Of a stretch of DNA of 48,035 bases, positions 1 to 48,035 are shown piece after piece. Both the position numbers and the translations under genes were made by a program. The notes beneath the pieces were generated by a model. It saw only the letters and a list, made by a program, of their open reading frames with translations. It searched no databases and was not told the origin of the DNA. Source of the stretch: Chlorobiaceae bacterium (GTDB lineage Bacteria > Bacteroidota > Chlorobiia > Chlorobiales > Chlorobiaceae); NCBI GenBank assembly GCA_013334925.1, contig JAAXWP010000013.1:1-48035 (forward strand), in the 5' to 3' direction. The stretch's first letter is position 1. Every line of letters begins with the position of its first letter.

Positions 1-45
1 ATTTTAAATTGTAATTATTGCTTCTATAATATCAATGTCTTAGTT

Positions 46-2970
46 ATGAGATTTTGGGAAAGAAAAATATCTGCCCTTTTTGGTGTGGTAATATTGTTTT
101 TTGTTCTTTTTATTCCGCTTTCATTAGATAATATTGTTGTTCAATTATCGGGCGGAGTAGATTCAAGATCTGTTATCGCTGCTCCATATGTGTTGTGTTA
201 TTCTGACAATGTAAAAGTAATGAAAGAAGAGAATGATAAAATTGGTGTTCAGAAAACTACTGTTGGTCTAGAAAGTGATGCGATTTCATTTTTTAGTATT
301 AAGTACTGGACAGCTCAATCACTTGTTGCTATATTTGGGTGCTTAGTGAGTGTTGGTGGGCTGTTTTTTGCATGGTATCAACATTGGGGTAAAACATTCT
401 TTTTTATTAAGAAAAAACTGAAAAAGTATAGGTCATTTATTAGTGAGGATTTGGGCTGGATAAGTATGCCTGGATTGCCTGGTGGAGTCGAAAATATAAG
501 AGTAGGTCTTAATGATGGTACTTTTGTTCAGCTTCATTTTGTTGAGAGTATTAATATTGTTGATCTTCCGTCAGAGGCTGATAAGTTTCAAAATTCAGCA
601 AGTGATGAACATACTCCGGATGAAATTGTTCAGAGGGCGTTCAATAATGACAGAAGGATGCTTCTGGTGATTGGTGATTCTGGAGCAGGAAAGACTACTT
701 TGCTTCAGTATTACGCATTTTGCGCACTTGACAGAAGAAGATGTCGAAGATTGGGGTTTAATAGACGGCCACAGGTTTTTTATTTTCCGCTTCGTCTTCT
801 TGTGATAACTGAAAATCTTTCAGAGAATCTGGCACGATATGCGAAACAATGTCAACTTGATATAGATGCATTTCTTTTTGATAAATGGCTGCAGAAAAAA
901 TCTTTTGTTTTATTTGACGGACTAGATGAGATTAGTGACCACGAAGCTAGAGAGGCTGCATGTAAGTGGATTGATCGCTCATTGACAACTATGTTGGATG
1001 GGTATTTTGTGGTGACTTCGAGAAGGAGTGGTTATGGAGTTGATAGTTTGAAAAAATATGATATACGATTGATGTCAAGTCATAAGAGAGCTGATGTGCT
1101 TGACTTTTCTGTTGAACAACAAGAGGATTTTTTGCATAGATGGTTTGAGGCTGCTTATTTGCTGGATGATAAAGAAAATAATATTGATATTTCTGCATGG
1201 AAGAAAGCGCAAAAAGAAAAAGCGAAAAATAAGAGCGAACAGATAATTACTGCACTAAAGGATGAGAAAAATAGAGGATTGCGACAGCTGGCGGGCATTC
1301 CTATGATTCTTCAACTTATGGCATTATTATGGAAAAAGAACGGTTTTCTTCCTTCTGGTAGGATAGATTTGTATGGATCTGCATTGGACTACATGCTTCA
1401 GTTACGCGATAAATCAAAAGATATAAAATCCCCGTTAACTGCAGGGCAATCACGATTGGTACTTACCCCAATAGCATGGTGGATGCAGAATGATTTGCAA
1501 AAGGACGAGGCAAGTAAAAAAGATATGATAAATAAAATGGAGCCGGAACTATCAAGCCTTGCAGACCGTCAATTTACTCCTCCAGCAGCAAAAGAATTTT
1601 GTGAAAATCTTGTGAAAAGGGCCGCTCTTTTATCTGAGACTTCTACCAATTATATGTTTAGACATAAGTCATTTAGAGAATATCTCGCAAGTATTGAATG
1701 GATAAAAAGGTGTCGGCGAACTGGTGGATACATTGATATGATCGTCAATGTATTTGGTGAGGATTGGTGGAGTGAACCTTTGAGGTTCTTTTTTGCACAG
1801 AGCGATGCTGAAATATTTGATTTATTTATGGGGAAATTAATAGAAGGTGTTAGAGATCAACCGCTTCCTCCTAAAAAAACGTTGTTGCTCGGATATATTA
1901 TTGATGAGGCTCCTCAAAAGAAAGTGTCCTCACTATGCGAGAAATTATTGGATCCAGATACTACTGAAATATGCCAACGCCTCATTCTTGATTGTTTGTT
2001 TTCTATAGGGCAAGTAGAAGCTTATGATTCTATAAAAATTTTTAAATCTCAGTGCCATAATAAAAATTATGATATTGCTTCTCGTGCAGAAGAGGTTTTG
2101 CTGACACTTGATCCGGAAAATCGTAAAACAGATCATCTTCAATATTCCAATTCTTTGTTGGATCATCCAAAATCTTTTAGAAATATTATTGAAAATCAAG
2201 CGGAGTATATACTTGTTGATGCGGGATCATTCGCTTGTGAATTGACGGGAAAACATGAGTATGTTAAAGGATATTATATGTCAAAGTATTTAGTTACGAA
2301 TAGGAGATATCGTCTATTTATTAACTATCTACATACCGGTATTCATCCGAACATACAAAAGAAGATAGATTTAGATTTCCTTAATTATTCTATAGAGATG
2401 TTGGCTCAAGAGTCGCAAATTAAGGGGCTAATAGATACTATAAAGAAACAAAAAAATCTATCAAATTATTTACAGTCAAGATTTGATGGAGATAGGAAAT
2501 TTGGAGGCGACGAGCATCCTGTTGTCGGAGTTACATGGTTTGGTGCACGTGCTTATTGTTTGTGGTTGTCAATGTTGGAAAGTAATGGTGTTGAAAAAGA
2601 GATATACAGGCTACCAACTGAGATTGAATGGGAATATGCTGCTATGGGAAAATCAGGACGGCGATACCCGTGGGGTGATAAGCCGCCTACTTCACAAAGA
2701 GCAAACTACGGTGATATTTTTGGGACGACTACCCCAGTAGGCAGGTGCCCTGCAGGGGCATCACCAGAAGGTATAAATGATCTCGCAGGAAACGTTTGGG
2801 AATGGATGGACGATTGGTATAAAATTAATGAAAAAAGTGCTAAATCTTTACGTGGTGGTTCATGGCACAGTTCTCCTGAATCACTTCGCTGTGGATCACG
2901 TGACTTTTATCATCCAGTTCTTAGAAGCCCATTTCATGGATTTAGGGTCGTTCGGGGAAATATCCCATGA
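46..2970 (+). CDS. Membrane-anchored NACHT (STAND) NTPase fused to an FGE/C-type-lectin-like domain
   Basis: A 974-aa protein with three parts. Two hydrophobic segments (about residues 10-30 and 88-112) would anchor it in the inner membrane with a short outside loop. A NACHT-type NTPase follows: Walker A GDSGAGKTT at 210-218, Walker B FVLFDGLDEI at 287-296 and a TSRR sensor near 324-327; FREYLASIEW lies near the end of the NTPase/helical part. The C-terminal ~250 residues form a formylglycine-generating-enzyme-like (SUMF1) domain: YRLPTEIEWEYAA, YPWGD, NDLAGNVWEW, RGGSW and GFRVVR. The GGSWHS segment has no cysteine where true FGE has its catalytic pair, so it is probably a binding fold, not an oxidase. 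NACHT proteins of this sort are STAND switches, many in phage defence or biological conflict; that role here is inferred. Base composition is strikingly AT-rich compared with everything after position 3778, suggesting recent transfer. The downstream neighbours are repeats, not partner genes. The start ATG at 46 is the first in frame in the window. Confidence 0.85.
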   Translation: MRFWERKISALFGVVILFFVLFIPLSLDNIVVQLSGGVDSRSVIAAPYVLCYSDNVKVMKEENDKIGVQKTTVGLESDAISFFSIKYWTAQSLVAIFGCLVSVGGLFFAWYQHWGKTFFFIKKKLKKYRSFISEDLGWISMPGLPGGVENIRVGLNDGTFVQLHFVESINIVDLPSEADKFQNSASDEHTPDEIVQRAFNNDRRMLLVIGDSGAGKTTLLQYYAFCALDRRRCRRLGFNRRPQVFYFPLRLLVITENLSENLARYAKQCQLDIDAFLFDKWLQKKSFVLFDGLDEISDHEAREAACKWIDRSLTTMLDGYFVVTSRRSGYGVDSLKKYDIRLMSSHKRADVLDFSVEQQEDFLHRWFEAAYLLDDKENNIDISAWKKAQKEKAKNKSEQIITALKDEKNRGLRQLAGIPMILQLMALLWKKNGFLPSGRIDLYGSALDYMLQLRDKSKDIKSPLTAGQSRLVLTPIAWWMQNDLQKDEASKKDMINKMEPELSSLADRQFTPPAAKEFCENLVKRAALLSETSTNYMFRHKSFREYLASIEWIKRCRRTGGYIDMIVNVFGEDWWSEPLRFFFAQSDAEIFDLFMGKLIEGVRDQPLPPKKTLLLGYIIDEAPQKKVSSLCEKLLDPDTTEICQRLILDCLFSIGQVEAYDSIKIFKSQCHNKNYDIASRAEEVLLTLDPENRKTDHLQYSNSLLDHPKSFRNIIENQAEYILVDAGSFACELTGKHEYVKGYYMSKYLVTNRRYRLFINYLHTGIHPNIQKKIDLDFLNYSIEMLAQESQIKGLIDTIKKQKNLSNYLQSRFDGDRKFGGDEHPVVGVTWFGARAYCLWLSMLESNGVEKEIYRLPTEIEWEYAAMGKSGRRYPWGDKPPTSQRANYGDIFGTTTPVGRCPAGASPEGINDLAGNVWEWMDDWYKINEKSAKSLRGGSWHSSPESLRCGSRDFYHPVLRSPFHGFRVVRGNIP
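2848..2970 (+). other. Candidate diversity-generating variable region at the 3' end of the NACHT-FGE gene
   Basis: The last ~40 codons follow the scaffold R-G-G-S-W-x-x-x-P-x-x-x-R-x-x-x-R-x(4)-P-x-x-R-x(4)-G-F-R, the C-terminal layout of FGE-fold variable proteins targeted by diversity-generating retroelements. The x positions carry H, S, S, E, S, D, F, Y, H, V, L, S, F and H, while the scaffold residues are intact. Ordinary FGE-fold homologues share this scaffold. I see no reverse transcriptase and no template repeat in the window, so this is only a candidate. Confidence 0.3.
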
Positions 2971-2981
2971 TGGATAAAATA

Positions 2982-3644
2982 GGGGATGTTCACAACAAAC
3001 ACAACTTCAGTTCAGAATAGCATGGATGATGAGCCGGTGGCAGGGTAGGATGATGTTGGTTGCGGGAATGAAGTGATGTGAGGAACGCCGGGTTGAAACC
3101 CGGTGGAAGCCGTTGAGGCGGTTGGGCTGAAGCCCGGATTAATATGGTTGCATTGACCCCCCGGCTGAAGCCGGGGGCAATTGAAAAAGAAACAAGGGGA
3201 CGTTAACAACAAATACAACTTCAGCACAGAAATGCGCTGTGATGAGCCAGTGGCAGGGGAGGATGATGTTGGTAGCGGGAATAAAGTGATGTGAGGAGTG
3301 CCGGGTTGAAACCCGGTGGAAGCCGTTGAGGCGGTTGGGCTGAAGCCCGGATTAATATGGTTGCATTGACCCCCCGGCTGAAGCCGGGGGCAATTGAAAA
3401 AGAAACAAGGGGACATTCACAACAAACTCAACTTCAGCTCAGAAGAGCACGGTTGATGAGTCGGTGATAGGGGAGGATGATGTTGGTTGCAGGTATGAAG
3501 TGATGTGAAGAGTGCCGGGTTGAAGCCCGGTGGCAGCCGTTGAGGATGTTGGGCTAAAGCCCGGATTATTATGGTTGCATTGACCCCCGGGCTGAAGCCC
3601 AGGGCAATTGAAAAACATGATTTGCTTACGGGAGAGAAAAAATA
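2982..3644. repeat. Three tandem ~214-bp hairpin-rich repeat units
   Basis: Units begin at 2982, 3196 and 3409, each with a GGGGAYRTT start followed by an ACAACAAAYWCAACTTCAG-like stretch; a fourth start (GGGGACGTTC) appears at 3645 but is not continued. Units 1 and 2 are nearly identical. Unit 3 is diverged and has an unrelated ~20-bp tail. Each unit holds three short stem-loops with the same core: CCGGGTT-GA-AACCCGG, GGGCT-GA-AGCCC and CCCCCGGCT-GA-AGCCGGGGG. The open frames seen on the minus strand here are simply the repeat translated and are not believable genes. The ~800 bp between the NACHT gene and the tRNA hold nothing else that I recognise. Confidence 0.9.
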
Positions 3645-3741
3645 GGGGACGTTCTACAGCAAGCGAAATGGCTTCGTGAAGAAGTGCTCGTACTCTGAAC
3701 AAATAGAAAGGCTGATCCGAGAGCGATGCTTACGGGAGGGC

Positions 3742-3776
3742 AAAAAAAAAAGACACGGAACATGCCGTGTCTTTTT
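3742..3776 (-). terminator. Rho-independent terminator of the tRNA-Gln gene
   Basis: On the minus strand, immediately after the tRNA, the sequence forms a stem AGACACGG / CCGTGTCT with an ATGTT-type loop followed by a run of ten T residues. Because of the A-run on the other side it could also work weakly in the plus direction. Confidence 0.85.
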
Positions 3777-3777
3777 G

Positions 3778-3850
3778 CTGAGGAGCCAGGACTCGAACCT
3801 GGAATTGCCTGATCCAGAATCAGGAGCCTTACCAATTTGGCCACTCCTCA
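3778..3850 (-). tRNA. tRNA-Gln (anticodon CTG)
   Basis: Read on the minus strand, the acceptor stem TGAGGAG pairs with CTCCTCA, and the T-arm contains GGTTCGAGTCC. The anticodon stem CCTGA/TCAGG encloses the loop TTCTGGA, giving anticodon CTG (plus-strand 3815-3817). The 3' CCA is not fully encoded. The 3' end points towards the AT-rich NACHT gene, the geometry expected for an integration target. Confidence 0.93.
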
Positions 3851-4147
3851 ATCAAGTGGACTCAATATACGGAAAGTCTGGAAATATCATAGCCTGATTT
3901 TTAAAAAAATTCGACTTTTTTATTCGATCGGGAGTGGTGGCTATGAGACTCTCTCAGGAGTCGGGTTCAGCACCAATGAAGGTGGGCGGTCATTCCTGAC
4001 CGCCGTTCAGTGGCGGGTTGGAAAATCCGCATCTCTTTCAATATGATGCTTATGGATAGCTGGCACGGCTCTTCATTACCCTTTTCTAGGTTATAACGCT
4101 GTTTCGCTTCCGAAACAGTCTCATGATTCGGTTTTGGTCGGGCTGCG
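3851..4147. other. Intergenic region between tRNA-Gln and the efflux operon
   Basis: No gene is supported. Two perfect hairpins are present: GGCGGTCA/TGACCGCC at 3985-4004 and CTGTTTCG/CGAAACAG at 4099-4118. Neither is followed by a T-run on the minus strand, so they are at best weak 3' structures of the efflux operon mRNA. The segment 3880-3920 is A/T-rich and should contain the tRNA promoter (TATATT lies ~18 bp upstream of the tRNA on the minus strand). Confidence 0.5.
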
Positions 4148-5578
4148 TTATTTCCAGCCTCCACCGAGGGCTTTGTACAGGTCGATCAGGTTTGCCAGGC
4201 TCCGCTGATGCACGAGGATCTCGTTCTGCTGCGCTTCATAGAGCGACCGTTCGGCGTCGAGGAGCGCAAAATGGCTGTCGATTCCGTGCGCATACCGGGC
4301 TTTCGTGATCGTTTCGGCCTGTTCGCTTTCCCTTACCAGCGCGCGCTGGGCTTGCAGCTGTTCGGTGTAAGTAGCACGGGCTACGAGGGCGTCGGCAACT
4401 TCACGGAATGCGGTCTGGATCGCTTTTTCGTATTGCGCGAGGGCGATATCCCGGTTGTTTTCAGCAAGCCTGAGGTTGGATCGCAGTCGTCCAGCCTGGA
4501 AGATCGGAAGCGTCACCTTCGGGGCGAAACTCCAGATGCCGCTTGAACCGGCCACGAACAGGTCGGAAAGGCTTGTGCTGGCATATCCGGCCGAACCGGT
4601 GAGGCTGATGCTTGGGAAAAATGCCGCCCGTGCCGCACCGATGTTGGCGTTTTCCGCTTTCAGGGCATACTCCGCCTGCAGGATGTCCGGTCGTTCGAGC
4701 AGGACGACTGCCGGAATGCCTGCAGGGAGCGTTTCCATCACCTGGACCTGGGCAAGTTTTTCCGGTTCGAGAAGCGCAGGATCGATCTCTTTGCCGACCA
4801 GCAGTGTCAGTGCGTTCTTGTCCTGTTCGACCTGGCGCTGGTATTGCGCACGGCTCGCACGGGCGGCTTCGACCAGCATGGAGGACTGTGCAACGTCCAG
4901 ACGCGACTTTGACCCCAGGTCGAAACTGCGCCTGATGAGGTCGTTTGCTTCCTGCCGGGTTCTGAGCGTGTTCTCGGTCAGTTGCAACAATTCGACGTCA
5001 GCCAGGTAAGTCAGGTAGGCGTTCGCGACTTCGGCGACCAGTGCTGTCTGTGCGGCTTTGCGCCCCTCTTCGGTGGCGAGGTACTTGTTCATGGCGCTGC
5101 TGCCGAGGTTTCGCACCCGTCCGAAAAGATCCACTTCGTATGCTGTGGCGCCGATGCCGGCAACATAGGTCGAGGTGGTTTCCGTTTTGCCTGTGCCGCT
5201 CGTGCTTTCGGACAATCGTTGCCGGGTGTAGCTGCCCGTGGCGTCGATCGATGGCAGGAGGTCCGCTCGCTTGATGCGGTAGGTGTTGCGGGCCACCTCG
5301 ATGTTGAGCGTGGCAATGCGCAGGTCACGGTTGTTCGTCAGGGCGGCCTCGATGAGGCGTTGCAGCTTCGGTGACTGGAACATCTCCCGCCATCCGATCT
5401 GAACGGTATTCAGTTGCCTGCCGGTTGCCGGATTTACTGCATATGTGGAGTCCGTGCCGGCCGAGGCTGGCCATTTTGCGCTGACCGGGGGCGTCGGGCG
5501 CTGGTAGTTTGGCGCGAGCGAACAGCCCGTGAGGGTGGTTGCCGCCAGGCAGATCGAAAGCAGCGGTTTACTGTTCAT
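4148..5578 (-). CDS. Outer-membrane efflux lipoprotein (NodT/OprM family)
   Basis: A 476-aa outer-membrane factor, the exit duct of a tripartite RND pump. The N-terminus is a lipoprotein signal with the lipobox LTGC, cysteine at about residue 19, followed by SLAPNYQRP, which is typical of the NodT/OprM/CusC group. Two repeats of the OEP fold are visible, with long Gln/Ala/Glu-rich helices, and the segment [16 protein letters not shown]-x-QAE is a family hallmark between the repeats. The length is normal for the family. It is the last gene of the operon, and its start overlaps the end of the pump gene by 11 bp, which suggests translational coupling. It would form a trimer through the outer membrane that docks on the periplasmic adaptor. 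The substrate cannot be read from the sequence. Confidence 0.93.
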
Positions 5579-8500
5579 CGTTCGAACCTTTTATGTTTTG
5601 GTTTGCTGCCATATCGGTGGCGGGTTTCCGGGTAAACCGCGATTGAACAAGGATGTAGAACAGCGGGACGAAAAAGATCGCCAGCACCGTTCCGGAAAGC
5701 ATGCCGCCCATCACACCGATACCGATGGCGTGCTGGCTTGCCGAACCGGCTCCTGTCGAGAAGGCGAGCGGCGTAACGCCCAGGATGAAGGCCATGGAGG
5801 TCATGACGATGGGGCGAAGCCTCTGGCCGGCAGCGCTCAGTGCGGCATCTTTAAGCGGCATACCGTTGTCGTAGAGGGTTTTGGCGAACTCGACGATGAG
5901 GATGGCGTTTTTTGCCGTGAGGCCGACGGTCGTCAGAAGTCCGACCTTGAAATAGACGTCGTTGGACAGGCCGGCGATGAAGGTCGCCAGCACCGTGCCC
6001 AGAACGCCGAGCGGCACCACCAGCATGACGGCGAGCGGCACGCTCCAGCTTTCATACAGGGCGGCGAGGCACAGGAAAACGAAGAGCAGGGAGATCGAGT
6101 AGAGCAGCATGGTCTGCTGGCCGGCAGCGCGCTCTTCGTAGGAGAGTCCGGTCCATTCGATACCGAACCCTTCGGGCAGTTTTTCCGCCAGTTTTGCCAT
6201 GGTGGCCATGGCGTCGCCGGAGCTGACTCCGGGTGCCGGTGCGCCCTGGATGTTGACCGACGAGATGCCGTTGAACCGTTCGAGCTTTGGCGAACCGAAG
6301 CTCCAGCGTCCGGTCGAGAAGGAGGAGAACGGAACCATGTCGCCTTTCGAGTTCCTGACGTGCCAGATGTCGACATCCGAAGGGTTCATCCGGTACGGAG
6401 CGTCTCCCTGCATGTAGACCTTCTTGATACGTCCCTCGTGCAAAAAGTCATTCACATAGGAGGAGCCCCAGGCGGTTTGCAGCGTGGTGTTGATGTCGGC
6501 TATGGAGACCCCGTATGCGCTGGCCTTTTCATGGTCGACGTCGATCTTGTATTGCGGCACGTCTTCCATTCCGTTGGGACGGACGCCGACCAGCGACGGA
6601 TCTTTCGATGCCATGCCCAGCAACTGGTTGCGCGCGGCCATCAGCGCTTCGTGTCCTTTACCGGTCCGGTCGAGCAGCTGGAGGTCGAAGCCGGAGGCGT
6701 TGCCAAGCTCCATGACGGCCGGCGGGTAAAACGCGAAGATCATGGCGTCTTTCACGCTCGACAGGGCGCCCATCGTCCTGCCGGCGATCGAGGCCACATC
6801 CTGCCCCTTTTTCTTTCGTTCGGCCCAGTCCTTGAGCTGGACGAAGCCCATGGCCGAGTTCTGGCCCTGGCCGGCGAAGCTGAAGCCGGTCACACTGAAG
6901 ACGCTCTCGACGTTCTCTTTCTCATGGTCGATCAGGTAACGTTCCATCGTCTTCACGCTTTCGAGCGTCCGCTCCTTGGTTGCGCCCGAAGGTGTGGAGA
7001 GCTGGACGAACAGGAACCCCTGGTCTTCGTCTGGCAGGAACGAGGTCGGAATGCGCATGAAGACCAGGCCCAGCAGCATCACGACCAGCATGAAGGCCAT
7101 CAGCGAACGGTTGACCTTGCCGGTCATGACCCGTGCGCCGTTCACATATCGTTCGCGGTTACGGTTGAACGCGCGATTGAACCAGACAAAGAAACGGCCG
7201 AGTGGGCCGCTGCCCTGGATGTGGCCGTCTTTGTTCAACGGCTTGAGGAGGCTGGCGCAGAGCGCAGGGGTCAGGATCAGCGCGACGAGAACCGAGAGCA
7301 GCATGGCCGAAACGATGGTGATCGAGAACTGGCGGTAGATCGTTCCGGTCGAGCCTTTGAAGAATGCCATCGGCACGAACACCGCCGACAGAACGAGGGC
7401 GATGCCGACCAGTGCGCTGGAGATCTGCTTCATCGATTTCCTGGTCGCTTCGAGGGGCGAGAGGCGCTCTTCCTCCATGATCCGTTCGACGTTCTCGACC
7501 ACGACGATGGCGTCATCGACCAGAAGACCGATGGCGAGCACCATGGCGAACATGCTGAGGGTGTTGATGGAGAAACCGAAGGCCGACATCACCCCGAAGG
7601 TGCCAAGCAGCACGACGGGAACCGCGATGGTCGGGACCAGCGTGGCGCGGAAGTTCTGGAGAAACAGGAACATGACGAAGAAGACGAGGATCACCGCTTC
7701 GATGAGGGTGTGCACGACGCCTTCGATCGAGGTCTTGACGAACGGCGTCGTGTCGAACGGGTAGACAACCTGAACGCCCGGAGGCAGGAGGGGCTTCAGC
7801 GAAGCCATTTTGGCTTTGACCAGGTTCGCGGTGTTCAGGGCGTTGGCGCCGGTCGCCAGGGTGATGGCCATGCCGGCGGCCGGTTTGCCGTTAAATCGGG
7901 TGGTCATGTCGTAGTTCTGCACGCCGAGTTCGACGCGGGCGACATCCCTCAGGCGGATCTGCGAGCCGTCGGTATTGACTTTCAGGATGATCTGCTCGAA
8001 GTCGCTGACGCTCTTCAGGCGCGACTGCGCCGTGATGGTGGCGTTCAGCTGCTGGCCGGGCACCGAAGGGGTTCCGCCGAGCTGGCCTGCCGAGACGTCC
8101 GCGTTCTGCGCGGTGATGGCCGCCTGTACCTCGGTGGTGGTGAGGTTGAAGCTCGTGAGGCGATGGGGATCGAGCCAGATGCGCATGGAGTAGGGCTGGC
8201 CGAACACCTGGATGTTGCCGACGCCGGGAACGCGGCTGAGCGGATCGAGGAGCTTCGAGTTGATGAAATCGTTCATCGCGTATTCATCGGTGCGGCCGTC
8301 CTCCGAATAGACGCCGACCACCATCAGGAACCCCGTGTCGCCCTTGGTGACCTTGATGCCCTGCTGCTGGACCTGCTGCGGCAGGTTTGACATGACCGTC
8401 TGCAACTTGTTCTGCACCTGCACCTGGGCGATGTCGGGGTTGGCTTCGGGCTCGAAGGTCACCGTGATGGTCACGTTGCCGTTCGAATCGCTGCCAGCGC

Positions 8501-8735
8501 TGAAATACCGGAGATGGTCGATACCGGTGAGCGCCTGTTCGATGACCTGCGTGACGCTGTTTTCTACCGCTTCGGCGGATGCACCGGGGTAGGTGGCGTT
8601 GATGTTGATGGTCGGTGCCGCGATACGCGGGTATTGTTCGACCGGGAGCGTGTTGATGGCGATGATACCTCCCAGCATGATGCAGATGGAGATCACCCAC
8701 GCAAATACTGGCCGCTCGATGAAAAATCCGGACAT
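5568..8735 (-). CDS. RND multidrug efflux transporter, HAE1 family (AcrB/MexB-like)
   Basis: A 1055-aa inner-membrane proton-driven efflux pump. It begins with [17 protein letters not shown], the typical first helix of HAE1 pumps, and has the usual two repeats of one helix, a large periplasmic porter loop and five helices. The proton-relay aspartates sit in [13 protein letters not shown] at residues 407-408, the same numbering as AcrB, and the matching lysine is in [14 protein letters not shown] in the second half. The length matches AcrB (1049). It lies 26 bp downstream of the adaptor gene and overlaps the outer-membrane factor gene. HAE1 pumps export amphipathic drugs, bile salts, solvents or dyes; the actual substrate is unknown. 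A 953-codon open frame on the opposite strand is a shadow. Confidence 0.96.
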
Positions 8736-8761
8736 GGGATCGATTCGTTAATGAGATTGAT

Positions 8762-9904
8762 TTACTTAGCCGGAACTGCTGGCTGCACCGCTTCGACGGT
8801 TTTGACCTTCATGCCGGGCTGGATTTTCATGACCCCCTCGTAGACGACCTTTTCGCCCGCTTTGAGCCCGCCCTCTACCAGCCATTTGTCGCCGACAACT
8901 TCTGATACGGTGATGGGGCGCGGGTTTGCCTTGCCGTCCGGTCCGACTACCCAGACGGAAACCGAACCGTCGGCGTTTCTGCTCACCGATTTTTGCGGTA
9001 CGAGCAGCGCGTGGTCGTTCTTCGACTGTTCTATGCGGGCGTGAACGAACATGCCGGGGAGGATCACGTGGTCTGGATTCGGGAAGAGCACGCGCAAGAG
9101 GACCGTTCCGGTGGTCGGGTTCACCGTCACATCCGAGAACTTCAGCGTGCCGGTGCGTCCCGTTGGCTTGCCGTCCACCAGCAGCTGGACCGGTGTGCTT
9201 TCCGTGGCGGAACCGTCAGGGCGTGACTGGCGCAGGCGCATCAGCTCCGCGCTCGACTGTGAAACGTCGACGTACATCTGGTCGAGCTGCTGCACTACCG
9301 CGAGCGGATCGGTCTGGCTGGCGTTGACCAGCGCACCCTCTGTCAGTTTCGACTGGCCTATCCGACCGCTGATCGGGGACATGACCTTCGTGTAGTCGAG
9401 GTTGATCTTTGCGGTGGAGACTTCGGATCTGCCAATGGCGACATCTGCCTTTGCCTGGCCGAGGCTCGCCTTCACATCGTCGTACTCCTGTTTGCTGACA
9501 CCGCCGATCTTGACCAGCTCTTCGTACCTGGCCGCTTTTGCCTGCACGGACCTCAGGTTGGATTCGGCTTTGCCGAGGTTGGCCCTGGCGCTGTTGTAGG
9601 CGGCCTGGTAAGGCGCGGGGTCGATCTGGTAGAGCTGCTGCCCCTGTTTGACGGTGCTTCCTTCGACGAAGAAGCGTTTCGTGATGATACCGCTGACCTG
9701 CGGACGGATTTCGGCCATGCGCACGGCTGAGGTGCGCCCCGGCAGGTCCCTGGTCAGCACGAGCGGCCCGGTTTTCATGGTTACGACGCTGACCTCCGGC
9801 ATTGGGTTCGGACCGGGTTGCCCATTCTTGTCACCTTTCGGCCACAGATACCAGCCGGCAAAGAGGAGTGCGAGGATGGCAACGATGATGTACGACCTTT
9901 TCAT
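8762..9904 (-). CDS. RND efflux periplasmic adaptor (membrane fusion protein, AcrA/MexA-like)
   Basis: A 380-aa periplasmic adaptor linking the pump to the outer-membrane factor. It has one N-terminal hydrophobic helix (about residues 4-20) without a lipobox cysteine, so it is probably anchored by an uncleaved signal. The barrel-sandwich/lipoyl half-motif VRMAEIRPQVSGIITKRFFVEGSTVKQGQQLYQIDPAPYQ is characteristic of the AcrA group. A coiled-coil hairpin follows (about residues 105-165, rich in Ala, Lys and Glu), then the second lipoyl half containing VMSPISGRIG, a beta-barrel domain and a membrane-proximal domain. It begins only 8 bp after the regulator gene and is the second gene of the operon. 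Confidence 0.95.
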   Translation of the reverse strand: MKRSYIIVAILALLFAGWYLWPKGDKNGQPGPNPMPEVSVVTMKTGPLVLTRDLPGRTSAVRMAEIRPQVSGIITKRFFVEGSTVKQGQQLYQIDPAPYQAAYNSARANLGKAESNLRSVQAKAARYEELVKIGGVSKQEYDDVKASLGQAKADVAIGRSEVSTAKINLDYTKVMSPISGRIGQSKLTEGALVNASQTDPLAVVQQLDQMYVDVSQSSAELMRLRQSRPDGSATESTPVQLLVDGKPTGRTGTLKFSDVTVNPTTGTVLLRVLFPNPDHVILPGMFVHARIEQSKNDHALLVPQKSVSRNADGSVSVWVVGPDGKANPRPITVSEVVGDKWLVEGGLKAGEKVVYEGVMKIQPGMKVKTVEAVQPAVPAK

Positions 9905-9912
9905 GATGATGC

Positions 9913-10500
9913 TTATGCTTTATGTGAGTCCGGTGGGTTTTTCAGCTGGTTTTCCGGACAGGATGTATACATGGAGCGGATCTGTTCCATAAACGACAGG
10001 CGCTGCTCGTCGTTCCAGTCGATGAGCCCGAACCATTCATGGCAACTGAACCCGATGAGGGCAAAGAAGGCAAGGCGGGCTGTTTCCGGTTTTGCCCCGG
10101 AGTCCATGGCCTGCAGATCATGGGCGACCCAATCCTGCAATCTCCGTTTCAGCGACACTTCGCTCGCCATCGATGAGGTGATCGCCATAACGATAGCCCG
10201 TTCGGTATCGTCGGGAGCCTGTTCGGCAAGCTTGACCCGGGCGAACAGCTCCGGATGCGGCGTGTCGGCAACCGACTCGAGAGCTGATTCGATACGCGCC
10301 GTCTCACGTTGCAGGTCACGGTCGATCAGCGCCTCGAGCAGGGCGGTCTTCGATTTGTAGTCGAGCACAACCCGGGACTTGCTGATGCCCGCCTCCTGGG
10401 CAACCGCATCGATGGAGAGCCTTGCGGCGCCATACTTGACGACGACCCGTTCGATGGCATCCAGGATGTCATCGGTGGCTACTTTTTTCGGTCTTGCCAT
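9913..10500 (-). CDS. TetR-family transcriptional regulator of the efflux operon
   Basis: A 195-aa protein with an N-terminal TetR helix-turn-helix: KVATDDILDAIERVVVKYGAARLSIDAVAQEAGISKSRVVLDYKSKTALLEALIDR, DNA-reading helix at about residues 40-50. The remaining ~140 residues form a ligand-binding dimerisation domain without an assignable subfamily. It is the first gene of the tetR-adaptor-pump-duct transcript, so it probably represses its own operon and is released by a pump substrate. This is the standard arrangement for AcrR/NalC-like local regulators. The twin palindromes 37-74 bp upstream support autoregulation. Confidence 0.93.
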   Translation of the reverse strand: MARPKKVATDDILDAIERVVVKYGAARLSIDAVAQEAGISKSRVVLDYKSKTALLEALIDRDLQRETARIESALESVADTPHPELFARVKLAEQAPDDTERAIVMAITSSMASEVSLKRRLQDWVAHDLQAMDSGAKPETARLAFFALIGFSCHEWFGLIDWNDEQRLSFMEQIRSMYTSCPENQLKNPPDSHKA

Positions 10501-10536
10501 GCAGTGATCCTCTTTCGACAGGGTTATGGTTTGTGC

Positions 10537-10575
10537 ACGATCGTTCTTTAATAATTTATAAACGATCGTTCTTTT
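10537..10575 (-). promoter_or_regulatory. Twin palindromic operator overlapping the tetR-efflux promoter
   Basis: Two copies of ACGATCGTTCTTT lie at 10537-10549 and 10562-10574, exactly 25 bp apart. Each contains a palindrome; the second is a perfect AACGATCGTT. On the minus strand the A/T-rich segment TATAAATTATTAAAG lies between them and is a good -10 region. Two boxes bracketing a promoter upstream of tetR are what one expects for TetR-dimer binding; that TetR binds them is inferred. Confidence 0.7.
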
Positions 10576-10576
10576 T

Positions 10577-11060
10577 CCAAGCGATGTGTGTGAAATTTCA
10601 GAAAACTGTGTCCGGATGAACAGCGCCAGCTCTGTATGGCTGATGTGGTTTTTCGGTTGCAGGGCCGGCGCCTTGTTCTGATCTTATGGCAAAAATACGG
10701 CGCTGTTGCTGCGGTAATACTGTCGGTGATGGTGAGTGGGTGGCCGGGTTAAGTGTGTAACCTTCCGATTAGTTAAGATTATCTGTTGCGTGGTGTAGTG
10801 CTTGCGTTATGTGACGGATTTTTTAGCTAAATTCAAAAGTTGATCATCCGCAGCATTGCCCTGCCTTTATTCTGTGCTGCCAGGCACTGACCGGACGCCT
10901 GTTCCGGACGTTTCTGAAAAGTGATGATTGTTCCCGTTCCCGTTTCTCAGGTTTCCTCCGTCTGCTTAACCTCGTCTTGAGGATGTAGTTCCGCCTTTCC
11001 GATACGTCAAGGGTTTTCGTTTTCGATCTCGGCCACGTTTCATCTGAAAGTTTACCTGCC
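10577..11060. other. Intergenic region between the efflux operon and the giant gene pair
   Basis: About 480 bp without a supported gene. It separates divergent transcription units and so must contain the promoter for the giant genes, but I cannot point to a convincing -35/-10 pair. The segment 10765-10840 is locally A/T-rich. A small minus-strand frame at 10844-11074 has no start signal or recognisable content. Confidence 0.5.
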
Positions 11061-14000
11061 ATGCCTGAAAACAACCTCTCTACGCTGCTTTCCGCCCTGA
11101 CCGGTCAGATTGTTACCGGAAGCCCACAGGAGGAGAAGTCTCTTGAACAGGTTCAGGAGACGCTCGCTCAGGCGCTGCTTCGACAGGACCCGGCCTCTGT
11201 TCGCAACCAGGAGTTCCTGTTCCGCCGAAGCGATATCTACGCACCATCCAGCGTTGGCGACGCGCGTATCAGGAAGCTCGACGAGATTGTCAACCGCATC
11301 AGACCCGGTGCCGCAAGCGAGGTACAGGTCTTCATGCGTACCCTGCCCATCAGGACAACCCAGGTTCCGGGGAGCGCCACCGAGGCGGCTGCCGGCGTGA
11401 GGGTGGTGACGAAAGGTCCCTTCCTGGACAGCTCCGGCCAGGATTTCTATTTCGATTACGTCCGCACCGAGAAGCTCATTCCACTCTACATCGAGGGCTG
11501 GGCGACTCCGGCCATCCTGTTCAAGGCGACTTTCCGCAATCCGAAGTTCGTGCTTGCGAATTCGTTGCCGGTCGAGGTCACGAAGAGTTATACCGTCGTG
11601 CCCGACTCGGTCTGGATCAGCGCAAGGGTATTCGATCCGTCTGCGGACGCCGCCTACTATTGCGGATTGCGGGTGAAGGGCGGCAAGATCACGCTGGATG
11701 CCGATCCGCAGATCGTGAACGGCCAGCTTACCGTGGCCGCAACAACGAATGCCCTGTGTGAGCTGCAGCTCGAACAGAACGCATCGTTTGCGAGCGACCC
11801 GGCAAGTCCATACGGTGACGATGCCCGAAAGTCCGGGATCACGCTGCCGATCGGTTTCCGCTTCAGCTTCAAGGGTGGCACGAAGCAGATTCTCGATGTT
11901 GCGCCCTCGTCCTGGAACGTGTATGGACACAAGGCCGGATTCATTTACAAGGGAGCCCAGAACAGCACGTTTTTCCCCTTTGTCAACCGTCTGGCCATTC
12001 CTGTGCAGTGCGATACTGCGGAATTTACGGTCAGCGCGTGCCTTTCGACCTTTTTCAATGTCGAGGGAAGCGCACCCGTGCTCGGAAGCTGGTGGTGCCT
12101 GCCCGCGGCGAAGATCGATATCACCGCTCCTCCGGAAGCCGATGGCAACGGTGCGCTCATCGTCAGTTGCGGACCCGGCCTCGATGCGGCTACGGTCAAC
12201 CTGCGTGACCGGCGCATTTCGTTGCCGGCGCCGTTCATCCTCGCCGAGCCAGGCAGGATAGGCCTGACGGAGCTGAAGAGTGACGGAAGCGGCGCCACGA
12301 TGGACTTCGCTATGTGGCAGGACGAGGCGAACCGGTTCGGCACCACGATGGAGTGGCGGTTGCCAAAGGAGTCCCTTTTTCTCTACAACACTTCAGCCAA
12401 CGGTTTCGAAATGGCTGTCGGCACAACGGCCTGCCGGATGCAGGTCGACCGTCCGGTCAAGGTCGATGGCACGGCGGTTACGGTTTCGACGAAGAACAGC
12501 CTCTGGACGCTGGTTGCCGGCAAGGCGAAGCGGCAGGTGGCGCTTGTCGATAACGATGTGCTGATGGACAACAGCCCGGCAGGGAGCAAGATCCCGCAAG
12601 TGCGTCCATACGGGTTGGCGATGCACAATGCCCTGTTCACGGTCACTCCGCCCAACAGCGTGGTGCTGTTCGCCGAGTGCGAGGCCGATTTCACCAGCCT
12701 GCAGAGGGGCAAGCTCTATCTCGGTTTCGGTCTCTTTTCGTATTTGCCGACCCTGCCCGATCCCTATGCGGCGAACCTCGGCATGCTCGAGAAGCAGTTC
12801 CTGGCGAGTCGTGAATCGGTTGCATCGGTAAGCGGCAAACGGGACAGCGTCGTCTGGCTCTGGCTGATCGGCCTGGTGCAGTGGGAGCAGCACGGTGGCA
12901 ACGACAAAGTGGGCGTATCGTTCCATTTTGCACCGCTCACCGCGGCTTTTCCGGTCAAAAAGCTCAAATCTGCAGAGCAGGTGCCGCCTCAGGCGGGCGA
13001 GCAGATCTCCTATCTGGATATTGCGAAATCAAGTCCCTTCAGCAGGATCTATGGAGATCCCGAGCCGGCTCCGGTACCACACACCCGCTCGATGATGGCT
13101 GAACAGACGACTTCGATCGTCGCAGGACCGGGCGCAGAGGATTTCGCCCTGCTCGACGTGAGCAGCAAGGCAAACCAGATGGGTGTAGCCTTCAACTTTC
13201 TCAATAGCCGTCAGCAGACCCTGCTCGGCAGGCAGTTCAAGGTCGACGTTCAGGACGAATCGAACGCGTCGGTCTTTCCGATCCAGGTTGACGGGCTCGA
13301 TGTGGTCACGAAGGGCATGTTCGCCCAGGCCTTTACCGTGCCGCAGGTCGCCTGGGAGCCGGTGTTCAACCTCACCCCTCCCGAAACTCCCGCTGGCGAT
13401 CCGAAAGGCGCACCATTTGACCCGCCGGTCGGCTTCAACTACTACCAGAACGATGGGTTCCCGACCCGCGTCGGAAACTTCAGCAGCGAGCAGGTACCGC
13501 TTTCGCCGATCCCGCTTGCCAAATATCTGGTCGAGACCTATCGCCACCGGAAGGACGGCAAAACCTACGCGCTCTTCAACCTGCCTTTCGGCATGTTCAC
13601 GGCTGCGGTGCTCGACGGAAAGTCTCCCCAGACGCTGAAACCGACCCTCGAAAACGTGCGGCCGGTGTTCGAGAACTACGTGAACGGCGGTCTGCAGCTC
13701 GAACTGACGGCGGGCTCCTCACTCGTTCCGGGCGAGGATAATATGTTCGAGGGCATGACCGTGCAGTTGCTGAACATCAACCGGCCGAACGGGACGGCAC
13801 ACGACGAAAGTACCCTTGGCCATTCGGGTACGACCATTTTCAACGGCGAGTTCCTCGTCAACCAGTCAAAACTGCCCTTCCGTCCTGCATCACCGGTTAT
13901 GAAGGCTGGCCTCAGCGGTTACGGGGCGAGCATGTTCAGCGACTGGCACAACAGGAACGCCGCGTTCGCGCAGACCAGCCAGGCTCTCTTCAACGTCACC

Positions 14001-16301
14001 ACCGGACGTACCTCGCACGAGGTGGTCCAGGTGAAGAGCATGATCTATCCATGGGGTGTGAAGGTGGTGCGCACCTACACGCTGTTCCGTCTGTCGAACG
14101 GCTACGTGTGCCGTATCGACAGCGGGTGGAAGGCCGAAAGCGACGGCAAGTTCGATTTCAGCTACAAGGTGCCGGTTTATGCCGCAGACGGGGTGACCGT
14201 GGATCATTTCGACGAAAAAGGCAACCCCTACACCTTCCATCCCGGTGTGGTGCATGGCATCTTCAATGTCAGAAACATCCACGAGCAGCCGAAGGATTAC
14301 AAGGGGCCAAATCTCAACCTTGTGGCGGTCACCTTCGATGCCGACATCCAGCTCGAGCATGTGGTCGAGGGAGGCAAGAGTGACCGGGTGCCAAGCAGGG
14401 GAGTGGTCGGTTACGTGCAGTTGCTTCCGCAGGGAGCGCCGATATCGGTCAACCAGTTCGTCGGGCTGATGCAGTCCGAGAACGGCTCCATCGGCGCGGA
14501 GATCCAGTGCACGGTGAAGATTGCTGGCACCAGGCAGCGCATGCGCCTCGACCGGGCCGATGTGAATGTCGCCACCGATGCGTCGAACCAGCCGATTTTC
14601 GTGGCTGCGGCCAGGGGTTCGGTCGTGCTTCCCAAGGATGGAAGCTGGACGATGGTGCGGCACCAGCGCAGCAGCGGAGAGGTGACGCCCGTTTCCGACG
14701 GTCTGAGCGTTCCGCTCGTTCGTATCGGCGCGTGGAAGAAGGATATCGTGGTCGATCCGGTAGCAGCCGCGAATGAGCTCGTGCGGATGGCTTTCCCGGG
14801 CGACCTGCTGAGACCTCCGGGTGCGGAGACGGTCAATTTCGGTTTCCTGCAGAACATGAACACCCAGAAGGTGCTCTTCCTGACGCCTTCGTTCAAGCCG
14901 ACCGTCGAATCGCTCTTGAGCAAGACGCCGCCGCTGCTTGCCGATGCATTCCGGCTCATGAACGGCAACGCCATCTTCCCGAACATCGGCGATGCGGAAA
15001 CCGCCTTCGGTTCGGCCATCCAGATGCTCAAGGGCATCGACAGCCGCAACGGCAATCCGCTGGAAGCCTTCAGCAAGCTCGCGGGTGTCAACGACCTCGG
15101 CAGCGAGGTGAGGGAGCTCATGGAGCTGAACGTCAAGGAGGAGGCCGGCAAGCTGATCGACCAGGGCTACAAGCTCATCAAGAACAAGGCGAACGATCTG
15201 GTCAACGAAGCCTTCAGGTTTGATCTGCCGAACTTCGAGTACCCGCTCGTGGACGTCACGGGTCTGAAGATCTATGTGGAGTACAAGGCGACAAAGAAGG
15301 CCGAGGGGGCGCCGAAGGACTATGTCGGCAAGTTCGACTTCGATGTCGATTCGTTCGCTGCCGACATGGCGAAAACCTGGAAAGGACGTTTGAGCAGCAT
15401 GCAGATGGTGGTAGACTTGGGGCCGCTCAAGAGGTTGCTCACGATCAAGGGCAACTTCAATTCCCAGAAGTCGGCTTCGACCGATTTTGGCAGCGCGAGC
15501 CCCGCCAGCTCCGGCATCGAGCTGCCTACGCCGGAGATCGAGTACAGCGAAGACCTGAAACCGGTGATCGAGATCCTCGAAATCCTGGCGGCGCTCTCGA
15601 CCGGCGACTACGCAGCGGTGCTCAGCAAAGGCCTCAAGATCGCCATGAGCAACAGCGCGAACATCTGGGAGTACAAGTTCGAGGCGACCAAGGATATCCC
15701 GCTGGTCAAGTTCCCGCCGGGAGCGGCCTACGATGCTCCGCAGACGCCGCTGAAGCTGGAGGCGAGCCTCGGTCTCGGGGTGTTCTTCAACGCCGCGCTG
15801 AAGGTGACGACCGATCCGAAGCAGCTCCTGCCAACTGCCGGAGCCTATTTCAAGTTCCACGGCGGCCTTCAGGTGATGTGCTTCTCGGTGGGAGCGGGAG
15901 CTGTCTATGCGGTCGGCAACGCCGACCTCGTCCTGCGAGCCGATACGAGCCCCTTGATCTCGCTCGACATGAAGTTCGGCTTCGGCGCCCAGGTCGGCGT
16001 CGGGCTGCCGGTCATCGGAAACGTGAGCATCCTCTTCATGGTCGGGGTCGAAATCTACGTGGACAGTAACCAGACCGTCGCCGTTACGGCGTTCATGCTG
16101 TTCCGCGGCCACGCCGAGATCCTCGGCGGGCTGATTGGCGTGACCATCACCATCGAAGCCAAGGGCACGATCGAAAAGGGCGGACCGGGCCTGCCGACCA
16201 ACTGCAGGGCGCAGGTGACCTTCGGGCTCGACATCAGCATTTTCCTGGTCATCAATATCAGCTTCAGCGAAACCTGGGAAGAGACGCGGCAGATCGCGTG
16301 A
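11061..16301 (+). CDS. Giant protein of unknown function (1746 aa), first of a pair
   Basis: I do not recognise this family. The protein has no signal peptide and no ordinary membrane helices. It is rich in short beta-strand-like stretches (alternating hydrophobic/polar, many Gly, Pro, Asp), suggesting an extended multi-domain beta structure. A mostly helical segment lies around residues 1285-1390 (LLSKTPPLLADAFRLMNG, then charged helices such as ELMELNVKEEAGKLIDQGY). The last ~190 residues are glycine-rich amphipathic strands (FGFGAQVGVGLPVIG, FMVGVEIYV, GGLIGVTITIEA), like a barrel or membrane-active domain, ending FSETWEETRQIA. Codon use is strongly GC-rich in the third position, like the core genes, so this is the real strand. 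A second giant gene follows 45 bp downstream with no terminator between, so they are probably co-transcribed. Possible roles include a surface structure, cargo or toxin-like assembly, but none is shown. Confidence 0.85.
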   Translation: MPENNLSTLLSALTGQIVTGSPQEEKSLEQVQETLAQALLRQDPASVRNQEFLFRRSDIYAPSSVGDARIRKLDEIVNRIRPGAASEVQVFMRTLPIRTTQVPGSATEAAAGVRVVTKGPFLDSSGQDFYFDYVRTEKLIPLYIEGWATPAILFKATFRNPKFVLANSLPVEVTKSYTVVPDSVWISARVFDPSADAAYYCGLRVKGGKITLDADPQIVNGQLTVAATTNALCELQLEQNASFASDPASPYGDDARKSGITLPIGFRFSFKGGTKQILDVAPSSWNVYGHKAGFIYKGAQNSTFFPFVNRLAIPVQCDTAEFTVSACLSTFFNVEGSAPVLGSWWCLPAAKIDITAPPEADGNGALIVSCGPGLDAATVNLRDRRISLPAPFILAEPGRIGLTELKSDGSGATMDFAMWQDEANRFGTTMEWRLPKESLFLYNTSANGFEMAVGTTACRMQVDRPVKVDGTAVTVSTKNSLWTLVAGKAKRQVALVDNDVLMDNSPAGSKIPQVRPYGLAMHNALFTVTPPNSVVLFAECEADFTSLQRGKLYLGFGLFSYLPTLPDPYAANLGMLEKQFLASRESVASVSGKRDSVVWLWLIGLVQWEQHGGNDKVGVSFHFAPLTAAFPVKKLKSAEQVPPQAGEQISYLDIAKSSPFSRIYGDPEPAPVPHTRSMMAEQTTSIVAGPGAEDFALLDVSSKANQMGVAFNFLNSRQQTLLGRQFKVDVQDESNASVFPIQVDGLDVVTKGMFAQAFTVPQVAWEPVFNLTPPETPAGDPKGAPFDPPVGFNYYQNDGFPTRVGNFSSEQVPLSPIPLAKYLVETYRHRKDGKTYALFNLPFGMFTAAVLDGKSPQTLKPTLENVRPVFENYVNGGLQLELTAGSSLVPGEDNMFEGMTVQLLNINRPNGTAHDESTLGHSGTTIFNGEFLVNQSKLPFRPASPVMKAGLSGYGASMFSDWHNRNAAFAQTSQALFNVTTGRTSHEVVQVKSMIYPWGVKVVRTYTLFRLSNGYVCRIDSGWKAESDGKFDFSYKVPVYAADGVTVDHFDEKGNPYTFHPGVVHGIFNVRNIHEQPKDYKGPNLNLVAVTFDADIQLEHVVEGGKSDRVPSRGVVGYVQLLPQGAPISVNQFVGLMQSENGSIGAEIQCTVKIAGTRQRMRLDRADVNVATDASNQPIFVAAARGSVVLPKDGSWTMVRHQRSSGEVTPVSDGLSVPLVRIGAWKKDIVVDPVAAANELVRMAFPGDLLRPPGAETVNFGFLQNMNTQKVLFLTPSFKPTVESLLSKTPPLLADAFRLMNGNAIFPNIGDAETAFGSAIQMLKGIDSRNGNPLEAFSKLAGVNDLGSEVRELMELNVKEEAGKLIDQGYKLIKNKANDLVNEAFRFDLPNFEYPLVDVTGLKIYVEYKATKKAEGAPKDYVGKFDFDVDSFAADMAKTWKGRLSSMQMVVDLGPLKRLLTIKGNFNSQKSASTDFGSASPASSGIELPTPEIEYSEDLKPVIEILEILAALSTGDYAAVLSKGLKIAMSNSANIWEYKFEATKDIPLVKFPPGAAYDAPQTPLKLEASLGLGVFFNAALKVTTDPKQLLPTAGAYFKFHGGLQVMCFSVGAGAVYAVGNADLVLRADTSPLISLDMKFGFGAQVGVGLPVIGNVSILFMVGVEIYVDSNQTVAVTAFMLFRGHAEILGGLIGVTITIEAKGTIEKGGPGLPTNCRAQVTFGLDISIFLVINISFSETWEETRQIA

Positions 16302-16346
16302 TCGCCCGGGCGAAAAGGGAACATTCACCATTAACGCAGCAACATC

Positions 16347-19300
16347 ATGCCTTCGTACAAGAATACCCGCTTCACACTGATGGCTTTTCCGCAGGGCGTG
16401 GACGATACCGGCCTGCTTTCGCTGAACATCGTGTTCATCCCGAGGAACATCTCGCCGCTGGACGCGGTCGCCCAGAGCTACACGCCGAACCCTGCCAAGG
16501 CCTTTGCCCAGGTGAAGCCCGAATTTTCGGTGATGGTGGTCAACAAGCCCGAAGAGTTTCCCGGCAAGGTACCTGCCGGAGAGCGCGCGGTCGATACGGC
16601 GCCGCTGCTCTATCCCAAGGATCCGCTTAAGCTCTACCAGACGCTGAAGGATGCGAAAGATGCGGGCGGCAACCCGAAATACTTCGATATCGACGAAAAC
16701 CGCAGCGTAGGGAAGGCTGGAGCTCAGACGGCCCCGGCACCCGTTCCCGTTTCGTCGGCAGTGAAGAAGTACCTGCCGCTCTCGTACCGCCAGGCCTTCA
16801 ATTTCACCGCGCCGCGGCATCCGAATGCGGTCATCGACGACAGTTACCGTTGCGCGATCCGCGACAGGAAGCCGCTTCCGCCTTTCGTGCCGGACAACAA
16901 GGTGAGCTGGGGCAAGGTTTATGCCCATCTGCTCCGCCAGCCGATGCTTGCCGCCAGCGGGGGATTGCTCTACCGGACAACCGTCCAGCTTGCGGATGGT
17001 GACTTCGCCAAAGGCGGCTGGATCTATGTGACCATCAAGGCCGGAACCACCTACGACGCCGAGCAGCAGGCCTCGTCGGCGGACGTCGACGGCCCCTTCA
17101 TTGCCCGGTACGCGGCGCGCATGCCCATGCTCAAAAAAGGGGAGGCACGCCCCATCTTCACTCCGGTGCTGTTTCCGGTGATGCAGCCCGGCCAGAGCCC
17201 GGACGGCATCTGGGACGACCTGTTCATCGAGGCGGCGCGGTACCATGACGGGTTTGCCACCATCGTGCACGCCAACCAGCCGGTGAGCCAGAACCTGCTC
17301 GAAGAGGCGCAGGACGGTTTCCATCCGCAGAAAGAGATGGGCGTCCGTCTCGGCTGGGAAGACGAACAGATCCTCGTCTGGTATCTCCGCCAGCTCGCCG
17401 TTGACGACTCTGTGGCGGGAGGCGGACGTCTGGACGCTCCGCTCGGGGTGAACGGTTACCATGTCGACGTCCGGCGGAGCGCTTCTGCCGGAGATCCTGT
17501 GCCAGACTGGGAGAGCCTTACCGCTGTGGAGAGCAATGGCGCGATGATGCTCGAAGATCTGGAAATCGGCTCCTATACCGGTGAACTGCCATTCCAGGTC
17601 TACCCGACGAAGCTCGACAGCGCGGGTGGCGTCAACTACTGGCTGCCGCTCTACTTCGGCAACTGGAACGACGCTTCGATGGTGCTGCCCGACCGTGTCG
17701 CAGCCAGGCTGTATGCCAACGCGAATGACAACGACAAGCCGGTAACGGTCAGCGATACCTATCGTGCAGTTGACACGGTGACCCGCCTGCAGTACGGCCA
17801 CTCCTATGACTTCCGCGTCAGGATGAGTGATATCAGCGGAGGCGGTCCCGGCGTCGGAGCCTCTCCCCTGAACGATCTGCCGAGCCATGTGGCCACCATC
17901 GCGTTCAGACGCTACGTGGCGCCGAACACCCTGCGCATCCTCAACGGTGGCGATGTCGTCAGCAACTCCGGGGATGTCAACTTTTCCGGGGACAAACTTC
18001 AGCTTGCGCGGCCGCTGCTCGGGTTCCCGACTGTGGTCTATACCGGCAAGTATGCCGATCCGGTGGGCGAGCTTCTTGCCGCCTCGCAGAAGAACCTGGC
18101 TGACAAGAGGTCCGAAGCGTTCGGCATTCCCGATCCCGATGTGGTCAAGGTGGAGCTGAAGGTCGAAGTGGAGACCCTGCAGCTCGACAATCTTGCGAGC
18201 GATGACGGCCGGGAGCACTACATCACCCTCTACCGGACTTTCCGGACATTCCCGGCGGATTTCGCCGACAGCCTCACCATTCCGGTCGAGTATGTCGATG
18301 TTCCGATCCTGAACCTTGGGGACCAGGATGCTCCTTTCAATGACGCCGTTCTCGACGCGACCGTCCTGGAAACCTCCGGCCGTGTCGTGCTGCCGACAGC
18401 CCGGAACATCCGCCTCACCCTCCGTGCGGTGTGCGAAGGAACGCACAGCTACTGGGGACACAACGACACGAATCCCGATCTCGACAGCCGTTATGGCAAG
18501 AAGACGGTGCTCAGTGTTCGCTGTCCGTCGACGGCTGAACATGACCTGTTCGCAGGAACGAAGGACCCGAAGGTGCTGCAGGGTATCCGACTCCAGCCGG
18601 ATCCGGTGAGCGTGAAGCTCAATCCGATCACCTTCAAGCTGCTGCAGGGGAGTGGCGATGGTATGCCGGATATCGTCGAACGTCTTGCCAAAGCGCTCTA
18701 TGTCGAATGCAAGGAGACGACCCTCCTGTCCGGAAACGGCGAACGCGTGCAGTTCTGGTGCAGCAACCTGGTTCGCCACAGCATGGCCCCCGACAACAGC
18801 AGCCTGACCTTCGCGAACCGAAACGAGCTTGCCGGGCACTGGTTCGCCTGCACATCGCTCTACCTTGACCGCGACTGGAGCTGGGACGGGCTCGAGGAGT
18901 CGAGCTTCACGATCAGGCGTCGACGCAAGTGGAGTCGCGAAGCCGGTGAACTCAGGTTCAAGCCGTACGACGTTGCCGGTGACCTCGAACTGCGCAGGAT
19001 CGCCTCGTTCCAGGCCATTCAGGCCGGGGATGACGGCAAGGTGCATCGCGAGTACACCCGTATCGTCTTCATCGATGTGGTCGACATGCAGCCGCCTGCC
19101 GGCTCTATGCCCGACACGCTCATGGTGCAGTACCTCGTGGAGCCGTCGTTCCGGAAGGATGCCGACGGCAACACTCCCGTTGCCGACGCGGCGTTCGAAA
19201 CCCCGGAGCTTACGCTGCCGACCACGGTCAACCCCGTGCAGGTACCGAAGCTTGTCGGCGCCGGTATGGCCCTTTCGCCCTACGTGCGCGACCACGCCTA

Positions 19301-20423
19301 TTCGGCGACCGAGCCCCGCCGCCGCTACCTCTGGCTTGAATTCGACCGGAAGCCCGATGACCCGGACGACGATCTGTTCGGTCGTGTGCTCGCCTACGCG
19401 CCGGATCAGCTGCTGAGCAACAACGACCCCTCGTTGATGGTGCTCAATGACGAACCGCCGCTGCCGGTGGATCCCGAATATATCAGGGTGGTGACTCCGG
19501 AATCGGCCGACGAGCATTCGGGGCTGAACGCGATGCAGAAGCTCGAGAAGTCGATCGACGCGGACCGCCATTTTTATCTGTTGCCCCTGCCTGCGGGCCT
19601 GCATCCCGAAAGTCCCGAACTGTTCGGCATGTTCACCTGTGAGTTCCGCTACGGCCACTCCGACCGGATCTGGAGCACGGCACAGGGGCGGTTCGGCAGG
19701 AAACTGCGCGTCACCGGCCTGCAGCATCCGGCTCCGAATCTCAGTTGCACCGTTACCCGGAGCGAACAGAAGATCTGCGTCTCCGCCCCATACGCCAAGG
19801 CGGTCGCCAATGGCAGAAACGTCACCGCCGATCCTCCGAGAACGTCGCTCTGGTGTCTGCTCTATGCGCAGGTCAGGCAGGCTGACGGCCTCGATAACCG
19901 GAACATCCTGCTTGGCCAGACCGAGCTGCATCTTCCCGATCTGAAGTTGCTTCAGGCAGATTTCAGGAGGCGCATAACGAACGCCAAACGGCGGAAACAG
20001 CTCGACCTCGCCAGGAGCCTGCAGCTCGAACTGAGCCAGATTCTCAGCCGGGACAAAGAGGTTGGGCGGCACGGCTACGGCTGCTGGAGCGGCAAGGAGG
20101 TGAAGGCCATGCTGGAGCTCTACGGTCTTCCATTCGACTCGTCGCTGAGCGTGCTTTGCGTGGAGGTCTACGGCCAGATCACCCGGCTTTCCGAACACAT
20201 AGACAACTTCTCGGCCGCGAAGAAACGTGAACTGGTCAGGAGCGTGGCGGCGGAGTTCGGTTCGACAACGGCCACGCAAATCAGCCGCAGCCTAAGCAGC
20301 GCCAAACCGGATGTGCAGCAGCAGGAGCGCGATCCGCTGGGGAGCGAACTGGGCCATCACCGGATCCTGCGAACTTCGCCGCTGACCCCGGTGCCGTTCA
20401 TCTGCTGCAGCGATTGCGGCTGA
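16347..20423 (+). CDS. Giant protein of unknown function (1358 aa), second of a pair
   Basis: I do not recognise this family. It starts MPSYKNTRFTLMAFPQGVDDTGLLSLNIVFIPRNIS with no signal peptide and no transmembrane helix. Most of the protein looks like repeated all-beta domains; two stretches resemble fibronectin-type or carbohydrate-binding sandwiches (e.g. the region around LQYGHSYDFRVRMSDISGGG, residues ~475-495). Near residue 1185-1240 there is a charged helical segment (FRRRITNAKRRKQLDLARSLQLELSQIL). The C-terminus is unusual, ending in a short cysteine-rich tail (ICCSDCG), perhaps metal-binding or redox-active. It shares the base composition and the apparent transcript of the upstream giant gene, and a strong terminator follows 35 bp after its stop. 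The function is probably joint with that neighbour. Confidence 0.85.
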   Translation: MPSYKNTRFTLMAFPQGVDDTGLLSLNIVFIPRNISPLDAVAQSYTPNPAKAFAQVKPEFSVMVVNKPEEFPGKVPAGERAVDTAPLLYPKDPLKLYQTLKDAKDAGGNPKYFDIDENRSVGKAGAQTAPAPVPVSSAVKKYLPLSYRQAFNFTAPRHPNAVIDDSYRCAIRDRKPLPPFVPDNKVSWGKVYAHLLRQPMLAASGGLLYRTTVQLADGDFAKGGWIYVTIKAGTTYDAEQQASSADVDGPFIARYAARMPMLKKGEARPIFTPVLFPVMQPGQSPDGIWDDLFIEAARYHDGFATIVHANQPVSQNLLEEAQDGFHPQKEMGVRLGWEDEQILVWYLRQLAVDDSVAGGGRLDAPLGVNGYHVDVRRSASAGDPVPDWESLTAVESNGAMMLEDLEIGSYTGELPFQVYPTKLDSAGGVNYWLPLYFGNWNDASMVLPDRVAARLYANANDNDKPVTVSDTYRAVDTVTRLQYGHSYDFRVRMSDISGGGPGVGASPLNDLPSHVATIAFRRYVAPNTLRILNGGDVVSNSGDVNFSGDKLQLARPLLGFPTVVYTGKYADPVGELLAASQKNLADKRSEAFGIPDPDVVKVELKVEVETLQLDNLASDDGREHYITLYRTFRTFPADFADSLTIPVEYVDVPILNLGDQDAPFNDAVLDATVLETSGRVVLPTARNIRLTLRAVCEGTHSYWGHNDTNPDLDSRYGKKTVLSVRCPSTAEHDLFAGTKDPKVLQGIRLQPDPVSVKLNPITFKLLQGSGDGMPDIVERLAKALYVECKETTLLSGNGERVQFWCSNLVRHSMAPDNSSLTFANRNELAGHWFACTSLYLDRDWSWDGLEESSFTIRRRRKWSREAGELRFKPYDVAGDLELRRIASFQAIQAGDDGKVHREYTRIVFIDVVDMQPPAGSMPDTLMVQYLVEPSFRKDADGNTPVADAAFETPELTLPTTVNPVQVPKLVGAGMALSPYVRDHAYSATEPRRRYLWLEFDRKPDDPDDDLFGRVLAYAPDQLLSNNDPSLMVLNDEPPLPVDPEYIRVVTPESADEHSGLNAMQKLEKSIDADRHFYLLPLPAGLHPESPELFGMFTCEFRYGHSDRIWSTAQGRFGRKLRVTGLQHPAPNLSCTVTRSEQKICVSAPYAKAVANGRNVTADPPRTSLWCLLYAQVRQADGLDNRNILLGQTELHLPDLKLLQADFRRRITNAKRRKQLDLARSLQLELSQILSRDKEVGRHGYGCWSGKEVKAMLELYGLPFDSSLSVLCVEVYGQITRLSEHIDNFSAAKKRELVRSVAAEFGSTTATQISRSLSSAKPDVQQQERDPLGSELGHHRILRTSPLTPVPFICCSDCG

Positions 20424-20457
20424 TGCGAAAGTCTTTCTGAAAAGCCCGTCAGGTTGA

Positions 20458-20506
20458 CAGAGGCGAAGGGATGCTACGGTGTGAGCTTCCTTCGCCTCTG
20501 TTTTTT
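20458..20506 (+). terminator. Rho-independent terminator after the giant gene pair
   Basis: A perfect 12-bp stem (CAGAGGCGAAGG at 20458-20469 with CCTTCGCCTCTG at 20489-20500) is followed directly by TTTTTT. Confidence 0.95.
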
Positions 20507-20514
20507 ATGGTCAT

Positions 20515-20644
20515 CGCTAAAAACTTATTGCGCGTTCCGATTGCGGCGTTGGGCGGTGCTCGAAATCCTCATGTACTCTGTGTACACTCCGGTTTCTCTG
20601 CTCCGTCCGCCTTGCACTCGGCTCGCTCATGACACTTTTTAGAG
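20515..20644. repeat. Short dispersed-repeat-like element with imperfect terminal inverted repeats
   Basis: The ~125-bp non-coding segment begins CTAAAAACT and ends ACTTTTTAG, an 8-of-9 inverted repeat. The body carries the wording CTCATGTACTCTGTGTACAC and a GC-rich run up to GCTCGCTCATGACAC. The character (short, no gene, terminal inverted repeats, placed right behind a terminator) fits a MITE- or ERIC-like interspersed element. Its right end supplies the TAA stop codon of the adjoining minus-strand gene. I see only one copy in this window, so dispersal is inferred. Confidence 0.45.
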
Positions 20645-21115
20645 GTGCCCTTTTTTCAGCAGAATCGCCGAAACGGGATAGACGAACGCCAGGGTGAAAA
20701 GCGTGGTCAGCACCGGGCGGATGACATTCTGCCACTTCGTGTTTCCGTCGACGATCAGGGAATAGGCGTGGTTGGCTGCGGAAAGGATCAGGAACAGGCA
20801 GAAAACGAATACCAGGGCGATGTTGGCATAAGCGTTCCACCCCGCAAAGAACGAAATCAGGGAGGTGACGGCAACGGCAAGGAACCAGAACGCGTTCTGG
20901 CGCTGGTAGTTGCTTCCGCTTTCATATCCCTTTTCCGCAGCGGCCGCATTTGCGAAAAAGAGCCCGTCGACGGCCGAAAATCCTGCGATCGATCCGATGA
21001 GCCATGGGGTCATGATGCGAAGCACCTCCTCCGGAGTCGTGCCGAAATAGTAGGCGAGGAAAACGCCGAGGCACGCCCCAGCGATCCGCAGCACTTCAAG
21101 CAATTTGATGATCAT
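20639..21115 (-). CDS. Small integral membrane protein of unknown function
   Basis: A 158-aa protein with four or five hydrophobic segments (about LLEVLRIAGACLGVFLAYYFG, LIGSIAGFSAVDGLFF, FWFLAVAVTSLISFFAG, IALVFVFCLFLILSA, VLTTLFTLAFVYPVSAILL). No family is recognised. I chose the ATG at 21113-21115 (MIIKLLEVL). The longer frame up to 21277 would run through a tRNA terminator and add a proline-rich tail that does not look like protein. There is no clear Shine-Dalgarno sequence at either start. Its stop codon TAA lies inside the end of the neighbouring repeat element, so the natural C-terminus may have been altered by insertion. Confidence 0.6.
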   Translation of the reverse strand: MIIKLLEVLRIAGACLGVFLAYYFGTTPEEVLRIMTPWLIGSIAGFSAVDGLFFANAAAAEKGYESGSNYQRQNAFWFLAVAVTSLISFFAGWNAYANIALVFVFCLFLILSAANHAYSLIVDGNTKWQNVIRPVLTTLFTLAFVYPVSAILLKKGHL

Positions 21116-21244
21116 GATGGTGGTGGGGATGGGGTTCAGGAACGGATTCCGCGCTGTCGGAGTAATCGTGAAAGATAATTTATGAAAAATCGGTGCTCCG
21201 ACACGAGCTTTTACTGTGCTGGGGTTCGGCAGGGGTATAAAACA

Positions 21245-21276
21245 AAAAAGACCTACAAGCCGAAACCTGTAAGTCA
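21245..21276 (-). terminator. Terminator of the tRNA cluster
   Basis: On the minus strand, downstream of tRNA-Arg, GACTTACAGG / CTTGTAGGTC forms a stem (with G-U pairs) around a TTTCGG-type loop, followed by TTTTTTG. Confidence 0.8.
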
Positions 21277-21286
21277 TTCTGTTTTA

Positions 21287-21363
21287 TGGTACACCCGAAG
21301 AGATTCGAACTCCTAACCTTCTGATCCGTAGTCAGATGCTCTATCCAGTTGAGCTACGGGTGC
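21287..21363 (-). tRNA. tRNA-Arg (anticodon ACG)
   Basis: The minus strand reads GCACCCG...CGGGTGT-A-CCA, with the CCA encoded. The D-arm is TAGCTCAACTGGATAGAGC, and the anticodon stem TCTGA/TCAGA encloses CTACGGA, giving ACG, normally read as inosine-CG. It is last of three tRNAs in a probable single transcript. Confidence 0.93.
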
Positions 21364-21398
21364 ATTTGATAGGCACCTTTGTGAGGCGCCTATCGGGG

Positions 21399-21472
21399 TA
21401 GCGTGTACGGGATTCGAACCCGTGATCTTCGCCTTGAGAGGGCGATGTCCTGGGCCACTAGACGAACACGCC
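21399..21472 (-). tRNA. tRNA-Glu (anticodon CTC)
   Basis: The minus strand reads GGCGTGTTCGTCTAGTGGCC...; the anticodon stem CGCC/GGCG encloses CTCTCAA, giving CTC, and the T-arm is GGGTTCGAATCCC. The acceptor closes with a G-U pair and the CCA is not encoded. A hairpin GATAGGC...GCCTATC lies between this gene and tRNA-Arg (21368-21395) and may be a processing site. Confidence 0.88.
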
Positions 21473-21500
21473 ATATGTCTTCCCTGAATCACCTTTCAGT

Positions 21501-21577
21501 TGGTGGGCCCTGTAGGACTTGAACCTACGACCCAGCGATTATGAGTCGCTTGCTCTAACCAACTGAGCTAAGGGCCC
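21501..21577 (-). tRNA. tRNA with CAT anticodon (probably Ile2, otherwise elongator Met)
   Basis: The minus strand reads GGGCCCT ... AGGGCCC-A-CCA, with CCA encoded. The anticodon stem GCGA/TCGC encloses CTCATAA, giving CAT. The anticodon arm and the following CTGGGTC resemble the E. coli tRNA-Ile2 arm (GCGACTCATAATCGCT), whose C34 is changed to lysidine by TilS so that it reads AUA. The acceptor also differs from initiator tRNA, so initiator is unlikely. First gene of the three-tRNA cluster. Confidence 0.85.
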
Positions 21578-21658
21578 TCAAAGCCGTGCTTCAGAGTGAC
21601 TTAAAGTACTACTTTCACCTTAATTTGCAAAACATTTTATGAAAAAATTCCAGAGGCC

Positions 21659-22933
21659 TCAGGAAAACTCCTGGTACCTCTCCCTGACGATATCCGCACC
21701 CAGTGAGGTGAGCTTCTTTTCGATCTTTTCGTAGCCGCGATCGAGGTGATATACCCGAAGCACTTCGGTCGTTTCGGCTGCCACCAGGCCGGCAAGCACG
21801 AGGCAGGCCGACGCCCTGAGGTCGGTAGACATCACTTTGGTACCGGTCAGCGTTTTCGGGCCGTGCACGATGGCCAGGTTGTCCCTGACTTCGATATGGG
21901 CGCCGAGGCGGTTCAGCTCGGGAATATGGTTGAATCGCTCGTGGTAGATCTTGTCGATGATGTTGCTGACACCGTTGGCCTGGGTCATGAGCGCCATCCA
22001 CTGGGCCTGCATGTCGGTCGGGAAGCAGGGATAGGGCCTTGCGGTGATGTCGGTTGCCCTGAGCTGGTCAGGCGCGGTCAGCGAAACGTAGTCGGGTCCC
22101 GTGGTTACGGTGCAGCCGGCTTCGGCGAACGCTTTCAGGACGGCGTCGAGGTGTGACGGTACCACTCCGGTGACGGTGATTTCGCCTTTGGTGATTGCTG
22201 CGGCAGAGAGGAGCGTTCCGGCTTCGATACGGTCGAAGATGTTGTCGAACTCGACGGCCTCGAGCTGCTCGACCCCTTCGATCGTGAGGGTTGTCGTGCC
22301 GACACCGCTGATGTTGGCTCCCATTTTCTGCAGGAAGTGGCAGAGGCATTCGATTTCCGGTTCGATGGCTGCGTTGCCGAGCACCGTGGTGCCTTCAGCG
22401 GTCACTGCCGCCATAAGGGCGTTGCCGGTGGCGCCGACCGAGGAGATCGGGAAGTCGATGCGGGTGCCGCGAAGCTTCGAGCCTTTGACTTTTGCGTCGA
22501 TGAATCCTTTTTCGATGGTGATCTCCGCACCGAGCTTTTCCATGGCCATGATGTGCAGATCGACCGGTCGCGGGCCAAAGGCGCAGCCGCCTGGCAGTGA
22601 TACGCGGGTATGGCCGAATCTCGAAAGCAGTGGCCCGAGCACGTAGATCGATGCCCGCATCTTCTTGACCAGCTCGTATGGGGCTTCGATGCTTTTCAGG
22701 TTCGCCGCCGAAACGCGAAGCGTATTGTCCTGAAAAGAGATCTCGGCGCCGAGGTAGGCCAGAAGCTGATTGAAGGTTCTGACATCCTGCAGATCGGGTA
22801 TGCGGTTGATCGCGAAGGTGCCTTCGGGGGCCAGCAGAGTGGCGGCAATGATCGGAAGAGCGGAGTTCTTTGAACCGGATGCAGCTATCGTTCCTGCGAT
22901 CCTGTTTCCGCCACGGATAACAAGTTTGTCCAT
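21659..22933 (-). CDS. murA: UDP-N-acetylglucosamine 1-carboxyvinyltransferase
   Basis: A 424-aa cytoplasmic enzyme of the first committed step of peptidoglycan synthesis: it transfers enolpyruvate from PEP to UDP-GlcNAc. It starts [35 protein letters not shown], the standard MurA N-terminus with the catalytic-loop lysine (Lys22). The active-site cysteine is present in [16 protein letters not shown] (Cys117), so the enzyme should be fosfomycin-sensitive. The PEP/EPSP-synthase fold is complete and of normal length. ATG at 22931-22933 has GGGA about 6 nt upstream. It stands alone between the tRNA cluster and a divergent envelope gene. Confidence 0.98.
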
Positions 22934-23094
22934 ACGTTCCCTGATTACATCAAAAAGCCCTATTTAATTAATTCGGGCTCAAAACCCCAAATTAATTATT
23001 TTACCTCCAGTTTCGTGCAGGTCTTCGAGTCCGGGCGACTTTTGTGTCTCCCATCCCGGGATCTGAAACCCTCAGCGATAACCATTTCGAAACC

Positions 23095-24789
23095 ATGCGA
23101 ATCATTGCCGGCATCCGTCACCGTTTTCTCTGTCATCGGAGCGTTCTCTGCATATTGTTCATGCTCGCTGTGCTGCCTATCGTAATGCCGTGCGTCGCAC
23201 AGGGCGCAAGTCAGGAGATGAACCGGGTCATGCAGGAGCGGAGTCGTGTCGAAAACAATCTCAGGGATCTGAAAAAGCAGCTTTCGGAGTATCAGCTGAA
23301 GTTGTCGAAGACCACAAAGGACGAAGCGAGTTCGATCAAAGCGCTGAACAACATCAGGTCGCAGATTCTGGTTTACGAGCGCCTCATCAGGGAGAATCAG
23401 TCATATCTGAATACCCTCGATCGTCAGATTGAATCACTTGGTAAGGAGCTCGATGTCAATCGACAGAATTACGGGCGTGTTTCATCGGATTTCAGCAAGC
23501 TTGCCGTGGCCGCATACAAGCGTGGTGGTAATCGGGATGCTGAAACAGTCCTTTCATCCGGTTCGATGAACGAGGTCCTGGTCAGGGCAAGGTACATGGG
23601 CTTCATGTCTAAATCGGTCAGGTACAAGGTGAACGATCTGCAGCAGACCGCCGAGCAGATCCAGAGCACACAGGCGAATCTTCAGGAGAGCTATCGCCAG
23701 AAGGAGGCTGCCATGAAGGTGCAGCAGGCGCAGCTCAGTGATTTCGCGTCGAAGAAGAAGGAGAAGGAGACCGTTCTCAATACGATCAAGCAGGACAAGA
23801 CCACCTATACCTCCAAAATCACCGAGGTCAGGAGAAAGCAGCGGGAATTGCAATCCAGGATCGAGTCGCTGATCATGGCCCAGCAGGTGATCATCCAGAA
23901 AGAGCAGGAAAGGGCACGTCTGGCGGCATTGGCGCGTCAGCGGGCAAGGCAGGCAAGACTGGCCGAGACAAGGAGGCAGCAGGCGAAAGTTGCTGCGGTG
24001 CAGCGTCAGGCCAGAATTGCTGAATCGCAGCGCCTGGCCAGGCTTGCCGAGATGCAGCGTCAGGCAAAAGTCGCCGAAGCTCAGCGTCAGGCCAGGCTTG
24101 CGGAAATCAAACGTCTTACTGCCGAGCGTCAGCGTCAGGAGTCAGCAGCGACCAAAGCTCGATTGGAAAAGCGCCTGGTGCAGCTCAGACGGGAGCTTCG
24201 TGAGCAGCCGACCGATATCAGAATGCCTGTAGTCAGCCAGCGGGAGCCGCTGGCGGTGCAGGCACCGCCTTCAGTACAGGACACTCCGGAGACCAGGGTG
24301 CCGGAAACTGTTCGGACACCCGTGCGTGAGGAACCTCTGCAGGAGCCTGTGGTCGATATAGAGGAGTCGCAGATCGAACGGGTATCGGCCAATTTCGATA
24401 CCTCTGTCGGACGGCTTCCCTGGCCGGTAAAGGGAGTTGTCGTGAGACGTTTCGGGACATCCAGGGACAAGGATCTGAACATCGTCACGACCAGTAACGG
24501 CATCGATATTTCGGTACCGTCAAACACTCCTGTCCGGACAGTTTCCGGCGGCAAGGTCGCCCAGATCGCCTATCTGCCTACGTTTGGCAATGTGGTGATC
24601 ATTCGACATCCGAAATCGTATCTTACCGTTTATGCAAACCTTTCCAGGGTTTCGGTTGCGAAAGGTGAAGTGATCCGTTCCGGTCAGACGCTCGGCACTT
24701 CCGGAACCATGCCCGAAGGTGGTTCGGTAGTGCATTTCGAGGTCTGGAAAGGTAAAGTCAAGCAGAATCCTGAACGATGGCTCAGATAA
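23095..24789 (+). CDS. EnvC-like murein hydrolase activator (coiled coil plus degenerate LytM/M23 domain)
   Basis: About 564 aa, exported by an N-terminal signal (basic start, then LCILFMLAVLPIVMPCVAQGA). A very long coiled coil fills residues ~50-370, with a remarkable Arg/Gln/Ala/Leu-rich tract of short repeats (AxxQRQARLAE-type) at about residues 285-365. A Pro/Thr/Glu linker leads to a C-terminal LytM (peptidase M23) domain. The zinc ligands are broken: the first motif is NGIDIS (Asn instead of His) and the last is VHFEVW (H-x-F instead of H-x-H). So, like E. coli EnvC, it is likely not a hydrolase but an activator of amidases at the division septum. A GTG at 23044 would extend it by 17 residues; I prefer ATG 23095 because the signal peptide then starts normally. 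Neither start has a clear ribosome site. Confidence 0.88.
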   Translation: MRIIAGIRHRFLCHRSVLCILFMLAVLPIVMPCVAQGASQEMNRVMQERSRVENNLRDLKKQLSEYQLKLSKTTKDEASSIKALNNIRSQILVYERLIRENQSYLNTLDRQIESLGKELDVNRQNYGRVSSDFSKLAVAAYKRGGNRDAETVLSSGSMNEVLVRARYMGFMSKSVRYKVNDLQQTAEQIQSTQANLQESYRQKEAAMKVQQAQLSDFASKKKEKETVLNTIKQDKTTYTSKITEVRRKQRELQSRIESLIMAQQVIIQKEQERARLAALARQRARQARLAETRRQQAKVAAVQRQARIAESQRLARLAEMQRQAKVAEAQRQARLAEIKRLTAERQRQESAATKARLEKRLVQLRRELREQPTDIRMPVVSQREPLAVQAPPSVQDTPETRVPETVRTPVREEPLQEPVVDIEESQIERVSANFDTSVGRLPWPVKGVVVRRFGTSRDKDLNIVTTSNGIDISVPSNTPVRTVSGGKVAQIAYLPTFGNVVIIRHPKSYLTVYANLSRVSVAKGEVIRSGQTLGTSGTMPEGGSVVHFEVWKGKVKQNPERWLR

Positions 24790-24802
24790 ACAGGAAGTAC
24801 TC

Positions 24803-25354
24803 ATGGGGCTGAAGTGGTTGTTCATGACCGTTTTGTCGGTGTTGTTCCATCCCGAAACGTTCTGGAAAGAGCGTACTGCGGAGCGAGACGGGGTCAACCC
24901 CATGAAAGATTACGCTGCGCCGGTTATCGCGACCGTGCAGCTCATAAAGCTGCCGCTGGTAGGTGTTCCAAGGTCTGCGATGATTCTTGCGATCGTCAGT
25001 TTTATCGTTGATGTTGCCGTTTTGTATGTGCTTTCGGGGGCCATCTCCAGGATTGCGGACAGGACCCGCTCCGAGTTGGTCCAGGATGGGGTGCTGACCC
25101 TGCTCTGTTATTCGCTTACCCCGTTATGGCTTGCCGAGCCATTCTATTTTACCGGTTCACTGCGCTGGCTGTTTGCCGCTGGCGCCCTGATACATGCTCT
25201 CTTTATCATGAAGTCCGGTTTGCCGGTTCTGCTTGAGCGGCAGATCCCGAATGTCGAGTCGCTTGCCGGGAAAACCACCCTGTTGACGGTTGTGGCCACC
25301 ATTGCTTCGTTTACTGCCATAACAGGGCTCATCCGTATTTTTACCTCTTTCTGA
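24803..25354 (+). CDS. Yip1-family integral membrane protein
   Basis: A 183-aa protein with about five transmembrane segments. It begins [30 protein letters not shown], the typical N-terminus of Yip1-domain proteins (amphipathic helix with HPxxFW), followed by hydrophobic helices containing [31 protein letters not shown] and [18 protein letters not shown]. The biochemical function of bacterial Yip1-like proteins is not known. It follows the EnvC-like gene by 13 bp and precedes nadE by 10 bp; an AGGAAG sequence lies 6-11 nt before its ATG, so these three genes are probably one operon. Confidence 0.8.
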
Positions 25355-25364
25355 CCGTTTCGAT

Positions 25365-26198
25365 ATGCATCGTCTTGATCTCAATCTGAATTACGATATG
25401 GTCGAATCGATCCTGATTCCGTTCATACGCAACGAAATCAGGAAATTCGGCTTCAACTCGGTCGTGCTTGGCCTTTCCGGAGGCATCGATTCGGCCGTCG
25501 TGTGCGAACTGGCCGTCCGGGCGCTTGGCAGCGAACATGTGCTGGCCCTGATGATGCCGTACAAGAGCAGCAGCGCCGAAAGTCTTGCCCATGCACAGCT
25601 CATGGTCGACCGGCTTGGCATCGAGGCCGAGACGGTGCCCGTGACCGGTGTGGTTGATGCTTTTTTTGAAGGAAAAGGGGACGCCAGCAGGCTGAGGAGA
25701 GGTAACGTGATGGCTCGCTCCCGGATGCTCTGCCTGTACGATGTTTCAGCCCGCGACGGTCGCCTGGTGCTCGGTACCAGCAACAAGACCGAGCTGCTGC
25801 TTGGTTACGGCACCATGTTTGGCGACATGGCCTCGGCGGTAAACCCGATCGGCGATCTCTACAAGACCCAGCTCAGGGGTCTGGCCCGTCACCTCGGCAT
25901 ACCGGCCCCACTCATCGAGAAGAGTCCTTCAGCGGATCTCTGGGAAGGACAGAGCGACGAGGAGGACCTCGGGTTCAGTTACGAATCGGTCGACCAGCTG
26001 CTGTACATGATGCTCGAGGAGCGCATGGAACGCGAAGCGATCCTCGCAGAGGGCATCGCCCCCGCGTTCTACGACAGGGTCCGCGGCATGGTGGTCAAAA
26101 GCCAGTACAAACGGATGATGCCGGTGATCGCAAAGATCTCGGGCCGTACGCCGGGGATTGATTTCAGGTATGCTCGTGATTGGCAGGAAGTGAAGTGA
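25365..26198 (+). CDS. nadE: NH3-dependent NAD+ synthetase
   Basis: A 277-aa cytoplasmic enzyme for the last step of NAD synthesis: nicotinate adenine dinucleotide + NH3 + ATP. The PP-loop motif [12 protein letters not shown] is at about residues 36-47, and the fold continues through [32 protein letters not shown], typical of NadE. No N-terminal nitrilase (glutaminase) domain is present, so it should use ammonia or depend on another amidotransferase. The length fits the short bacterial form. nadB (convergent) and nadA (about 11 kb away) are in the same window. Confidence 0.97.
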
Positions 26199-26200
26199 CA

Positions 26201-26342
26201 GTGACAAGAGACGAGTGACAAGTAATGAGTAAAAAGTGAAGAGGGGGCGGGAGCCCCCTCTTTTTATTTGGGATGTGAGCAGAGTGAGTCGCAATGGGTC
26301 ACTTGTCACCTGTCACTCGTCACTGGAGTCGCTTGCGACTCC
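26201..26342. terminator. nadE terminator inside a larger inverted repeat
   Basis: The stem GAGGGGGC / GCCCCCTC (26241-26248 and 26253-26260) is followed by TTTTT and closes the nadE operon. It is flanked by an imperfect outer inverted repeat made of GTGAC/GAGTGACA words: 26201-26230 on the left and 26295-26324 on the right. Next to the nadB stop is another perfect hairpin GGAGTCGC-TT-GCGACTCC (26325-26342). The convergent genes nadE and nadB share this region. Confidence 0.85.
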
Positions 26343-26343
26343 C

Positions 26344-27939
26344 TCAGAACGAGCGAAGGATGGTGTCTTTCAGGTAGTGCCTGTCGTCCTTCTCGGGGTA
26401 GTCGGTCGTATAGTGCAGGCCGCGTGATTCACGCCGTTTCAGGGCGCTTTCGATGATCAGGCTGGCAACTTTGATGATGTTCCTCAGCTCGATGATCTGT
26501 GGCGTGATCCTGGTCTTCTTGTAGTACTGTTCGGTCTCCTCTTTCAGGAATTCGATGCGGCGCCGAGCCCGATCGAGGCGCAGGTCGCTCCTGACAATTC
26601 CCACGTAATCGTTCATCACCTCCTGGGCTTCGCGCTTGTTGTGCGATACGAGGATCCACTCTTCAGGGTTGCTCGTGCCCGAGTCGTCCCAGTCGGGAAA
26701 CTCCTGGCTGTGATGGATCTCGTGCAGACGTTCCTTGATGTCCTTGCTGGAGCGCCATGCGAACACGAGGGCTTCGAGCAGCGAGTTGCTGGCGAGCCGG
26801 TTTGCCCCGTGCACCCCGGTGCAGCTGGTCTCTCCGCAGGCGTAGAGACGGTTGATCGTGCTCCTGCCGTGGTCGTCGGTCCTGATGCCGCCGCAGGAGT
26901 AGTGTGCTGCCGGTACGACGGGGATCATCTCCCTGGTCATGTCGATACCGTATTCGAGGCAGGTTTCGTAGATGTGCGGGAAGTGCTCTTTCGTTTTTTT
27001 CGGATCGATGTGGGTGACGTCGAGGTAGACGCACTCTTCACCGGTCCGTTTCATTTCGGAGTCGATGGCGCGAGCGACGATGTCTCTCGGGGCCAGGTTT
27101 TCCCTGCGGTCATATTTGTGCATGAACGCTTCGCCATCCTTGTGGCGAAGGATGCCGCCGAAACCGCGAACCGCTTCGGAGATCAGGAACGACTTGGCTT
27201 TCGGGTGGAACAGGGAGGTCGGATGGAACTGGATGAACTCCATGTTGGCGATTTCAGCGCCGGCACGATAGGCCATGGCGACCCCGTCGCCGGTGGCGAT
27301 ATCCGGGTTGGTGGTATGCAGGTAGACGTGGCCGAGCCCGCCGCTGGCGACCATGGTCACTTTCGACATGATCTTCTTGGGCCGATGGTTCAGCGTGTCG
27401 AGCACATAGGCACCGTAGCAGCTGATGTCGTTGGTCTTGCGGCCAAGATGGTGTTCTGTGATCAGCTCCAAGGCATAGTGGTGTTCGAGCAGCGTGATGT
27501 TCGGGTGCGAGTTCACGCGTGCAAGCAGGGCCGTTTCGACTTCCCGTCCGGTAAGATCCCTGGCATGCACGATCCGGTTGCGCGAATGGCCACCCTCCTT
27601 GCCGAGATCGAGCTTGTGGTCTTCCGACATGGTGAACTCGACACCGAGCTCCATCAGACGCCTGATGTGAGACGGGCCTTCGTTGACCATGAGGCTTACC
27701 ATCTCACGGTTGCAGAGGCCGGCACCCGCATCCAGCGTGTCTTCGATATGCAGGTCGGCACTGTCGTTGCTGTCGATGGTGGCGGCAATGCCTCCCTGTG
27801 CCCAGTTGGTATTCGAGGTTGAACTCTCTTTTTTGGTGATGATCGTGACCGTGGCGTGGTCGGCCATGTTGATGGCGAAATAAAGTCCACCGATGCCGCT
27901 ACCGATTACGAGCACATCGGTCCTGATTTCCTGTGTCAT
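26344..27939 (-). CDS. nadB: L-aspartate oxidase
   Basis: A 531-aa flavoenzyme that oxidises L-aspartate to iminoaspartate, which NadA then condenses with dihydroxyacetone phosphate to quinolinate. The N-terminal FAD motif is [15 protein letters not shown]. Further signatures are [40 protein letters not shown] and [11 protein letters not shown], all typical of NadB (succinate dehydrogenase flavoprotein superfamily). I chose ATG at 27937-27939 ([13 protein letters not shown]); the frame extends upstream to a GTG at 28008 but the added 23 residues are unlike the family. nadA and nadE lie elsewhere in the window, so the pathway is scattered rather than an operon. Confidence 0.95.
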
Positions 27940-28289
27940 GTAGCGCGTTTGAAGAGTTGCTGCTGTTGCCGCCGGTACTTCCGTGACGGCAGATTTCAAT
28001 ATACGCACCCGATCGTAAAACCGTGACCGTTTCGGGCGTTAACCGGTTATTACTTCGGCGATTAAAAGTATCAATATAATTCGGGAGCATCTTTCCGCTC
28101 CTGCCATTCTTTATCTGACTTTTTGGCGGCAGATTTCAGAAGTCATTATTATAAAACAAGATGGTGTCTTCATTCTGCTTCGCTTGATTCAGCATGACAG
28201 ACGCTGAACCTGCAGGTCATCGTTGAGACCCGTTGTCGCCGCAGCAAAAAAATTGAACGGAGTGCCTTTAGTGCACCGGGTACGGATAG
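27940..28289. other. Intergenic region between nadB and the DedA gene
   Basis: About 350 bp without a supported gene. It must contain the nadB promoter (minus strand; A/T-rich patches with TATATT words at about 27995-28005 and 28065-28075). Near 28250-28275 a weak hairpin (GGTGC ... GCACTCC) followed by TTTTTTT on the minus strand may terminate the DedA transcript. The words CATTCTGCTTCGCTTGATTC (28171-28190) resemble common interspersed repeat fragments. Confidence 0.4.
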
Positions 28290-28901
28290 TTACTTTTTTT
28301 TCCGTCTGAGTTTCCTGATGGCACCGATGACGATCAGGGCGATACCACCGAGAATGATGACATGGAGGTACTCGACGACCTCCGGGAAAGCACTTGCAAT
28401 GAAGTAGCCTACCAGGGTGAAACAGCATACCCAGATGAGGGCTCCGGTAGCGCTGAAGAGCAGGAACTTGTGGTAAGGCATGCCGGTGACTCCGGCAAGC
28501 GTGGCCGCAAAGCTTCTGACGACCGGCACGAAGCGGGCGAGGAATACCGTTTTTGCCCCATGGCGTTCATAGAAGAGGCGAGTTTTCTCGAGGTGTTCCG
28601 GATGGAAGAAGAGCGTCTCCCGTTTGCTGAATATGCTTTTGTTCAGCCTGGTGCCGATAACATAACCGGTCGAGTCTCCCACTATGGCACCGATGGTCAG
28701 TACGGCTATCACGGTCAGCAGGTCGAGCCTTCCGGTTGCGGCAATCAGGCCCGAGGTGATGAGCAGCGAGTCGCCTGGCAGGAAGAAGCCTGCGAAAAGG
28801 CCGGTTTCAGCGAAAACGATCAGGAACAGCAGGGGATAGCCGCCTTTCAGTACCAGCTCGTCGAGGGTTCCGATCTCCTGAATGACAGATAAGAGTTCCA
28901 T
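28290..28901 (-). CDS. DedA-family membrane protein (SNARE-associated/VTT domain)
   Basis: A 203-aa inner-membrane protein with about five hydrophobic segments. The family features are visible: an N-terminal helix ending in [23 protein letters not shown], the motif [12 protein letters not shown], and the strongly conserved [15 protein letters not shown] with its essential arginines, plus a lysine/arginine-rich C-terminal tail (RKLRRKKK). DedA proteins are linked to lipid carrier recycling (undecaprenyl phosphate or phosphatidylethanolamine flipping), membrane potential and envelope integrity; which substrate applies here is not known. It starts at ATG 28899-28901, 39 bp downstream of the arginine-decarboxylase terminator, so it probably has its own promoter. 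Confidence 0.93.
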
Positions 28902-28934
28902 GGATTCACGCCTGTTTGGGCTTGTTCCGGAAAT

Positions 28935-28975
28935 AAAAAACGGGGATCCGGCCCGCAGGCGGATACCCCGTAGAT
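28935..28975 (-). terminator. Terminator of the arginine decarboxylase gene
   Basis: The stem CGGGG(T)ATCCG / CGGATCCCCG (28941-28950 with 28961-28970) is followed on the minus strand by TTTTTTATTT. The other side also has a T-run (TAGATTTTTT), so it could act in both directions. Confidence 0.85.
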
Positions 28976-29027
28976 TTTTTGCCGCATGCTGTCGGAACGG
29001 CTGCGGTCGCGGTGCCTGGTTTCCCTG

Positions 29028-29573
29028 TCAGGGAAGCAGGACTGCGCAGGAGATGACGGTCGTCCAGAGACCGGTTTCGCCTTCGGCCGACTGGGTGATG
29101 TTGTACGAGTTGATGATCTTGCCGCTCATCTTGTAGATACCTTCGCGCTCGTCCCAGTCCTTGTTGGGATCGAACTCGATGCCGAGCGTTGTGGCAAGCA
29201 TCGTTGCCGCGAGGTCCTCGGCATACTCACCGGACTGTTCGGCGGTTTCACCGTACGGATGGTGCTCGGAGAGGTAACCATACTGGGTATCGTCAGCCGG
29301 AATGGCCACACCGACCGAGGCGGAAACCAGGCGGTTGTTCTCGTTGGTCGAGTTGCGGGCAAGAACCGCAAAGGTGATCTGTCCCGGAGTAAGGTGCTTC
29401 AGGCCTTCTTCAACGCTCAGGCGTTCGCACTTGGGAGGAAAAATACTGGAAACCGTCACCAGGTTGCACTTTTCGATCTTGGCATCTCGCAGAGCGAGCT
29501 CGAAAGAGGAGAGGTACTCTTTGTGCCTACCGACACCCTTGGTGAAGAATACTTTTGTCGGGACGAATGACAA
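29028..29573 (-). CDS. Pyruvoyl-dependent arginine decarboxylase
   Basis: A 181-aa pro-enzyme that decarboxylates L-arginine to agmatine, the entry to polyamine synthesis. The fold begins [30 protein letters not shown]. The self-cleavage site is the Ser-Ser pair in [11 protein letters not shown] (about residues 40-41 of the chosen protein), matching the Ser52-Ser53 cleavage of the Methanocaldococcus enzyme, and cleavage creates the pyruvoyl group on the larger C-terminal chain. I chose the TTG at 29571-29573 because GGAG lies 8 nt upstream (29582-29585) and the protein then begins at the usual family start. The longer frame to another TTG (29624) lacks a ribosome site. PvlArgDC is typical of archaea and is shared by few bacterial groups, including Chlorobi and Chlamydiae. 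Confidence 0.93.
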
Positions 29574-29642
29574 TGTGGTTTCTCCGGATAGAGGTTGTAA
29601 AAATAGTTCGCCGTTTTTGTGCAATTATAGGAAAAAGCGAAC

Positions 29643-30866
29643 TCATTCAAAACGTTTTTTTGTACCAGCCACTTTAAAAAACTTCCGTTTGCCGGCCCTG
29701 AGGATCATTGGTGTTTCCTCGAGTTCGATCACTGCTGCAATATCGGTGATTTTTGTATCCCCGGCCTGTACCGCTCCCTGCTGGATCATGCGTCTTGCCT
29801 CGGTCTTCGACGGGGCTGCACCAAGTTCCAGGAGCAGGTCGACGATCTGCATCGAGGCCGCATCGATTTCGGTTGTCGGAATGTCTGCAGGAGCCTGTTT
29901 CTGGACGATCACCCGGTCGAAATGCTCCTGAGCTTTTACGGCGGCCCCGGCAGAGTAGTACTGCGCCACCACCTCGCGGGCAAGCTCGCGTTTGGTCTCT
30001 CTCGGATCGGCGGCGACGCGATCCGAGAGCGGTGTTTCGCAGCCGCTGTGGTTCGGCAGGAGGAGGTTCCACCAGGTTTCGATCAGCGTGTCGGGGATGG
30101 ATAGCGCTCTGCCGTACATATCCTCTGGGGTGTCGTTGAAGCTGATGGCGTTGCCCATCGATTTGGACATTTTTTCGACGCCGTCGGTACCGACAAGCAG
30201 CGGCATGGTGATGCACACCTGGGGCTCGATGCCGTACTCACGCTGCAGGTCGCGGCCTACGAGCAGGTTGAACTTCTGGTCGGTGCCGCCGAGTTCGATA
30301 TCGTTCTTCAGGTGCACCGAGTCCATACCCTGGGCGAGGGGATAGAGGAACTCGTGGATTGAAATCGGGGCCTGCGAGCGGTAGCGCTTTTCGAAATCGT
30401 CGCGCTCCAGCATGCGTGCCACCGTGTAGTGGCTCGAAAGGCGGATCACGTCGGCAAAGGTCATTTTGCCGAGCCAGTCGGCATTGTAGCAGATGGTGGT
30501 CTTTTCAGGATCGAGGATTTTCGATGCCTGGTCGAAGTACGAGCGGCCATTCTCTTTTGCCTCTTCGGCCGTGAGCTGCGGCCTGGTTTTGCTTTTGCCC
30601 GAGGGGTCGCCGATCATGGCCGTGAAGTCGCCGATGATGAGGATGGCTTCATGACCGAGATCCTGGAACTCGCGGAGCTTCCTGAGCACCACCGAATGGC
30701 CGAGATGCAGGTCGGGACGCGACGGGTCTGCGCCGAGTTTGACCTTCATCGGTTTGCCGGTCTTGATGCTTTTCTGGATCTTCTTTTCGAGCTCTTCTAC
30801 GCTGAGCACCTCGACGGTATTGTTGACGATGATATCGAGCTGTTCCTTGACGCTTGGGAAATGCAT
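29643..30866 (-). CDS. tyrS: Tyrosyl-tRNA synthetase
   Basis: A 407-aa class I aminoacyl-tRNA synthetase that charges tRNA-Tyr. The HIGH-type motif is HLGH (residues 54-57) after [11 protein letters not shown], and the KMSKS motif is exact in [14 protein letters not shown]. The tyrosine-binding region [19 protein letters not shown] and a C-terminal S4-like RNA-binding domain ([23 protein letters not shown]...) are present. The Lys-rich C-terminus (AGTKKRFE) is normal. It belongs to the longer TyrRS-2 (TyrZ-like) type rather than the E. coli TyrS type, judged from [14 protein letters not shown] and length. smpB is 68 bp upstream in the same orientation. Confidence 0.97.
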
Positions 30867-30934
30867 AGGTGAATAATTATGGCTTTGCCATTTAGTGGAT
30901 GAGTCGTGTTTTGGTTCAGTGCGCGTGCCGAAGT

Positions 30935-31408
30935 TCAGTACTGCTTTCTCAGCTGCTGGAGTTCGCGCTGGGCGTCCCGTGTCTTGACAGCTTCGCGCTT
31001 GTCGTGAAGCTGCTTGCCGCGTGCGATGCCAAGTTCGACCTTGAGGATGCCGCGATCATTGAAGAAGGCCTTCAGCGGAATCAGGGTCAGCCCCTTTTCG
31101 CTGATCTTCGACTGGAGCCGATGGATCTCCTCCTTGTGCAGCAGCAGTTTCCTGCTCCGCTTGGGTTCGAGCTTGTCGAGCGTATTGAGTTCGTACGGCG
31201 TGATCTGCATGTTTTCAAGCCACACCTCACCATGGTGGATCATGGCGTAGCTTTCGCTCAGGCTGGCCTTGCCGAGGCGGACAGATTTCACTTCGCTGCC
31301 GAGCAGCTCGATGCCGGCCACCAGCGTGTCGAGAATTTCGTACTCGAATCGCGCCCTCCGGTTCTGTATGACCGTGACGTAGTTCGGTTTATCCTGTTTT
31401 TTTGACAC
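30935..31408 (-). CDS. smpB: SsrA (tmRNA)-binding protein
   Basis: A 157-aa RNA-binding protein that partners tmRNA in trans-translation, rescuing stalled ribosomes. Family motifs: [40 protein letters not shown], then [54 protein letters not shown], with the basic C-terminal tail that enters the A site. Length is standard. It sits 8 bp downstream of the FAD oxidase gene and so is likely at the distal end of the cell-shape operon. No ssrA gene was noticed in this window. Confidence 0.97.
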
Positions 31409-31416
31409 CGGGCTCT

Positions 31417-32901
31417 TCAGGTTTCGATTTCGTAGAAGTTCGTCGGGATCAGGTTCCCGATGTTGAGGACAAGATAAGGGTCGAACACCTTTTTTACCCG
31501 CACCATTTCACGGATGCCCTGTTCACCGTACATCAGCACGAGGTATTCCGATTTCAGCTTGCCGATGCCATGCTCTGCCGACAGGGTGCCGCCCATCGCG
31601 ATCACCTCCGTGACCAGTTTGCGGTAAAGCCGCTTGGCCCGGTCGAACTCTTCCCGGTTTTTCGGGAGGATGTTCAGATGCAGGTGCGCGTTGCCGATAT
31701 GCCCGAAGATGATGCAGGTGAAGCCTTCCGCTTCGCAGGCGTCACGGTAGAGCTCGTATAGTTGACGTGCCTGCCCGTCGGGAACGGCCATGTCGGTGCT
31801 GACCTTTGTTTCGGATTGACGGCGAAGCCATTCGTTTACCTGAACCGGAAGCTGGTGGCGGAAGTCCCGGAGCCTCGTGAGTCCGACAGCGTCAAGGGCC
31901 GCCCAGGTCAGGTCGGCCGGGGCGTTGCACTCCTCCATGAGCGTCATCCATGCTTCGAGGCACCCCTCTTCGTTCTCACGGGTTGTCTCCTCCTCGAAAT
32001 AGATCGCACCGGCAGTGTTCCGTGGAACTTCCGGGTAACTCTGACGCAGGAACTCCAGCGCATTCCGGTCGAACAGCTCGATCGCCCTGGGTGCGACACC
32101 GGATGCTCCGGACCTGGCTTTGTCGATGAAGGCGAACAGATCATCTTCGGTCAGAAACCAGACGATGCAGGCGATCACCTGTTCCGGAGCCTTGCGCAGT
32201 TGCAGCTCAGCTTCCAGGATGATGCCGAGTGTGCCTTCCGAGCCTATGAACAGGTCCACGAGATCCATTCCCGGTGCCGACCAGTATCCGGCATTGTGCT
32301 TGGAGGTAGAAGGCATGCCGTAGTCCGGACGCATGAACGACAGTTGACCTGCTATCGGAAGCTCGAGCGAAAAACGGCCCTCGCTGTCGGCCAGATACCG
32401 GCCGCGCTCGATCTCCAGGAGGTCGCCCTGCGGAAGCGCGATCCTTATGGCCCGGACATGTTTCCTTGTCGGTCCGTATCTGAAGGAGCGGGAGCCGGAT
32501 GAGTTGTTGGCGATCGTACTGCCGATGAAGCAGGTTTTCTCGGTCGGATCGGGCGGGTAGTGCCATCCCGATGCGGCCGCTTTCGCCTGTACATCCTGAA
32601 GCAGCGCGCCGCCCTGCACACGGAGAATTGCGGTGTCTTCGTCGGTCTGTTCGACCTCGCCGATATGGTTGAGCCGATGCATGGCGATGATGTAGTCGCC
32701 GAACGGAATACGTCCACCGGTCGTGCCGGTTCCGTTGCCGGCAACCATATAACGGCGTCCATCGGCTACGGCACTCCTGAGCAGTCCGGCGGCCTCCTCG
32801 CAGCTCTCCGGGAAGAATACGCCGGGTGACCATCCGCTCTTCAGGTTGCTCGTGTCTTCAAGGAAGCCCTGTACGGCATCCGTTCCCAATCTGTCAATCA
32901 C
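31417..32901 (-). CDS. GlcD-type FAD-linked oxidase (glycolate or D-lactate dehydrogenase-like)
   Basis: About 494 aa. The N-terminal half is a VAO-type FAD-binding domain ([26 protein letters not shown], then [39 protein letters not shown]). The C-terminal FAD-linked oxidase domain ends with [10 protein letters not shown] and [15 protein letters not shown], the GlcD/D-lactate dehydrogenase hallmark. The likely substrate is a 2-hydroxy acid, but the identity is not readable. I set the start at GTG 32899-32901: AGGAGG (32908-32913) lies 6 nt upstream, and the codon overlaps the TGA of mrdA in GTGATTGA, so translation is coupled. The ORF continues upstream to 33069 but would overlap mrdA. Its place between mrdA and smpB, where rodA is often found, is unusual. 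Confidence 0.9.
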
Positions 32902-34804
32902 CGGGGTCCTCCTCTGATGGAGTGCTGCCAGCGCCACTCTGTCCTGAGCTGTCGGCAGCCTTTCCGCCTGCTGGTGACCTGGCACCGGCATCCAGCGAAT
33001 CACTGAGCGCTTTGATGGCATCGACGGCCTTGGTGGGGGAGTACCCGTTTCCAGCCTTGCCTTTGACATTGACGTAGTAGTTGATCAGCTCTCGGGCGAT
33101 CGGTGCCGATACGCTGCCGCCGAATCCGGCATTTTCCACCAGCACGGCGATGGCGATCTTTGGCTGTTCAACGGGAGCGAAACAGACGAACCATGCATGG
33201 TCCTGGCCATGCGGGTTCTGCGCCGTGCCGGTTTTGCCGGCGACGGTCACACCGGGAACCTGAGCCAGGGTACCAGTACCCTGAAGGACGACGCCTTTCA
33301 TGCCGGTCTTGACGGCGTCGAACGAACGTTGGGAAATCGGTATCTGGTGGCTGTCATAGCTCAACGGCACGTAAGTGCCTGATCGGGTATCACGATAACC
33401 GCTGACCAGATGGGGTTGATGCCAGGTGCCGTTGCTTGCGATGGCGGCTGCGAAGTTGGCCAGCTGGAGCGGTGTCGTGTTGAGTTCGCCCTGACCGATA
33501 CCGAGACTGACCAGATAACCCTTTGACCAGCGGCCGGCACCGAAACGCTTGTCGTAAAATTCGGTGGAGGGCAGGACGCCGCGCTTTTCTCCGGGAAGAT
33601 CGATACCGGTTTTTTCGCCGAAGCCGAACATTTCACCATAATCGTGCCACTTGTCGAGGCCCACCTGCAGGATCAGTTTGTAGAAATAGACGTTGCAGGA
33701 CTGTGTGATGGCTTTCGCCAGGTTGACCGTACCGTGGGCGCCGCCGTGGCACTTGAATTTCCTGCCACCGAACATGAAGTACCCGGGACAGTTGATGGTC
33801 GTTTCAGGAGTGATCGTCCCCTCTTCGAGGGCGGCAAGCGCGAGCAGGAGCTTGTAGGTCGAGCCTGGCGGGTAGGCAGCCTGGATGGCTCGGTTGAACA
33901 TCGGTTTCTGAGGAGAGTTGACCACATCGGTCCACTCCTGCCTTCTTGCGGTGCCATTCAGGATGTCCAGGTCGAAGTCGGGCTCGCTGCAGTAGGCGAG
34001 GATACCACCGGTGGTCGGATCAATGGCCACCACGGCTCCCGATTTACCGGTTTTTCGCAGAAGTTTCTCGGCGAGTCCCTGAAGGTCCGCATCGATGGTC
34101 AGGTAGAGATCGTCACCCTTGGTGGGCGCGATGTCGTTCCTGCCCTCCGCGTACTTTCCGACAAGCATGCCAAGCGGGTTGACCAGCTCGTAGCGTGCAC
34201 CTTTCTCACCACGCAAGTGGTCTTCATAAAACTTTTCCAGACCGGTTGCGCCGATCTTGTCATCGGGGTTGTAGCCCCTTTCGGCAAGGGTGTCGAGCTG
34301 TTCCTTGCTGAGTCCCTTGAGATAGCCAAGGAGATGCGTTCCGGTGAACAGGTCATTGTACTGGCGCTTGTTTTCCACCTCGATCGTTACACCAGGCAGC
34401 TGCCAGAGGTTTTCACTGACCCTGGCCATGGCGATGTCGTTCAGGTCATGGTAAACCGTCGAAGCGGCAAACGGGCTGTAGTTGCGACCCTCTTCGATTT
34501 TTGATCGAAGCTCCTCTTCAGGCATTTCGAGGAGAAAGGCCAGATAGCGTATGCCAGCATCGCTGATTTCCGAAGGGATGACCTTGACGGTGTAGAGCGG
34601 GCGACTTTCGAGAATCAGCTGACCGTCACGATCGTAGAAGTTTCCTCTTGGCGCCTGGACCCAGATTCTCCTGATGCTGCCGGATCTGAGGCCGACCTCC
34701 TCCTGCTGGGCTATCTGCAGCCACGCCAGACGGCTTAAAAGAAAGAGAAAGACGGCGGCAATGACGAACGAGATTCCCTTGACGCTTCGCTGAAGCTTGT
34801 CCAT
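32894..34804 (-). CDS. mrdA: Peptidoglycan transpeptidase, penicillin-binding protein 2 (MrdA)
   Basis: A 636-aa inner-membrane transpeptidase that cross-links peptidoglycan during cell elongation. One N-terminal transmembrane anchor (GISFVIAAVFLFLLSRLAWLQIA) is followed by a dimerisation/pedestal domain. The transpeptidase domain carries the SxxK serine in YPPGSTYKLLLALAAL, SxN as SCNVYFYK and KTG in VAGKTGTAQNPHGQDHAWFVCFAP. The C-terminus ends in a Gly/Ser-rich tail. The length matches PBP2. Its ATG is 4 bp downstream of mreD, and it overlaps the next gene's start, so mreC-mreD-mrdA-FAD oxidase-smpB read as one operon. Confidence 0.97.
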   Translation of the reverse strand: MDKLQRSVKGISFVIAAVFLFLLSRLAWLQIAQQEEVGLRSGSIRRIWVQAPRGNFYDRDGQLILESRPLYTVKVIPSEISDAGIRYLAFLLEMPEEELRSKIEEGRNYSPFAASTVYHDLNDIAMARVSENLWQLPGVTIEVENKRQYNDLFTGTHLLGYLKGLSKEQLDTLAERGYNPDDKIGATGLEKFYEDHLRGEKGARYELVNPLGMLVGKYAEGRNDIAPTKGDDLYLTIDADLQGLAEKLLRKTGKSGAVVAIDPTTGGILAYCSEPDFDLDILNGTARRQEWTDVVNSPQKPMFNRAIQAAYPPGSTYKLLLALAALEEGTITPETTINCPGYFMFGGRKFKCHGGAHGTVNLAKAITQSCNVYFYKLILQVGLDKWHDYGEMFGFGEKTGIDLPGEKRGVLPSTEFYDKRFGAGRWSKGYLVSLGIGQGELNTTPLQLANFAAAIASNGTWHQPHLVSGYRDTRSGTYVPLSYDSHQIPISQRSFDAVKTGMKGVVLQGTGTLAQVPGVTVAGKTGTAQNPHGQDHAWFVCFAPVEQPKIAIAVLVENAGFGGSVSAPIARELINYYVNVKGKAGNGYSPTKAVDAIKALSDSLDAGARSPAGGKAADSSGQSGAGSTPSEEDPGD

Positions 34805-34808
34805 GACG

Positions 34809-35300
34809 TCAGTCCTTCTGGAGTTTTTTCAGCACAAGCTGGTACATCAGTACGGTCAGCACCATACTTGAAAGGGTTCCGATCACAAGCAGTGACGGAA
34901 TCCTGAAATAGAGCGGTACGGCCATGGGATTGATCAGCAGGGCGAACAGCAGGTTTCCGGCGACAAGAGCCGTTGCGGATGCGAAATAGAACATTCTTCG
35001 CTTCTTGACCGTCGTGGCGTAGCTCTCCTCGGGAACATGGTAGTATCCGGCCAGGAATCCTTCAACCGTGCCGACCAGAGCAGAGAGGCCAATATTGCCC
35101 GACAGGAATCCAAGGAACAGTCCTGCGGCAAATCCATAGTTGGTGCCGGTCCGCTGGCCGAGCATCACCGATGTGAAGGCGATGAATACGGCCAGAATGT
35201 CCGGAGTCGCACCGAAAATGACCAGTTTCGATACCACGAACTGCTGCACGATCGCCAGCACGATCAGGGAAACGGTATAGAATGGGTATTTTTTTAGCAC
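34809..35300 (-). CDS. mreD: Rod shape-determining membrane protein MreD
   Basis: A 163-aa integral membrane protein of the elongasome. Four or five hydrophobic segments span most of it (KYPFYTVSLIVLAIVQQFVVSKLVIFG, DILAVFIAFTSVMLGQRTGTNYGFAAGLFLGFLSG, FYFASATALVAGNLLFALL). Sequence identity in this family is low; identification rests on size, topology and the position between mreC and mrdA. It starts at GTG 35298-35300, without a clear Shine-Dalgarno site. Confidence 0.88.
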   Translation of the reverse strand: MLKKYPFYTVSLIVLAIVQQFVVSKLVIFGATPDILAVFIAFTSVMLGQRTGTNYGFAAGLFLGFLSGNIGLSALVGTVEGFLAGYYHVPEESYATTVKKRRMFYFASATALVAGNLLFALLINPMAVPLYFRIPSLLVIGTLSSMVLTVLMYQLVLKKLQKD

Positions 35301-35334
35301 AGCGTCTGTCTGTCGTTTGAAGTCTTTGTGCCCA

Positions 35335-36198
35335 TCACCGGCCGAATGGTTTCTGCGGTATTTTGGGCTTCACCTCTTCGTTGTACATGATCTCGAGTTT
35401 TTCGGGAGATGCCTTTTCAGGAGAGACCAGCACGTAGGTAAGTGATGAATAATCGATGTAGAGCCTGACGTCGATGTCAGAGAACAGCTTGTTGCCGGAA
35501 ACACGAACGATCTTGCCGACCGGTATGCCACGCACGGCGAAAGTACTGTGGTCCGAGGTCGCCAGATGCTCGCCGGCTTTCAGGCGGCTGCTTGCCGGTA
35601 CATTTTCCATGTGGGCCAGCGTCTCATTGCCACCGTTCCACGAAAGCACTCCATAGGTGCTGCTGCTGTCCGAAACGACGCTTACCTTGAAGCTCTTGTT
35701 GATCACCGGCATGACCTTCGCGTAATTCTCCGTCACCTTCGTTACACGGCCGACCAGCCCATCGGGTGTGAGAACAGCCATGTCCTTTTCGACCCCACGG
35801 CGCCAACCGGCATTGATGATGATCGTGTTGTCGGTATGGCTGAACCTGCGATCGACGACGCGGGCCACGATGAAGCGGTTGTAAGCGTGTGCAGAGTCTT
35901 TCGCGACCATCGCGTTGAGATTTCTGGAATCACGAATGGCCTGACCCTGGTGCACTACCGTTGAAAACAGTCGGGCATTCTGCAACAGCAGGTGCTCGTT
36001 GTACTGTTTCAGGGAAAAGAGATCACTGACCGCCGACATCTGTTCGGCCACCGATGCATTTACTGACAATCCCCTTGACCGGATCGCCTCCAGGGTCTCT
36101 TTGCGCTGGAGCTGCATGAGCAGGACCGAGATGCTGCAGTACAGCAGCAAAAAGAGATATGCGGTATGTCTTGCGAGAAAGCGAAAAAAACTCAGCAC
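35335..36198 (-). CDS. mreC: Rod shape-determining protein MreC
   Basis: A 287-aa bitopic periplasmic scaffold of the elongasome. It has one N-terminal transmembrane segment (LARHTAYLFLLLYCSISVLLM), a coiled coil (about residues 60-90), then the MreC beta-domain: ARVVDRRFSHTDNTIIINAGWRRGVEKDMAVLTPDGLVGRVTKVTENYAKVMPVIN, typical of the family. It starts at GTG 36196-36198 and is the first gene of the cell-shape operon. A typical mreB is absent upstream within the window; the neighbouring region holds an unrelated divergent gene. Confidence 0.95.
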   Translation of the reverse strand: MLSFFRFLARHTAYLFLLLYCSISVLLMQLQRKETLEAIRSRGLSVNASVAEQMSAVSDLFSLKQYNEHLLLQNARLFSTVVHQGQAIRDSRNLNAMVAKDSAHAYNRFIVARVVDRRFSHTDNTIIINAGWRRGVEKDMAVLTPDGLVGRVTKVTENYAKVMPVINKSFKVSVVSDSSSTYGVLSWNGGNETLAHMENVPASSRLKAGEHLATSDHSTFAVRGIPVGKIVRVSGNKLFSDIDVRLYIDYSSLTYVLVSPEKASPEKLEIMYNEEVKPKIPQKPFGR

Positions 36199-36590
36199 GT
36201 ACCTGATCTTCTGGTTAACTCATCTGTTCACATTGGGCATGTTGCCTTACAAGTGGCCTGGGGCCCGGCTGTCCTCGTCTGGAGTACCGCAGCCGGCTGG
36301 AGCAAACAATCAAGAACTGCAATATAAAAAGTAAAGTTCAATGTTGCAGGACTAAGTGTATTCACTCCTGTATCGAAGTTCAGCAGTTCAGAACTTCTTG
36401 CTGCCGGCCTGTGTTGTCAGGTTTTCGGCGATCCCGTATATTTTCACCGCTCATGACCGGCATAGGGGTGTCTCTGATCTGAACGCTTTTTGTCATGCAG
36501 GGGAGCGTTATCGTCCTGAGCTGATTATATTTTAATTTTTCATCGCCGGACGGGATTGCCGGCAGGCAGTAAGAACGTAAGAAGTTGATG
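36199..36590. other. Divergent intergenic region between mreC and the Cpn10-like gene
   Basis: About 390 bp without a supported gene. It must hold promoters in both directions. The plus-strand stretch GATTATATTTTAATTTTT (about 36522-36540), some 50 bp before the Cpn10-like start, could include a -10 element. No riboswitch or convincing hairpin terminator was seen. Confidence 0.4.
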
Positions 36591-36974
36591 ATGACCGAAA
36601 ACATTACCGATAAATTCATCGTTGTCGGCGACCGTGTGCTGATCAAGCCGAAATCGGTTGACGACAGAACCAAATCAGGCATCTATCTTCCGCCAGGTCT
36701 TCAGGAAAAGGCGAAGATCCAGAGCGGCTATGTCATCAAGACCGGTCCGGGGTATCCGGTCGGCCCACCCTCCGATTCCGACGAACCCTGGAAAGAACAG
36801 ACGACCGGTCCCCAGTATATCCCGTTGCAGGCGAGGATGGGTGATCTGGCCATTTTTATCCAGAACAGCGCTTACGAAATCGAGTATGAGGAGACGCGCT
36901 ACCTGATCGTGCCGAATTCGGCCATTCTGTTACTCATCCGCGAAGACGACGACCTCGAAGAGTATCTCAAATAG
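36591..36974 (+). CDS. Divergent GroES/Cpn10-family protein
   Basis: A 127-aa protein with a Cpn10 core: FIVVGDRVLIKPKSVDDRTKSGIYLPP is the usual first beta-strand plus mobile loop (TKSGIYLPP corresponds to the GGIVL tip that GroES uses to bind GroEL), followed by KIQSGYVIKTGPGYPVG. It is longer than classical GroES (~95-97 aa) because of an insert after GYPVG (about residues 60-75, DSDEPWKE) and an acidic C-terminus (LIREDDDLEEYLK). No groEL is adjacent. I chose ATG 36591; codons at 36585 (TTG) and 36588 (ATG) would add two residues. It is followed by nadA, 66 bp downstream, possibly co-transcribed. The role may be a co-chaperonin for a special client, or an unrelated job; this is inferred. 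Confidence 0.82.
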   Translation: MTENITDKFIVVGDRVLIKPKSVDDRTKSGIYLPPGLQEKAKIQSGYVIKTGPGYPVGPPSDSDEPWKEQTTGPQYIPLQARMGDLAIFIQNSAYEIEYEETRYLIVPNSAILLLIREDDDLEEYLK

Positions 36975-37040
36975 GCGATCGCCACAACCAGCGATGTGGT
37001 TCTCCGCCCGTTTTTTCCCAGTTTGTAAATCCTGACCCAT

Positions 37041-38009
37041 ATGACCACTGAAACCATACCGATGGACGAGTTTCCGGCGCTTTCTGTCGAAGAGCTGCTC
37101 GAGCGCGTCCAGGCGCTCAAGAAAGAGCTCAATGCCGTCATCCTGGCCCACTATTACACCCTGCCCGAGATCCAGCAGGCGGCCGATATTGTCGGTGACA
37201 GCCTCGCCCTGGCAAGGGCTGCGGAGAAGAATACCGCTGACGTCATCGTATTCGCGGGCGTCTATTTCATGGCGGAAACCGCCAAAATCCTGAATCCCGG
37301 CAAGCTGGTGCTCATGCCCGATGTCAATGCAGGATGTCCGCTCGCCGACAGCTGCCCGGAGGATGAGTTCAGGGCGTTCCGCGCGGCACATCCCGATGCC
37401 ATCGCGATCACCTACATCAATTCGACGGCAGCGATCAAGGCGCTTTCCGACATCACCTGCACCTCGTCCAACGCTGAGCACATCATCCGGCAGATACCGC
37501 CGGATCAGCAGATCATCTTCGGACCCGACAGAAACCTGGGAGGGTATCTCAGCAAAAAGCTCGGCCGCGACATGATCCTCTGGCAGGGTTACTGCTACGT
37601 GCATGACGCATTTTCCGAAACCTACATGGTGCAGGCCAAGAGCATGTATCCCGGCGCCGAACTGATCGCACATCCCGAATGCAGGGAAGAGGTGCTTCGC
37701 CACGCATCGTTCATCGGCTCGACCGCGGCATTGCTCGAGTACACGCAGAAGAGCCCGTCGAAAAGCTTCATTGTGGCCACCGAACCGGGAATCATCTATG
37801 AAATGGAGCGTCGTTCACCGGACAAAACCTTCATTCCCGCACCCAAGGACCCGGCAAATCCGCGCAGCGTCTGCCGCCAGATGAAGCAGAATACGCTGGA
37901 AAGGCTCTACCGATGCATGCTCGAACGCAAACCCGAGATCACGGTCGACGAAACCCTTCGTGAAGCGGCACTCAGACCGATCAGGAAAATGCTCGAAATG
38001 TCGGCCTGA
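37041..38009 (+). CDS. nadA: Quinolinate synthase A
   Basis: A 322-aa iron-sulfur enzyme that condenses iminoaspartate with dihydroxyacetone phosphate to form quinolinate. Family signatures: VILAHYYTLPEIQQAADIVGDSLALAR, VIVFAGVYFMAETAKIL, DVNAGCPLADSCPEDEF, HPECREEV and CRQM-type cysteines. The three cluster ligands lie in NAGC, HPEC and the C-terminal cysteine region, so a [4Fe-4S] cluster is expected. Normal length. No nadC is adjacent; together with nadB and nadE the window carries most but not all of the pathway. Confidence 0.97.
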   Translation: MTTETIPMDEFPALSVEELLERVQALKKELNAVILAHYYTLPEIQQAADIVGDSLALARAAEKNTADVIVFAGVYFMAETAKILNPGKLVLMPDVNAGCPLADSCPEDEFRAFRAAHPDAIAITYINSTAAIKALSDITCTSSNAEHIIRQIPPDQQIIFGPDRNLGGYLSKKLGRDMILWQGYCYVHDAFSETYMVQAKSMYPGAELIAHPECREEVLRHASFIGSTAALLEYTQKSPSKSFIVATEPGIIYEMERRSPDKTFIPAPKDPANPRSVCRQMKQNTLERLYRCMLERKPEITVDETLREAALRPIRKMLEMSA

Positions 38010-38063
38010 ATCCATGGTTCGAATCGCCGATCGTCTTGAGTGACGTGCTTTTGACGGTTTATT

Positions 38064-38726
38064 ATGGTGATTAAGAACAAAAAGCGTAAATTAAAGTTTG
38101 TATCAATAGCTGATCGTGTTGCCCCCTTTGTGAGGTTGGTGACGATCGGTGTTGGCGTTGTGCCTGCCGGTAATGGCAGGTGTTCGATAACCAGATCGGA
38201 AGTTATGAGGCCAGGACCCTGGTTCTTTCATTCGTGCGCTCTTCTGAAGCGGCTGGCATATTCAGGTGTATTTCTGTCATCGGTCATGTGTCTGATGCTG
38301 GCGATGCCTGCTTGCACGTATGCCAGGACAGACCCTTTCATGGAGCGATATATCAGGAACCATCGTGACCTTGCCGAGGCGAAGTCGGCCCAGTACTCGA
38401 TTCCTGTCGAAGTCATTCTTGGGGTTGCAATCGTAGAGTCAGGTTCAGGAATGAGCCGTGTCGCAAGAGAGCTCAACAACCATTTCGGTATGACCGGGAA
38501 AAACAGTGCCTCATGGAAAACGAGGTATGGTCAGTATCGAACGGCGAGTGACTCCTATGATCATTTCTGCAGATTCATCTCGAACCAGGCTTTTTATCCC
38601 AAGCTCAGAAACGGCGCCGATCAGAGTGTGTGGATCAGGTCGATCAGCAGGATCGGCTATTCCGAGAAACCGCTTGTCTGGGAAAAACAACTGTTGAGAA
38701 TCATTAACGACATCGAGGCTATTTAG
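38064..38726 (+). CDS. GH73 endo-beta-N-acetylglucosaminidase (FlgJ-like peptidoglycan hydrolase)
   Basis: A 220-aa protein. After a basic N-terminus there is a hydrophobic segment (YSGVFLSSVMCLMLAMPACTYA, residues ~68-90), then a GH73 glucosaminidase domain from ~residue 95. The motif VILGVAIVESGSGMSRVARELNNHFGMT contains the catalytic glutamate (ES), followed by YRTASDSYDHFCRFI and the C-terminal WIRSISRIGYSE. This cleaves glycan strands of peptidoglycan. No flagellar genes surround it; an O-acetylation cassette follows 14 bp downstream, suggesting joint action on the cell wall. The long N-terminal extension before the signal-like helix is odd, and an internal start nearer residue 48 is possible. 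Confidence 0.85.
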   Translation: MVIKNKKRKLKFVSIADRVAPFVRLVTIGVGVVPAGNGRCSITRSEVMRPGPWFFHSCALLKRLAYSGVFLSSVMCLMLAMPACTYARTDPFMERYIRNHRDLAEAKSAQYSIPVEVILGVAIVESGSGMSRVARELNNHFGMTGKNSASWKTRYGQYRTASDSYDHFCRFISNQAFYPKLRNGADQSVWIRSISRIGYSEKPLVWEKQLLRIINDIEAI

Positions 38727-38740
38727 TACCCTCTTTTTCA

Positions 38741-40117
38741 ATGGAAAACCAGAACTTTCGGGTCATACTCTTCACATTTCTCTCCTTTGCTTCCCTTACG
38801 CTCGTTTCCCTTTTTTCAGAAAGTATCGCCCGGTTCTGGCCTCAAGTGGTCAATATCGACATCCTGTCGGATATTCGGAGTGCGCGCGCCCGAACCATGC
38901 CCGACAGCTCGGCTTCACACCTGGCTTCAGGGGACAGTGTCGCCGTTGCACCATCTGATACCTCGAATTTCCATTTCGCTCAGTATCTGCAGCCAGGCCA
39001 GATCGTCAATTTCCGTGATCGTGATCCGAACCCCTCGCTTCTTGGGACGATGGGCAAGCTGGCCGCATTGCGACGGGGTGAGAAGGTCAAGCTCAGGATT
39101 GCCTGGTTCGGTGATTCGCTCATCGAGGGGGACCTGATTACCCAGACGCTCCGTGAGCTGCTCCAGAACGATTTCGGCGGCAGGTACGGCGTCGGATTCG
39201 TGCCGTTCAGGTCGGTGACAGCCGGGTTCCGCACCAGCGCGACCGCGACCTCTCGAGGATCGTGGCGTGAGGTGAGTTTCAGAGATGCGAAGGCGGGGGC
39301 ACCACTGTTTTTTTCAGGTCATCTGTTTTATTCCGGCGGGGGCGATTTCGAGCTGAGAGACAACACCGTGAAAGACTCATCCCAGGTTGTTCAGAAATGG
39401 CTGTTGTGTGGTCGTTCGACATCCCCGGTGCAAGTTGCCGTCAACGGCAGGATGCAGTATATCGACGCCCCTGGGCGGTTCAACCGGATACTGCTCGACA
39501 GTTCGGCAGGTAACCGGATCCGCGTGCGGGTGCCCGCCGGCAGCCTGCCGCTGTATGGCGTCAGCAGCGAGCCGGAGTACGGCGTCGTGGTCGACAATTT
39601 TTCATTCAGGGGCATCAGCGGATTCGAACTGGCGAAGCTCGACGACGAGCTGCTCGATGATATTTCCCGATCCGGTCAGTACGATCTTGTCGTCATCCAG
39701 TATGGCGTGAACGTGATGTTCCGGTCGCGTGATACGAATTATGACTATTATTTCAGGGGGATGTCGCCTGTCGTCAGGAGACTCCGGGAGCGTATGCCGG
39801 ACAGCGAGTTTCTGCTGGTGAGCTGTTCTGACAGGGCCTTCCGGTACGGAACCGAATGGAAGACGGCCATCGGACTCGATTCGCTTCTGCAGGTACAGGC
39901 GCGGATCGCCTACGATAACAGGATCACCTTCTTCAATCTCTATCAGAGCATGGGCGGAAACGGCACCATCGTTCGATGGGCTGAAGACGAACCGCGTCTT
40001 GCGGCCAAAGACTATATCCATGCCTCCCCAAGAGGAGCCTCCTTACTCGGTCGTCATTTGTTCGACGCGTTCATGAAAGATTATACCAAACTCACTCCGG
40101 AGAAGCCGAGGCGATGA
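38741..40117 (+). CDS. SGNH/GDSL-hydrolase-like protein, membrane-anchored
   Basis: A 458-aa protein with an N-terminal anchor (FRVILFTFLSFASLTLVSLFSE) and a large extracytoplasmic domain. SGNH blocks are readable: Ser in RIAWFGDSLIEGDL, an oxyanion-type GVN in VVIQYGVNVMF, and the Asp-x-x-His pair in AKDYIHASPRG. An insert between blocks I and III (residues ~165-300) resembles a beta-rich carbohydrate-binding module. It overlaps the MBOAT gene start by 4 bp (ATGA), so the two are translated together. By comparison with AlgX/PatB-type partners it probably handles O-acetyl groups on a polysaccharide or peptidoglycan; the specificity is inferred. Confidence 0.82.
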   Translation: MENQNFRVILFTFLSFASLTLVSLFSESIARFWPQVVNIDILSDIRSARARTMPDSSASHLASGDSVAVAPSDTSNFHFAQYLQPGQIVNFRDRDPNPSLLGTMGKLAALRRGEKVKLRIAWFGDSLIEGDLITQTLRELLQNDFGGRYGVGFVPFRSVTAGFRTSATATSRGSWREVSFRDAKAGAPLFFSGHLFYSGGGDFELRDNTVKDSSQVVQKWLLCGRSTSPVQVAVNGRMQYIDAPGRFNRILLDSSAGNRIRVRVPAGSLPLYGVSSEPEYGVVVDNFSFRGISGFELAKLDDELLDDISRSGQYDLVVIQYGVNVMFRSRDTNYDYYFRGMSPVVRRLRERMPDSEFLLVSCSDRAFRYGTEWKTAIGLDSLLQVQARIAYDNRITFFNLYQSMGGNGTIVRWAEDEPRLAAKDYIHASPRGASLLGRHLFDAFMKDYTKLTPEKPRR

Positions 40118-41598
40118 TGCCGTTCAGTCTCGATGCCGACGCCCTGTTGCGCCAGTTGCTCTATGATCCCAAAAATCCGTTGCTGTTCAACAACGGTTTT
40201 TTCGTGTACTTCTTTACGGTGTTCATCACCTTGTACTACCTGTTTCGTAACCAGTACACGATCCGCACGGCCATACTCTCAGGATTTTCCCTCTACTTCT
40301 TCTATAAGGCGAGCGGGGACTTTGTTGTTCTGGTGATCATATCTGCCATCCTCGACTACCTCCTGTCGAACATGATCTACCGGCAGCGCCGGTTATGGCT
40401 GAAACGCTTGCTGCTGGTACTCAGCATTGCCGCCAATCTGGGTCTGCTGTTCTACTTCAAGTACACGAATTTTTTCATTTCGATCTGGAACGGGTTTTCC
40501 GGCGCAGAGGTCCATCCGCTGAACATTCTGCTTCCTGTCGGCATATCGTTCTACACCTTCGAGAATCTCAGCTACACCGTCGACGTCTATCACGGCAAGA
40601 TCCAGCCCGAACGGAGGTTCCTGAACTACCTGCTGTTTCTGTCGTTTTTTCCGAAACTGGTCATGGGGCCGATCGTCCGCGCGAGCGATTTCATTCCCCA
40701 GCTCAAGCAGCCCTATGTGGTATCTAAAAAAGATTTTACCGACGGGTTCTACCTGATCGTCACCGGACTGTTCAAAAAAGTTGTGGTATCGGATTACATC
40801 ACGGCTAATTTCGTCAACTACATTTTCGACGCCCCTTCGCTGCATACCGGCCTTGAATGTCTCCTGGCCGTCTACGGCTACGCCATCGTCATCTACTGCG
40901 ATTTCAGCGGCTACAGCGAGGTTGCCATCGGCCTGGCCAAATGGCTCGGCATCAGCATTCCGGCCAATTTCCTGTCACCCTACCAGAGCGTCTCGATCAC
41001 CGAATTCTGGCGAAGATGGCACATTTCACTCTCAAGCTGGCTCAGGGATTATCTCTATATCCCTCTCGGAGGAAACCGGCATGGCAAGGTGAGGACCTAT
41101 GTGAACCTCTTTGTCACCATGCTTCTTGGCGGGCTCTGGCATGGGGCGAGCTGGAATTTCGTCGTCTGGGGTGCACTGCACGGAGTGGGGCTCGCCGTTC
41201 ATAAAGTCTGGTCCGGTTTCAGAAGCGCGGGTCATCGGGAAGGGACAAGATGGGGACGATGGCTTTCGGGTCTGCTCACCTTTCATTTCGTCTGTCTTGG
41301 CTGGATATTTTTCAGGGCCTCGAGTTTCGATGCTGCCTATCAGATGCTCGTACAGATCGTGAACGCCCAGACGCTGGATGGCGCCGAAGCTTTTGTGCTC
41401 AATTACGGCACCGTCATGGGAATGATCGTTCTTGGCTACATGCTGCACCATGTTCCAGCCGGGTTTTCCGCAAGGCTCAGGGAGCGGCTGTCTTCGATAC
41501 CCCTGGTTGCCAATGTGGTCGTATTCATGGTTTTTGTCGCCGTGTATGCCTACTTTAAAAGTTCGGAACCGATCATGCCCATCTATCTGCAGTTTTAA
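40114..41598 (+). CDS. MBOAT-family O-acyltransferase (AlgI/PatA-like)
   Basis: A 494-aa polytopic inner-membrane protein with about ten hydrophobic helices. Family marks: LPVGISFYTFENLSYTVDVYHGKI, FPKLVMGPIVRASDF, YCDFSGYSEVAIGLAKWLGI, NFLSPYQSVSITEFWRRWHISLSSWLRDYLYIPLGGNRHG and LLGGLWHGASWNFVVWGALHGVGL, where the second histidine in WHG is the proposed catalytic residue. MBOAT proteins move acyl groups across the membrane to a partner that acetylates the glycan. It lies between two SGNH-like genes, making a standard transfer cassette. Confidence 0.95.
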   Translation: MMPFSLDADALLRQLLYDPKNPLLFNNGFFVYFFTVFITLYYLFRNQYTIRTAILSGFSLYFFYKASGDFVVLVIISAILDYLLSNMIYRQRRLWLKRLLLVLSIAANLGLLFYFKYTNFFISIWNGFSGAEVHPLNILLPVGISFYTFENLSYTVDVYHGKIQPERRFLNYLLFLSFFPKLVMGPIVRASDFIPQLKQPYVVSKKDFTDGFYLIVTGLFKKVVVSDYITANFVNYIFDAPSLHTGLECLLAVYGYAIVIYCDFSGYSEVAIGLAKWLGISIPANFLSPYQSVSITEFWRRWHISLSSWLRDYLYIPLGGNRHGKVRTYVNLFVTMLLGGLWHGASWNFVVWGALHGVGLAVHKVWSGFRSAGHREGTRWGRWLSGLLTFHFVCLGWIFFRASSFDAAYQMLVQIVNAQTLDGAEAFVLNYGTVMGMIVLGYMLHHVPAGFSARLRERLSSIPLVANVVVFMVFVAVYAYFKSSEPIMPIYLQF

Positions 41599-41661
41599 CG
41601 GTGAAATAGCGGTGATGTTGCAGCGGTCGGCGAAGTGAAATCAACAACGTATCGGAGAGCC

Positions 41662-42852
41662 ATGCGCCTGCGTTTGCTGCTGCTGTGTTGCCTGACGATG
41701 ATTCCCGGAATGCTTTTGGCGGCCGCCTTGCCGCCGGTTCTGCCGGACTCGTCGAGAAATTCATATGTCCACTCGGAGATGAATCGCCTGTCCCGGTCCG
41801 ATGTGCTGAAAGAGCTGAAGCGAAAACTGGAGCGTGGCCAGTCAGTAAGGATCATTCATCTGGGCGATTCGCACGTGCAGGCCGACATGATGACCAGGGT
41901 CGTCAGGAGAGGCTTGCAGGAACGATATGGAAATGCCGGACGTGGTCTCGTTTTCGCTTACCAGCTGGCCGGAACCAATGCTCCATCCGACATCGAGTCG
42001 TTCTCCTCGATCAAATGGAGCGCGACCAGGCTCATGAAGCAGACTCCGCCCATGACCTGTGGCATCTGCGGGTATGTGGTGTCAACAGACTCACTGAACG
42101 CAGATCTCGCTATCGGGGTGAAGCAGGCGCGTGCGAAAGGGGAGTTTTTCGACAGGGTCAGGATTTTCGCTTCCGGCGGTGGACGGGCGAATCTGCGCGT
42201 TTCTGCCGACGACGCCCTGACGGTTACGCTTTCGGAGGACGAGCTTGCCGGGCGAAGGTCCGTCGATCTTCCGGTCCCTACTGACCGGGTCTATCTCGAC
42301 AAGTCAGGTGAAGTGCCCGGTTTTGCGTTCTACGGTATTTCATTCGAGAAAAAAGAGGTTCCCGGTATCATCTATGACGCCATAGGAGTAAATGGTGCGG
42401 ACTATGCCGCTTACGTCGGCAGCGAGCTGTTCTGGCAACAGATCGGTACGCTCGGTGCCGGAGCTTACGTGGTTGCCCTGGGTACGAACGAAGCCCAGAA
42501 CCAGCAACTCAACTTCGATCTTTTCGCCGACCAGGTCAGGACCATGGTCCGCAAATTGAAACAGGTGTCTCCAGGGGCCGTTGTCATCCTTTCGACACCC
42601 CCACCTTCATACTATCGCAGGACTCAGGTCAATCCCCTGCTTGAAACGATCGCCGACACGATCGTCCGGGTAGCCGATGAGGAGGGTGTCGTATCCTGGG
42701 ATCTGTTCCATGCCGCCAATGCCGCGGAGGGGGCGAGTGAATGGCAGAAGTTCGGACTGTTCAGACCGGACAAGGTTCATTACAGCCGTGCAGGCTATGA
42801 ACTCCAGGGCGAAATGATGCTGGATCTCTTCATGCGTCAGCTCGGCGATTGA
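41662..42852 (+). CDS. Secreted SGNH/GDSL-hydrolase-like protein
   Basis: About 396 aa with a signal peptide (MRLRLLLLCCLTMIPGMLLAA). SGNH blocks: IIHLGDSHVQADM (Ser), VVALGTNEAQ (Asn in the GTN block) and DKVHYSRAGY (Asp-His). I chose ATG 41662 because GGAG lies about 5 nt upstream; the frame also runs back to a GTG at 41635 without a ribosome site. It is paralogous in plan to the gene two positions upstream: both have a GDS motif at the start of the domain and a carbohydrate-binding-like insert. Together with the MBOAT protein this suggests a three-component O-acetylation machine. Confidence 0.85.
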   Translation: MRLRLLLLCCLTMIPGMLLAAALPPVLPDSSRNSYVHSEMNRLSRSDVLKELKRKLERGQSVRIIHLGDSHVQADMMTRVVRRGLQERYGNAGRGLVFAYQLAGTNAPSDIESFSSIKWSATRLMKQTPPMTCGICGYVVSTDSLNADLAIGVKQARAKGEFFDRVRIFASGGGRANLRVSADDALTVTLSEDELAGRRSVDLPVPTDRVYLDKSGEVPGFAFYGISFEKKEVPGIIYDAIGVNGADYAAYVGSELFWQQIGTLGAGAYVVALGTNEAQNQQLNFDLFADQVRTMVRKLKQVSPGAVVILSTPPPSYYRRTQVNPLLETIADTIVRVADEEGVVSWDLFHAANAAEGASEWQKFGLFRPDKVHYSRAGYELQGEMMLDLFMRQLGD

Positions 42853-42907
42853 CTGTGGTTTTCCGTTTCTTGATCCGGCTGGTTAACTTCATAAAAAAAA
42901 GGGTATC

Positions 42908-43642
42908 ATGAAATTCAGACTGTTCCAAACTGTATCGTTGTCTGCGGCTCTGTTCATGGGTTCAGCTCCTGCCGACCTGTTTGCCTGGCATGATCGTACA
43001 CATCTGGCCATTGCCGAAGCTTCAGGATTCGATCTCTGGTACAGTGCGGCGGCGCCCGATGTGGTCAAATCCAAGGAGAAGTTTTCCGATATCGAGAGCC
43101 CCAACCACTACTTCAACAACAGTGCCGGCAAAAAGGTCAATGCGGAGATGGTGATGGAGCAGGTGGAGCGGTACGACCGATGCGATACCGGTGACGGCCA
43201 TCTGTACGGTGCCATCGTGGGAGCGGTCAGGGCCTATCGCTCGGCCAAAAGCTCGGGCAAATACGCTCGTTACCCGCTGGTCTATTGCGCGCACTATGTT
43301 GGCGATCTCTCCATGCCGCTGCACAACACCGCATACGACGATTTCAACCGGAAACGGCATAGTATCAACGATGGCGTTATCGATGCCGGTATCAGGGACA
43401 GCATTGCGTCCATCAGAAGCCGTATGAAACCGATCGCTATCCGGGATGAAAACGAGCTTGCCCGTGAAATCGCCGCTGTCGCCGAATCGGCCAGAAAGCT
43501 TGGCAGGAAGATCCGCAAGGAGAACCGGAACATGACGTCAGATGAGGCATATACCCAGGTCATTCTGAGTGCGTCGTTATTCAAGGCGATACTTGCCTAT
43601 GCCGATACGGCGCCAGCAACCGAACCGGCCCAGCCGAGGTAA
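42908..43642 (+). CDS. Secreted S1/P1-nuclease or zinc-dependent phospholipase C family protein
   Basis: A 244-aa protein with a signal peptide ending SAPADLFA before WHDRTH. The mature protein starts with Trp-His, which in the S1/P1-nuclease and PLC family gives zinc ligands (the N-terminal amine and the histidine). Further probable ligands are in SPNHYFNN, CAHYVGDLSMPLHN (typical HxxxD with H) and DVVKSKE. Helical all-alpha content fits the fold. It could act on nucleic acid or on phospholipids; this cannot be told apart here. It is separate from the O-acetylation genes by 55 bp and runs close (8 bp) to the pentapeptide gene, so these two may be co-transcribed. Confidence 0.8.
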   Translation: MKFRLFQTVSLSAALFMGSAPADLFAWHDRTHLAIAEASGFDLWYSAAAPDVVKSKEKFSDIESPNHYFNNSAGKKVNAEMVMEQVERYDRCDTGDGHLYGAIVGAVRAYRSAKSSGKYARYPLVYCAHYVGDLSMPLHNTAYDDFNRKRHSINDGVIDAGIRDSIASIRSRMKPIAIRDENELAREIAAVAESARKLGRKIRKENRNMTSDEAYTQVILSASLFKAILAYADTAPATEPAQPR

Positions 43643-43650
43643 CCAGTTTT

Positions 43651-44724
43651 ATGGCAAACCGCGAACATATCGATCTCATACGCAAGGGTTCCGAGGCCTG
43701 GAATGCATGGCGTGCGGCATTTCCGGGCACTCGACCGGCACTCCGTGAAGCTGCGCTCGATGGCCTGGATCTTCGTGAAATCAACCTTTCGGATGCAGAT
43801 CTCAATGGGGCCGGCCTGCACAAAGCGAAGCTTTCGGGTGCCGATCTGAGCGGCGCCGATCTGCGTGGCGCCAATCTGTCGGGAGCCATGCTCGATGGTG
43901 TCGATTTCAGCAGGAGCACGATCGACACAAGGACCAGTTACGAAGGTGTGCTCGGGTGCGATATCGGCGTCAATGGACTCTACTCCGCCGCCACCGACTC
44001 CGCGGCGCTCATGAGGATCGATCCACCCGGCAACTCGATGCAGGGCGCCAATGCCGAAGCGGTCATCGAGAGCCTGAAGCAGGCACGAAAGATGCACAAT
44101 TTCTCGCTGCTGCTCTCCGGCTTCGCATTGCTGTTCATTGTCATCAAACCAAAGACGATCACCCTGCCATATCTGGCGGGTTCGTTCAAGTTCGACGATC
44201 TGAGCTACACCTTCCTGGCCACCATTCTCTCGACGATGCTTCTGAGCCAGGTGTCCTCCTTTATCGATTCTGCGCTCGACGGCGCCCGCTATCTCAATGA
44301 CCGGCGGGCAGCGATGCTGGTCGGTCATTTTCCCTGGCTGCTCACCAAGTACGAAAGTGATCCCGGAAATCGCCGTCAGTCGAAAGTCATGCGTTTTTTT
44401 CTGGTGTACCACCCGTTGGTCTACATCTACTTTTTCGTGAAGTGGGATGCGCTCCTGTCAGGGGACTGGGCTGCGGTGCAGGCACATTACCAGGAGCTTC
44501 CGGTGGTGCTTGGCGAGTACCTGCTTCCGGTGTTCTACGTCGCCCTGATCGTGATCTGCCGGCACATTTTCCGCATGTCAGAAGGCTTTCAGAAGCCGAT
44601 CCTGTTCGATTCGGAGACTGAACGACACCGCAGGAGCGAGATGCAGCGACTTGCCGAAGCGGTCGAGAAACAGGCCCAGCGGACGACAGAGCTCGTCGAG
44701 CTCATGAGAGGCCGAAACTCCTGA
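43651..44724 (+). CDS. Pentapeptide-repeat membrane protein
   Basis: A 357-aa protein. Residues ~28-95 are pentapeptide repeats of the A(D/N)LxG type (LSDADLNGAGLHKAKLSGADLSGADLRGANLSGAMLDG), which fold as a right-handed quadrilateral beta-helix. After a linker come four or so hydrophobic helices (SLLLSGFALLFIVIKP, TFLATILSTMLLSQVSSFI, VYHPLVYIYFFVKWDALL, LPVFYVALIVICRHIF). The C-terminus is a coiled coil (ERHRRSEMQRLAEAVEKQAQ). The repeat part faces the cytoplasm if the N-terminus has no signal, as here. The biological role of such fusions is not known. Confidence 0.85.
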   Translation: MANREHIDLIRKGSEAWNAWRAAFPGTRPALREAALDGLDLREINLSDADLNGAGLHKAKLSGADLSGADLRGANLSGAMLDGVDFSRSTIDTRTSYEGVLGCDIGVNGLYSAATDSAALMRIDPPGNSMQGANAEAVIESLKQARKMHNFSLLLSGFALLFIVIKPKTITLPYLAGSFKFDDLSYTFLATILSTMLLSQVSSFIDSALDGARYLNDRRAAMLVGHFPWLLTKYESDPGNRRQSKVMRFFLVYHPLVYIYFFVKWDALLSGDWAAVQAHYQELPVVLGEYLLPVFYVALIVICRHIFRMSEGFQKPILFDSETERHRRSEMQRLAEAVEKQAQRTTELVELMRGRNS

Positions 44725-45037
44725 TCGGCATCCGGCATGAATTCCGCTGGTGAGTTGGATTAATATTATCTATACTTAAACGTAGGAGCCTCAGGTCCCG
44801 GTTCTCGGGCATCCCGGTTCGGTCATGCCGGTGTTCGTATCGAGCTCCTCTCCAGTAATGGCGGTCACTCGTTTCGTGGTTGTTCAGCGATGTAGTTCCA
44901 TCGTCCTTCCGGTTAGTATGGCTGAAACGGCAGATCATATCATGGTCTTTGTGTTGCAGTACCTTCTCAATCAACTCAGCGACAGGGCCCGCCGGTGAAT
45001 GATCGGGTTCTTTCGTGCAATCCACAGGAGGAGACCC
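44725..45037. other. Intergenic region before the papain-like protease gene
   Basis: About 310 bp without a supported gene. AATATTATCTATACTTAAA near 44762-44780 is A/T-rich and could be promoter DNA, and several short inverted words (CCCGGTTCTCGGGC, CCGGTTCGGTCATGCCGG) could form mRNA hairpins in a 5' leader. A strong ribosome site AGGAGG stands at 45026-45031, 6 nt before the next gene. Confidence 0.45.
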
Positions 45038-45853
45038 ATGCCCAGAAAAAAAGTGACACGCGCCGAACAGCAGCGCATCTGCAATGTGGTGCCCTCACGT
45101 AACGTCGAAGCCGACTGGACCATGTCGAACGCTCTCGCGGCAGGTGTGATAGCGGCTCCGGTCAAGGCGGCGGCGCTTCCTGCAAGTATCGATCTGCGTG
45201 TAGACTGGTGGGAGATCGGAGACCAGGGACCGACCGGTTCATGCGTCGGCTGGGGTTCCACCGACAGCGTTGCCCGGTACCATTTCGTCAAGGCCGGCAA
45301 ACTTGACAAAAAGGAGCATCTTTCGATCCGCCTCTCCTGGATGGGCTCGAAAGAGCTCGATACCGATCCGAATCCGAACACCTTCATTGAATCTGCCGGC
45401 ACGACACTCAAGGGCGCTCTGGATATTCTGCGGAAAAAAGGCTCGGTGCTGGACAGCGTTCTTCCGTTCCAGATCACGAACTTCATGTACACCGGCGAAG
45501 AGAGTGACTTCTATGCCACGGCTGCCACACGCAGGATCGCCTCCTATTTCAATCTGTACAAAGACCCCGCAAAATGGCGCGACTGGCTGTCTTCGCACGG
45601 GCCGATCCTGGCCGCCCTGAATGTCGATGAGACGTGGGACAACGCAACGGCCGCCAAGGGCAACCTTGATGCCTTCAAGCCGGGGACGACAAGAGGAGGT
45701 CATGCCATCGCCATCGTAGGCTACACCCCGGACAAACGCTTCATCGTGCGCAACAGCTGGGGAACCGGATGGGGGGACAAGGGTTTCGGTTATGCAACCG
45801 AAGCGTACATCAAGGGCGCTTTCTTCAACGAAAGCTATGGCATTACGGTCTGA
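45038..45853 (+). CDS. Papain-like cysteine protease (family C1)
   Basis: A 271-aa protein without a signal peptide. The C1 triad is complete: the oxyanion glutamine and catalytic cysteine in GDQGPTGSCVGWG, the histidine in GGHAIAIVGY and the asparagine in FIVRNSWGTGWGDKGFGY. The N-terminal ~60 residues are basic and may be a short propeptide. I chose ATG 45038 because of the perfect AGGAGG six bases upstream; a longer frame from 44999 adds 13 residues that lack a ribosome site. A chagasin-like inhibitor gene follows 75 bp downstream, so protease and inhibitor are neighbours. C1 proteases in bacteria act in effector functions, secretion or proteolysis; the specific target is unknown. Confidence 0.93.
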   Translation: MPRKKVTRAEQQRICNVVPSRNVEADWTMSNALAAGVIAAPVKAAALPASIDLRVDWWEIGDQGPTGSCVGWGSTDSVARYHFVKAGKLDKKEHLSIRLSWMGSKELDTDPNPNTFIESAGTTLKGALDILRKKGSVLDSVLPFQITNFMYTGEESDFYATAATRRIASYFNLYKDPAKWRDWLSSHGPILAALNVDETWDNATAAKGNLDAFKPGTTRGGHAIAIVGYTPDKRFIVRNSWGTGWGDKGFGYATEAYIKGAFFNESYGITV

Positions 45854-45928
45854 ACAACGATCTCAAGGGCGCCCCATCAACTCATGTGGGGCGCTCAGGA
45901 TCAATCGGACAGGAGGGCGGTTGAGGTG

Positions 45929-46360
45929 ATGCATCGTTTCATGCTCGCTTGCTTTGCCCTGACGTTTCTGGCAGCGCCCCTGGTTCCTGCCGGATGCAGC
46001 AAGCCATCTGCAGTTGTCAAACACGATAACAGAACGACCATGGTGCATGTTCTTGGCGAATCGGACAATAACCGGACAGTGGATATTCGTGTGGGTGAAT
46101 CCATCCGGATCACATTGCCTGAAAATGCGACCACCGGCTATCGCTGGGAGATCGAACAGTTTAACCGCGAGCTGATCGGTATGGTTGCGGAGGAGCCGAA
46201 ATACAATGGCCATGCACTTGGCTCGGGCGGTCATATCGAGTTCGTTTTCCAGGGGAGGAAACCCGGTGCCACAGAACTGGTGCTCAAAGAGTGGCGCTCA
46301 TGGGAAGGGGACGCTTCGGTCATCGCCCGCTACCATCTGCGAGTGAACGTTCTGCCCTGA
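45929..46360 (+). CDS. Chagasin-family (I42) cysteine-protease inhibitor, predicted lipoprotein
   Basis: A 143-aa protein. The N-terminus is a lipoprotein signal (MHRFMLACFALTFLAAPLVPAGC; lipobox VPAGC). The mature part matches chagasin: motif 1 NATTGYRW (consensus NPTTGY), motif 2 GSGGHIEFVF (GxxG-type loop) and motif 3 KEWRSW (RPW-type loop), the three loops that block the active site of papain-like enzymes. ATG 45929 is chosen to give the signal; AGGAGG is 12 nt upstream at 45911-45916, further than usual. It directly follows the papain-like gene on the same strand, so it is likely to control that enzyme or an external one of the same family. If the protease remains in the cytosol the two would normally be separated by the membrane. 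Confidence 0.88.
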   Translation: MHRFMLACFALTFLAAPLVPAGCSKPSAVVKHDNRTTMVHVLGESDNNRTVDIRVGESIRITLPENATTGYRWEIEQFNRELIGMVAEEPKYNGHALGSGGHIEFVFQGRKPGATELVLKEWRSWEGDASVIARYHLRVNVLP

Positions 46361-46371
46361 AAAGCTCCGGT

Positions 46372-47115
46372 TCAGTTCAGCTCGGAGTACCTGAGGAACT
46401 CTCTGGTCCGTTCGTCACGAGGATTTTCGAGCAGCTCCACGGTCGAATTCATTTCAACCATTTCCGATTTGCCCATGAAGGCGAGCTGGTCGGCTATGCC
46501 CTTCAGGAATCTTACGGAGTGCGATACGATGACCACCGTGTGGCCGGATGCAGCGAATTCCTTGAGAAGCTTGCGGACGTCGCCGCTTCTGATGGGATCG
46601 AGTGCGCTGGTCGGTTCATCGAGCAACAGAACCTCAGGATTCATGGCCAGTGCCCGCAGGATGGCAACCCGTTGCTGTTCACCTCCCGAAAGCTCTTCAG
46701 GATATTTGTCCCGGTGCTGTTCGATGCCGAGCTTTGCGAGCAGCGCCACGGCCTGGCGTTCGGCATCGGCTTTCGGTACCCGATTGACATGAACCGGCGC
46801 TTCGATGATGTTGCCGAGCACCGTCAGGTGCGGGAAGAGGTGCAGGTGCTGGAACACGATGCCCGATTTCTTTCTGAACTCCCAGATGGTTTCCGAACGG
46901 GTGTTGCTCTCGGCTGCCTGGAGCGTCTTGCCTCCAACGGTGATACTGCCGTTCTCGAACGGCATGAGTCCGCACAGGCACATCAGCAGCGTTGTTTTGC
47001 CGTTACCCGACGGGCCGATGATGCCGAGGATTTTTCCCGCTTCGAGTTCGAGACTGACATCGTTCAGCAATCTGGCGCCCTGAACGGAGGCGGAAAGTCC
47101 CTTGATGGTGATCAT
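46372..47115 (-). CDS. Polar amino-acid ABC transporter ATPase (GlnQ-like)
   Basis: A 247-aa nucleotide-binding subunit. Walker A GIIGPSGNGKTTLL, signature LSGGEQQRVAILRALAM, Walker B EVLLLDEPTSALDP and the switch histidine in VIVSHSV are all intact. The family assignment (polar amino-acid uptake, GlnQ/HisP) follows from the permease next door and from VFQHLHLFPHLTVLGNIIEAPVHV. I chose ATG 47113-47115 (MITIKGLSAS), which overlaps the permease stop in ATGA; the frame extends to 47223 without family features. Energises uptake, probably of an amino acid. Confidence 0.95.
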   Translation of the reverse strand: MITIKGLSASVQGARLLNDVSLELEAGKILGIIGPSGNGKTTLLMCLCGLMPFENGSITVGGKTLQAAESNTRSETIWEFRKKSGIVFQHLHLFPHLTVLGNIIEAPVHVNRVPKADAERQAVALLAKLGIEQHRDKYPEELSGGEQQRVAILRALAMNPEVLLLDEPTSALDPIRSGDVRKLLKEFAASGHTVVIVSHSVRFLKGIADQLAFMGKSEMVEMNSTVELLENPRDERTREFLRYSELN

Positions 47116-48035
47116 TTGTCGCTCCCCGAGGAAAGAATGCCGGTAGATTTTCTCTGAAGCCGCTGTTCGAGCTTGTGCGCATAATGGGCCAGAGGCAGGC
47201 TCATGGCCAGGTAATAGCAGCATACCACGAGGCCGATGCCGAGGTAGCTCTGCGTCGCATTGGCCAGCTCACGATAGGCAGTGGCCAGCTCCCATACGGC
47301 GATGGCGAAGGCCGTCGAAGTGTCCTTGAAGAGCGAGACGAAATCGTTGGTCATGGGCGGTAGCGCGATCCTGAATGCCTGCGGGAATATGATTCTCCTG
47401 AATGCCTGGACCGGCCGCATGCCAAGCGAATAGGCGACCTGCCACTGTCGTGACGGTACGGCTTCGAAGGCCGTACGGTAAACCTGCGATTCGTAGGCTG
47501 CGTAGTTCAGGCCGAGTCCGACCACGGCCGTGAGCCAGCCGGGAAGGGTTATGCCGATCACGGGCAGGCCGAAATAGAGGAACAGGAGCTGCACCAGCAC
47601 CGGTGTGCCTCTGAAAAATTCGATGTAGATCGTACAGAGCACCCGTATGGCTTTGCCGCCGTTGGACTGGCCGAGTGCGAGCGGGATGCCGAACACTACT
47701 GCGATGATCATGGCGCCGAAGGCGATCAGCACGGTCACCAGGGCGGCCTTGCTCAGCTTGATGAGCCCTTCGGACCAGTTGAAGGTCGATTTCGCCACAT
47801 CGTATTTCGCAGGCTGGTTCGTGCGGAGAGAAAGCTGCTCGTCATTCCAGAGATCCCATTTCCGGAAGATCTTTTCGGTGGTGCCGTCGTTGTTGAGCCG
47901 ATCGATGGCCACGTTGACCTTTTTCAGGAGTTCGGTGTCGCCTTTCCTGAGACCGACGACATAAGCTCCTGTGTTGAAGGGCTCTCCGGCGGGTTTCAGG
48001 TTCGGGTTGTGGCGTGCGTAAAACATTTCACCGGC
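47112..48035 (-). CDS. Fused solute-binding/permease protein of a polar amino-acid ABC transporter (partial)
   Basis: The gene runs off the right edge, so its start is missing; at least 307 residues are visible. The first ~80 are the C-terminal part of a type II solute-binding domain (PFNTGAYVVGLRKGDTELLKKVNVAIDRLNNDGTTEKIFRKW). A His/Glu/Gln/Arg/opine-type permease follows, with five hydrophobic helices and the EAA loop (EAVPSRQWQVAYSLGMRPVQAFRRIIFPQAFRIALPP). Such a binding-domain/permease fusion is known in several bacteria and means the binding protein is tethered to the membrane. It overlaps the ATPase gene by 4 bp (ATGA) and is read first, so the pair forms an operon. Which amino acid is carried is not clear. 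Confidence 0.93.
   Translation of the reverse strand, partial: AGEMFYARHNPNLKPAGEPFNTGAYVVGLRKGDTELLKKVNVAIDRLNNDGTTEKIFRKWDLWNDEQLSLRTNQPAKYDVAKSTFNWSEGLIKLSKAALVTVLIAFGAMIIAVVFGIPLALGQSNGGKAIRVLCTIYIEFFRGTPVLVQLLFLYFGLPVIGITLPGWLTAVVGLGLNYAAYESQVYRTAFEAVPSRQWQVAYSLGMRPVQAFRRIIFPQAFRIALPPMTNDFVSLFKDTSTAFAIAVWELATAYRELANATQSYLGIGLVVCCYYLAMSLPLAHYAHKLEQRLQRKSTGILSSGSDK

Follow-up and report, generated by a model that had tools for sequence, protein, structure and literature searches.

The first gene of the window (the whole 48,035-nucleotide stretch analysed here, from a green sulfur bacterium) encodes an NLR-like protein that belongs with the DGR-diversified STAND-CLec putative antigen sensors of Doré et al. 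2024 (PMC10907252), and is a membrane-anchored variant of these without a detectable DGR. On balance, we believe that this protein works as a membrane-tethered NLR-like switch, with an FGE/CLec sensor whose DGR-derived face is now fixed, and with an N-terminus that disturbs the membrane.

A NACHT-FGE receptor at the edge of a contig

The receptor gene is an open reading frame of 974 codons with zero internal stops. The contig starts at window base 1, 45 bases upstream of the ATG, hence its 5' context is absent and the start codon is putative; the contig end matched none of the genome's other contigs, so no upstream neighbour can be inferred. The features discussed below are as follows:

46-2970, forward strand: NACHT-FGE receptor gene, 974 aa (open reading frame and Pfam; putative start codon)
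67-123, forward strand: first hydrophobic segment, residues 8-26, signal peptide or signal anchor (hydropathy; signal-peptide-like N-termini of homologues with the same layout)
319-375, forward strand: second hydrophobic segment, residues 92-110, transmembrane (TM) helix followed by a lysine-rich stretch (hydropathy; helix in the model)
655-1152, forward strand: NACHT NTPase domain, residues 204-369 (Pfam PF05729; Foldseek to NLRC4/NOD2/NLRP3)
673-696, forward strand: Walker A, GDSGAGKT, residues 210-217 (sequence; conserved in the family)
916-930, forward strand: Walker B, DGLDE, residues 291-295 (sequence; invariant across the family)
2257-2955, forward strand: FGE-sulfatase / C-type-lectin-fold domain, residues 738-970 (Pfam PF03781; profile match to TvpA, 2y3c)
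2851-2952, forward strand: variable repeat (VR)-like segment, residues 936-969 (gap-free alignment with sister-genus DGR template repeats; family-wide hypervariability)
3777-3850, reverse strand: tRNA-Gln, beyond the tandem repeats

The Pfam NACHT match exceeds the family cut-off (E 5e-9), and the FGE-sulfatase match is the best of the whole protein (E 2e-41). Structure prediction of the full-length protein, which the first-pass annotation had put forward as a check, recovered the NACHT fold: the AlphaFold2 model, whose quality is lowered by an input of the window plus a limited set of related loci, has a mean pLDDT of 69, with 80-95 over much of the NACHT/helical part, and Foldseek matched it to NLRC4, NOD2 and NLRP3, with the C-terminus matching FGEs and TvpA, a DGR protein of Treponema. 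The protein combines Walker A, an extended Walker B and an NLR-type fold, as expected of a NACHT NTPase, and both motifs are intact, as that annotation had stated. It had also described an FGE-fold C-terminus lacking the catalytic cysteines, and this too is borne out by the Pfam match and by inspection of the GGS(W) loop (GGSWHSSPESLRC), where we take the FGE cysteine pair to lie and from which it is absent. The FGE end is likely a non-enzymatic, candidate ligand-binding part.

To the right of the receptor gene lie only repeats, the tRNA-Gln and then an efflux-type operon on the opposite strand, which agrees with the earlier remark that no effector gene is found on that side. The repeats comprise three tandem copies of ~213 bases (2976-3666) with GC-rich palindromes, parts of which recur on other contigs. 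The receptor gene has a G+C content of 37%, whereas 30 homologues range over 43-57% and the efflux-type operon lies at ~60%.

The C-terminus carries a VR-like segment

The last ~34 codons of the gene align without gaps to DGR template repeats (TRs) from the sister genus, and the 34-residue product of one TR type aligns gap-free to RGGSWHSSPESLRCGSRDFYHPVLRSPFHGFRVV. Across 31 aligned family members, the positions equivalent to AAY codons in the TR are hypervariable while the framework is near-fixed, with a mean identity of 10% at the variable sites, independent of relatedness elsewhere in the protein. The FGE/CLec domain also matches TvpA (2y3c) by profile (E 1e-20) and by Foldseek (E 3e-7). 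Judged by its sequence, the FGE end belongs to the DGR variable-sensor type.

Homologues (E <= 1e-30) were found in 14 of the 61 genomes searched (own genome counted among them); these genomes belong to two genera of a single family and gave as many as 12 matches each. Several homologues lie near reverse transcriptases (RTs) carried by the same contig. A protein search of genome contigs added two matches, L100 from a Chlorobiaceae relative and a distant one in the Prolixibacteraceae, and viral contigs yielded one metallophosphoesterase-NACHT-FGE protein (L207) and many FGE-type proteins, none of them close. L207 lies at 1019-4573 of IMGVR_UViG_3300028837_004134 in the viral collection. On L100 (98-5062 of a Chlorobiaceae MAG contig), two FGE-type genes stand in tandem, one for an FGE protein of 476 aa and one for a NACHT-FGE, and an open frame resembling the end of a DGR-type RT precedes them. 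In the family tree, the window gene pairs with L021 (100/100), and the place of this pair within the family is unsettled; the two share 0 of 12 variable residues and 80% of the framework.

Six homologue neighbourhoods have neither a partner gene nor a metabolic operon in common, so that the check on homologues' neighbours suggested by the first-pass annotation favoured its view, and we reject a metabolic-operon reading of the locus.

Diversification in relatives, and its apparent end in this genome

In the sister genus, TR/VR pairs adjoin RTs and homologous NACHT-FGE genes, and the repeats differ only or nearly only at template adenines. The clearest case is one genome (G035) in which a single TR fits five dispersed receptors, with mismatches at 0-3 of 61 non-A positions and at 13-18 of 29 A positions. 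The fitting set includes L084, L082, L096 and L108 (contigs C97, C87, C96 and C113), whose N-termini differ, and L084 has the window gene's own layout of signal segment plus TM. A whole receptor set would here appear to be diversified in trans from one TR. The same bacterial family also has DGR template/variable pairs whose sequences are of other types (L071/L136, L077/L135, L137 and L122).

Adenine-directed diversification has also left its marks within the window's own genus. The receptors L037 (G020, a one-contig assembly) and L046 (G008) are 99% identical in the NACHT part and 100% in the VR framework and share 4 of 12 variable residues (33%); the 15 base differences in the core VR are all confined to codon positions 1 and 2. 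A search of 21 genomes from the genus revealed no TR that would suit both receptors, and a short TR pattern that gave exact TRs in ~15 sister-genus genomes gave none in the window's genus, a longer pattern agreeing. Since these siblings look diversified and yet the genomes of the genus yielded no TR, the diversification is either older than a loss of the DGR, or arrived with acquired genes, or is driven from uncaptured DNA.

In the window's own assembly, which is scored 100% complete, no RT (PF00078) was matched, by a search identical to that which was positive in 32 of 46 family genomes. The VR itself was the sole match in this assembly to a TR-compatible pattern when as many as 3 mismatches were allowed, and blastn of the VR against its own genome returned no TR. 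An active DGR in cis is rejected, RT and TR both being absent from the assembly.

The VR itself tells a similar story. At the 12 template-AAY positions, NNY codons are found at 10 in the window gene (background 49%, p 0.017) and at 8 in L021, its nearest relative, compared with 175 of 180 in other genus members (window gene and L021 jointly, Fisher p 4e-4); judged from the window gene by itself, the 10 of 12 lend a DGR past modest support. Against four known TRs, the window VR has mismatches at no fewer than 28 of 82 non-A positions, compared with 8-9 of 63 in the siblings L029, L032 and L046: its framework is kept, with many synonymous changes, far above the siblings. Because RT and compatible TR are missing, NNY codons are reduced and non-A mismatches are in excess, we read this VR as probably retired: the gene would descend from a DGR-diversified receptor and now have a fixed specificity.

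A membrane module among exchangeable N-termini

Two hydrophobic peaks (Kyte-Doolittle 2.67 for residues 8-26 and 2.07 for residues 92-110) stand out at the N-terminus, and beyond residue 150 no 19-residue stretch exceeds 1.31 on the same scale. The first-pass annotation had counted two membrane segments here; two hydrophobic segments are indeed present, but homologues that share this layout begin with what resembles a signal peptide and then have a short linker before their one TM, so the pair may be a signal peptide and a single TM. With either reading, NACHT and FGE are predicted to be cytoplasmic because a lysine-rich stretch follows the second segment.

This layout is shared by the window gene, L021, L027, L029, L042, L084 and L097 (L045 is similar), and its carriers are scattered across the family tree. 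Indeed, N-termini swap family-wide between DUF4062, metallophosphoesterase, an SPSDV-type N-terminus and the signal segment plus TM, and close relatives of some membrane-layout members bear one of the other three: L029 and L035 have 74% in common in the NACHT part, and L042 and L081 83%, with differing N-termini. PDC-S60, a phage-defence candidate, is matched by the N-termini of two siblings, and DUF4062 has been reported to be a TIR-like NADase of antiphage defence (PMC13174449, preprint 2026). Such exchangeability is as expected for swappable effectors. By analogy, the membrane module would occupy the effector position, and might form a pore; it contains no effector domain recognisable by Pfam and resembles no known effector.

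Discussion

The first-pass annotation had proposed a receptor-switch in one chain. The layout is supported by the NACHT and FGE domains (Pfam, Foldseek), and the non-enzymatic FGE end stands; what this interpretation overlooked is that the sensor is of DGR type and that the N-termini are interchangeable. FGS/CLec domains occur in conflict systems (PMC7159879), and the closest parallels are the DGR 3 and DGR 6 sensors of Thiohalocapsa PB-PSB1 (clade 5D, PMC10907252), which likewise join STAND/NACHT to a C-terminal FGE/CLec with a VR-type segment and have N-termini that vary across the family. Unlike these, the window gene is solitary, begins with a signal segment plus TM, has a partly decayed VR and lies in a genome without a detected RT or TR. 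Doré et al. also describe trans action, targets at disrupted loci and diversity possibly older than the locus disruption (PMC10907252). The order of N-terminal effector position, NTPase and C-terminal sensor recalls Avs and other bacterial NACHT defence proteins, although the sensor is here an FGE/CLec; with PADLOC, no Avs-type model matched the protein, and only weak mad8/mad3 P-loop matches were obtained. The sibling receptor L034 carries DUF4062, as in the Swarozyc TIR-like NADase (PMC13174449), where the window gene, itself without DUF4062, has its TM. Finally, Treponema denticola TvpA (PDB 2y3c), a DGR variable protein, shares the FGE/CLec fold and variable C-terminal segment, but its solved chain has no NTPase and it belongs to an RT/TR-bearing system.

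We posit that the cytoplasmic C-terminal FGE/CLec domain would act as the sensor. The VR-like segment would be its binding face, diversified by a DGR among the ancestors of the family and by now most likely fixed in the present lineage. A bound ligand would free the NACHT NTPase for nucleotide exchange and oligomerisation, which would gather the N-terminal membrane segments and most likely disturb the inner membrane, and in a defence role the infected cell would thereby be halted or killed.

How firmly is the sensor fixed? It seems improbable that it is still an active target, served by an RT and TR in unassembled DNA or in other strains of the species. The contig does stop just short of the gene, a single TR appears to act in trans on dispersed receptors in a relative, and the genus siblings look diversified though their own assemblies are without a TR. 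However, RT and compatible TR are absent from a genome scored as complete, the NNY form is missing from 2 of the 12 template-AAY codons, and the siblings show far less synonymous drift. A little less improbable, but still unlikely, is that the lineage was never diversified, and that DGR targets arose from or beside a fixed FGE-type sensor. This would suit the modest NNY excess in the window gene and its sister, the unsettled position of their clade and the occurrence of FGE-fold domains without DGRs; it sits poorly with the gapless framework match to TRs, with hypervariable positions that coincide with those of DGR targets, and with the lack of any shared variable residue between two sisters that have most of the framework in common.

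The N-terminus raises a further question: would the membrane segments be only a tether, with a separate partner, perhaps encoded in the missing upstream DNA, as the effector? We hold this to be possible but rather doubtful. The module is short and lacks a recognisable effector domain, the upstream context is missing, and some STAND-CLec systems recruit a separate protease (PMC10907252); on the other hand, no partner gene recurs in the six homologue neighbourhoods, and the module fills the place of the DUF4062 and metallophosphoesterase domains of sister genes. As for an FGE- or sulfoxide-synthase-type enzyme with a regulatory NTPase, the top Pfam match, FGE-sulfatase, speaks for it, but the missing cysteine pair (given the presumed loop position), the fusion to NACHT, the hypervariability of the very segment equivalent to the FGE active-site loop and the want of a metabolic operon in the six homologue neighbourhoods make this highly improbable.

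The proposed membrane-tethered switch with a retired sensor face has implications beyond this gene. An NLR-like switch is here tied to a hypermutated sensor, and some members still show marks of hypermutation while lacking the mutator. A common NACHT with differing N-termini, and one TR with five receptors, offer a natural system for tests of effector swapping and trans-diversification, and likewise of how a diversified repertoire becomes fixed. More tentatively, and with rather less confidence than in the switch itself, we could speculate that DGR-made NLR-like sensors have been kept as fixed, inherited alleles after a genus-wide loss of the DGR, the membrane module serving as an effector within the same chain. 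If so, a diversified repertoire would have become a set of innate, germline-like receptors.
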